Source of the DNA: Scatophagus argus
Lineage: Eukaryota; Chordata; Actinopteri; Scatophagidae
Direction: 5' to 3'
Length of the DNA stretch: 64,000 nucleotides
NCBI RefSeq assembly: GCF_020382885.2
Contig: NC_058508.1
Coordinates: 7,804,055 to 7,868,054 of the forward strand
Shown: piece by piece, positions 1 to 64,000 of the stretch
Layout: each line of letters opens with the position of its first letter
Numbering within the stretch: position 1 is the stretch's first letter
Notes under the pieces: generated by a model
The model's input: only the letters and a program-made list of their open reading frames with translations
The model's database searches: none
Told to the model about the DNA's origin: nothing
Program-made: the position numbers and the translations under genes

Positions 1-3000
1 GTGCCGCACTGTCCCAGAGGGATGTATAGCCTGCCAATGCTGAGTGTTTTATTATTGGGGTTAGTGATGTAGAGCAATGGAGCCCTTGCAGGTCCCTTTT
101 CTGCAAAGTCATTATGGCCTGCAGAGATGGAGGTTTCTGCATTATGTAGCCTTGTAAAACCAAAAACACAGAACAAAAACGTCTGCTCTAATGTTAGTTG
201 CAAGGGTTAGCATGTCTGGCAAATTAACTTAACCAACTATGTCCACTGGTAACCTTTTTAATAATAATGCGAAGACTTGCTCTACAATTCAATATAACTT
301 CTTTATTTCTATGTCTTTTATATGGGCCATTAACTGCTGAAGATGCTGACTTTTTTCTTGGAACATGCAGATCATTAACCTCCATCTTTTTGCAAAGACT
401 GCATCTTCAGCTCATAGAGCTGTGTTTTTTCATGGAGTTAGTGTTAGCTTAATTAGTTAGCAAACTACATCTGAAAGAAATATAATGTCAACAGTTTTCA
501 TTTCGGCTGTCAAAATTAGCAGCTGCTGGTTAGAAAAGAGGAGCTGCTTTTTTTGTCTGCCTCTATTTGAAATGAAGGACCCATTGATTCAACAAATCAT
601 TAGGATTTAAGACTGGTAAATTTGCCCCCTTATCACTGCGAAGTAAAGCTAAAGCTAGATAAGGTTTGAGCTTTACAATTTGTCAGTGATGACAGCAAAT
701 ACCTTAAAGGAGGAGATGGTAGATGAGAACTAAAAGTAAAAATTAAAAGTTTAAAAGAAGGGAGACAGAGAGAGAGGCAAAGAGAAAGCAAATGGGAGAG
801 ATTGGATCAGAGGGGAATTAGAGGACAGACTGAGGTTCCTCGGGTGGGAGGTGTGAGAAAATGAGGTGGAGAAATCAAATGGGAAGAAGGAGGAAGTGTT
901 TGAGGAAGGGAGGGGCGGAGAAAGGATGAACATAAGAAAAGAAGTCAGTATGTCGGTATGAGAGGAGGAGATTTAAGCTTATGAATAGTAATGTTTGATT
1001 AGCATGTGTGCAGTCAGGAAAGCAATGTGGGCAGGCCAAACAGTAACATCACTGACCCAATGCTCATTCGGTCAGCCATTTTTTCACCCCAAAATACTTA
1101 GAGAGGATATGTATAAAAGACAGACAGAGCATACCCTATCTTCTTTACTGGACATCCCTGTAGCAACCATCTGGCCTTTCTCCCAAGTCCCGTCTGTCAC
1201 TAACCAGGTAAGACCAAGAAATCAAAATAGAGCTTTGAAAAGCTCTGCCAGAGAGAGGCAGATGGAAGAGATTGTAACAGAAATACTGACAGTGGATATT
1301 TGATATTGACATCAGTAGTTCTACAGTCCTTGATATCACTTTGTGATCAGATTCAGAGATAAAAGGAACTTGTAGGTGATAGAGAAATGTATAAAGAAAT
1401 GCCATTTACTGTCTTCACAGGTTGATCTATAGAATGAGATTATATTTCAATACAGAGTATATCAACAAGGTAATTACTTTCTGATAGCAATAGTTTACTG
1501 CCAAAATAGGCACAGGTGTAATTCTGTTGCATTGCTTACTTGTGATATCTGTCAAGGTCAAACTTTAATTACACCTAATGAGATTGAATACCGTGCTGCA
1601 GGGTAACACAACTTTGCCAAAATGCTGATGCAGTAAAAGACATGAAGTTCCTCATGAGAATTAATTTCTGTGTACAGCTGATCCTTTGGCTGATCACAAA
1701 AACCTTTCATGTACTCACACAGTAGAGGCATTACGTAGCATGAATATTCATCGACAGAACGATGCAGGCTGTTAATTAATGAGGGCAACGCACAATATTT
1801 TGTTTGTGTGTCACAATGAAATATGTAAGGCTTTCTAACAGTCCTCACGCTCTTGCTTTCAGTGGCTAATTAAAAGGAATTTACATCTTTAATTTGTTTT
1901 CTAATATTTTATGCAAATGTGTGTTGAGTCTGCATGCTTAAAATCCCTTTCATCGTGTGTGTGTTTTGCAAAGTCACACACATGCAAAAAAGAATTTGTA
2001 ACCTTATTAGATTATGAATCTTGGTGATGACTGCAGTATGTTAAGTGGGAGAACGTACACACCCACACACACACACAGCACTGTTGTGGTTGCTAAGCTG
2101 TGTAACTGTGTGGTTAAGCCACACTGTCCTGTACCTGCCAGAGGATTAGACAGTGGACAGTGGTGATAACAGCCACACAATCCCTCCAGGCCTCGGCACT
2201 ACTTGTACATTGTCTATCAGCCTCTCTATAAAATCATCAGACAATGTAATGCACACTGAAAAGATAGCTGTGGCCGCGGAGATCTGTAGCAAAGAATCAC
2301 TGATGCCCCTTTGATTCAGAAAATTGACCTGTTGGAGTTCTTCACATTCATGGTGCAACTTTAGCTATAGCTGGGTCTCTGGACAACAAATATGTCATCA
2401 TGTATAGATACATTTAAGATAAATAAATACACAATATATCAGAGAGTCAATTAAGATTCTGGATCGATTGAGAACAGTTTAGTTTTTATCATCTGCGCTA
2501 CTGTAAATGACCTACTGTATAACCAAACTTATTTACAATCTTATTTACAAAGATACAAAGGGCTTCTTGGAGAACAGAGAGAGATTTATTGAAAACATTA
2601 CATTATCAAAAAGATGAGGTGTCCATGAAAAATGATATGACACTCAAAGTTTACAGTATAACACAACATGTTCTGTTACATTCACAGAGCAGCTCAAACT
2701 CATCATTTCAGAACACTGTTGGATAAAGTCAGTACTGTCCTACCTTCTGTTTATAATAATCTGAACCAGTCATAATGCACTGTGTGAATCTATGATCTAG
2801 AAGAAATAATAACCTGAATTATATTACATAAAGTGTTTTTTATTGCAGCGACATGGGGATGAACTTATAACTAAGCAACCACTCACAGATGCAGTCATTA
2901 CAAAAAATAAAAATAGAAAAAAATCAAATCAAATATTGGTGACCTCAGTTTAAAATTAAAACAGGGCATATGAGTTGCATCAAAAACAATGATTCTACAA

Positions 3001-3897
3001 AACAATGCTCACTGTTAAATGTCTCGCTGCAGTATACTGACACCGCAGCACAAAGGGGGGAAAAAAACTATTAGCTTCAAAGTGTTTTCTGTAGAGGACA
3101 AGAGTTCACCTCCAGTTCACAAGCAATGATAGTGAAGAGAAATAGTTTTTCTGCAGTATGTTTCCCCTTCTCCTTTTCCCCTCATCTGCGTCTCACTCTA
3201 ACATATATTTTCCCTGCTTTTCGCAAACACAGCACACAACATTCATGAGAACATAAGGGAGTCAGGTTTCTTGAAATGCAAGTACATTCTTCTTTAAGCC
3301 TTGCATGTCTTCATCCCAGTCTGTTTGGCACCCTCTGTAATGCACATAAACACTTGCACACACACCAACACACACACACGCACATATTCACACTTTAATG
3401 CAGCTGTTACAGTAGACTGAGGAGTTGGCAGAGCTGCAGCACGGTTAGGTTTCCCACACCTAACGAAACCATCAGTATGATGGGATTTCCCACTAAGGAA
3501 ACCCCAGTTCACATGCTGTATTAATCACATAGCATTGACCTCATGTAGGAGAGACCATCCATCAGTATCCTGCAGAAACCTTTAAAACACAGGGTTTCTG
3601 CTACATATTGTTAGCTTATGCTTCACTGTTCCACATGAAACACATTCAGTTAAACATTTTTTAAATATGTGGACTGTATCATCAACAGCTTTAAAATATC
3701 CCAACTGAAATGAGCATGTCAGCCTTAAGTATGAGCCAGCTCTCTGTGCTCTCTGTCTTGCCTCACCGCAGCACACCTCAGGGACAGGGTTTCAAGACTG
3801 CAGAAATCAAAAATAAGAATTAAAAAAAAAATAAACAAGGGAAGGGCATCCAGGACAACTTGAAATTCTCAAGTATAGTATAGTAGTATAGTATAGA

Positions 3898-4130
3898 TAC
3901 ACCAATCATCCGCACCATTAAAACCACCTGCTTGATATTTTATATGTCTCCCTTGTGCTGCCAAAACAGCTCTAACCCATTAGGGGAAGGGACACAGGAC
4001 CTTTGCGGGTATTGTGTGGTCACTGGCATCGGAATGTTGGGTCCTTTGGGTTTTTCTGGTGCATCCCAGAGATTTTCAGTCAGGGAGGAGTCATGGGGTA
4101 TTATATTCCACCATAAATGTCTCAGTTAAG
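3898..4130. mobile_element. Fragment of a Tc1-like DNA transposon terminus (relic)
   Basis: The stretch beginning 'ACACCAATCATCCGCACCAT' and continuing through 'TGCTGCCAAAACAGCTCTAA' resembles, from memory, the terminal part of a common fish Tc1/mariner-type transposon. It later keeps a 'GCATCCCAGAGATTTTCAGT'-like segment. Only about 230 bases remain, with no transposase frame and no second terminus seen. Recognition is by familiarity and was not checked against a repeat library. Confidence 0.4.
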
Positions 4131-5984
4131 TCTTCACAATGAAAATGTATCAAATGTAATGATGAACCTGCAAGAGATTATCACCTGAATCTTTAGTTCC
4201 CCTTGGCTTTATGAAGCTTCAAAGCAAGTTTCAGTTCAATTCCAGTGGCAGCAGGCAGCTGGCTCTGAAAAGCCTCTAAAAAGCTTAACTATTGGAGTAC
4301 TGAGCAGCTAAACAACCAAATCTGTCTCTCGAGAGATGGTGGAGAGCAAAACCTGAGGTAAAAGAGAGTGAACATTTAACTTACACTCATCAGATGCACA
4401 GAAACAAGACTTCATTTGAATGATAGTCGTCAGTCATGATGATGCTGATAGTCATGATATGTCAGTGCTGTATTCAAAAATTATTTCCATGACTCCCAGT
4501 GACTGAAAACAAACGTTAGTGCAGATTAGTGCAGAAAACAGAGCATTTCAAATAACTGACTGGGATCAAAGATCTGCAGAGATGAGAGCAGATCAGCACA
4601 ATTACAATTGGTCTTTATACTTTACATAAAATAAATCAGTGCGAAACAATCTTTACAGTTCTACTGGCAGCATACTACCTGAGATATCTCAGTAAATCAA
4701 TCTTATCCTCCTCATTTCACGGTGAATTGTCTCTTTTCCCTGTGGACACCTTTGTGGTAAAGGTCAGAGACGGAGGTTGTGCTTTTATATCGATAAAAGA
4801 TGGAATATATGACCACACAAGTTCAGCTTAGTTGAATATTGATCTGTGTGTGTAGCAGAGAGTTACAGAAGGAGATAATAACATCCCTTCGAAAGAAGTG
4901 CATACATCACTAAAGCCGAGTGTGACACCAAGCAGGACTGAACAACTATAAGTACAGATTAACACCACATTTATCAGTAAGTGTCAAAGTCCAAACCAAA
5001 ATAAGCTTTATTACTTTGTAAATCTTTCCTTATTGACCATTTTCTAAGACATGTCTTAATTTCTTTTATTTGAGGAGTGTAGTCAAGCTTTGGTGCCCTC
5101 TCAGGTAATTAACTGATGATTTCCCCACACTCTAAAAAATATTTTACGATGTTTTGGAGCTGAACCCATATGGATAGCGTTTTTGTGGATATCAATCTTA
5201 AATGCAGTCAAATAAAACCACAGTGTGGCAGACTATCAAGTTGATGATATTAGAGGAGCTGCACTGCTTTGGGCATGATGCAGCAAAATACTTTAGCTTG
5301 AGTGATTTGTGATGGGAGGAAATGTACAGAAAATTCAGACTGTATTTCCACGGGGAAGGACAGAGCAATGATATTGGCCAGCTCAGCGTTACGTGCTGCA
5401 CAGAGGGAATGGCCATGATACAAGGATGATGGCAATAGTATCATTAATGTGACCTTTCCATGCGACATCGCCCTTCTCCATGCTTTGCATCAGTATCGTT
5501 CTCAGTTGAATGTATATATCATATATCCAAGAGCTCTAAGGTCCACTGCAGATAAACTACAGTAAACTAAGTTTGGAACATGGTTGTTTACAGTGAACTC
5601 TACTTCACAGCAGCATCCTTGAAAAGCCAGCCACACACATGTTCAGTTTTTATAGCTATGTTAGTGGCTCTAGGAATGACAGTGTTAGAATTTGTGCAAT
5701 TTTGATGGAAATTACAGCAAGAAATACACAGCAATTAAGTGGAATTAAGTAATTTTTATCATTAACTTAGGGGAAATATAAAAATCTGAAATGAAATTCA
5801 ACTTGAAATTTCTGAATGAATATACTTTGATTTCAAATAAGTTTCAAATAAGTTTCTAAACAAACATAATCAGCACATTAGGATACTTTGGATGCAGAGG
5901 TGCTTAGTGGGTTAAAATTGTTATTGTTAGTTGTTAATTAGCACTAATTGTTAGTGGCTGAAAAGTTGTAGATAAAATGCTTGA

Positions 5985-6125
5985 AAGGTGTACTTTCTGT
6001 GTTTAATGTTTACTAGCAAATGTTAGCATGCTACTCTATGAGAATGTTGTAAATATTAGGAGCTGGAAATCAGCACATCAGTACTGAGCTGCTCGCATGT
6101 CTGTAGACCCTTCAGGCGTAGTTCA
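5985..6125. repeat. Possible member of a high-copy fish interspersed repeat
   Basis: Contains 'TGTTAGCATGCTACTC' and 'TGAGCTGCTCGCATGTCTGT', which resemble the TTAGCATG-rich family seen again at 54230-54700 in this window. The match is patchy and the borders are approximate. Confidence 0.3.
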
Positions 6126-7735
6126 TGCAGAAAGGGTTTTTAGAAGCCTTATTGGCATTTGTCACTCAACTGCACACACACACACACTTCTGTTTTAATA
6201 AATGAACTGGTCTACACTGATACTGAGACATGCAAGTGATGCACGTCACCACATCTTCTTCAGTCTCTATAAAGACTTATTTCTGATTCCACTGAAGACA
6301 CTTTCCTTGCCTGCTATAGCAGGAACTTTGAATAAAATCAATGAATGTTGTTTTCTTTCTGTAAGAGATGTAAAAGATTTTTTTCCCTGTACCTTTCTGA
6401 TATTTTAGAAAAAGATAGCCAGTTCTAAAGACTGAATGTAAGTCAGACTTAGTTGAAAGGAGTTGGTGCTCAATGATATTGTGTTTTTGAGGTGGATGAA
6501 GTTGAAGTTTTTTGTATGGAAACACTGGTTGAGAATCTTTTGAGTCTGGCAGCTGGAGGCTGAACCAAGCAAGAAGCTGCTAGTATAAAGATGTGACTCA
6601 CTGAATGTGAAACCCTACAAACTGTTGGACAACTAGTTTAAAATACTCTAGGAGTGAGTAGTCCTGAATAGTGAATACTGAATAGTCCTATGTCAATGCA
6701 AATGTACTCATAAACTGATGTTTGTGGAAGCAAAGACCTCTGACAGGTCACCAAGTTGTCTGTGTGTTCAGTTGTCAGGTTGGGTTCAATTGGATGTCTT
6801 GCATGAGATCTCAATCATCTTGTCTTACAGCCTACTTAAAATAATGTGTGTCCCAAACAAATACCTAATAGGGTTTGCCAGACCACAATGAATGAAGAGA
6901 AACCAGATCCCTGCATCGCCTGCTCCATGTGTCACTCACTCCTTCTCACCGCCACAGTTTCCTACACTCCGGTCTTTTTCCGCTGCTCGTTGGGAGACTG
7001 CCTCTGTCTGTGTCCAGCATCAAGTATTTACATGCTGTATATGTGTGTTTGCAACAGAGGACAGAGGGCATCAGTCAGTGCTGAGGGAAGGTGACAACAG
7101 ACAACGTTCAGTCACCCATGAGGCAAAAAGCCAAAGCACTTTCAAGTGCCAGGCTCAGGTTTCAGTACGAGAAGAAGATTCTCTATGTGGACTGGGCTGA
7201 CAAAATGAATTCTTCTGATGCATTTCAGTCACAGCAGAGGACTCAGATGGTCTTGTTAAACCCCTGCTGACTTGGCCTCTGGCTTTGTGCCCTCCTTTCA
7301 TCTGTAACAACTCAGTGATATCATAGATAAAATGGACAACACTGCTATGCACACCATGCTGTCCATTTGATCCCCTCCTGTTCCCCCTTTTCCTCAGTCT
7401 TTTCTTTAATTTTGAAGACCATGGTACAACATCCTGCAAACGCAGAACTAAACCTCCTTTCCCTCCTTCTTCTTCTCTTTCTTTACATTTGTCACTTCTT
7501 CCCGTCCCTCTCTCTGCCACCCCCCCCCCCCCCCGACTATGACTAATTCTCTTTATCACTCCTCACCTTCTTCTCCCATGCCCTGGTTTCCTGCTCCATT
7601 TCTAGAGTGTCACCAGTGTAATATGATAATGTCTCCAAGTTCTCTCTGGCTTCTAGTGACCTTGTTTTTAACCTTGTCCCCTCTCTGTCCTTCTCTTCTT
7701 TCTTGTCTCTCCCTCTGTTTGATCCAGCAGCTAAG

Positions 7736-9555
7736 ATGGCAATGAGCAGCATCCTCAACGCTGATGACATCAAGAAAGCTCTAGATGCATTTGCAGGTAA
7801 AACACTTATCATGGGGGCGGCACGGTGGTGCGGCGGTTAGCACTGTTGCCTCATAGCAAGAGGGTTCCAGGTTCGAATCCCGGTCTGGGCCCTTCTTCGT
7901 GGAGTTTGCCTGTGTGGGTTTTCTCTGGGTACTCTGGCTTCCTCCCACAATACCAAAAACATGCACATTAGGTTAATTGGCTACTCTACATTGTTTTAAT
8001 TATTCAAATTTTGTTACATGAAATCATGTCTTGCCCATCATTTTGGCCTGGCACATGGCTGAAAATACTATACTACTCATGAGCCTTAGCCACTGCTGTT
8101 TATGGGAAAAAAGGAACGGTCTTCTGAAACAGCATTCCCAGCTTTGCAACTGTAGATCACTAATGAAAGAAAAACATTCAAAACATCAAAAAATGAAGTC
8201 ATGCATAAAACTATTGAATACATTTTCTTTTACAGTTTCTTCTACATGCCTGTAGTTAATGTTGGCATGTATAGAGCAGGCAGACAGGAAATGCATGGAG
8301 CTTCATGACCCAGAACTGATGGGTCCTCTGGCAAACACATGTTCTCAGTCTATAACTGTCACACTGTTAGAAGGCTACCGAACTACAATTAAATCTTTGC
8401 CTCTGGGTCTCATCTCTCAGATCAACTCAGGGAAAGCAACTTAAATTTAACTTAATGCCTCTACTGGCTGTGTGTGGGATTTCAAGCCCATTATCTTTGG
8501 AAAGAAAAATGTAAGTCTGCAATAAGTGTCAAACATCTGAGGTTAACATTTTGGAGTACTTGTAAGTAGTGACATTTTGCATCTGTGTGTGTGCAGTTGC
8601 TGACTCCTTTGACCATAAGAAGTTTTTTGAGATGGTGGGTCTGAAAGCCAAGTCTTCTGATGATGTGAAGAAAGTCTTCACTGTGTTGGACGCTGACAAC
8701 AGCGGCTTCATTGAGGAGGAGGAGCTCAAGTAAGTCACCCACTCACCAACACACACACACATACACATACACACAAACCCCAAAAGATGCAACAATTGAT
8801 GTTTCTGCACATTAAACATTAGTGTTCTGTGACATCGTTCTATTCTGCTTTTCTGTCCCTGGTCAGATTTGTCCTGAAGGGTTTCGCCAAAGATGGCAGG
8901 GACCTGACAGACAAAGAAACCAAAGCATTTTTAAAAGCAGCCGACAAGGATGGAGATGGCAAGATTGGAGTCGATGGTAAGAATCAAATTCCATTAGTGG
9001 GAGTGTCGCGAGATCGCACAAATAGAAACATAAACAGAATGTAGAACAAAAGTCACTGAAAGACACACAGGCCGTCTTCATTTATTGGTCACACACTAAG
9101 ACTGTAGCTTCACTCTAGATTCATTTTCCTACAAAATATAAAAGCAGACATGTAGTGGTCCTAATAAACCCCTGATAAAAAAAACCAAATCAGAATCAGA
9201 AAAGACTTTATTGCCATTGTAAGTGAAGAGGTTTCACATTACTAGGAATTTGTCTTGGTGATTGGTGCATACATAGACCGTAACAAGTAACATATAATAG
9301 AAGAATAAAATAAAATAAAAATAAAATAGAATAAGGTAACACCAAATAAAATAAAGTAAGTAAAATAAATATGTTTCTGGAGGTAGTCCAAAAGTGAGGT
9401 AGTGCAGGGTGGAGTATAGTGCAAGTGGGTGAGGTAAACAGTGCAAAATGAACAGCAGGTGGGTAATGACATGAGCATTACCCACCTGATAAACCTAAAA
9501 GCCTTTGTTTTTTTCTTCCTCTCTTGCAGAGTTTACTTGGCTTGTGAAAGAATAA
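7736..9555 (+). CDS. pvalb: Parvalbumin, alpha lineage (EF-hand calcium buffer), four coding exons
   Basis: Coding exons are 7736-7796, 8597-8729, 8867-8976 and 9530-9555, all with GT..AG borders, summing to 330 bases (109 residues plus stop). That is the standard parvalbumin length. The protein starts [16 protein letters not shown] and shows the degenerate AB region, a CD calcium loop ([12 protein letters not shown]) and an EF calcium loop ([12 protein letters not shown]), both with complete oxygen ligands. Parvalbumins are small cytosolic proteins that buffer calcium in fast muscle and in neurons. The Cys usual at position 18 of the beta lineage is absent (AFAVADSF here), and [13 protein letters not shown] resembles tetrapod alpha parvalbumin, so I favour the teleost alpha type (pvalb6/pvalb7 in zebrafish naming). 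The C terminus, DEFTWLVKE, carries a tryptophan, which is uncommon in the family. The start is fixed by the conserved N terminus, and a CAG at 7728-7730 just before it fits a 5' UTR intron. Intron 1 holds a SINE-like repeat and intron 3 a LINE tail. The family is certain; the paralogue name is not. Confidence 0.95.
7812..7985 (+). mobile_element. tRNA-like SINE-type repeat in parvalbumin intron 1
   Basis: Begins 'GGGGGCGGCACGGTGGTGCG' and continues to a 'GGTTCGAATCCC' segment that matches a tRNA-type B box, with a possible A-box region at 'GGTTAGCACTGTTGCC'. It ends with 'CATTAGGTTAATTGGCTACT'. This arrangement is very common in teleost genomes, where I know it as a short interspersed family. 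Assignment to SINE rather than a non-autonomous DNA element rests on the pol III-like boxes only. The borders are approximate. Confidence 0.6.
8749..8775 (+). repeat. AC microsatellite beside the parvalbumin exon 2 donor
   Basis: Interrupted (AC)n run about 20 bases downstream of the exon 2 splice donor at 8730. Confidence 0.85.
9190..9480 (-). mobile_element. LINE 3'-tail-like repeat in parvalbumin intron 3
   Basis: Read on the minus strand, the segment runs from 'TGCACTATACTCCACCCTGC' through a T-rich ATTTTATTT stretch to 'TGGCAATAAAGTC', ending in TTCTGATTCTGATT at about 9190-9205. This ending, with a short tandem repeat after an AATAAA-like motif, is typical of 3' tails of fish non-LTR retrotransposons. 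No reverse-transcriptase coding sequence remains. The family name is not assigned. Confidence 0.5.
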
Positions 9556-9897
9556 AACATCATCTAGTGCGACTGACTAGATGATTCAAGATCACCTCCT
9601 AACCACCGCTACATCCTGACAGCTGCTGGGCCCCTCTTCCTCCCCGGCACCCACACCTCAGCTGCCCACTCCAACTGCAGGCGATTCCTGCTACACACAC
9701 TCCTCTTCCTCACCCTCTCCCACACTGCTGTCTTCACTTAATGCAATGCTGCACTATAGGAAGTAAGCTGTGGTGTGCTGGCCCTCACACACACACCCTC
9801 AAATGTCCTCATTGCTATTTTCATCCTATTTATTTATCCTTTTTATACTAACTGTTCTTGTTTCTGTTTATGTATAGGTATAAGACATCCCTGCAGG

Positions 9898-9903
9898 AAT
9901 AAA
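9898..9903 (+). terminator. Poly(A) signal of the parvalbumin gene
   Basis: Canonical AATAAA about 340 bases after the stop codon, followed by GCTCACATTTTAATGCA. A 3' UTR of this size is normal for parvalbumin messages. The cleavage site is inferred. Confidence 0.65.
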
Positions 9904-12900
9904 GCTCACATTTTAATGCATAAAGTAGATATTCAAAGTTAACAGAGATTATAAGAGAAAGACCTTCATTTCCCTCTGTATTTACCCTCTTTCTTAACTC
10001 TTCATTTTCTTATTTTCTTAGCCAAATCTTCCTCTTGCTTTTCTTTCTTTCTCTCCCTTTTCTTTCTTTCTTTCTTTCTTTCTTTTTTATTTTCATTGTC
10101 TCTCCTCTCTATTGATTTCACTTATGGTACTGTTCCCTTCCTCCCATTCGCTCTGTCCCTCCCACACCATTACCTCCACCCATCCATCCATCCATCTATC
10201 TATCTATCTATTCATCCCTCTCTCCTCTGGTAATGAGCTGTTGTAAAACATACCAAAAGAAGAAAGAGGTTAAGCTGTGAAAGAATCAAATAAAATGTAA
10301 AAAAAAAACCCCAAAGCCTCCAGAACACTGACTCACTAAGACTCTTCTGTTAATTCTTTGCTCTGATGTGATTCTTCTTTCTCTTTTTCCTTTCAATCTA
10401 GCTCCCATTTTCTCCTTCCTTTCTCTATTTTGCTGTCACTTTTACTCTTATCAAGCAGAACAAGCAGAACATATCTTGACAGGAATCTCATAATGTATAA
10501 AGGGTGTACTTTAAAAAGTGAGAAGGTCAAAATTAGCCTTCAGTGTCATTTGCTAGTATTCATTAGCACTGGCTGAGTCTTCTAAGCAGTGTCGGGAGAA
10601 ACAAAAATTAAGACTCTCTCTGAGGAGCGTCACTCTGCCAGCCTTTTCTTTGCAGGCCATGCTGCATTATGGATGCAACTTCAGTGAAAAACAAAAAGGA
10701 GGCGGAGGACACAATATTCCACTTGCCAAAGCATCTTTACTCAGAAATGCTGCGCTAGTTTAACAGAACCATGCTGTCAAACCATTAACAGAATTGGATT
10801 CACACTAAGGTTCAATTTGGGTTAAATATCCCCTGTGGAGGGCCCAAACAGGCATCGCGGGAATCCTGATCTTCTTTAGCAGGCCATTTCACTGCCTGAG
10901 CAAATAAATACACGTGTGGCTTAGGGGCTATCACTTAAACTGTTCAGTGTAGTGTGTGTAGTTCAGACAAGCTCATTATTGGTCCCAACAGACTGTCAGG
11001 AGAGTGAGGGTTTATTGGAAGTGGCATGTAGTCATCTTTAACCTGTGATGAAGTGCAACATATGCTCCTAACTGTGTGACAGATAAGAGTGTGACTTACT
11101 TTAAAGGGCTCTGATAACATTTTCTCAACCAGATTTGTAGTACGAGTGAGGGGTTCAACATGAAAAATTTTCTGTCTTTAGTTTTTGTCCATGCTCTTCT
11201 CACTGGTCTGAAGTGGGTGGGCCTTTGTTGAAATAAGACAGTGTCACATACTTATAAAATTTAAACCAGAATCTGATGACAGTTTGGGCCTGATCAGACT
11301 GAAAGCATTTTGCAAGCTGCAAAACACTGGCACAAAGCACTGCCTTTTAATGAAGGCTTCAATTAAAAAAAGAAAAGATGAGTGGTGAAAGTTTTTTGTT
11401 GTTGCTGTTGTTTCTAAGAACCCACGAAATCATGTGTCATTAACATAACCACAAGCACATAAAAAAAAGAGATCTAACCTTTAATTTTTGACTGAAGTAG
11501 CTACCTTCCTATAGTTAGCAGATATTTAGTTAGCCAGCTAAACCTCCACATAAAAAATGGATGGACGTCATTTGGTTTGTCTCTGATTGAGGAGGAAAAG
11601 CTTAACACATCAGTATCATCAGCTGGTCCGGGAGCTTTGCCTGGATAATGGACAGGTTTAGTCAGGGACAGCTTGACAATCCGCTGTGAATCATTGGATC
11701 CTCATCACAAAAGTGACCACTAACCGCAGACAGTGTATTGGACCTGCTGAGTGGCTGAGTATTTGTCTGTGGTAATTTATATTTGTGTTAATGTCATCAT
11801 TATCTTGTGGGTTTTGTTGAAAATGAGCCAACATTAGCTTAACACCAAGCAGGAGCTGCATGCTATCAGTTAACTGTTAGTGCAGTTTCAGTTAATAAAA
11901 ACAACTTACCTGAAATTTGCCTCCATGCCTGCTGTTTTCTTTTTAAATCACGGTAACTAAGTTGGTAAAGTCAGTGTTGTTTTCAAGCTGTAAACTGTTA
12001 CCTCAGTTTATCTAACTGGACAATGGGAAAAGAGCACCAGTGAAAGTTTGTTCAGCTTCATGCAACAAAAATGCTCTTCCAAAATTCTGAGTCATTCAGA
12101 GCTTCTTAAACACACCCAAGGCAATAACTGCCCATAAACATAAACAACTGGAAAAAGAGACCTCTGGCTGCAAAAACTGCACTTTCTGATCAGGCCCTCG
12201 GTGGGTTGTTTGGTTCATTTCAGACAAGTGGCTCGATCAAACACAGTCCTGATGAAGCAGATTAGTGTCTCAGAGACAAATACCAATGATTTGAAATCAG
12301 CCTGTCAGAGGCTTTAACTCATGATGTAATACCAATAAGTTTATGATGTAAATACTTACAATTTTATTCTCGTTAGATACTATACTACAGTTAGCATCAC
12401 CATTATTACATAAGCAAAACATGCCATCTGCAATAATATGAAACAACCTGGCTAAAGTAATTATGTGATGCTATAACAATGGTAATAAATTATCTATGAA
12501 TGCACTGCATTTTTCATTACATTTCTGGCTTAGACATTTTATCCTATTTTTTGCATGATATTACATTACCTGCCAGAGGTTACATTTTCATTTTCTACAA
12601 GTCATTTCCCAAAGTAAATTAGTAATGCAATTAATATTTATAGCAAAGGACTTAATTCAGCAGACCATGTAGAGAGAAATGGCAAGGATGCAATACAACA
12701 GCAATAAAAATCAAAACATAAAAACAGATTACAGAAGCAGCTACGTACATGGCATCATGCATCCATCACTGATCCATAAATGACAGAAGTTACATAAAAA
12801 ATAAACTATAAAGCAACATGTTCTTAGCACTCATTCCCAACATCAGCTGTACACTATATACAAATCATAGATGGTTATCATGTATTTCTGATATCCACGT

Positions 12901-13223
12901 AATGCAAATGTCAGGATTTCAGTGCCACAAACCAAGCACTTTGTATCAGTTTAGATTTAAGATGGAAAGGTCAGTGCAAATAATACACACATTTGTGATT
13001 AATTCTTACTGTTGCACAAATCACAATACCAGAGTTAATTATAAAAAAGACTATATTTAGCAAGATCTAAACAAGAATGTATAGCTACAGTCCTTGCGCA
13101 AAATTTTCTTTCTCCATGTTCAGAAGGGCGTTGGTTGACAAAAAACCTCCACTCACAGTCCACTTACTTTTGACCACACTGCTATCCCCAATGTCAAGAA
13201 TGAACTAAGTGAAAACGTTTGTT
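9904..13223. other. Intergenic region between the tail-to-tail pvalb and baiap2l2 genes
   Basis: The two flanking genes are convergent, so this stretch should contain both 3' ends. A TTTC microsatellite lies at 10039-10086 and a CATC/TATC run at 10180-10211. No exon was recognised. The baiap2l2 3' UTR must begin at 13223 and run leftward. A minus-strand AATAAA (TTTATT at about 12363) is one candidate end, with weak support. Confidence 0.5.
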
Positions 13224-16200
13224 TCATCGTCGATTAAGACGTGGGGCTGATCTGTCATCGGTGAGTGTGGGCTTCAGCTTAATTGTGGCAAACGGGTTGG
13301 TACCCCTTCAAAAAAGAGAAAAGTAAAGAAAAAAAAGGAAATTGGAAAAATTGGAAGAGGAGAAAATGACAGAAACAGTGGTTTCCAATATCAGAGAATA
13401 CTGTGGCGTCTTTCAGCCCTACTGTACAGGTTATAACAAAAGAAATAAGCTCGATATTTCAAAGTGTACAAGCATCATCTAACAAAATGCTCACCTGAAT
13501 TGGGAGTGAGAGTGGCAGCGATAGTTAGGGCTCCCAAATGGCTATAACTGAAATGGTTTCAGTACTAAACTGCACTTCAAACTCTAATGGAAAGAAAGCA
13601 ATTCCCTGCCATTTAGATCGCTGCCCTCATCTATTGTTCTCTGATTCAATGGGTTCATGATATACTTCAAAAAATATCATTAGTTTCTGTAGAAGAGAAC
13701 ATGAGTGGCCCCCATTTAAGCCTTTCACAATCTGTCCACGCTTTCAAACCAGAGCCATATTAATCTTACCTTGGGAAGAGTTCTGGTGGTGATCCATGTG
13801 ATTTTGATCCCTGTAGAAAAAGATACGAGAAAGGTATGGGTAGGTGAAGGTCAAAACCAAAATGCAAAATGTAGACACATGCACTAATGGAGGCCCTTTG
13901 GCCCTCTCCGTTCCTCCCACAAGCTGCTCACTGATGTTTTGCTTCAGGCACCCCCACACACACACTTCAGAGTTTGTCCAGTTGACACAAAATGCAAACT
14001 CACCTTTATACAATAAAAATGGACAAGGGAGCAACAGAGACCACACAGAGACATCATAAAAATTTCCATATAATGATAAATCTGCTTTGTCATTTGCACT
14101 TTTGGCTGAAGAAGAAGATTTATACCTAAATACTTTGCACTGTCACTGAAAGCAGTACAAATTTCCATTATCAGTGTGTTTTGCGCTTTAATGAACAATT
14201 GACTTGTTAATGAAGTGTTTATTGAGATGAAATGTAGGAGCAGAGTCTGGCTGATGGAAATGGTGGAGGGATATGAAGGCTGTGGTGTGAGGAAGGCTTC
14301 AGGAAGGATCTTCCATTGTCACGCTTGTTGTCCCTTAAATGCAACAGCCATTTGGAGTAATAGTGTAATGTCATAAATCACTTTAAAATCAATTATTTTA
14401 TAAAACTAAATATCACATCTAATGAGGGTCATTTGTTACCTTATGCACCTGTCTATCAAAATCTCTCTGCATGTAGAAACAGGAATGCTATTTAAACCAC
14501 TGTGTGCCTGAATAGCACCAAAGAGAAAAGACATAATATCACACTGTAGCGCCTTGAAGCTTATGTGACTAACCTATTCAGTCACATGGACTTCAAATAG
14601 GTCCTCACTTCAGCAGACTCAAGTTACAGCAAGCCAAAACAAGAACACGCATGCATGCGCACAACCATCTCAACCACACACCATCAGCAGCTGGAGCTTC
14701 CTCCCTGCATCCACCAGAAAGAGGGTTGTGGTGCCATTGAGAACAGCACCTTGCCACAGTGCATCTGCTGGACAGACTGGGACATACATCACAGATTTAC
14801 ATTCTATATCTCATGAGAGCTGTCCCATATCCGTTGTCCAACTTCACCGAGGAGAACACAAAGGTGTTCAGTTTCACTAACATTTATGTTGGCTCAGTTT
14901 CCCCAAATTGCTTTGAATTTGTCCCCGCTTGGTGTCAAATGATTTCATAGAACTTTTTAATAAAGTCAAGAGCAAACCCAACCTGCGACAGTACCACTTT
15001 CTAATAAAGTACCTTTTATGACTCAGCTCAGTTTAATTTTGTGGTTTTCATAAAAACATGCAAAGTAAAGTGCTTCATAGAGCAAGATAAAAACAGCACA
15101 GACAAAAAGGGAAAACTAAATACAGTAGCAACAGTAAATACACTTTTGCAAGCCTTAAGAAATGACAAAAACAAAGTGTAAATGTAAATAAATACGGGTA
15201 AAAAAAATAAACACAAGGGATATAAAATATCAAAACCAGTTACTTAACATCTAAGGCAACAATTGACATGGCACCTTAAATAAATACCAGGTTGTCCCTC
15301 AGATCCTGAGACAGACCAGAGACTTGAGGACCACAGTAGTCAAAAACTAACTTCTCGTGTGCTTATGATGAAAAATTAAAGGACTGCCAGTTGTAATTAA
15401 TGACATTATTTGTGGTTAATGAGTAATTTACTAATGCTCTGCAGGTCAATAACGAGCCAATAATGAAAACAACTTCTGGGTTGTCAGGTGGTACGAAACA
15501 GTTTCAGAAAAGCTGGACTAAAATCAATTTAGAAACAGCTTAATAACACTATAACTGCAGATGTGGCGGATTAAAACCCTTTATTAATGACTCATTATCT
15601 TTAATAACCAACCCTTAAAATTTTAATTTCAATAAAAAGGATAAACACCAAACAACAATATTTCCCACAAGCTGGTACCCCAAAAAATTTTTCTTATTGA
15701 TGAGTTAGAATTGATCTAAAAAATCTTAAAAATGGGTTAGTGACCACTGATAGATCATCAGGTACAATTCTACAGAAAATTTTACTAAAGGTGCCTTTTT
15801 TAATAAAGACAGCAGAAGAAGAAAAATATATTTTTGAGGTAATTTTTTTGAGATGTTTGAGGTCCCAAAAAACTCAATTTCAGTGTCCATTTAAAGACCA
15901 CATTTAAAAAAAAAAAAAAAAAAAAAAAGATTGATAATCTTTCAATAGGGAGGGGGAGATAACTGATTAATACGAGCCACACTGATCGATGAGTCAGGCA
16001 GGCTTACCTTGTTTACTGAATAAGACTCAGCCCCTCTGTCAGAAGTAGGTGAGACTGGCTCATGCTGTCTATTTGAAGAAAGAGACGGAGTTGGCGGTGG
16101 AGGTGGAGGGGGCGGGCCTCCGCTGGGGTTTCTGCTTTGTGGTTGGTCGAGCAGGCTGCTCATGCTGCTGCTGCTTCGGAGTGTGGAGCTTTTGAAATGA

Positions 16201-19200
16201 CAATAAAATTTAATTTGCTTAAGAACTATGGTGTGGTTGAATGCTGTTACTATAAGCTGTTTTGGAAAAGTGTAATTTATAGTATCAGATTTGTACCAAA
16301 AAATATAGTGTTAACTGTTCTTTTCAAAGTGAGTCAGATTTAACATCAAATACAGAGCATTTAGCATGTGTGATTTGCATTAACGTTCACATTATAGGCA
16401 TCATGGCATGTGTCCACAGTGACTGAGCAAAGTTCTATTTTAAAACTTACTGGTTTTCCTCACAGCTATGGGTCACCCAAATATCTTAAATAGTTCATGT
16501 TATTATTCCAGGCCTGAGTTTCTGCTGACCCTCTTTTAAAAATGTTGGGCCCATAAAACAATAAGGACAGCCTGGGGAAACTGCAAAATGTATTGTGTTC
16601 TAAGATTAAAGACAAACGTGCAGAAGATTTAGTTTTTGGTTTAAAATTGGTTGCAAATAAAAAAAATATTTTTTTCAGTGAACACTGACATAAAGTTCTT
16701 TGGACTGAGGGAGGCATACAAACACAAGGCAGTGTGACCACCAGATTCAAAGCCACTTCTTGTGAGGTAGCAGTGTTCAAAATGCTTTTTCATTTTAAAA
16801 ATCATAATAAAAATAGGTAGCTGTCAGTTAGTGAGTTTTAGAGGTGCTGAAGGGCAGATTTTGTTCCCTTCAGACAGAGCCAGACCAACTGTTCTTCCTG
16901 TTTCCAGTCTTTATTCTCAGCTAAGCTAACCTGTTTCTGCCTGTAGTTTAATATTTGTGGTGAACTTAACCTGTATTCTAATGCTGGAAGCAGCATTAGA
17001 ATGAACCATGATGTATGGCATAGTAGGATTCAGTAAGACACATCAATACATTTCTAGCCTGATATACTTCTGGAACACATTGTATTGGATGTTTACCGAG
17101 AGCTGCTTATCTGTGGAGGATCATCCACTGCTTCCACATAGGAGCCTGGAAACCATCCCTGACTGAAAACAGCACAGTCACAAAGTAAAGACAAGCTTGT
17201 GGATTAGCTGTTAATGTTCATTTACTGAATGGTAGCAATGTTTAACAGTAAGACAGAAACAGAAACTTGACAGACAGACAGAAGGTAAGCTACTTTCACT
17301 TGACAGAGAGACATATTTACAAAGGGCACAGATGGTTAGGCAAGACAGACAGATGCTTCTCCATTCTTACAAACTCTCACAAGAGAACATCACTCACTGT
17401 GAAGTGCTCTCAGAACGTCCATATAGCCAGCCCTTCCTGGCCTGTTGCACCAGCACAGTGATCATCTCCCCCTTGGAGAAGGGCAACAGGGTGGAGTTAG
17501 AGCCACCAGGATGGTGGGCCACCCGTGCCCTCATGGATCTCCCTCCACCACCACCTCCCACTGACTCCCACTGAGAAATGCTTCCTTGGGGAGATGGGGC
17601 TGGAGAGGTGACATATGAAACACACAGGTGTGAATTAGCTGTTAGACCCTCTTAAATGGCAAAGAAAGATCTCTGGGGACACTATTAATTATAAAATAAT
17701 TATAGTTATGATTTATTCTTTATTCATTATGGACCTGGTATTCATAACTAGCAAATTACTAAGTATCTGTTCCCTATGCATAATTATTTTGCCTGGATGG
17801 CAGGGGATGCAATTCATTGAATCATACCAATAGAGTGACATTGTTTTTCTCTCCAGAGAGCATCAGTTGGGCTGCTGTGCTACAGACAATAAGCTTGCTG
17901 CATGCAGTGCTTTAGAAAGGCAAAAGTAGAACATAAGTGGAATAGCTATTTAGTATTCTAGAGATTGTTGATTGTCTGTTGCTGTATCTATTTTTATTCT
18001 AGATAAGCAAGCCAAATAATTAGGCAGACTTTCTGCAGAGGAAAATAGAAATGAGGAGGTATGAAAGTGCATGATGTGAAAAATTATGAGGATGGAGAGA
18101 AAGATAGAAGAGTGAGGGGGAGAGAAACAGAAATAAAAGGCTTAAAGAATGATAAAGCGGGGAGGGGGTGGAGTGAGGGCAAAATGAGCTCTGATATGCA
18201 GACTGAGGCATTATAGGCTGTGAATGATTTTCAGACAACACTGAATATTACAGACAGGCTTTCATTCTAGCATGAAAAATGAGGGACTAAAGTCAAATCA
18301 AACTGTTTTTTTAATGAAATGGTTGTTAGGTTGTCTGTATTCAACTACAGTGTCACTTAAGTGATATATGTAGAGTTTTGGGATGAGGTTGTGCTCATAT
18401 TACAGCTCACACTCACCTCTTGATGGGATGTTGCCGAGGGTCATTTCCTCTCTGTTCTTTCTGGTGTCCTCCTCCTTCATCCTCATCTGCAAAATTAGAT
18501 GCAGCGTCGATACATCTGGTAAACACGAGGATTAACTAGTATAATAAACAACAACAACAGCCCGAGAGTGAGCGGTTAATGTTTTCTTAAACAGGCCGCT
18601 TATGGCAGTGCATCTCCTATATATTACACTGAGTACTGTTTATCACATGCGACTGCTGAAGCGCAACTCAAATGTCTGTCCAAACTGGCTCACAGGTTTC
18701 ACTCTGTTATAAGTGAGGATAAATCCCACGGCAAACCAAAACAAACACAGAATCCATGTTAATCCTCTGCTTGTTATTACAGTAGGATGTGCATATGTGG
18801 GCTTCACAAGCCCGTCACCTTGCAATGAGGAACAGACTGAAACTGACAGGGTTTATCTCGGGGGCGTCTTTGTTGTTTACTTGAATCGTAATTGTAGTCT
18901 TCATGCAAAGAACCATATGGTTTCAGTTTGTGAATTATCCATGGCGTTAATCCTGTTGTTTTAAGGTGTACAGATGTCTGAATTCATACTAAAATACTCG
19001 TGCATTTATGAAGATGATGTATAAGGTTCAGATTTTGATTCAAGTAAGAGCTTGGACAGGAAAATAGTAATAGCCTTATTATAATTGCATATTGGTTCCT
19101 TTCATATCTGAGAAAGTGTAATCTCTGTTCTTCTTTTCAGCTACAGGTTTAATCCTCCTAAGAAAGCTTATTAAGCCTCAGTGCCAGAGTTGTGATTCAT

Positions 19201-22200
19201 CCTGATGGTTTCAAATTAAATCAGGCTCTAACCAGCAGAGGGCACCCTGGTAACAAAAATATCATTACAATAATGCACTGAATTCTCCATAACACAATCT
19301 GTGTATGAAATTACTCATTTCTTGATGTAGATAAGACCCACTTCCTCCCGCTTATGTTTTCTTATCTAACATTTGTTTTATGGATTCAGGGAAATTTAGA
19401 CACTGGAGTTCTGAAACATTCAAACTCACATAGTTGTCCGGAGGAGGTGGTTGTCTGCTCTCGCGTCCTCTCGTGGCGTTCACGTCATTCATCCAGGCAT
19501 CAGCTTTCTGCTGGAGAGACCCTCCTGTCTACCACACAAACACACATAAACACACATAAATGTAAGATTTTTTTGGGGAAAAAAAATGCCATTACAGGTT
19601 AACAGAGTTAACAGTTTATGTTACAGTTAATGGTCAAGTGGCAAAATGAATTCTGATAAATGACATTCATACACATTCCCATGTGTGCTGTGAAAGATGT
19701 ATTGGGCATTCAACTATCTCATGAGTTTGACGCAAGTACTTTGATGAAGTGAGGCAGATGTGTCAAAATCTCTCAAATTAAAAAAAAAAATCAAAAATCA
19801 AAAATCTCTAAATTTTTTATCTGAACAGTTTGACTTATAGTCTCATCATTTTAACTTTTTTATCTCTTAATTTTGACTCTCCATGTGCTTCTCTGTGTTC
19901 ATCATGATTAACTCCTCACCTTTTTATTAGTTTTCTTTTGAAAATGACCTTCTATAGTTACCTGTTTCATAGCAGGCTCTGCAATAGCCTCATTGTAAAA
20001 ACTACGGTTTAGTTTCCCCTCACAATAAAAGGCGTCAGTGTGGTCATAAAGAAGTGAGCAGGGAGTCCAGAGTTCAAACAGACGGGCTGTTAGCGGGGTT
20101 GCCGTCCCTCTGAAGAAACTGAATCTTTATGTGTAGCTCTGAAGCTGTTGTCTGTCTTGTTATAAAGGAAGGGATCTTCCCTACGGGGATTAATAAAGTT
20201 TCACATAATCATTACACATTATTGTGATTCTCTGTTAGTGTGACTTCCTTTTATTGGCCTTCTGACATTCACTACCGTGAGTTGTAAAACAAACCCAACC
20301 CATTTGGCACCTGTAGTCAATAAGCCAAAACACACCATGAAATATTGAATTCACAAATGCTATTTGAGGTGAGCTGCATACCTTATTCATGAGGTGGGCG
20401 ATGGATTGTATCAGGGCACAGTGTTTCTCAGCCAGGAAGCGGTGACGTCTCTCCTCCTCCTTCAGAGCCTCATCATGGCTCTTCCTGAGGAACTGCACAT
20501 ACTCACTACCATCCTGAGGAGACACATATTTGACAGTACATAAATATGTTGTACAAGGACACATCCATATACATAGTGCTGAGTTTTCCTCCAGGGTGGA
20601 GAATGACGGGAGCACAAACCTGGTTATATCCTCTCCTAAACTGCCTCTCCAGAGCTGTCGCCAGGCTGTGGACCTCCATCTCATATTGCTTCCTGCTGCC
20701 CTGTATGACAGTATTCATGTCACGTCTTTTCCCATTCATTCTAATGGCTCCTTCAGTTTTAATCAGAATGTGTTACTTCTTTATTGTCTGGGAGTTAAGC
20801 GACCTATAAATCAATATATGAATTTATCAGATTACTCACTCCATACCTACTCCCATGATACCCCGCAGTTAATAATTTTACTTTCCATTTGGGGAAATAA
20901 TTATGATATAACAGCTTATCATTCTGTAGGAGCTCCTTTTTGACCTTGTGATGCAGGCCTTTGCTTTGGCCCTCACTCACTGATATGTAATCTTTGTCTG
21001 TTTTAATGATGTTGTCCATCTGTTGAATAACCTCCATGCTGAACCAACGAAACTGGAAAAAGACACACCAAGTCATATTAGTCATGACTGAGAAAATGGA
21101 GCACACACTTTAAGAGTGTGATCAGAATCTACAGTTGTGATGATTGTAGTGTTGATGTCACTTACGACTCCCTGAAGCTCCAGTGTGAGTCGTTTTTGGC
21201 TCTCAGAGACCTGAATCAGGACTTCTCCTTTAAGAAAATAGCATTTCATGTTTGTAAATATACATGCATACACACATACATGTACTGTATATATTACTAG
21301 AAATCAATAAAATGACATCATGCGATATTCACATGTTTCTAAACATCAACCGATGATCTAAACAGCTATCAGAATATCTCTGACTTTATTGCTCACTCTC
21401 ACTCTCTCACACTCACACACACACACACACACACACATACACACCTGCTCATGTTTGTTTAATTTCCAGGTGCAAGAATATTAATTTGTAAAGTAACAAG
21501 TAACTAAAGCTATCAGATTATTATAATGAAGTTAAAAGTACAACATTTATATTTCCCTCTGCAATGTGGTGGAGCTGAAGTATAAAGTGGCACGAAAAGT
21601 AAAGTTCCTTAAAGCACCTCATACTAACTAAGTACAGTACTTGAGTAAATGTACGTAGTTAAAGTAATTTGTTGCTTGTTTTTCAAAGTCTCAGTGTCTT
21701 AATGTTGTTATTAATGGTTTCATCCACTGCTTATTTGAATACGAATATATTAGAACTTGTTCAGTTTCCCTTATCGCTGTCCATGAAATGCATGCTGGGA
21801 TTCATTTCCTCACAGCGTTAGCACAGTAATTATCCAGTTTGGACCATATATTCAACCCCAGCCACTAAACTGAACACGACACCGTCAGAGCGGCTGGGTT
21901 AAGTGAGCGGAGCGCGGCCTGCTGCCTGTCGTCGTCTATTATTCATGTTGTCTGCTAGCGTTTGATACCCGCTCTGCCAGCACACTTGGCTTGAACTCAT
22001 GTGGAAACAGGCTCTAATAACGCACTGTTTCATAATCTAACTTTGAGCTTAACTGCTGTCATAAATGGAAACCTAATAAGACAGTTCTTCACTTGACCTG
22101 AGCCCAGTACAAATGTTAGCTCAGTATGAGCTGGGGGTGAATGTCTTTATGAGTTTCACTTTGATTCTGTAAATTTTCACGCACATCTCACACGCTTACA

Positions 22201-24840
22201 TCAAAGATACAGATTACACATACACTGGGTCTTAGTAATTGTGAAAGGAGCAAAGTAAAGCGTAGCCTGAGGGTAAACTTTGGTCTTCATGATTCAGAAG
22301 AACGCTTTAATTAGTTTAAACAATGGCCATAAACAGATCAAAGACTAAACGCTCACATCCTGAGACTGCACAAGCCAGCTGTGCATGAGAGTGTGTTGAT
22401 ACATACCTATTGATTGCGAGGACATGGTGTGGAAAGCCTTCTCTCCAACCTTTGAAAGGGCACTGAAGTAAGCCTCACTTGTAACAGCAAGAGCTACAAA
22501 AAAGACAAACCTAATATTCATTTGAAATGCAAATGAATTTGGCACAGTACTAGCAAAGCAGGTAAGTGGAGTGATTAATTACATAAAAAGGAAATGGGAA
22601 GGAAATCATTTAACTTATTTAATTATACAAATTCACACAAATAACTCTCCACAACACAGCTGCATAAAATCACAGTGAAATCATTTTTTATATTTTGCTA
22701 GAAATACCCTTGAGGTCGGTCTTTGGTCTTTGTTGCTACCTGACACTGCATTTGGACCGTCTGCTGCTGATGTGGCTTCAGTTCGATTATGCTGCTCTAC
22801 AAAGCCAAGGTAGACTGAGCATTTAGTCAGGATTTTGCTCAGACTATTTTCTGTTTTTTCTTTTAACATGAAATGATCAGCGTCACAGAAATATATAATT
22901 TCAAAGAAAACAGAAAGTTAAATTTGCTAACACATCTAAAACCAGGAAAGCCAAGTTTTTTTTAAAGCTGGATGGTGGTTGGCTCAAGGTACATTTACCT
23001 TCTTACTTAAACTTCTTGAACTTACAGCTGAACTAGTCCTGTAAAAAGGTAACTATCCTAGCCTAGCAGGGGGGGGCAGTAGCCTAGCCTCATAATCTCA
23101 GCTAACGACTAGTGGAAAAGTCCTGATGTTGGTGTGGTTAAATTTCTTTTAAATCGCATGGCTATGTAAAGGTAATGAATAATAAATTAACTTGTTAGAT
23201 CAATTAAAGGTCATTTTTAAAAAATGATCGATGGAAAGCAATACGATTTACCCAGTTAGTCTGAAAACAGTAACACACGCAAATCCCCCAGCAAAAGTAT
23301 TTGGGTCTGTTTGACTTTTCTGATGAAAACTCGTTTTTGGACAGATGAGGTAACAGTCAGTGGTAACCAATCAAACACATACACCCTGAGGCTAATGATT
23401 TCAGTAATATACACCTACTACATTTCCTTTAATAACAGTGGGAGAGTGTAAACAACTTGCTCTACCAATTTGAAAAATGTTGCATCAATAGGTACTGAAT
23501 TTTGTGCTACGGCCCTGACTCTGACCACACAACGGCGATTTACAGTGTGTATGCAGGTGGCAAGGAGAGACAACATAATCAGTATTTTACTGTCTGCAGA
23601 CCATTTGGTGCAGTGGTGCTGCCATGAATTAGGTGCTGATGACTTTGCATTGCAGCTCTTGCATATATTTAACAAACCCCTATATAGCAATATAACGTGT
23701 AAAAGCAACACAAGGTAAAACTGCTTCTGTGGCTGATTTTCACTTGCATTTCTACATTTTAAAGGTATTTCATACTCACATTGCACAGGGACTAGAGGTG
23801 ATTGTGATGTGGATAATTAACACATAAAATAGACACAATGACTTTACATTCAGATTCAATGGCTTATCTTGGCTCTGAAATGACCTCTTCTCATAGAAAC
23901 AGGCAAGGACAGAGCATAGAAATAAATTCAAAACCTTTAGGCCAGGACTACGTTCAATAAATCTCTGACCCTGTATATGAAAATCAAATCTTAGTTGTGT
24001 GGCCTTGTTTGTCTGTACTCATAACAACCACTGCCGGCCTTAGTTACAGGCCCATAAGCAAGACTATAACAGCACCAGGATATTCCCAAGGCTTATGGAC
24101 TTTGGAATTAGGTGTAGTGAAATAGACAGCTCCCAGAATCTGTGTACTGTCACCATAGTTTGTTTAGTTTATAGCACTTATAAAGGAAGGTATGTGAATT
24201 TCTCACACAAATGACCAAAATGTGAGAAATCTTTCAGTCTTACCTTGAAAAGCTTGGATGTAACTGTTACCCAGTGAGACCAGTTTCTGTAGGCTTGGGT
24301 TGAACTCCTCCATCAAGCTCTGTTTGGGAAGCACAAACACACACACACACACACACACACTGCAGTTTCTGTCGAATTTTGAAAGTTGGAGAAACTTTAA
24401 GACCTAGCTAAAGGAGAATCGATAAAAATCCATCTTTAATTCAATCTGTATTTATGAGCACAAACTCTCCCTCCCAACACCGGAGCACAGACAGCCCACA
24501 ATTTAAGTCTCTGGTGTTTTCAAGCACAGGAAATACTCCTTGAATTTGAAAGTGACTATGGGAATTTACATTCTGTTTGCCTGGCAGATTACATTAAATA
24601 CTTAAACTGTTTCTTGTTTTCCAGAAACTTTTCTGAAGTGTCTCTTAAGAGGAAATAACACCACAGGACAGAGCACTTCAACACGTTTTCTAGTCATGTG
24701 GTTATTTATTAAACCCATCTGTCTTCCAGGCAAGTTTGTTGTCTAATTTGAGCCTTGAGCCCACACACAAAGTGTCTGTTACTTACCGAGTAAATACCCA
24801 AGGTGGAGCGATACAGCTGATCACTATTCATCTGCGACAT
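13224..24840 (-). CDS. baiap2l2: BAIAP2-like 2 (Pinkbar), I-BAR and SH3 domain protein, 14 coding exons
   Basis: Coding exons in transcript order are 24840-24787, 24319-24244, 22493-22407, 21227-21166, 21052-20981, 20700-20620, 20513-20382, 19528-19430, 18486-18417, 17599-17398, 17162-17097, 16188-16008, 13810-13770 and 13305-13224. All phases join and the total is 1305 bases (434 residues). Residues 1 to about 225 form the I-BAR (IMD) membrane-bending domain, with EFNPSLQKLVSLGNSYIQAF, EAYFSALSKVGEKA and RRHRFLAEKH. After a short linker comes a GGGGGG run and an SH3 domain (about 268-325) with ARVAHHPGGSN, GWLYG and GWFPGSYV. Then come a proline-rich segment (eight consecutive P) and a WH2-like tail, TNPFATIKLKPTLTDDRSAP. 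The tail and SH3 closely match mammalian BAIAP2L2, which shapes planar or gently curved actin-linked membranes in epithelia and is needed in hair-cell stereocilia. The protein is shorter than human (529) because the IMD-SH3 linker is short. The exon 8 acceptor is ambiguous: it ends at 19528 or 19510, both in frame. Confidence 0.93.
16845..16960 (+). repeat. Interspersed fish repeat fragment in a baiap2l2 intron
   Basis: Contains 'CAGACAGAGCCAGACCAACT' and 'TTTCCAGTCTTTATTCTCAG' followed by CTAAGCTAACCTG. From memory this matches a repeat that is very frequent in percomorph genomes. A reverse-oriented relative appears to lie at 40280-40530. The class is unknown to me. Confidence 0.45.
21413..21444 (+). 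repeat. AC microsatellite in a baiap2l2 intron
   Basis: Near-perfect (AC)n run of about 32 bases, between the coding exons at 21166-21227 and 22407-22493. Confidence 0.9.
24337..24360 (+). repeat. AC microsatellite just upstream of baiap2l2 exon 2
   Basis: An (AC)12-type run. On the transcribed minus strand it is a GT run ending about 17 bases before the exon 2 acceptor at 24320, in the place normally taken by the polypyrimidine tract. Confidence 0.9.
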
Positions 24841-25104
24841 GTTTATATCCTGAATAGTGCAACCGTCAAAGAACCCTTAAGAATGTCAGCAGGTCTTATA
24901 TCATCCAGCAAATGTGCCGAAGCCTCTGTGAGAAAGGAGAGTTAATCGTATTGAACTGGACGTGGAGTTGAAGAGAGGAGGCAGCTCATTGCGTTAGCAA
25001 TCGACACCACTGTGGCCTGAGAAAGACCGGAGTAAATAATTAAACATGGCTCAACTATAAAACACACTGACATATGCTATAAACCATGAATGTCTGGGCG
25101 TGTT

Positions 25105-25128
25105 AGTGTGTGTGTGTGTGTGTGTGTA
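25105..25128 (+). repeat. GT microsatellite
   Basis: (GT)12-like run, slightly interrupted on the right, upstream of baiap2l2 exon 1. Confidence 0.9.
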
Positions 25129-26064
25129 TTTGTGTGTGTTTGTTTGTGCGGTTGCCATAATGTATATTTTATTCAAGGCTGTAACAGAGATCTGTTTTCA
25201 CCCTATACTGTATCCAGATGGTATACATCTGTATCTTCAGCTGTGGTCATGAATTAATATCATAAAACAGCTGAGTGCTGTAGTTTTCTACCAATATTAT
25301 TTAAGGAGTAAATGGTGTTAGGAGACTATTTTCAGGTGCATTTGGTGTATTTAAGAGTATTTACAACAGCAGGATGGTGATAGTGGCACTGATACTCATG
25401 TTCCTCATATCATATTCTGTTGCATGTCATGTAACAGTAACATGTCTTCCAGTGCAAAGGTTCGACTCAGATTAGTTGTTATGTCTCGACTTCAGCTCAG
25501 AATAATTTACTGTATATCAAGCTGTGGGTGCACGGAGAATACATGTTAGTAGAATCACTTCATTGTTCACTTTGTGTTTTTGAGGGATTTATAGACAAAA
25601 AAAATGGGCTTAAGCCCAGTTGTTGGTCACATAGAAATGTGTTGTATTTAGTGTGTCCAACTGAATTGTGTTGTCCATAAAAATCTACATTAGTAGTTTT
25701 CTTATGCAGACAGAAGGGCTTGAAAATGGCTTGCACAGATCATCATGGCATTGGCATTGATTCTGAGGAAAGTGAAAGTGGAAAACGTGTCTCCTAAGCA
25801 CAAGGAGATGAAAAGAAACTGCATCATAACTGGAGTCTACAAGCTAAATTATCTGTATGTACAGGAAAATTTTTTAAGAAAAAAATCATTGTTGCTGGTG
25901 CCTCTGTGTGAACAGCATCCCATCTGTAACCTGTTTTTATACTCTGTCCTTTGTGAGGGTCTTTATGATGAAGTTGATTCATATTTGTCATTGTTATTCA
26001 TATTTTTGTCAATCATATTATTGTAATTTGAGTCTATTTTGTACACTCTACTATTGTTGTATAT

Positions 26065-26185
26065 CTGTTGGGAGTTTTTCCTGATCTGAATCGAGGGTTT
26101 AACGACAGAGTGTACAGATCGTAAAGCGCTTTGAGGCAAGTTTATACATTTGGGGATATAGAAATTTATTTGACACAAAGTGAGA
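26065..26185 (+). repeat. Interspersed fish repeat tail
   Basis: Contains 'GGGAGTTTTTCCTGATCTGA', 'ATCGAGGGTTTAACGACAGA' and 'GTAAAGCGCTTTGAGGCAAG'. From memory this block is found at very high copy in teleosts as the tail of a short retroelement. Borders and class are not certain. Confidence 0.5.
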
Positions 26186-26826
26186 ATATTTTGGAACCCA
26201 TGACTTTTTGAATCCCAATCCTTTAACACCATAATATCACTAACATTCCTCATTTTTGATTGGTTCATGGAGCATTAAGTGATCATATGTGCTAAAAATC
26301 CTGTAATCCTCATACTTTAATCACCTTAGATGTCAAAATCCTACTTGTGCAAATTGTACAAGGACAAAAAGGAGCAGCAGTGTCCCTGCATTTTCACATG
26401 AAATACAGAAAAGAGATTTGCTCTGACATATTAGAGCAAAACTTCGCCAGTGAAGGGAAAGTCATTGATTTCTTTTCTTTACTTCAGCGATCATATTTTG
26501 GCGCCAGGCTTATTACCCAACCCCCCATTGCCAAGCTGAAATGCACACTGCTGGGAGCTGCGTTCGACCCGCAGCTCTGATGGATTTACTATTATCAAAC
26601 TGTAGATTTTTTTCTTTCTCTGACATGTTAGAGTCAGTGAACTCACCCTGAACTCCCAGAAGAGAACTGTAGGCGACACGTGGACGGTGATGTGTTCCCT
26701 GTGGTGTGCTAAGAGGAATGATTGTATCTCACTCTATTCAATGCACATGTGTTAGGAAGATTCCGTAAAGGAAACCTTTGAGTCCTAGATTAAATGTTTA
26801 CAGTGGAACAGATAACAGACCGGCCA

Positions 26827-26932
26827 GAGGGGAGGGCAGAGAGGGAGACAGAGAGACAGAGGGAGAGAGAGGGAGAGGGAAGAGTGAGAGAGACAGAGAG
26901 AGAGAGAGAGAGACAGAGAGAGAGAGAGAGAC

Positions 26933-26972
<40 letters not shown>
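26827..26972 (+). repeat. GA-rich polypurine tract (about 145 bases)
   Basis: Almost pure purine strand built of AGAG and GACAGAGAG units. Open frames in it on both strands (RERERE- or SLSLSL-type peptides) are low-complexity artefacts. Confidence 0.9.
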
Positions 26973-26974
<2 letters not shown>

Positions 26975-27357
26975 GTACACTAGATGGCACCATCAACTAA
27001 CTGGAGACATGACTGGAATTTTAAACAGCATAATAACACTTATTTAATCTCTTTCTTGTTCTCTGTTCTTCTTTTCTCTCAATAAAATTATATTAAATTT
27101 GGTTCAATATCTCAGGTGTTGGTGCAAACATCCCCTCTAACACAGTCTTAAATAAGAAGCTGATGTATATGGATATGGTGTGACCTATTGAGTCATGATA
27201 TAGTAAAATATTATATATTAGGATCACATTACTGGAAGAAGTCAAAGCCTTTAATTAAGTAAAAGGAATAAAAACTAGATTACATTACAGGTAAATATTG
27301 TGCATTCAAAGGTAAAAAAGGTTGGTAAAAAATACAACAGTATTATCAAAGTACAAA

Positions 27358-27443
27358 TACAAGTAACCAATATCATACTATGCCTAAGTATGATATTGGT
27401 TACTTGTACAAATACAAGTAACCAATATCATACTTAGGCATAG
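27358..27443. repeat. Three-way repeat: two direct copies with an inverted copy between them
   Basis: A perfect 31-base inverted repeat has arms at 27378-27408 and 27413-27443 with a four-base spacer (CAAA). The block 'TACAAGTAACCAATATCATA' at 27358-27377 is repeated directly at 27413-27432. It is also inverted in between (27388-27408), with a nine-base loop at 27379-27387. The middle arm can therefore pair with either neighbour. Confidence 0.9.
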
Positions 27444-28532
27444 TCATTTAGTGTATACTTAGTTACCTCCTGTCACTGCAGACCATTAGCAGCTCTTTGA
27501 TCTGTGCATATTGTTCATTCAAAACAGCATTAGCAAAATGAAAAAATCCAAACAAGGCGAATTCTAATATTGCTGCAGCATGCAGTGTAAAGGTCAAGGG
27601 TGACTTGAATGATAAATGGAGCTCTGACTCGCCGGTCACAGTGTCTCTCTCAGAGGCTTTTATACACCTAATACATTGGCTGTATATTTTGATTATTAAC
27701 AGGACAGTGGTGTCCAAAATGCTTCACCCAACCTGACCTTTTCAATGCACAGATTCAGTGGACTGTGCAGCAGCAATCATTTAGCTCCAATAAGCCATCC
27801 AAAGCAAACTTCTACTTCTAGGCTTTAATACCCAAATGTCTTCATATACAGAACCAGTGTTTACACTTCCATCATCAGAAATCAAAACCATTTGAAGCCA
27901 GAACTGTCTCTTCAGTCAACATTAGGTGTACTACAGCCACTGAAAGAGCCCACACTATGCTGCTGCAAAGCTATTTACAGCCAAAACTTCCACTGGTGAC
28001 ATTTAGTGGATACTCTGAATACAAATGTATGAAGCTCAGACATTGCTCTTACTTATATGTGAGGAGTGATTATTTTGTATTTACTTTCCCTGGACTCTTG
28101 TCCCCATCTCTACAGGGGTACTTAACAGTCTCCTTTACTATTCTAGTGGTCCAGTAAAAAGACTGAGAGCTATTTTCTGCTGCAGACATGTTGGATGTCT
28201 CATACCATTTCCCTCACCCATCTTATATTAGGGCCTACAGCAATTTTAAACAGTCTTAGCCTAAATCCCCACGTAATACTGTGTGAGCATGAACATCACA
28301 CACTGATATGCACACAAGAACTACTTCCCTCATACGTCGAAGATATATCTCACACCTGTCTTGCTCTCCATGCTTCTCACCGACACTCAGTCGCTGTCAT
28401 GCAAGCTCAAAAGAAAATTCTTTTTTATTTTGCGTGTATGTGTGTGTCTGCATGTGGAGCTTAACATACATTTTTATTGGCAAGCTTGGTTTAATGAAAT
28501 TGGCTAATAGGACAAAAGCCTATCATGCTCTG

Positions 28533-28534
<2 letters not shown>

Positions 28535-28576
<42 letters not shown>
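28535..28576 (+). repeat. AC microsatellite
   Basis: Perfect (AC)21 run about 840 bases upstream of the nptxr start. Confidence 0.95.
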
Positions 28577-28578
<2 letters not shown>

Positions 28579-29408
28579 CCACTAGGGCCATCATTCTGTC
28601 ATCTCTGCTGCTGTAGAGCTGTTCCACAGAGAGCCTTGAGGCTGACTTATGGCCATCCGCATGCCACATCACAGTAAGGCTTGTATGTTGCTGAGCAAGG
28701 AAATATTAAGCTGAGAGGAGAGAAAAAAAACAATTTACAGATATTTAGGTATCCAGGAAATATCCAGTTTAGAACTGCATCGTTAATGAAAGCTTGAGAT
28801 TTAAAAAACAAAAAAAAAAAGATGGAAATCCCGCCTCCTTTTTGAAGCTGCATGCAGCATGGCTTTCAGCGCATGCTGCAACACCTGTATGCTGTAACAC
28901 CTGTATCTTTCATATTCGCTTATCGCCTGTCAGCATTTTAAAAGAAAACACAGATCACAGTTTCAACCTTGTTGGAAAAGTTAGCTCAAGGCTTTAAGAA
29001 GAAGAAGAAGAAGACGAAATGTACAAAGAGTGTTCTGTCAGACGGGATGGAGCGGTCTCTGTGCTCTCTCCATCTCTCTCCCTCCTTCTCTCTCCCCCTC
29101 ATTCTGCTTCAGTATTAACAGGCTGGATTTTGCCTGAATAGCGAGGACATGCGCGCTGAACGGGGGAGGAGGTGTAACACAGACTGCCTGCCTCTCATGT
29201 TTTGACTCCATGATCACTCAATTATGGTGCGGAACTCTCGTTTTCTAGTCGCCCGTTTTTGTGGACAGGGAGAAAAGTGAACAGGTGATTTTTTCCGTCC
29301 ATTCAGACAATAAACATTTTGACACTTTTCTTGTTTTTGGTACGTTTAGTTTCTTGCGGAGTTAAGAGTGTTATTCATAGATTTTTTTTAGAAGAATCGT
29401 TCGCCCCC

Positions 29409-29420
29409 GCCGCCACCCTG
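29409..29420 (+). promoter_or_regulatory. nptxr: Non-AUG (CTG) translation start of nptxr in an ideal Kozak context
   Basis: GCCGCCACC (29409-29417) immediately precedes CTG (29418-29420), followed by AAG TTC. In this frame there is a TGA at 29286-29288 and no ATG between it and the CTG. The first in-frame ATG (29451-29453) falls inside the membrane anchor. Rodent NPTXR is known to initiate at CUG, at the codon aligned with this one. Confidence 0.85.
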
Positions 29421-32400
29421 AAGTTCATTGTTATTATCTTGGCCGCCGGAATGGTGGCCTTCATCGGAGCGGTTATCTGCATCATCGCAGCCGTCCACAC
29501 CGGATCCTCCAGAGCTGCCGCGGCGCAACACCAACCAGCAACCGACAACCACTCGGTGTATCCGGACTCTGCAGCGCAGACCCCCGCTGCAGGGGGCTCC
29601 GTGGCCCGGGCCGGATCGTTGGGAGCTCTCCATGGTTCTGAAACGCCCGATTCAGAAGCACCAACCTTCAACGTCGGGCTCGGCGGGCTGGACGGAGTCA
29701 CTGGACTCACTGGACATGACCCAACCGTCAGTCGACTCATCTGCACGCCGATCCCCGCGGGGGAGTGCAACCCGAAAAACTTTCAGCAACAAGCGGAAGA
29801 CCCGTCGCTGTACGCGGGGGAAGATTGGGGCTACCTCCGCACCACCGCGGAGGAGCTCCGGCAGACAGTCCTGCAGCAGAAGGACCAGATATTAACAGAC
29901 CAGCGGACCATCAGAGAGCTGACGGGGAAACTGTCCGAGTGCGAGAAGGGGCTGGACGGCAGGAGCAGCAACGCCGACAGACGTGGGAGCGCCGCTGGGC
30001 TGTTGGGAGGAAAAAGCACCGACGAAGGGACCCACCTGGAGAGGATCATGGTGCGGGACAGTCCGGCTTCGACGCCCGACAGTGTCCACTTGCTCACCGT
30101 CAGGGCTGTGGATGAACTGGAGCAGGCTATCACTCAGCTCAAAGACCGCATAGAGAAGCTGGAGGTATGTACGTAGTGAGTGGAGACATAATTTCAGACA
30201 TCCGCATTTTTGCATGCGAAACTATACGTGAGAAAGAATCAGAATGAGGTGTATGTGAAAGGTCTGCCTGCTGTAAGATGAACCAAGAATGGTGTTTCAT
30301 GCTCTGGTATCAGCTTTCAATATCAGTATTCCATAACTCCAGCTCTAGTTACATTTTGCTGTAATTGTAATAATCGAACTTGACATTCATGGTTATATTT
30401 GTCTCTTTTTTTACTCTGTTGTCCTTTTTAGGATTTCTGGGCACGCATTAGTGGTTTACGAAAGCAAGGGTGCTCAATTTTGAATGAGAAGTGAGGTGTT
30501 TAAAAGGCTTTTTGTCTGGTACTAGATACTGGCAGCCAGATTTAGTAAACAAAGATCAAGTAGAGCATTTCACTCATTGGTAAGCATTTAAAAACTTTAG
30601 AAGATGCTTCTTCTTTTTGTCTGCATACTAAAAACATAATCAACTAACCGAATCAGTTTGAAAATCACAATGATGTTAATTGCTGATAACATCAACATCT
30701 CGTGATTTTGTATAATCACAACTTGTCATCTGTTCATCTCTGGTCTAGGCTGCTAATTTCTCATGCCAAGAAAACAGAATGAAGTTTTAAAATTAGAGAA
30801 AAGGCAGAGATGAAAAGTGAGGCAGGGGAAACTGAGAGAAACACTGGGGGAGGGGAGATGAGGATAAAGATAAGGTGGGGAGAAGAAAAAGGAGGAGGAG
30901 TGTATGGAGCCGAGTAACATGAAGCATGCCTTTATCTGACCAGAATCCGATGATGTATAACCTCATTTTTGGCTGAAGAAATACCATACATAATTTATGA
31001 CTTGCCTAGATTTGCTGAAAGGACCGACTAAACATGCTTCTCTGCAGTGTAGTACTTCTCTCTTGGTGGGTTTATGTAGGGCATGTCTGGATGGGTCATT
31101 TTCCACTTTCCTTTTGTCCTTTCCTTTTTTAAGATCCGAATGGATTTCAAAGGTCTCGGGGTGATGTGTAGTTAAACCTCGAACATAATACTGTAGCCAG
31201 TGTTTTTCTCACCCCCACATCTTGGTTACCATCCAAGTCACGTTTCTGTGTACAGCAGGTACTGGCCTACTTGAGCACATTGTGTTGTGTTTACATCAGA
31301 TCCCGTTGTTCAAGCGGAGCATTCATCGGGGTATACTAGTCAGGTCAAACAGCTGTGTTAAATTCCTTACCTGCACATCCTTCTTCTTTCACATGGATTA
31401 CTCATATGAGTGTTTGGCTAATGCAGTTGGAAATGGACGCAGGCACTGTAATGGTTTTCTATTTCCAGCATACGTACCGATACTCTTTATACTAGTGCCA
31501 TCAATTTAAGCAGGTGAAAAACCAAGGCAAACTAAAAATTGACCAGAAGATGGCACTAGGAGATGGGCACAATGTTCTGTACCAAATTCGGAGGCCATCA
31601 ATCTAACAATGTTTCAACATTTCCAGAGTCTGACCCATTACACAGGATAATAAGTGGACAGCAAACTTCCATGTCTGAAAAGTTAAGCTAATGCAAAAGA
31701 GCCTTAAACTTGAATTCTTTCTCATGGCTGGGCCAGACAAGGCTGTGTGAGCATTGCAAGTGCATGACAGAACCTCTTGCTTTTCATTTTGGAGCCCATG
31801 TTAACAGGTGAGAACAATCACACAGCCTGCTGAAGTCTTTAGGTTAAAGTCTTCTTCACTACAGCATGGGTTTATTAAATGAATGGTCTCATTTAGAGTA
31901 AAACCAAAGATAGATCTGGCTATGCTTTAGGGTCTGGGTCGCCTTGTGACTGAAAAAGCTCTGAGTTCTTAGTCAGATCCAATGTCAGGTAGCAATGAGC
32001 ATCCTCCCCAGCTCTTGTGATAACTTCTGGCTCCAAGAAAACCAAAATGGCAACGGCCGTAATGCCAAACTCCAGGCTTCAAAATCAATGGATGAAGTCA
32101 CTGTGTCTCCATCAACTATTTATTATGAAGTCTCTGTCAAAACCACAAGTATCAACACCTTGGTGATACTCAAAGGAAAGTCAGGGGATCACCAAGTCAT
32201 TAGGATCCATCATCTGGGAACCATGAATGTGCATACAAATAGATATTTCACCATAAGGGAGACAGTTGATATGCTGTTAGCACCACATGACCGAAGTCTT
32301 TTCTATTCATCCCTTTCGCAACATGAGTATTTCTAAAATTTCATGGCAATCTATCTGTTACTTGCTGAGAATGGACCAACGAACATGCTGACAACATGTG

Positions 32401-35400
32401 GTTAATGGAAATAGGCACACTGATTGTCAAGTTACTGTGAGGTATAAACATTTCAGGACATAAGCAGGTTAAGGATGCCTTTACCACATTTTAGGATATT
32501 GAAGATGTTGTTTTCTCTAGAAAATGTTTGACATATGCACATGTAAAGACCTGCCTTGCAGCTTAACCCCAGGCTTGATAACAGAACTGTCAAGTACATT
32601 TGGGAGTACATCACGATCATGCCCAGACTAACAGGAATGTTTTTGAGTCGACTCCGCATTAACATACACACGGTTTACCAAGATGCATCAAGCAAGGCAG
32701 TCAATAGCAAGGTGCCCTTAATAGCTATTATTTTTCAACTATGACAGCAAGTGTGTTTGTGCTTGAAGATAATGGAATATTACAACTTTCCAACGGAGGA
32801 ATTTCACAAGACTGACAAAAGACTGTGTTGTTGTTTTTACCATAAATATATCCACAGATACGAGTGTTTGTTGGGATAGAGTGATAAGTCTGCTGGAAAC
32901 CATACATGTTAAATCAGATGAGGATGACACCGAAAAACTGCAACGCATTCTTTTGCTCTTTGAAGTACGACTTACAGTAACTGATTTCCTCTGTAGCATA
33001 TGTTATCATCGCTGTCACGTTTTCACCCCAGCTGTAAGAAGTAATTACTTTCTGCTACAGCCTTAGGTCATCTGTATCATCTGGCACAATATAGATAAAC
33101 ACACACTGTACACACTTATGTACAGTATGTGTGTGTGTGTATTTTCTGTATCATTTCTGTCATGATGTCTATGTATTGAAACAATATGCTTGCCAGTTGT
33201 ACAGGACCACGCAGATCTTTTCAGTGTGTATATCCCACTTCCCTTCCCTGTGATGTGTGTTTTTATTTCAGTGAAACATTATGCAGCAAAGCCTGGCAAT
33301 TTGTTGTTGACTGAAATAGCTTGTTCTCTTGGCAGCCTTTTTCTGACTTGCAATTATTTGTTGTGTTATACTAAATTGAAAACAAAACAACAAAAAAAAT
33401 CCCTGTAGACATGAGATGGCTGAGCCTAAAGAAGAGCTGTTCATATCCAAAACGTCATGAATTATACTTGGAAAGAGACATTTTGGTCATCCTCTCTGTG
33501 TTATTCACTACAAGGGCTTACCCAGATTTAGTCATGCCACACATTTTTATAGAAATTCCAGAACAAACACAATGAAAACATGGCAAATTTGACACATAAA
33601 GCCCAGATTATGACAAAATAAATCCAAAGTAATGTCGCCAAAGTAACTGTGCTAAGTTTTGAAATTCAATATAAAGGAAAAGAAAACAGTTTCAAGGAAA
33701 AGTTTGTCATGTATGGAAATATGCAAAAAACAAACAAACCAAAAAACCCCCACATACATTTCATGGTTTGTGGTTTTATGGGAGGTTGTGTGCAAGACTA
33801 TTTCTTGGCCTGGTGCAGGCTTTTAGTTTGCCAGTTACCTTAAAAAGGAACACTGAACTGTTTTAAGGACTGAACTGATTTTGACTGCAGCACAGTGAAA
33901 CATTATTAAATCGCGTATCATGTAACATTCCAGCAAAATTAATTATTAATTAGGTCAAATAACTTCTCCTTGGATAGACATGCTGAGACTGAGATCATCT
34001 TGAGAGTTGCTGCTATAACTACAGTGTAGTTTTTCATAAAGTAGTAAATGCTCAATATTACCTCTGTGCTCAACAGTAATGTTCTTAAACGGTAAAACCC
34101 ACACTTTGAACCAGTTTCCATCCACCGTCTCCCTCCTCTGCAGTCAGACATTGGCCCATTCCCTCACAACCAGACGGACAGCAACACCTCAGGAGTGCCA
34201 GAGGAAGGCGGGATGTCTGGCAGCCCAGAAGGGTTGGCTGATCGTGGGCCCAGAGCTGGTGCTGACAGGCCCTGGAGGATGGAAGACTTTGAGGGGGAGC
34301 TAGAAAGGAAGGTGGAGCTGCTGGACAGAGAGAGAAAAGCCCTGAGGCTGGCAACAGAGAAACACAGACAGGAAATTGACCGGGGCATCAATAAACTACA
34401 CCACCGAATCTCAGGACTGGAAGTAGGTAGGTATTAACATAGAGGAAATTAAGAAAGAAAGAATAAGAATGTGTGTTTGTATGTGGGTACATTTTAATGT
34501 ATGAATGGAAAATATAATGAGAGGCTTTCATTAATCATTTGCATGATGACTCCTGTCACTGTCATGAGAAATAATCAGCCATAAAACGTTACCCCAGATG
34601 TTTCATTTTTGTATTAATCTTAATCAAATCAAGCCATGGGGTTTCTTTGTGATGAATAAATTATATTGAACTTATGTAAAAGAAAAAATGATCAGAAAGA
34701 CTAAGAAATCCATGCCCTGCTTCAAAAAGAAAAAAAGAAAAAAACTGATGTTTTGATGTGGAGAAAGAATGTGCGTATGTTGCCAGATCACTGTAGATCA
34801 CTAAGTTCTCCTCGCTATCTCTGTCACTTCTGTTGTTTACATATTCATGCTCTTTATCTGCCTTTCCTCAGGTATCTCAGGCCATTCTTTCCCAGAGGGT
34901 TACAGACTTTCCTTCCCAACTCGGACAAACTACATGTACGCTGTTGTGAAGCACTCCATCCCGATGCTGCGGGCCTTCACAGTCTGCCTGTGGTTGCGAC
35001 CAGCGGAGGGAGGAATCGGGACACCTCTGTCTTATGCTGTTCCTGCACAACCCAATGAACTGGTGCTGCTGCAAGGTCTGCACACTCCCGCTGAGCTGCT
35101 CATAAATGACAAGGTACTGTATCAGTCAAGCCGCATATGCTATTTATCCGAATTGATTTGTCTACTGCTTGGGTGCAACTGATTTTTCCCAAGGAGGTTT
35201 ACTTAATAGTTTACAGGTCCTATTTCAAAGCATTTACTGATTAGAGTCTTAACATGTATTATTAACTTGACACAAAACCTTAACACAAGCCATTCAGCGA
35301 ACATTATTAAGTACAAGTTCTGCAGAAATTAAATAAGACAAGATGTTAAAAGCCATGTATGCGATTAAAATAAAATTTTAAGAGATTGACATTTGGATTA

Positions 35401-37534
35401 CGTTCATATTTGTAATTACTGTAATTATTGAATATTGTCAGTCATGGTGCAATATAAATAACATACTGGCACCATGTGTGGTTCAATATGTCAACTCTTC
35501 CACTTCTGCCAGCTGCTCCGCTTTAGGGGTCACCACAGCAGATCATCTGCTGCCATCTGAAAGCCACAGATAAAAAAGCCAAAAGATAAAGACATGTAGC
35601 ATGTGCATTTTTTGTTTTCATTTTCATTATTACTTTTGGATTTATTTAATGTGTTATGTGTATTATATGTGGAATCCCTCTCGCCACTTAAATATATATT
35701 TTAATATACAAATGTGATTCTTCAATCTCAATAAGCTTGTGTTAATGATGCAACACGCATGTAGAATTTTGTTAATAAAATGTAAAAGGGAAGGCTGAGA
35801 AATTTGGTTTGTTCTACTGAATTCATGTGCTCACAAAATATTTCAAAAGATTTCCTTCTACAGTATTTAATTGCCTTTTTTAATGAAGACATCAAGGATA
35901 TTATGAAGAAGTTGTATCTCAAACACAACGTGCTAACTTTTATGTAAGTGAAGTAGGTCACTGTGACTGGATCCAAGAGTCTGCAGCACTAATCTGGGAT
36001 AGATATAATGTATACAAGACTTGATGGCAACCAGTGTATAACTCTCATATAATTTATTATCACAATAATATCACCCTAGAAGAATTTCACTATTGCTTTC
36101 TGCAAAGCTTGCTCACTTTCTCATATTCTACCACTTGTATATAAAAAGCATTAAAATCATGAACAGAATTTATAATGTCTGTTACAGAGGAAATAGTCCA
36201 TTATATTAGCATACAAATAAGCAGAACCTCTCAAATGAAAGAGGCAATTTAGCAGACAAGCTAAATAGCCTCATTCATGTGTTTAAACCACCTTGACAAC
36301 AATGCAGGGTCGTGTAGTGGAGTGCAGTGGCTTCAGATATAATTCACTGAAGTCATTATGGTAATCGATGCCTGGAGGAAAAGTTCTGTGCCCTTGGAGG
36401 TAGCAGAATGTCTTTGGGACAAAGGAAATACTGCATAACGGCCAAGTTTTGTACCTTGGAGACTTGAGAGACAAATGAGATGTTGGAGGGGAAGTCAATA
36501 CAAACATCTGCCACATCTGAATTGCCCTTTTGCTTTTCCATTCCCAGGTGGCGCAGCTGCCGCTAAACCTCTCCAGAGGCAGCTGGCAACACATCTGTGT
36601 GAGCTGGAGCCAGAAGGGAGGAGCCTGGCAGGCCTATCAGGGTGGAAAGCTGAGGGGCGAGGGTCATGCACTGGCAGCCGGTCATCACATCAGACCTGAA
36701 GGAGTGCTCGTGCTGGGCCAGGAACAGGTAAATGCATGAATGAGGATGTGAAAGAATGAAGTTTTAACTGATCAGAGGCAGGTAAGCCTTGATGGTTTCT
36801 CCAGAAGAAATCTAATTTCATATATACATTAGACTTCTGCTGACTACAGCACTGCTAATAGTAGTTTACCCACTGCAACTGTAGGTCTACTCACGTATTG
36901 ACTTCTCCAACAGTAGTAAATAACAGTAGCAAATGAAAGCATGTAACACTTTGAGAGCCTTCGTGCAAGTAGACACAGTAAATCTACAAATTTGCTTGGT
37001 GTGAAGTATGTTTCTAGCCAAAGTGTTGAAGCAATGTGCTGTGTTTCAGAGGTGGGTGGATAAGGTGTGTGTGTTTGTGCATAATAGTTATAAGCAACCC
37101 TTCAAATATGCCGTCTTTGTTCTGTAGTCCTGCATTCACAAGAAGGGTTGATCACACCTTCTCCATCTCAACAAAGGTCTGAAAGTCAACAGCACTGCAG
37201 CAAAGCTGAGCCTGTCCGTGTATGACAGAGATGCTTTTGTCTTCAAGCACCTTGCTCCTTTCCTCTCTGTAATCCATCTAACTCCATTCATCTTGGTCTC
37301 TAGGATTCCCTGGGTGGAGGGTTTGACTCATCCCAGGCCCTGGTTGGAGAGTTGTCCCAGGTGGGTCTTTGGGATAGGGTCCTGTCTTCAAGCCAGGTGG
37401 CCAGCTTGGCCCGCTGTGGCAAAGTAACCCATGGCAGTGTGGCCCCCTGGACCGAGAATGGAGTTGAGGTTTATGGTGGAGCAACCAAGGACCCAGGAGA
37501 GCCTTGTAGTAAACACAACAGAAGCTCTCAATGA
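29418..37534 (+). CDS. nptxr: Neuronal pentraxin receptor, five exons, CTG start
   Basis: Exons are 29418-30164, 34144-34426, 34872-35113, 36548-36727 and 37304-37534. They sum to 1683 bases (560 residues) with matching phases. The protein is a type II membrane protein. Residues 2-25 form the signal anchor (KFIVIILAAGMVAFIGAVI) and are nearly identical to mammalian NPTXR. A low-complexity stalk and coiled coils follow at about 138-180 (RTIRELTGKLSECE), 228-249 and 298-343. A pentraxin domain spans about 351-556 with TNYMYAVV, ELLINDKVAQLPL, the HICVSW signature near 439, GVLVLGQEQDSLGG and VEVYGGATK. NPTXR assembles with NPTX1/2 and clusters AMPA receptors at synapses. NHS, NQT, NTS and NLS sequons are visible. 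It is longer than human (500), mainly in the stalk. Exon 2 ends in a tandem GTAG donor, and only the middle site keeps frame with exon 3. The match to NPTXR over NPTX1/2 rests on the membrane anchor and the RTIRELTGKL block. Confidence 0.95.
32160..32400 (-). repeat. Interspersed repeat fragment in nptxr intron 1
   Basis: Its reverse complement contains 'GGATCCTAATGACTTGGTGA' after 'ACATTCATGGTTCCCAGATG'. It aligns by eye with 53030-53075 on the plus strand (ACGTTCACGGTGCACAGAGG then ATGAATCCTAATGACTTCGC). The two loci are therefore diverged copies of one family in opposite orientation. From memory it is abundant in percomorph fish. Confidence 0.6.
33745..33840 (+). repeat. Interspersed repeat fragment in nptxr intron 1
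   Basis: 'GTGGTTTTATGGGAGGTTGT' followed by GACTATTTCTTGGCCTGG matches, from memory, a high-copy percomorph repeat. A weaker relative of the same segment lies at about 40470-40515 (CTTTTATGGGACTATATTTA). It sits about 300 bases before exon 2. Confidence 0.5.
34423..34434 (+). promoter_or_regulatory. nptxr: Tandem GTAG splice donors at the end of nptxr exon 2
   Basis: The sequence GAAGTAGGTAGGTATT offers GT donors at 34423, 34427 and 34431, spaced four bases apart. Exon 3 begins at 34872 and needs a one-base overhang, which only the donor at 34427 supplies (reading L-E-V-G-I-S-G). Use of either neighbour would shift the frame by four bases. Confidence 0.7.
35505..35565 (+). repeat. Short interspersed repeat remnant in nptxr intron 3
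   Basis: 'TTTAGGGGTCACCACAGCAG' followed by ATCATCTGCTGCCATCT resembles a common fish repeat core, recognised from memory only. About 60 bases remain. Confidence 0.35.
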
Positions 37535-37582
37535 CTGAATATGGAAACACTTTAAGAAAAGTGGAAGTGAACGTGTGTGTGT

Positions 37583-37624
37583 GGGGTTGGGGGGTTGGGG
37601 GGTTGGGGTGGGGTGGGGTGGGGG
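37583..37624 (+). repeat. G-rich tract with quadruplex potential, just after the nptxr stop
   Basis: Seven consecutive runs of four to six G are separated by T or TT, beginning 49 bases after the stop codon. The pattern satisfies the usual G-quadruplex rule on the transcribed (RNA-sense) strand. Confidence 0.85.
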
Positions 37625-39608
37625 CTTAGTGTTGTTGCATTTTTATGAAGGTAGGATTCAGTTTGCCCAGTCTCAACACTGCTACAGGATTCTCTAAACA
37701 ATTTCATGTGGCATGGACCGACAATGTGAATAATGGAAAATTAATGGTAATTTAATGAGTAGAGACTTTGCAGTTACTTAAACAAACTTCTAGCAACCAC
37801 AGCTGATGCCATCATGGAGGTCCACTAGGGAACTGTGCAATATAAAGTCATTTTTCTCATATATATAATTGTAGTATGGGGGGATTTGGATTTGTTTCCA
37901 TATTCAAGCCGTACTAAACCTTGTTGACTGTAGTTCCTATTCTCTGCACTTTGCAGTTGCAAGTTAGCAAACAACTAAGAGTTCTGATAGCTATGAATAA
38001 GTGACTAAACATGTTTGCAATGACATATTGAACACGATGTGCAAGACTAAGTAGCTAACAGACATTATCTAAGAGTTAACAGTTAAAGGTGTGCAGAAAT
38101 CAACGCAGTCTATTTATTCTACTAAGACAGCTGAAAGCTGTTGACCTCCACTATGGATGCCAGAAGTTATGTCAAGCAAGCTGAAATCTGTCCACCAGTG
38201 CAGCAGGGTAAGAGTGAAGTAAATTAAGAGCTGTGACAGCTTTAGAGTTGGGAGTCAGCGTAAGGTGATGAAAAACGGTGGAGAAAGTGGTGGGAATATT
38301 AAGTAGTAGATGGCAGTAAGGAGTAGATGATGAAAGAGAGCGGAAAGCGTGAGGACATGGGGAAAACAGATCAGAAGGATGATGCTACATTGTTTTCACC
38401 GCTGCATGATGTATTCATATACCTGTAATGTCTTGCCACAGTGTTGCTCACAAGTTTCACAAAAGAGGACAATGTTTCCTGCATCCATGGTGGGCAGGTG
38501 GCTGTCTTTGTGTCTCTGAAGGCCTGGGGGTTCCTTTTGTTCCCTAAATAAGTTACTGAGCAAATCTAAAACAAGGAGTCTTATTCCCAAAGGAAGTCAC
38601 CACCACTAGCAAAATATTGGTCTTTTTACATACTTTTGACCAGCTTTTGCCCCATTTATTGACATAAATGGAGCATAAATTCTGAGCAAATTTAGAAAAT
38701 CAAGGTCAAAGTATATGCTTTAATCAAGTAAATATGATTCAGATGATATCTCTCATCCTTTAGTACACTTTAAGTTCTTTCATGGTCTTGAATGCAACAT
38801 TCAAACATATAAAACATTTTCTTGGTTTTTATCAATTTCAAATTGATGTAATTTCATACATATGACTACTTAATAAAGATTAATCAATAACCTGCAACAT
38901 CAGACTCTTCCAGCCTTCCTGCATTTCATGCATGAGTTGTATGTTTGCAACATTCCTTGTCATTTTGATGATTATTCTTAAGTGTTGTCAGAGACATGAT
39001 GTTAAATGCGATTGTTTATTTCAAAATTTCGCTGGCTGAATCCTTAGTGGTAAGTGCCTGTCAGGGTGTTTGTGCCCATGTAAACAAATGATCAAATTTA
39101 TTATCCTGATGAAAAATTCACACTGGAAGATATTTTGATCTAATTAGGCATCAGTGTTTCTGTGAATTCCCTGGTGGATTTTTAAGATTTAAGAGGTTTG
39201 ATAAAACAAAATTGAAACCACAGGCACAGGACTTCTGTGCAGTGCCACCAAACTGATGCCGAATCATTTCAGAATCATCTTGCTGTGTCTAATAGTGTCT
39301 TTGATGATGCCTCTCAGTCTGCAGTGTTATTATTAATACTATGCCTGGTGTCTGTTTAGCTCACGGCAGAGCATTTTGGGCTTTTTGATAGTGATGTGGC
39401 AGTATTATGTTTACAGTTATTGGAACTTAAATCTTATTGACTCTATTGGCTATGTTTGTCTTTTCTTAAATGACACTTCTGTTTTTTCACTGTACACATT
39501 GATATCTTGTCCATCTTCATGCTGGTGTTTGTATAAATACTGTATGTTCACGTCTTGTATGGTGTTGTATTGTTCTGCCTATGTACCATGTACAAACCTC
39601 AAATCTTT

Positions 39609-39614
39609 ATTAAA
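39609..39614 (+). terminator. Candidate poly(A) signal of nptxr
   Basis: ATTAAA within CTTTATTAAAGTCC, about 2.1 kb after the stop. It is the second-commonest signal variant. The AATAAA at 38872 competes with it. Confidence 0.35.
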
Positions 39615-39863
39615 GTCCAAATTTTCAGATGTAAAGAATGTGATTCTTCTTAGTTTCTGCTTAGTATCTTAGTATATAACACTAAATTAGCTTCAGGAAA
39701 AAGTTGAATGAAAGTCAGTCAGAGATTGTTTGAACCACTCTTTTATTCAAGGACATGCACAAATACATGCACTTGAAAATTAAGTATATCAGTAGCAGAA
39801 CGTGCTGTGAAAGCAAGCTCTCCTGCAGTAAGAGTGCTCTCCAAACTCCACGAGAAAAATATA

Positions 39864-39864
<1 letters not shown>

Positions 39865-39922
<58 letters not shown>
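39865..39922 (+). repeat. TATC tetranucleotide microsatellite
   Basis: Fourteen or more perfect TATC units, then a short TC tail. Likely highly polymorphic. Confidence 0.95.
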
Positions 39923-39923
<1 letters not shown>

Positions 39924-40279
39924 CTCTCTTTCTCTCGTACAATTCAGTATTTTCCTGCTCTTCCGTTCAAACAAATTAAAGGCGAGAGTTCAAGCACAAA
40001 GGACTGCTGGAGCCTTCACCCGCAGATGCAGCAGGTGTAGGTGTGAATTAAGAGTAAATTGAGGATTTGGTAGACCCTGTGAGGCATCTGTTGTGTATAA
40101 GCTTCTCATCTAATCATGGAAAAATAGTTCTATTTCTGTTGAACATGTTTTAGAGACATAATGGGTTCAGGACCTCACACAAGTCTTAAATGGAAAGCAC
40201 ACTATAACACACATGATGCATGCAGTAGATAGAACAGAGAATATTTTGTTTTGAACAGCACTTTCATTTCCACTAAACA

Positions 40280-40530
40280 TAAGGCGACCATTGCAGGCAG
40301 CGATTGGCTTAGTTTAGCATAAATGCCAGAAACAGAGAGAAACGGATAGTCTAGCCCTGAAGGTCTGAAGGCAACTCAGTCTACTCCCCAGCACCTAAAG
40401 TTAAATAATAAATAATTACGACTTATCTCTTGTTTGTTTTATCAGTACAAAAATTGAAGAGCGAAAACAATATGAACTTTTATGGGACTATATTTAGTCC
40501 TGCAGCAGTGACTTTGCCAATTCAAATCAA
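40280..40530 (+). repeat. Interspersed fish repeat fragment
   Basis: 'GGCTTAGTTTAGCATAAATG' then CCAGAAACAGAGAGAAAC, later 'TTATCAGTACAAAAATTGAA' and CTTTTATGGGACTATATTT. From memory the order of blocks fits the same family as 16845-16960 (opposite orientation) and 33745-33840. Diverged, with approximate borders. Confidence 0.5.
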
Positions 40531-43500
40531 TTTCAAACTAACTAACTAACCAGTTGCTATACCCAAAGTCTTATATTAAATTAATAGATATGTGAGTGAT
40601 ATTTTGATATGTTTTCCATTCCTCATCTCCTCATTCTTCATGACATTTCTGCCTGAGTCACACCAAATAGATTTTATCATTAGCATTTGTTTAACAATGA
40701 AGACAACAATTCCCATGCTCCCATGCTGCCTACGTGTTTTGCTTTGTTTTAATTGAGAGACCCGTACTGGCAGAAAGTGCATGCTGTACTTTTCACATAG
40801 ACACCTTCAGTTCTCACTCTGCCTCCTCTCTCCCCAACTCTGTGTCATCCTGTATTCTCACCCTCCTGTCATCTTCTCACTCCCCCTCCTCTCCTCTCAG
40901 TGGTATTTCTATATCAGACCCCGCATCCGCCTCTGCTCATTGTCGACAACATGAGGATCTCACATTTCAAGGCTGCTGTCATGAAAAGTGTCACTTTTAA
41001 GGATATGTTGGAGAAAAAATGAAGGGAGCAAGCGTACAAGAGATTTGTGAAAGCAAATAGCTATCACTAGGGGTTTAAAAACAAATCCATTTATCTGTGC
41101 TTCCCTGCCTCAAGACAAAAGTCAAGCAACATCATTTTTTTTTGAGATTCTTTTGTGGGTCTGTGTGCTAACAGACTGTGGTGATAATTTGACCAGTCAC
41201 CAAGTGACTGATCCTACCAACAGGTACAGCACCTAACAGACACAGCCCTGAGTGGTCAACAAAAAAGCTATGTGTAATCCCTAATTAGCGTGGGTCAATC
41301 TGCTCAACCGTTCCAACAGGATAAGACATGAATGTTCACGCTATCCTCTCTTGTAGTAATGGACTTACAACTTAAGTCCTTAATCGACTCTCCTGCTCAT
41401 GCCAGACAGTCACAGTCAGCTGGCTGGTGTCACACAACTCAGATTTAATCCAAGTCAAAGTCCTGTTAACCTCGATACTATGTGGGGTGCAACCGGCCAT
41501 TACACATGTTATTGTGCCTGTGTCGTAGCCTGAAGGATAAGATGTCTTGTGCATTAAATGATATGCTGTCTGGTCTGACGTATCTGGAAACATTTTGGAT
41601 TACAAATTTCATTGCAGGTGAAGAACTGCTGACCCTGCATATTGTTAGGAATTTAGTTTGGTTGAAGCATGCTATAGAGCATTCAGCCATCAAGGCTGTG
41701 CAAGCGTCTTGCTGTTTCTATGTGATATATCAGTACATGTTGACCATATTATACAATATTCAACAGATTTAAGGGTTTATTTTTGCCACATGTCTTGCAC
41801 CATGGTGCTGTTGCTTTAAAGAAACTGTCTGTCACAGCTAGTTTCTAACTGCTTTTGGCAGGCTGTTGGCTGTTAATTTCTCTCTCGGCGCTCGCAACAT
41901 TTCTCAGAGGTGGCAAGCAGAGGAGACGTAGGAGGAGACACAAACTCAATGTGTGATTCTCACACATCAATTCAAACCCTTTCTTCTCAGTTTATTTTTT
42001 TCTGTTTTACCATCTCAAACAAAGGTATCGGGGTATATTTGCTTCTCTCACTTAAACATAATAATACAGAGAACAGTGGCAGCCTGCACGGGCACAGGAC
42101 ACTGACAGGAATAGATATACTGGCTGCAGCAGGGACTTAACCTGTGACCTTCCAGTTCCTGTAAAACCTCAGCGAGCATGAGGACGGCTGCCTTTCCCAC
42201 ATATCATGCAGAGCAAGAAGATGATATTCCCTGTTGGATTACTAATCTAATCCATAATGTTCCATCTAGGAATGGATGGATTGTAATCCCATATAATCCA
42301 TGAAATGGATGGATCAACAAGCAGAGAGTTCAACTCAAACTAAATGAACTCTCAGGCCAGCATACAGTACAAATTCATGCTAAAAGACTTAAAAAGTCCA
42401 TTAGTCTGCAGTGTATTATGTCATTGCATGTGCTGTTCTGCTTCTCTTGGACCGTTGAAGATTGTTCAAGCTACAAATAAAACAAATTTTGCTGTAAGGT
42501 GAATCTTAATCTGTACAGAGTTAAAAAGTCACTGAACCCCTGGCTGAAGGTGGTGTTTTGCCACCTTCTCTGGTTGGGTGTTGTGAGAAATGGGCTCAGA
42601 TGCGCCTGTAACCACACCTAACATAGATGTCACCAGGTCCTGCAGTCCTACATTTAACAACATGATATCAGCAGAAACTAGCAGGAAGTATTAAATTACT
42701 TTTTATAGTTATAGTTATATTTTAAGAATTCTGTCCTTATTGATTTGATGACACTCTCACTAACTCACTCTCTGGTTACTGGTGGTGACAGCAGTGTGAA
42801 ATCAATGCTGAATGACATGAGCCATCAGTGAGTTCCGGTAGGTAACTGGAATCCTGCACAGTAATGGTGGACTCCATCACTTAATGAAAGTTATATATAG
42901 GCAGGTAATTACGGAACAAAATATATTTTTAATGTCTGAAAAAATGCAAGTCATAAACATTTTTGACAGAATTGGATTTGATTTTATGAATTGCAACATT
43001 AACATTGGGGTTAGTGGCTCATATTCACACTAGACTGAAGCTTTTTGACATCATGTGGCCATCATGATAACTACGGTTTGTCAGAATCCTTAAATCTACC
43101 TACTCATCACTTTCCCTTTTGAACCAGAGTAAGTAATCCACCTACTCAGCCTCCACATGGCAGTGTACCAGAATCGTTTCTCTTCATCCACACACACACA
43201 CATGCACAGTACAAAATCCCCACAGAGGCTCCATCTGGACAGGAACTCGTTTTGCTCTTCCTCCGTCTTTGTCGCCCACTTTGCATCTCATATCCCTTCC
43301 CCCCTCCATGATCTAATGGAATTCTCTTTCAAGTACAGGTAGGTGGCCTTGTATAACTCCATGGACATGGCTGTAATACTGCGAAAGTAGGTGGAATTTG
43401 TTTCCCCTGAGGCAACTTTTATATATATATATATATATATAAATGTATACACTCATGGTGCTGTAAAACTGTACCCAAAATGGCTTATTCAGTAAAAAGA

Positions 43501-45137
43501 AATAGTTCAGCTGTCTTAACCCACTTGAGTTTTTGTTCGTCAAGTCCTCTCAGTTATTACTTTTTTAAATTTTCTTTTTTAATTTGTACTAAAAAGACCT
43601 TATGTATAGAATACCTGATGTCTGTGGGGCACATTTATGGCAACAAATGCATAATCACATTTGTATTTATTTATCATTTCTTAAGTTTCCATTACAGCTA
43701 TAACTGTACACTACTACACATATTATGTGTGGTACTACTATACATTTACTATTCTATACCTCATCTACTTCTTGTCTAGTAGAGAAGATGAGGATTTATT
43801 CATTTTATATCTTATTGATAAGAAGCTAAAACATCACATAGTGGAACCTCATTCTACATACACCAACAACACTACTCTGAGACATACAAACTCAAAGCTT
43901 GACTTGACCACTCCTGAAAACCACTCTTCACATTAGTTAGAATTTCATGAGCAGACAACACGGGTCCCCTTGATCAGTTGTTTCCACTCCAACATAATCC
44001 CTGTCTTCCAGTTGTCCATCCCTCTCTCCTTCACTTTCTATCTGTGTCTAATTATGTCTCCATAGCCACATCTTTCTCAACCTTTCCGCGCTCACTTCTT
44101 CCAATTTCACCGCGACAGGGTGAGCAGATGCATAATAATTTCTGAAGCATGTGACTCAATACAGAGAGGGAAAGTGTGTCTGTGTGTACCTGTGCAAGTG
44201 TATGCAAACGCAGCTTGCTCAGCTCTTGGTCATACCTGCAAGTGACAATCCACTTTGTGTGTGTGATTTCTTTATAAAACACATCCTGAGTGTTGCTCTC
44301 TGTGCATCGTACTTCTTAAATTGAGCACTCATGTCCTTCATGCATATATCTTTGTGACTGTGCATGTCTGTGATTTTCAACTAAAATGAGCTGACAAGCA
44401 TTTTGAAAAAGCTGTCAAGTATTTTGTTTTTACTTGGACATCTTAAATAGAAGAGTTCCTCTTGCAACTTTTAGTGCTGAAAAATTGTGGAGATCCATCA
44501 ATCTTGGCAGTTCTGTTCCTCAGGCACTCTTTTTCCATTATTAGTCATTAGGTATATTTATTCCCTGTTTCTGATACTGCATAAACAATTGGGTAATACA
44601 AGTGTGGTGTGAAGACAAAGGAGTGTCAGAAGATGAGCGAGCAGATGAGTGGAGTGTGGGAGTGGGAATGATGAAGAGTGAGAAATGCAGAGTGACAACA
44701 CGACGGTCGAAAAAGTCCAATTTCAGTAAGAATAAAAAGGATATTTAATCAAATCTATTTTTTGAGTACAACATAAAAATGAGCTTGTGTGCTTCTATCA
44801 GCCTGCTCTCTGCAGCCTGCTGACTTCATGTTTAAGTGCAGGACAGAGATCAGTCGACAAGCTAACAAGGAGTGGAGGAGTCTATTTTATAACTTCACCT
44901 AAGAAATAACTGTGTTGTGCCCTCAGTCACCCTCGAATCTTCTTGTTGCGTTTGAAAGTGTGTGTGTGTGTGTGTGTCTGAGAAGACCTGTTTAAAAATG
45001 CATTTCATTTCTGTGTTTTGTCCTCCAAATATTTTTGGAGTGATCATGCACACCCGTGTCCTCTGAAGGCTTTACGTGCCATCTGGAAATCAATTTTCCG
45101 TTAGGTAGAAAGATTTACTCAAACAGGTATGGATGCC

Positions 45138-45140
<3 letters not shown>

Positions 45141-45169
<29 letters not shown>
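45141..45169 (+). repeat. AC microsatellite
   Basis: Perfect (AC)14 run, no gene nearby. Confidence 0.9.
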
Positions 45170-45171
<2 letters not shown>

Positions 45172-48020
45172 ATTTGCAATCCTGGCTTTTTGCTGACAAC
45201 CTTATGCTGAAAAGAAAATTAAAACTGACTCTCTCTCTTCCCAAGTGTCCTCTAGGCACTCTCTTCATCAGTGTTTGAAAATTACAGTCAAGAAAAAAAA
45301 AAAACCACAACCCACATCTTCAGACTGACTTCATGAGTAATGGGTACTCCAAATCCACTACGCAATCACTGTAAATAAAACTCATCAATTAAGAATCACC
45401 AGCATGTATTTGCAGCACGACGCTGCTGCAGCTCATGAGTCATGAGTTGTGTGGACAGTTACACGTCATGCACTGCAATCTACTAATATTTCTATCTCTC
45501 TCTCTCTCTCTCTACTATACTACTATAAAGTCTTGAAGCAGATGTGCTGGATGGTGTTTAAGGTGAGGACTTCAGTACCAAGGAGACTAGGTGAGTTTTT
45601 GCAGGTTTGACAAGAAAAGAAACAATCACAAATGTGTACTGGGTGCAGTATTGTCAGTGTCACAAACCGTGTCACGCTACTCTGAGCTGCCAACATCAGA
45701 GGTCAACATATTGTTTCATCTCAGGCTCTTTTTGTAAGCTGTGATGACCTCTGACCTCTCCCATAGCTTGGTTGTAATAATGCTACCTCCTACGGGGCTG
45801 TGATGAGACATAAGGCTCCAGGTCCAGTGTGTGGTCTTGATCTGGGGCCTGGTCACCAGGTGACATTCGAGACAGATTACAATAGATTGAAACAGATGAA
45901 GCACTTGGAACAATTGTAACAGAACTAATCTGATACTGCAGGTCAAGAATCACACAGTTAACAGGCTGGCTAGCTGAGGAGCCTGACAACACAGAGAGCA
46001 CGTGCAATGATAAAACAGCACAGATCTGGAGGAAAGATTATGTGTCGTGACGGAGCTTGATTTGTATTACAGAAAAATCTTCATTTTAAATTCAGCTTTG
46101 TGTTAGGATTGTGTGTTTTGGTCTGTGTGTCTGGTTTTCCTTGGGTGTCTGTCCTATCCTCCCTCCTGTCTATCTGTCTGAGCCAATCTGGAGCAGAGTT
46201 GGGCGGGCCCTGTCAGACTTCCAATCATCTCCTCTCCTGCACACCTGTTCTGCTTCATCTGCCAATCATCTAGCTGCTGCCACTATTTAAGGACCTTTGC
46301 CAGCTTGTACTATCAAGTTTTGTGGTACTTTTAGGATTTTTGTACTTACCCGTTGGTTGACCACATCCACTCACCTGTCGTTCGGTGCCCTTGTGCTCTT
46401 TGAATCTGAATAGTGTAAATAGTTTGCTAATTGTAAGTAAAAGACTTATCTTTCATTACATATTTGGGGACACAGTCAAAATGTTTTGCGTGGGGAACTT
46501 TTTTTTTTATGTAGTGCTCAATCCAGCAGTATAATAAAGGGCTTTATGAAAACAACATAAAAAAAAAAACAGAAAGCAATTTAAAAAAAATCCACAAAAA
46601 TCCAAATCCACAAAGGATCAGTTTAAGATCACGGAGCAATGAAATTGGCAGGCAGAGAACAGCAGGAGTGAAAATGATTAAAAACACATCGTGAGACAAC
46701 AGCAGCAATACAAGAGTATGAATCAAGAATAATAAGAATTTAAATCTGAGTGCAAGAATCAATAATAAAACACAATAAACCATTTCGATAAAAATCATTT
46801 TTCAGAAGCAATTTCAGACTTCACTTTGCTGCCAGCTGGCAAGTTGGACTATACTGTGAGTTAAGTTTTATTTGGAGAGAAAGACTCAGTACAATAAATA
46901 CAGTACAATATCTTGTGTGGCCCTGGAGGAGTTCTGTCATGTCAAACATTACAGTGCTGATGATAATGTCGTGAGGGTATCAGTTTTGGCTTCAGACTAA
47001 AAATTAATGAGACAAAGTTGGTGTCACATGCTGGGGATGAAGTGTTTGAGAGATGTCAGAGATTAAAGATGCATTATGGGAAATGTTGGATCTCTGTGCA
47101 TTTTGGTGTCACACTGTAGGGCCTAATAAAAGTTAAAAGATATCTAAGCCTCTGCTGCTTTGATTCTCACCATTCTTTTTGTAGTTTCCCATAAACATGT
47201 CTTTGTGGAAGCTCTATATCACCCCATGAAGCATATAATAAACCATGCTGGTGTACAAATGACATACCAATCCTGAAAACTCTTGTACCTATGTACCTAT
47301 TTGCATGGAAACCCATGATATTTTAGCATCTGCTGTTGTTAGACTTCAAATAAGTCACAACACTAACATGTCCATAAAGAGGATTTACTGATATAAATTC
47401 GGTACATTTGTGCCTATAACGCTGAGCTGAACTAGTCACTGTTATGGCTGGCTGGCCACAGTTTACTGAGACAATAAAACAACATGTCATTTCAATACGG
47501 TGGCTGTTGCTTGCTGTATAAAATGTCTAACATCCACTTGTTCCTCTTTTTAATCAGTAGTTGAATAAGTAACAACAGTAACACGTTCCCACCAGGGACA
47601 TATGGGTATGAATATTTGTGCGAAGAGCAGACCTAACAGGCTTATCGCTAATGAACTGGTAAAGCTACACAGCCACCAACAGGATTTACAGCACTGAGGG
47701 AGAATGCACGTGAGCTAATCCTATGTTACAGTATGGCCAGTGGAATCGAAGCTGTACAAACCCTCTTACATTTACACACATTCACATCAAGTGATAAAGG
47801 TCTTTAAAGCTTAGCTGAGGGTAGCTGTTTCATCCCTCCCTCTATCCTTCCTTCCTTCCCTCCTTCCCTCTCTTCTAATTTCCCTGCACTTCCTCTCACA
47901 GTATCAAGCACATACATATACAACACAGATCCACACAATGAGCCACAGCTGATGACAGATTGTCCCATGAGGAGAGATGCAGGATTAGATTATTCCACAA
48001 TCTGTCATGTTGAAATGGAC

Positions 48021-48023
<3 letters not shown>

Positions 48024-48053
<30 letters not shown>
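48024..48053 (+). repeat. GA microsatellite
   Basis: Perfect (GA)n run of about 30 bases. Confidence 0.9.
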
Positions 48054-48054
<1 letters not shown>

Positions 48055-51000
48055 GTACAAAAGGTTATGAAAGATGGATGGAGTGAAAAAATGCATACAA
48101 TAAGAAAGATCAGAATTACTCTACTGAGAATACAAGAAGGCTGGATAGCAGGGGGTTCAGGTTTTCAGTTTGTATATGTGTTGTGTTAGTTGTGCTGGGA
48201 GTTAAATCATGTGCGAGTGTGTTCACAGAGGACTAATCATGTCTCTCCTAATAAAATATGTGCATCGAACACGGTTGGTATTCTAAGAAAGTTCTCTTGT
48301 CATTGTCCCAACCTCCTCCAACATCTATCTTACCTCTCCTCCCCTCCACCTCCCTCGCTTTTCTCATTGCCTCCTCTTCTTCATCTATATTTGTTCCTCT
48401 TTGTTACTGTTTGTACCTTGTGCTCTCACCTGTTTCTCTTTGCTTCTGCCTCTTGCCTCATTCTCTCTCCTTCATCTCTCACTTTTCTTCAACCTTCAAT
48501 TTTTCAATCCCCACCCCTTCTTTTCTCTCTCTCTTTCTCTCCCCAGATGAAATATTCATGCCCATCCATACTGCGACTGTAGCAGCAGCAGCAACAGCAG
48601 CAGCAACAGCAGCAAGAGCCACAGGAGTCAATGCTTTCAAAGACTTCAGGACTCTGAGCTTACAGAAAGAGAGCAAGAGAAGGGAAGAGGAGGAGGGGGT
48701 GGAGGGAGGAAGCAGGGGAGTAGGTGGAAAACGAGAGAAGACATGAAGAAAGAAAAGAGCGGGTGAGAGAAAGGAATACAGAGATGAGCTGTGACAGAGT
48801 GAGAAAGGAAGAGAGGGAGTAGGAAGATGAGTGAAAGACCACGGAGCTCCTTCATCACATCAAACACCAGGCAACACATGATGAAATGCTTCTTTTGCAT
48901 TTCACACACACACACACACACACACACCTACAAAAAGATACTGTAGATTAAACAAAAAAGAAGAAAAACAAAAAAGGCGAAAGTAAACCACAGAGCGATA
49001 CACTGCCTCCAGCATTTCAAACAACAGCTGACACATGATTAAACACTTCAACTCTCTTTGTATTCCAGATGTGTGCACACCTAAAAAAAAAAATCTTGTA
49101 CCCCTGGGTGCTCATAAGGGCACTTAAGCCAGGCACACACACACACACACACACACACACAGGACAGAGCACGCTCTTTCTAATCAAACAGAAACAACAC
49201 TGTTGATGCAAGTGCACACAAACGCACACATTAAATCTCCGGGGCTTTCGGCGGTGAACCCCTTGCACATGATCCGATTCTGCCTCTAATGTGCCAGATG
49301 TGATCTTGAATTCACTTTGTCTTATTACCCTGCGTTTGCACAACAGAGTCGCCGTCCGCCTGCCTGCTGGTTAAAGCACACGCTCACTCCAATTAGGTGC
49401 CAAATTCTGGGTTGTTTCCAAGCAACCTACATTAAGCTGCGACTGCTGTGATGGGAAACACAGCTTCAGTGCTTTGAAGGATGTTTTCGCTGTTTGAATG
49501 TGAGCATTTGAGTGTGTTTTATGTGTGTGTGAATGGGAGAACTGCTATAAAGATGGGAGAGAGACTATAAAGAAACTGAAAGCAGCATAAATTTAAATTG
49601 CCTTGTTTTATTTGATTTCCTAACATCCTATAATAAGTCCGGGGCACCGATAGGCCAGATTGTGGATGTAGGATTGTTCATTTGAACAAATCGCAGTCCT
49701 TCCTTTTGGTTACTGTTGTTAAGCAGCTGACCATGAAGTGACCTCAGATCTCACTCTGAAACAAAACACAAAAACACTACAGCTAATGATACTTGGACTG
49801 GATCAGTGCACCAGTGAACAGAGACGGCCTTTGGTCTCAGTCCTGGTTGATAAATCTCTAAAACATGCTTTCATACAGCATCTTTTAATGATTTATATGT
49901 TATCTATAAGTTTGTTTGTTTATTAACTTACTTACTATGTCCTATTTAAGTATGCTCAGAGACAGATTTTTTTATTGTTAGCAAATTCCATGAAAATACC
50001 AAAACTAACAATGAACTGATTAATCATGCGCTATATCGCTGTTGTCCAAGAATTGTTCAATGACAGTAAGCCACACTGACATGCTTCATTTCCATTATTA
50101 TTTATTTATTTATTTTTTTGTCAGTCTGGTTACAGTCCTGCAGCTGTAAATACCTACTTATGCATATCAGTCTTCAGCTGATAAAAGACGCCAACAAATC
50201 ACCTATTTACTCCAGACTGAAGCTGACCACCGCGATGCCCAGGCTGTTTCGTAATGCACATCTGGAAAATAGCACGGTGGTAAAATTGACTGGATGACTT
50301 TTTAATCAGTTTGTCTTAGTTGCACAGCTACACACTCTTTGCACAGACAAGGTCTCTCTTTTACAGAAGTGGCCCTGGCAGAGCTTAGTCAACAATGGCT
50401 GAGCCACTGGCTACATTAGTGGAATGGGCAGACAGAGTGAATACATGTAATATGCTATCATTTTAGAACTTATTAAAGTAATTATATCAATGGGCCCACA
50501 AACAAAGCCATGGCACTGTAACTCTTGTCACATATTACAAGCTTGTTGTGTTGCAAGGTTGTTTGGTTAGTAGTCAGTTCTGTTTGCTTTCCACACGCTG
50601 AATCACGTTGATATAGCGTTTTTATTTTTGTGACTGGGTCAAAATCTGCTGGTGCCTTCATCAACAACCTGATCGTTCGATTATTACCATTCTCTTTCCA
50701 TGGTGGACTTGGCTAACAAAATGAACAAACAAACAAAAAAGAAAAAGGTACACCAGAGAGTAGTGTTCATAGTTACATGCACTTTTCCCCAGAGCCTGCA
50801 GTCTGTCACGGCAATAAGTACCAAAAACTGGCCAAACTCCACTGGAGCACGCAGAGAGCCTCCCCCCACCTACTCTATTTAATCCAAGTCAGCACTAATG
50901 AACACCCCTAACCCATATTCCATTATTCTAATTTACAACTGCAAGAACATCATCATCACAATAGATAATTACAATAAAAAGATACTGTCATACCTTTTTC

Positions 51001-52894
51001 CCAAATCTACTTAAAAAGCAGTTTTTATCTAACAAATGATATTTTCACCCTGTCGTTGTTGCTATCTCATTTGTGACACTGAACAACTGTTTACATGTAA
51101 TGAAATACTCTCAGAAGCTGCATATAACACTGCAGCGTGTTGCCGCAGGTTTGAAAAACAGCAACCTATTCTGCTGGGACCTGCTGCGTCATATATTATA
51201 CATTCTCTCTTATAGCAAAGTTGGCTAATTAACAGAAATATATAATAAGCAGTACATGTAAGAGAATGATTTTTCAGCCCTCAGAGGAAATAAAATACTG
51301 GATGTCAGAAAGAAGGATGCAGTCACAGCAGGAAATGTAATGGATGGTTTACGATAATGGGGAGGAGGCAGAGAAGAAGAGGGGATAGGTTCAGACAAAG
51401 ACAAAAGAGAGACCGTGTTAAAGAGATGAATATTTGATTTAATCTGAGCTCCTACAGGATATGAATTGATTACTCTTATTACTCTGCGTGCACGTGTGTG
51501 TGTGTGTGCACTTCATCGCGCTGCTACTCTGTTTATAGAAGATCCATCTCACTGCTCTTGACATCTCCTGTATTTTCACTGACTGACAGAGCAAAGTATT
51601 GAGCTTGAACAAAAAAAGAAAAGCCTGCACGAATTCACAAAATGAACGCAAACCACATTGAGGGTTCTTACAAAAGTTCTGGAGACAGAAATCATTAACT
51701 TAAGAATGGGAGAAATATCCTAACGTGTCTTTAAAGATTATAAAGTTAAATATGAAATTTGTTTTTTGTTTTGTTTTAAGGGCTACTGCATTGACCTAAA
51801 ATACCTGTGTTAAGATTATTAAATTGAATTGGTGGTATTATGTCAGCTCTGTACAGGACTGCTGTGTAGCACCACTATTTACACCCACACTGTATTGATC
51901 CAGGCACATTAAAGGATCATATTGTGATTCCCCTCCCCTTAACTGTGGGTCACACAGACACAGGTCACCGCAACATGCCGGTCCTCTTGTGTCTGTTTGG
52001 ATTGCAGTGACGACAAGATAACAAACAAAACACACAAACTCAATCTTCCTGGCAAAGACCAGGGCAAAAAAAAAAAAAAAAAAACTGTAGAAATGCCACC
52101 AAACTCTGATCATCCAACTCATTAAAAGAGGAAGGGGAGCAGAACAGAGGGTGAGAAGAAAAAGGTCTTGAAGGGAAAGAGATGTAAGTAATCCCTCCAG
52201 CCTGCTGGTCCACACAGGGAATTTTGGAGCAGCAAGTTGTTCAATAATGTATTGATTTTTTTTAGTGAGCTTTTCTTTCTTTGAGGATTTGATGTAAATG
52301 ATTATCTGACAGCCTTCTGCTTAACTAGTGCAGTGTGAATGTGTGTATGTGTCTCATCCACCTGTCTGACTACGTGAAATAGTCGGTGGGGATTACATTC
52401 TTCTAAATCTTTGCTTATTAATGTGACATAAAAGAGTCTCTAGGATGCAAAAATGCACTTCACACATAAACTTCCCATAAACTCTCTGCGATGTTAATCA
52501 GAGGAGACCAAAGCAGGTGTTTAACTGCATCCTGACAATCATGAAGCTTCTGCTGAATTTCTTTTAAAGTGGGATGTAACTGTGGGAGTACGGGAGCTGC
52601 ATTAGAACCACAACATTCGCTCCAATGGGTTTTATGAATGCTGTTAGTGTGCAACCATGCAGACATTCATATGAGCTTTTTGCATGCTGACAACAGCCAA
52701 TGATAATTAGATGCACCCTTTAGCTGTCTCCAGATGGGTCAAAGATGTGTGCCGTCATTGTCATTCAGCACCATGCCCCCTGCATTAATGCATGCAGTTC
52801 ACAACCTGCAATCTTGTTAAGGCTGCGTCACAGTGTGTGAATGTGTATTCTGCGGTGCTTTCAATTTGGCTTTTGGCGATGTCAATCTGTCTGC

Positions 52895-53145
52895 CTGTTG
52901 GTCATATGCCACTTTGGAAAACTATCTAAACTATCTAAATGACTTTGGTGATCCTCGAACTTTTTTCATTTGTTGTTTTGAATTAAATAGCACAACAATT
53001 AATGAAATGGCTGCTCTGACATTTGCTACAGACGTTCACGGTGCACAGAGGATGAATCCTAATGACTTCGCTGATCAGCTGTCTTTTCATCTAGCACCAT
53101 CAGCATGTCAATATCTTAATCTGTGAAATATCTCAACTTGTACTA
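52895..53145 (+). repeat. Interspersed repeat fragment with a partial internal duplication
   Basis: 'AATCCTAATGACTTCGCTGA' at about 53056 is preceded by a related block, 'CTAAATGACTTTGGTGATCC' (about 52936-52955). It goes on to CATCTAGCACCATCAGCATG and GTGAAATATCTCAAC. It pairs with the reverse-oriented copy at 32160-32400. It ends about 500 bases before the kinase gene start. Confidence 0.6.
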
Positions 53146-53651
53146 GAGCAGCAGAACAATTAAGTTATTTATTTATTTTTATGCACACTTGTGTTCACAA
53201 ATGAGGAATCTTGTTGTCTTGACAGCTATTGAATGGTTTGCCATAAAATTTGCTACTGACATTTATAGCAGCCACATCAAACATACATCAAACATACATA
53301 CCACATATGTCACAAAGTTTCATTCCAAGCACTTACTTTGCTTCCATATGCAACAAGTTGTCAGATTTCTAGACTGTAGCCATATTAAATCTGTTTGAAT
53401 TTAATGTGACCAATACACTGATATTGTTGTTGTACCAGGGGTCTCTTAAAGGTGGTCTTTCATTGATTGGCACTTAAGTTAATAGTTTGTCCTTTTTGTG
53501 AGCAATTCAGTTACTTCAAAGTAAAAGTTCTTACTCATCTGGCATTTTTCTTATTTTTTCCACTTCTTAATGTTTATTTAGGTGGAATGCTTCACAGTCT
53601 GTATGGATTTAAAAAGACTGTCTCTTTGTTGTTGTCTCTCTTTCCTCCAGC

Positions 53652-56600
53652 ATGATAAAACTGAACCTGGGCCGAACCACTCGCTCCATCTATCTGGGTC
53701 TGGCATGTCTGTCCCTTGCTCTCCACCTCCTTTTGGCAATATTTTGTCTCTCTGTCCTCCAGAATGCCTGTGTCCTCCCCACCTCCTCTTCTTCCTCCAT
53801 ACCAAGAACAGATACTCAGCACCATCAGCCTATCTCCCACTCCTCCTCTTCTTCAGCTGTCTCCTCCTCACAAAAACTGGCAACAATCCCTCAGGAAGAG
53901 CATCACAAACTGAATGCCAAAACCTTACACCCTAAAGAAAAACTTTTATTCAGTGATGCCACTGAGAGGGAAAAGAAACTAATTGGAGCTGGACAAGTAA
54001 TTCAAAAATTCAGGGGTCATTCTAAGCTGGAGGCGCTGTTCAAGCACCCGCTGTACAACCCGCCACACCCAGAGCTGCAAGAAGATGACTGGCTGCTGAG
54101 GGTGAAGATAAATGAACATTCAAGGGATACAGGAAATGAAGAAGAGGAGGGAGAAGAGGAGATCAGCAGTGAGAGTCAGTGGTAAGAGAAACAGATGTAG
54201 AAAAAAAGATTGATCAATTGCTGGTTCTATGGATGGCACTTTGGTCCAGACAGAAGTAGCTAAACAACTACTGGAATATCCATGAAAGTCTGTGCAGACA
54301 CTGAAGGTGCCCACAAGATGAAGCCTACTGAGCTTGATCCTCTGTCTTTTCTTCTAGCACCACCATGAGGTTTTGGTTTATTCCTAAGATAGAGAACAAT
54401 GCTATGTGCTAATTCTAAATATCACAGTAGCTTGCTAACAGATCAAAATAAGATAGTAAATTAGTATATTAATTAGTATGTTATGTGTTTAGCCAAAAAT
54501 GTTAGTATGCTATGCTAACATGCTAATCTGAGATGGGTGAACAGGGTAAACATGTTTTTACCTGCTAAGGTTTAGCATGATATAATCCTCACTCTGAGTG
54601 CATTAGCAAGTTGATGTTAGCATTTAGCTCAAAGCATCTACCAGTTTGTGCCTACATGTAACCTCACTGAGCACCTAGCATGTATCTTTGTCTGGTTTTA
54701 GGATGGACCACGTCGTACTATAATATATTGGGGCCTGCTGTTGCCCCAGTCAAAATTTTCATGAAAAATAACTAAAAAAATAATATATATATATATATCT
54801 TATTTATCTCAACGTACTGGTGATCTTTTATAAAATTCATTGAACAGCATGAGAAGAAATGTGTGGCTTTAGCTGCTTCATATAGACCTTTAATACAGAG
54901 TTTGACTGTAACCTTCAGTGGTTTCCAGATCTGCCAATTTATCACCTTCGCTTACTCTCCTGAAGGCAGAGTTCCAGTCAGGATGAAGGCTATGACAAAG
55001 TCACTTGGACGAGAGACGTGGAGACCCACCCTCCCTGGCTTCGCTTCCACCTGGGCATCTCCCGCTGGGAGCTGTACAACAGGAAGGATCCTAACCTGGT
55101 CCAGCTGACCCACTATTTGGCAACGCAGCGTATCCTCAGTGCTGGTGAGGAAATGTGTGTGTGTGTGTGTGTGTGTGGGCACCGGAGTTTAATCTTTCTG
55201 TTCCTAAAATACATCCAGAAGTGTCAGCCAGACATAACTGTTTCTCACTGGGACCCTTTGGTAAAATATTGGAAAAACATACTGCAGACATGATTCTTTA
55301 AATATTATTCATGTTCTGCCAAAACCTGCACAACCCACTCATGTGAAAACACTTCAGGATTCTGTATTTAACTTTTACTGAAACAAGGCAGCCTGAGGAA
55401 CCTGTTATCACAACATGTGTTATAACTGGAGTCTAGTTTATTTGATTTCAATATACATAACAATCAAATTGGCTCTTGCTTTTTTTCATTTTCAGTGCCT
55501 GTCAGTGTCACTATTCCCATGTTTGTCATAGTTTTACACCTTATGTTGGGTTCAAGGCCGCCCACAGATAACATACAGTACTTCACTTCAGAGCGCAACA
55601 TTGCTCAATAGAGCAAAATTAAATTTTGAAACTGACCTAATCTTTACCTTGAATCATCCCCCAGTAGGCTAAGGTTTCATTTAAGTTTGATCATTCAGAT
55701 TCCTCTTGACACAATTACAAAACACCCTGTTCTCCTCATTTTAACTCCAATCCCTTTACAAAAACAAGCTGGTCTGTGAGAGAGCCAGAGGCAACAGTAA
55801 AGTATTCACCCAGTGAATGCAGTGAACTGTGCCAAAGTTCATATTTAGAACAGCAAGGATTACATTTTTAGAAACACATCCACACATCCACACAAAGTTA
55901 CACATGTTGGATGATGGATCCTTAGATACACACCACTTAGGCTCACATCGAATTCACACACAGCACATTTACACAGAATAAAAGATTAATAAACCCAGGA
56001 GCATTCAGCACACTGTTTGATTGCCCACCAATCCTTTTAATTGCAAAACATGAGGTCAGTGGAAAATCAAACACAGAGAAGACATGTACTGTAGGCCAAA
56101 AACTGGTTGTGAGCTTTGCAATGTGAATGTCTGCATTACATTTATTGGATGGTGGATACGTGACATAACACCCATACAGTGTACTGCCAATGCATTGCAG
56201 TAAAAACTATCTTTATAAAGCTTGTAATGTTACATTTTTGTTTAGACTGTGTGCAAATGTAGCTGACTTTATGCTTTTGTAGTCTGTGCTGGCGATGTAG
56301 TGGACTGCAGTACTGCATTGTATTGTATGGTACATAAACACACACACACAATTCAAATAAAATGCATACGCATAAAGGTTAAGACAAAAGTGACTATTGT
56401 CAGAACAAACATCAGAACAATAGTGATTTTATTTGTTGTCGGGGTTTTTTTTGTTTGTTTGTTTGTTTTTGTCCCATGAAGTTACATTACCTCGTTGAGA
56501 TGTTTGCTCATCTCAGACACCCCGTCCCTGTCTTCAGCACGCCACACAATGAATAATTCAGTGAGATTTGTGTTATATGGTGCAGATTAAGCACTAATCT

Positions 56601-59600
56601 CAGCTACAGGCTGATTTTTTGTGACTATGTCAACCATTTTCTTTCATCTATAACACTCACCACAATGTAAATATCTTTAAACATTTGAACTCAGATTAAT
56701 TTTTCTTTAATCAAAGTTCTAAACACCTTATACATAAATATGTGAGGATTCAATGTTTATCTCAGGATTTTTATCTTTTGAATTATTTACTGGACAAGCA
56801 TGGTTTGCAGCAACCAAAGTAATCTCCTCCTCTGAATGTGTGGAACCTTAACGCTGAACCTGGTCAAAGAACACATGCTTTGATTTAACTCATTCACTCT
56901 GCCCAGTTGTTTGAAGTGTGGGAGTGGTGGCTTGTGCTTTTTTAGATGAAAGAATCCAAAAGGGCTTTGGTTAATGAGACAAAGCTGCAAACAAGCCTTT
57001 GATACACTGAGTGTTTTCTTACGTGTTGTATTGGTAAATTTGCTGGATATAGTTTTTTCGGGTCTTAGGGCTGTAATGTATGAAACGGAGGGTCCAGTGG
57101 CAGCTGGTGGTTTAACTAACAGTCTAATAGGCCACCGTGTGGAGAAACAGGTGTATTGCTACCCATGCACATAGTACCAGTGCAGCACTACTGTAATGGT
57201 AGTGTATGCAATGATTTTGTTCATCTATTAGTACAATTAATGCACACTTCATATTCACTCTGATCACATATTTCAGTTCAGAAGACAGGAGGCACCCAGC
57301 TCAAGCTCGTCATGTCGTTTCCAAACTACGGACAAGCTCTGCTGAAACCCATGAAGTAAGACACAGAAATGACTGACTGATGACAGTGCTTGTGTTGCTC
57401 CAGTCCGCTTACGCTAACTCCCAAATCACAACTGGAGGTCACTTTATTTAGTATGTAAATCAGCATACAGGCTCGCGCACTCATTTTTCAGTGTTTTCCC
57501 AGACAATCCAGAGATGCAGAGACAGACGAAAACCTCTTCTATTTCTCCGACTTTGAACGACACAATGCAGAGATTGCTGCCTTTCACCTTGACAGGTAGA
57601 GAATCTGTCACATTGTGTCAGCAGGCAGTAACAGTTCTGCTGGGTAGACAGACTTGTCTGTAGCCATCAGGTCAAAGTCCAGCACTAGTGTGATCCAGCT
57701 CTTGCTGATGCTCTCTGTTTCTTTTGTTAATATTTGTGTGTGTGTATGTGTCTGCGTCAGATTGTTGGGCTTTAACAGGGTCCCTCCAGTGGTTGGCCGA
57801 CTCATCAATGTCACCACAGAGATCAGAGAGATCACCACTGACCGCAGGCTTTCCAGGACCTTCTTCACTTCCCCCGGTATGTGTGACTGTCAGTGTGTAT
57901 CCATCCCCCCACACACACCTGCACTTCCACATAGCAAAACTTAGTTACACCAAGCATTAGAACGTACGAACTGCCTGACTGCTAAACAGAAGCTGTCGTC
58001 TCTCTGACTCCTGCTAGCGGGGAACGAGTGTTTCTATGGCCAGTGTGAGTACTACTGTTCAACAGAGCATCCAGTGTGTGGTCAGCCACATGCACTGGAG
58101 GTTTCCCTGGCCGCCATGCTTCCTGACCTCAGCCTAGCCCCCCGCAGGTCCTGGAGGTCACCATGGAGACGTTCCTACAGCCGCACCAAGCTGGCACAGT
58201 GGGTATACCATCTGTCTTTTATTGATATTTTGTTTACAAGTATCAGAACTGCAAAAAATAATGTATGTATAATATGTATACACTTGGTAGTGGGATCATT
58301 TTTTGTTTTAAATGTTTTATTTTGATGGTTTAAACTAAAAGTGTTTGTTGCTGCTGGAGCTTACACTTGAGATGAGTGTATGAATCACGGGTCTTCACTG
58401 CCCTCCAGTGGTGTGAGTGCAGCATTGCAACACAACAATGTTACCAACAGATGAGTTAATGTGTAATCAATACTGATGTCAATAAACCTTATTAGTGTGG
58501 TTATTTAGGAGCCAATTTCAGCCACTTGGAGAACCATGGGGATATTTTTAACAATGATGTGGACACATTTTCCCTCCTAGTTTGATTTCCAGGCCTGTAC
58601 CGGTAAGTACACTATATAGACAAAAGTATCCACACATATCTCTTTATGGGGCTGTTTTTCAGCGGTTGTGCTTGGCTCCTTACCTCCAGTGAAGGGAAAT
58701 CTTAATGCTTCAGCACACCAACACATTGTGGACAAAGCTATGCTTTCAACTTTGTGACAACAGTTTGGGAAGGTCCTTTTCTATTCCAGCATGACTGTGC
58801 CCCAGTGCACAAAGCAAAGTCCACAAAGACAAGGCTGGATGAGTCTAGTGTGGAAGAACTTGACTGGCCCACACAGAACCCTGACCTCAACCCCATCCAA
58901 CACCTTTGGGATGAACTGGAACAGAGATTGTGAGCCAAACCTTTTGGTCCAACATCAGTGTCTGACCTCACATTTCCCACAGAAACACTTCAGAATCTTG
59001 TGGAAAGTCTTCCCAGAAGAGTGGAAGCTGGTTTTGCTGCTAAGCTGTGTATTTAGAATACAATGCCATTAAAGTCCCTGCTGGTGTAATGGTCAGGTGC
59101 CCCAATACTTTTGTCTATATAGTGTATCCGGTTTCTTCTACTTTGTACTGTTGTTCCCAGGTGGGAGAAGGACCCGGCATACTGTGACACAGTGAAACAG
59201 ACGCCTCCTTACAACCATGGCACCAGACTGGTGGATCTCATAGACATGGCTGTACTGGACTTCCTCATGAGTCAGTCTCTCTGTATTTTAAAGTCACCCC
59301 TGTAGTCAATAGATTTACAACAAAAGGAGGCTTACAGACAGTCTCTTTTTAAGAGAGGAGGGTAAAACACTGAAAATATGTCACTGATAAGTGAATTTCA
59401 AACCGCAAATTACAAAATTAGTAAATAAGAATATTATCTAACGTATTGATGCACGATGGCATTATAGCACATTATTAACTTTATGTCTTCTTTTCATTTC
59501 TACAAAAATGTCTCTCACAAAGTCAAAATAAACATGAATGTTTTCACTCAAAGGCAACATGGACAGACACCACTATGAGACGTTTGACAAATTTGGCAAT

Positions 59601-60312
59601 GAGACATTTCTGCTGCATTTGGACAACGGTCGAGGGTGAGTAGCAACTTCTGCTGACTCATTTCAGCTCAGGCAGTTGTAACAACTCATGTCTAGAAGTC
59701 AGCTACTCTCTACTCTTATTTACAGGACTTTCTTGTGACTATCTCATCTCATGTTTTCCAGGTTTGGGCGTCATTCTCGGGATGAGCCGTCTATACTAGC
59801 TCCTTTGCAACAATGCTGCAGGTAAAACAAAACAAAAAAAAATATTAGCTCAATGAGTGACACACTTTAAAAGATATATGGGTGACATAAATTTTAAATT
59901 GTTTTTGTTCTTCAAGAGTGGATGAAGCTGCAAGCTGTACTACAGAAAACAATCAATTCAGTAAATATTGCTGTGTGTATTAAAGGACCCAGAGAGGTTA
60001 AGGAAACATGTGTTACTGTGGCTTTTGATCATGCTTTCCATCCACATATGTAGGATCCGTCGCTCCACCCTCCTCCGCCTGCGCCTCTTGTCGCTCCCTC
60101 ACTTCTGTCTGAGTGATGTCATGCGGGAATCGCTGGCCCAGGATCCTCTGGCAGGCATGGCCCCCCTCCTCTCTGAAACACACCTCTCTGCTCTGGACAG
60201 ACGCCTTGCAACTGTCCTGCAGGTGGTGCAGACCTGTCAGCAACACCACAAAGATGTCATTTACAATGACTTGGAGGAATATGATGAGGACAGTGACAAA
60301 CAACCTGACTGA
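53652..60312 (+). CDS. fam20cl: FAM20C-type secretory-pathway (Golgi) protein kinase, ten coding exons
   Basis: Exons are 53652-54181, 54966-55144, 57277-57355, 57503-57595, 57761-57876, 58018-58198, 59161-59270, 59554-59635, 59762-59821 and 60054-60312. They sum to 1689 bases (562 residues). A hydrophobic type II anchor spans about 12-37, followed by a Ser-rich luminal stem and an acidic E-rich stretch around 160-177. The kinase domain follows. Against human FAM20C with a constant offset of 25, K246, K260, E281 (in FERHN), D433 (in NMDRHHYE) and D453 (in HLDNGRGFG) occupy the ATP- and metal-binding positions. The cysteines in [10 protein letters not shown] and QQCC are also present. FAM20A, the pseudokinase relative, has Q at the FERHN glutamate, so this copy is predicted active. 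FAM20C phosphorylates S-x-E sites in secreted proteins, including biomineralisation factors. The start ATG follows a splice-acceptor-like CAG, so it probably opens the second exon. Teleosts carry FAM20C duplicates; the symbol for this copy is a best guess. Confidence 0.93.
54230..54700 (+). repeat. TTAGCATG-rich interspersed repeat in kinase intron 1
   Basis: Contains 'TTTCTTCTAGCACCACCATG', several TGCTAACATGCTAA-type blocks, 'GATGTTAGCATTTAGCTCAA' and CACTGAGCACCTAGCATG. The CTAGCACCA segment resembles the one at 53090-53105, so this may be a second piece of the same family. Very common in percomorph genomes from memory. Confidence 0.5.
55154..55177 (+). repeat. GT microsatellite at the kinase exon 2 donor
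   Basis: A (GT)12 run starting nine bases after the exon 2 splice donor at 55145. Confidence 0.9.
58610..59124 (+). mobile_element. Non-autonomous Tc1-like element with intact terminal inverted repeats
   Basis: The left end CACTATATAGACAAAAGTAT (58610-58629) is the reverse complement, over at least 20 bases, of the right end at 59105-59124. Both ends are flanked by TA (58608-58609 and 59125-59126), the Tc1/mariner target. The 515-base body keeps a fragment of the transposase C terminus on the plus strand, with [27 protein letters not shown], a stop, then further recognisable residues up to [10 protein letters not shown]. The catalytic N-terminal part is missing, so it cannot move by itself. 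It sits in intron 6 of the kinase gene, in the same orientation as the gene. Confidence 0.92.
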
Positions 60313-60326
60313 AGAAAAACAAAACC

Positions 60327-60332
60327 AATAAA
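60327..60332 (+). terminator. Poly(A) signal of the FAM20C-like gene
   Basis: AATAAA only 14 bases after the TGA, implying a 3' UTR of roughly 30-50 bases if used. No better site was seen in the next few hundred bases. Confidence 0.5.
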
Positions 60333-61204
60333 TTATAAATAGTTCTCATATAACTGTGTCAAAATAATTTTGTCATATTGTCTGCATATAAAAGTTTAAT
60401 GACAGCTTTAAGGTCAAAGCTAGTGAAAAGGGAGCCAAAGACTGACAGCTTTGCACATCTGCCTGCAATATTCAAAACTTTAAATGACAAGTAACATTAG
60501 AGACTGTTGACGTTTTCCAGTGTTACTGTGTTTCTCAGGTTAAGTTCAATGCAGTTGCATTGCAATGCGTTGCAATACTTTTACATCAAATTCATGTTCC
60601 CAAAGTTGCAATGACAGCTAGTCAGTATTTTGGGTCATTTCATACATACATACATCAAAAAATTAAAAATCCCAGTCATGAAATGCAAATATGCAAAGGA
60701 TTCAACAAGTTTCTCATCGCAATGTCCAATTCAGAGCAGCCCCTCAGCTTTTCATTCCCATTTTCTTGTTTTCACCTGAGGTTGACATGGAACAAACCTT
60801 AAAAAAAAAAAAAAAAAAAAAGCAAATGCTGGATGCAAAGGAGGTTACATCTTTAAAGATATTAACCATATAGCTTAAGTTTACCTATTAGGACAAAAAT
60901 ATAACCCATAGAGTGAAACTGTTTTGTAATATTCTTGTTGGACTAAAGCTTTTGTCAGCTTGTTTAACTGACTGTTAGAAATAACGTCTTTTTGTTGTAA
61001 TTACTTACAATGTCACAGAAGCTTGGTTATTTTACGTAGTATTAATTCTTGTAAATTCTAAATGTACTACACGGCTTCCGCCAGCAGGTGGTGCCGTTCA
61101 GTAAGTCTAACACGTTTTGAACAAATGGCTTTAGAGTAACTACTTTTCTGTTGCTCACTGAAGATCCATGCGCTCACTGTAACAGTAACTGAAACTGCAG
61201 CGGG

Positions 61205-61830
61205 TCAGTGAGTTCAAATTCCTGCGAACACACATCTCTCAGGATCCCACATTAACACCACTGAGCTTGTGAAAAAAGCGGTCACTGAGGAAAGCAAAGT
61301 TGCTGTAGTCCTTTTACAGATGTTCAGTGGAAAGCATCATCACCCACAGGCATTCTGGTGTGGTTCAAAAGCTGCACCATCGCTGACAAAGAGGCTTTGG
61401 AGAAAGTTATTAAGTCAGCACAGGACGTTTTAAGGACACAGCTTCCTTCACTGACAGACACACTCAGAGTCATATCGCCGCGCAGAGACACAAACCAGGA
61501 CTGCTGCCACCCAGACAACGGTGTGTTCACACTGCTGCCCTCTGGGGGGCGCTGTCGCTCCTTCAAGGTTTCTCACCTCCAGATTCTACAGATTCAGAAC
61601 AGATTCAATCCAAGAGAAATATTTGGGAATGTGCGATAGATTTTACTTTATTTCATAGGTTTTTATCTTACTATTTATTTATTCCATTCTTGCTGCTTTT
61701 ATGTCAAGTTGTTTGTTGTGTGTTGTTTATTTATCATGTCTTTTATCTTTGCACTTTTATGTCCACCACAAAAAAAGCTGCATCTGATTTTCGTTGTACA
61801 ACTGTGCCGTTACAGTAAAGGCATCCTTAT
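61205..61830 (+). mobile_element. Decayed LINE, C-terminal end of the reverse-transcriptase ORF and 3' tail
   Basis: Translating across several frames gives pieces typical of the end of a fish L2/Rex1-like ORF2: FKFLRTHISQDP, then a SFYR-like block and VFTLLPSGGRCRS with IQNRFNPREIF. A T-rich tail follows, and the element finishes in repeated TTATCC units (about 61808-61838). Stops and frame changes show it is dead. The exact LINE family was not determined. Confidence 0.7.
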
Positions 61831-62212
61831 CCTTATCCTGGGTGGAGACTGGCGCTCTGTGATGTAACTGAGTCTAACCACTCTTAGCTGCATTGCTTGG
61901 AGGATGCAGCCAATCACCTTGATGACCCCTGCTGCCACTGACCGGAACTGCAAATTGTCAAAAGGAGGGAAAAAAAAAGTTTCACTTTCCAAACGTCACC
62001 GAAAGGAGGAACAGAGAGAGCATTTGTGGGCATATCCACAAGAGACGCTTTGATCTTTGAATGCAAAGACCTGTTTTACAATCCACCACTTCCGGTAAAC
62101 TAATGATTTCTAGATTGTTTTTTTACATATTTAATGTAAGATCTATTTGGAGCGTTTCGGCCTGGTGTTGTCTTGCAGAGAAGTGAGGCTAAGCGGCTGC
62201 AGCTGACCAACA

Positions 62213-64000
62213 ATGGACCCGCTGGATTTCCTGGAGCCTGACGAACTGCTTCGCTTTTTCCATTGCAATAAGACAGAAATGTCTTGCATGGAGAAGCCGC
62301 ACACCTTTATCACCCAGCTCAGGGACCACAACCTGATTCCAGAGGACAGATTCAAGGTGAGACACTGGACACTCGCTTGGTGTTACCTCCTCCTCCTCCT
62401 CAGGTGCTGTGTGGATGAAATGCGCGCTGCTGCGGGAGCGGAAATGCGTAGACAACAACATAGATTTCATTACAGGCGTGTCTCTCTGCAGCGTTTGCTA
62501 TAACTGCACTGGTTCGTGAAACAAACAAACAAACTGTAAGTGAATATGTTATTATTTAGACGCAAAGTAGTCATTTAAGAAGTCTCTATTAAGAGCTATT
62601 GGGAGGGAAGCCTTGGTTAGTAAAATACTAAACCCGGAATAACTGATTCGTTTGGCTGCTTGGGGGCATCATAAACAAACTGTTCTGATTTAGCAACGAG
62701 GGCTAAAATAATGAAGTTTGGGGATAGAAAACAAAAGTGATGAAACCTTTTAAAGTTCTGCAAAGATGACGAGCTGCAGCATCTGTTGATATTTTCTTTG
62801 CCACTCCTTTCACATGACATGCAGTCATCTTAATCAGTCAATCACACAGTGCAGTGTTCAAGAGGTGAGCAAGCAGGAAACTGAACTGATGAAACTGATG
62901 TCTTTGAAACATACTGTTGCACACACACATCACTGTTGAACTAATCATGACGCAGTTTATTGTGCTGTAGATTTTATTCCATACTTTTGTGCGTGTGCAG
63001 AAGATCAGTCGCATGAAGAGTAAAGAGAACCTGAAGAAGGCTCTGTATGAGCTTCTGGACTGGTTTGAGACGCAGCGAGCAGAGCACATCAAAGTGTTCT
63101 GGGGGTCTGTCTTCAAGGAGACCATCTTGAGCCATTACTCTACCCTGCGGCTGCTGCGCAACAGCCTCATGGACGGTCAGAGTCTCTTTTTTTATGGTCA
63201 TCGGTGTGTTAACGGTTGTGATTCTGCTTTCTGTCTTAAGGTTCTCTGTTCTTATGATTCATGTTTTATTCATGCTTCACGATTAATGTTTGTAATGCAT
63301 GCTCTAGGACAAAATTAATGGAAACAGAAAGAATATGAAAAACTAATAAAGTATTCCAAAGTGATTCAGTTTAATAAATCCTTGCAAGCAAAGTCTCATA
63401 TTCTCAACTTTTAAAATCAGCAGCACTGCAAAACAGCGTGGCTGTTCGCAAGTCAGCTCTCACATTAGTCGTGAAGAAATGATGGTTGACCCCAATCAGT
63501 ATGGAGTACGTTGCATTCAGACTAAATTTGCAAGGCCAAACGAAAAAAGAAATGCAGCGACCCCGCAGCAAAAAGTCAAAACAGAAGCAGCTTTTGCAGA
63601 AACACAACCCACAGCCTTAGAGCCTCGCCTTAGAGCTTTGGTCACGTCAGGTGTCCAAGTCTGGGAGCTCTTTGGGTCCTTCTTTCTCTGCGGCTGTGCA
63701 GCTGGCATGACATGCAGTAGCACAGTCAGTGGTTGTCCTGTAGAAATTTAGCAGCAGTTTCAATGTGCGCTGGGCCTCTTTCAGCTTCCTGAAGAAGAAG
63801 AGGTTTAGGTCCAGCTGTTTTGACTGCTGTTTTATTAATGCAACTGCAGGGTCTTTCCATTTTCGCTCACAACTGCCCGAAAAAGTGGACGAGGAAGAGA
63901 CAGACAAAGGGAAAAGGAAGGAGCTTTCAGAGGAGGAGGGTGAAGAGCAGAAGAAAGGAAAATGGGTGAAAAAGAAGAAAAACCAGAGAAGCAGAAGTGT
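62213..64000 (+). CDS. HSR-domain nuclear protein (AIRE/SP100/SP140-like), N-terminal part, cut by the window edge
   Basis: Three exons are visible: 62213-62356, 63001-63175 and 63850 to the window end, with matching phases. The first two encode an HSR (SP100/AIRE-type) helical domain: FLEPDELLRFFHCNKTEMSC, HTFITQLRDHNLIPEDRFKK, ALYELLDWFETQ and VFWGSVFKETILSHYSTLRL. This domain mediates self-association in AIRE and in the SP100/SP110/SP140 nuclear-body proteins. Exon 3 turns acidic and then strongly basic (EEEGEEQKKGKWVKKKKNQR), fitting a nuclear localisation signal. In this family SAND, PHD or bromodomains usually follow, but they would lie beyond the window. The ATG has a good context (CAACAATGG) and begins the conserved domain. 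I cannot tell AIRE from SP140-like from this part; MDPLDFLEP is unlike AIRE N termini I know, so SP140-like is favoured. Confidence 0.8.
63640..63840 (-). mobile_element. LINE fragment inside intron 2 of the HSR gene
   Basis: On the minus strand the peptide LNLFFFRKLKEAQRTLKLLL, followed by NFYRTTTDCATACHASCTAA, resembles the C-terminal reverse-transcriptase block (LYFLRKLK...FYR...TVWYGNCT) of fish L2/Rex1-like LINEs. It is degraded and ends within about 10 bases of exon 3 (63850), so its 5' end supplies or abuts the acceptor region. Confidence 0.55.

Follow-up and report, generated by a model that had tools for sequence, protein, structure and literature searches.

The window analysed here, a 64,000-nucleotide stretch of Scatophagus argus DNA, includes what is very probably an orthologue of nptxr whose membrane-anchored product starts at a CUG codon located at nucleotides 29418-29420 (coordinates are those of the window, and the nptxr features lie on the plus strand). 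In the proximal leader a scanning ribosome would encounter no AUG; we propose that it initiates at the CUG because the context upstream of this codon is near-optimal. The initiator would presumably be methionine, and the predicted product is a type II membrane long pentraxin that begins with M-K-F and carries a 24-residue apolar signal anchor. We infer the transcription start and the membrane topology, and likewise that this animal uses the CUG and that the start has been conserved since the common ancestor of fish and mammals. CUG initiation of nptxr had been put forward in the first-pass annotation of this DNA, and it is well supported by the context, the reading frame, the integrity of the anchor, and the CUG printed for human, mouse, and rat.

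Context and reading frame of the CUG codon

The nptxr frame is closed upstream by a TGA at nucleotides 29286-29288. The first ATG after this stop codon, located at 29451-29453, is in the nptxr frame, and a scan of the genomic sequence found no ATG in any frame between 29224 and 29451. The frame scan thus bears out the first-pass annotation, which had the TGA at 29286 followed by no in-frame ATG before 29451. In the unspliced genomic frame there is no in-frame AUG between the stop and a near-cognate codon with a good context, the arrangement looked for in a non-AUG start. The CTG is directly preceded by GCCGCCACC (29409-29417), which has A at −3 and agrees at 9 of 9 positions with what we take to be the vertebrate initiation consensus; codon 2 is AAG. 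The description of this context as a perfect Kozak sequence holds for the nine upstream bases and does not extend to position +4, where an A stands. Nine in-frame near-cognate codons are found from the TGA through the CTG inclusive, and the other eight score between 0 and 3 out of 9. The G+C content at third codon positions is 0.40 in the 43 codons located 5′ of the CTG versus 0.67 in the 43 codons located 3′.

To place this score, every CTG of the window, plus and minus strands together, was scored (n = 2,845): 21 score 6/9, none scores 7 or 8, and the one at 29418, which scores 9/9, is the sole CTG above 6/9. Among the 2,703 ATGs used for comparison the best is a single one with a context of 8/9. 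Chance occurrence was estimated with 5,000 dinucleotide shuffles of each of three local stretches. A near-cognate codon with a 9/9 context in any frame appeared in 1 of the 5,000 shuffles of 29280-29450, in 2 of those of 29370-29500, and in 6 of those of 29390-30164, while the fractions with at least 7/9 were 0.021, 0.048, and 0.287, respectively. When the 12-base string composed of the context and the CTG was searched allowing up to 2 mismatches, 3 occurrences were found against 1.06 expected, a number equalled in 4 of 100 shuffles; the only exact copy among them is that at 29409-29420. The ATG-free stretch that precedes the CTG is mildly unusual and represents a modest signal: 30 of the 1,451 plus-strand CTGs have at least 194 nucleotides since the last ATG.

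The nptxr gene

The predicted gene consists of five exons: the coding part of exon 1 (29418-30164, 249 codons), exon 2 (34144-34426), exon 3 (34872-35113), exon 4 (36548-36727), and the coding part of exon 5 including the stop codon (37304-37534). The splice sites are predictions chosen by frame and homology. Translated from the CTG the model is open, encodes 560 residues, and has only GT-AG introns, whose sizes range from 445 to 3,979 bases; introns this small are in keeping with a fish genome. The predicted protein matches the Pfam family Pentaxin (PF00354) with an E value of 1.6e-30. NPTX1 and NPTX2 likewise have a pentraxin domain and are the nearest solved structures (neuronal pentraxin-2, E 2e-73, and neuronal pentraxin-1, E 5.3e-72); the 14 solved-structure matches include no NPTXR chain. 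We assign the gene to NPTXR rather than to NPTX1 or NPTX2 because of the N-terminal anchor and because residues 2-26 agree at 18 of 25 positions, counted by hand, with what we take to be the human NPTXR sequence. NPTX1 and NPTX2, on the other hand, are reported to be secreted proteins with signal peptides (PMC8866268). Human NPTXR, NPTX1, and NPTX2 each have five exons and four introns (PMC8866268), and the five-exon layout is therefore not discriminating. A SlyX match in Pfam (E 5.3e-05 and 4.5e-05), below the curated cut-off both times, was set aside as coiled-coil similarity. A pattern search of prokaryote contigs (198 matches) and viral contigs (60 matches) showed no relative, a result that is uninformative for vertebrates, and phage records had no match, which likewise says nothing on vertebrates.

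The N-terminal anchor and the AUG at 29451

Translation from the CTG would yield the initiator residue, a lysine, and then 24 apolar residues that extend from residue 3 to residue 26 (29424-29495), the putative N-terminal anchor. The ATG at 29451 falls within this predicted apolar run, in agreement with the first-pass annotation, which had placed it inside the membrane anchor. Translation from this ATG would leave an apolar run of only 15 residues including the methionine and would remove the lysine that precedes the anchor. The best 19-residue sum on a biological hydrophobicity scale changes from −3.71 with the CTG start to +1.46 with the start at 29451. The separation is weaker on the Kyte-Doolittle scale, where the best 19 residues average 3.0 and 2.08, respectively. 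Judged from the translated sequence, only translation from the CTG yields the apolar anchor in full. Human NPTXR is reported as a type II membrane protein of 500 residues with a membrane segment at residues 7-29 and glycosylation at Asn42 (PMC8866268). In the fish protein counted from the CTG, the corresponding register is an apolar segment at 3-26 and a first N-x-S/T sequon, located by hand, at residue 44.

These properties bear on whether the AUG at 29451 is instead the main start, as an automated gene model might give, with the CUG contributing little. The context of the AUG is good (GCCGCCGGA-ATG-G), with G at both −3 and +4 and upstream agreement at 6 of 9 positions. A review describes apparent leakiness even for the most efficient non-AUG starts (PMC9082881), and the short form retains a Kyte-Doolittle mean of 2.08 for its best 19 residues. 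Some initiation at this AUG is therefore to be expected, given its context and that leakiness. As the main start, however, it would produce a protein with the shortened apolar run, the 19-residue sum of +1.46, and no lysine before the anchor, whereas the human protein is reported with the membrane segment given above, and we regard it as highly improbable. A gene model beginning at 29451 would truncate the anchor.

A combination of the two starts can also be envisaged, in which the CUG would specify the full signal anchor and hence the membrane form, and leaky scanning to the AUG 33 nucleotides further on would generate a secreted NPTXR, the pair acting as a conserved topology switch. The 15-residue apolar segment would then act as a cleavable signal peptide, without shedding by a protease. 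Selection to keep both codons would in that case explain why the CUG persists though it is one base away from AUG. TACE cleavage is the reported source of soluble NPTXR (PMC8866268, PMC12799932), so that a second route to the secreted protein is not needed, and we consider such a switch unlikely.

RNA folding predicts a hairpin of 7 pairs at 29441-29459, with part of the AUG at 29451 in its loop (z −1.9, a weak lead). It has −14.2 kcal/mol in a 41-nucleotide stretch, for which 9 of 200 shuffles were as good, and 15 of 200 shuffles folded as well as the 83-nucleotide stretch that starts at the CUG. For the 121-nucleotide stretch around the CUG, 51 of 200 shuffles were as good (z −0.57), and the minimum-energy fold of this stretch pairs the Kozak region instead of forming the hairpin, which the centroid structure retains. 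The leader sequence 29300-29420 is no more structured than its shuffles, 176 of 200 being as good. POLGARF has a CUG start that a stem loop on its 3′ side stimulates (PMC9082881), and the nptxr CUG also precedes a predicted stem loop; the optimum distance given in that review is 14-16 nucleotides, whereas the nptxr stem starts 20 nucleotides after the CUG, outside that range. As it is weak by the shuffles and lies 20 nucleotides from the CUG, the hairpin was dropped as a candidate initiation enhancer.

The region upstream of the CUG

An upstream spliced exon could supply an in-frame AUG, in which case the CTG would encode an internal leucine and the first exon of the model would begin at an acceptor such as that at 29391. 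Three acceptor-like AGs, ending at 29306, 29349, and 29391, are present between the TGA and the CTG; the same acceptor test is passed by 203 of the 4,298 plus-strand AGs. A scan for ATG exons of up to 900 bases in the 20 kb upstream, combined with the three acceptors, detected 19 hypothetical in-frame exons with donors of at least 7/9 (8, 8, and 3 by acceptor), of which only one has a donor of 8/9 and none of 9/9. Since the four donors of nptxr itself score 6 to 8, a comparable range, the 19 candidates neither support nor exclude splicing. In mouse, Npcd is reported to be a read-through product of Cbx6 and Nptxr (PMC3658946), so that in a mammal this kind of product is on record alongside the CUG form. 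For a cbx6-type upstream exon, six-frame searches of the whole window with regular expressions, run with no positive control, found no chromodomain or Polycomb-box motif. If the CTG were an internal codon, its 9/9 initiation context would have to be coincidental, and CUG is the start listed for NPTXR in mammals (PMC2396638). Splicing of an upstream AUG exon to nptxr appears quite unlikely, and initiation at the CUG is the reading that we retain.

An upstream open reading frame of 18 codons is found in another frame at 29224-29280. The context of its AUG is good, with A at −3 together with G at +4, and its stop codon (29278-29280) closes it before the CUG. This AUG would precede the CUG in the mRNA only if transcription starts further upstream. 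The locations printed for the mammalian NPTXR CUG are 155 in human, 126 in mouse, and 115 in rat (PMC2396638, Table 1); if these numbers are leader lengths, a comparable leader would begin here near 29263-29303, which is 3′ of the AUG at 29224.

Comparison with mammalian NPTXR and other non-AUG starts

Table 1 of PMC2396638, a compilation of non-AUG starts in mammals whose entries are presented as validated RefSeq records, gives CUG as the start codon of NPTXR in human, mouse, and rat, citing Dodds 1997. The use of CUG by rodent NPTXR, which the first-pass annotation had asserted, is therefore found in print for mouse and rat. Mammalian NPTXR (NPR) and the gene described here share the long pentraxin structure, the putative N-terminal anchor, the five coding exons, and, as proposed here, the CUG start; the difference is that this gene belongs to a fish and that its context and frame were read from DNA alone. 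The nptxr CUG is probably a start of a type already known in mammals that is here extended to another vertebrate. The further suggestion that this start is ancient and selected is likely, judging from the present sequence together with the printed mammalian cases. If fish and mammals have the CUG in common, it would represent a non-AUG start of a main protein kept over much of vertebrate history, in a synapse organiser whose membrane-bound amount could be set by a start that is weak and open to regulation.

Only a single sequence was examined here, and its CTG is one base away from GCCGCCACCATG, so that the CTG might be attributed to faulty assembly or to a rare allele at a codon that is otherwise ATG. 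An independent error is not expected to reproduce the CUG with which the mammalian orthologues are listed, and this explanation is extremely improbable. Among the best-ranked matches of a literature search whose scope left out most subscription papers, there was no report of a CUG start in fish nptxr. PMC11088998 and PMC10454262 mention both NPTXR and CUG and, in the portions available, neither is about the NPTXR start codon. Two works on mammalian non-AUG initiation, PMC9082881 and PMC9789052, name neither NPTXR nor pentraxin in their main text.

Human STIM2 (UUG) and TRPV6 (ACG) are reported to have a non-AUG codon as their only start (PMC9789052), so that the main protein has a non-AUG start as proposed here for nptxr; they differ in being other genes with other codons, without a link to pentraxins. 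Another near-cognate start conserved in vertebrates, also in a membrane protein, adds an N-terminal extension 5′ of a conventional start, whereas the CUG-started form of nptxr would be the reference protein. CACNG8 is an AMPA-receptor partner. Like NPTXR, it is also listed with a CUG start in Table 1 of PMC2396638.

Other features of the window

On the minus strand, the frame at 20238-20714 has a weak match to the IMD (IRSp53/MIM) domain (E 0.0018, below the cut-off) and looks baiap2l2-type; baiap2l2 is presumably close to NPTXR on human 22q13. A second frame beside it (20807-21109) had no domain match. The region 8823-9041 shows EF-hand matches below the cut-off (best E 0.00032) and is parvalbumin-like by eye. 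Towards the end of the window, a Fam20C C-terminal kinase domain is found at 59965-60309 (E 5.6e-18), and an HSR domain is found in two pieces at 62207-62500 (E 3.5e-07) and 62971-63315 (E 1.7e-05). By eye, a frame at 58706-58933 is similar to the C-terminal portion of a Tc1-type transposase.
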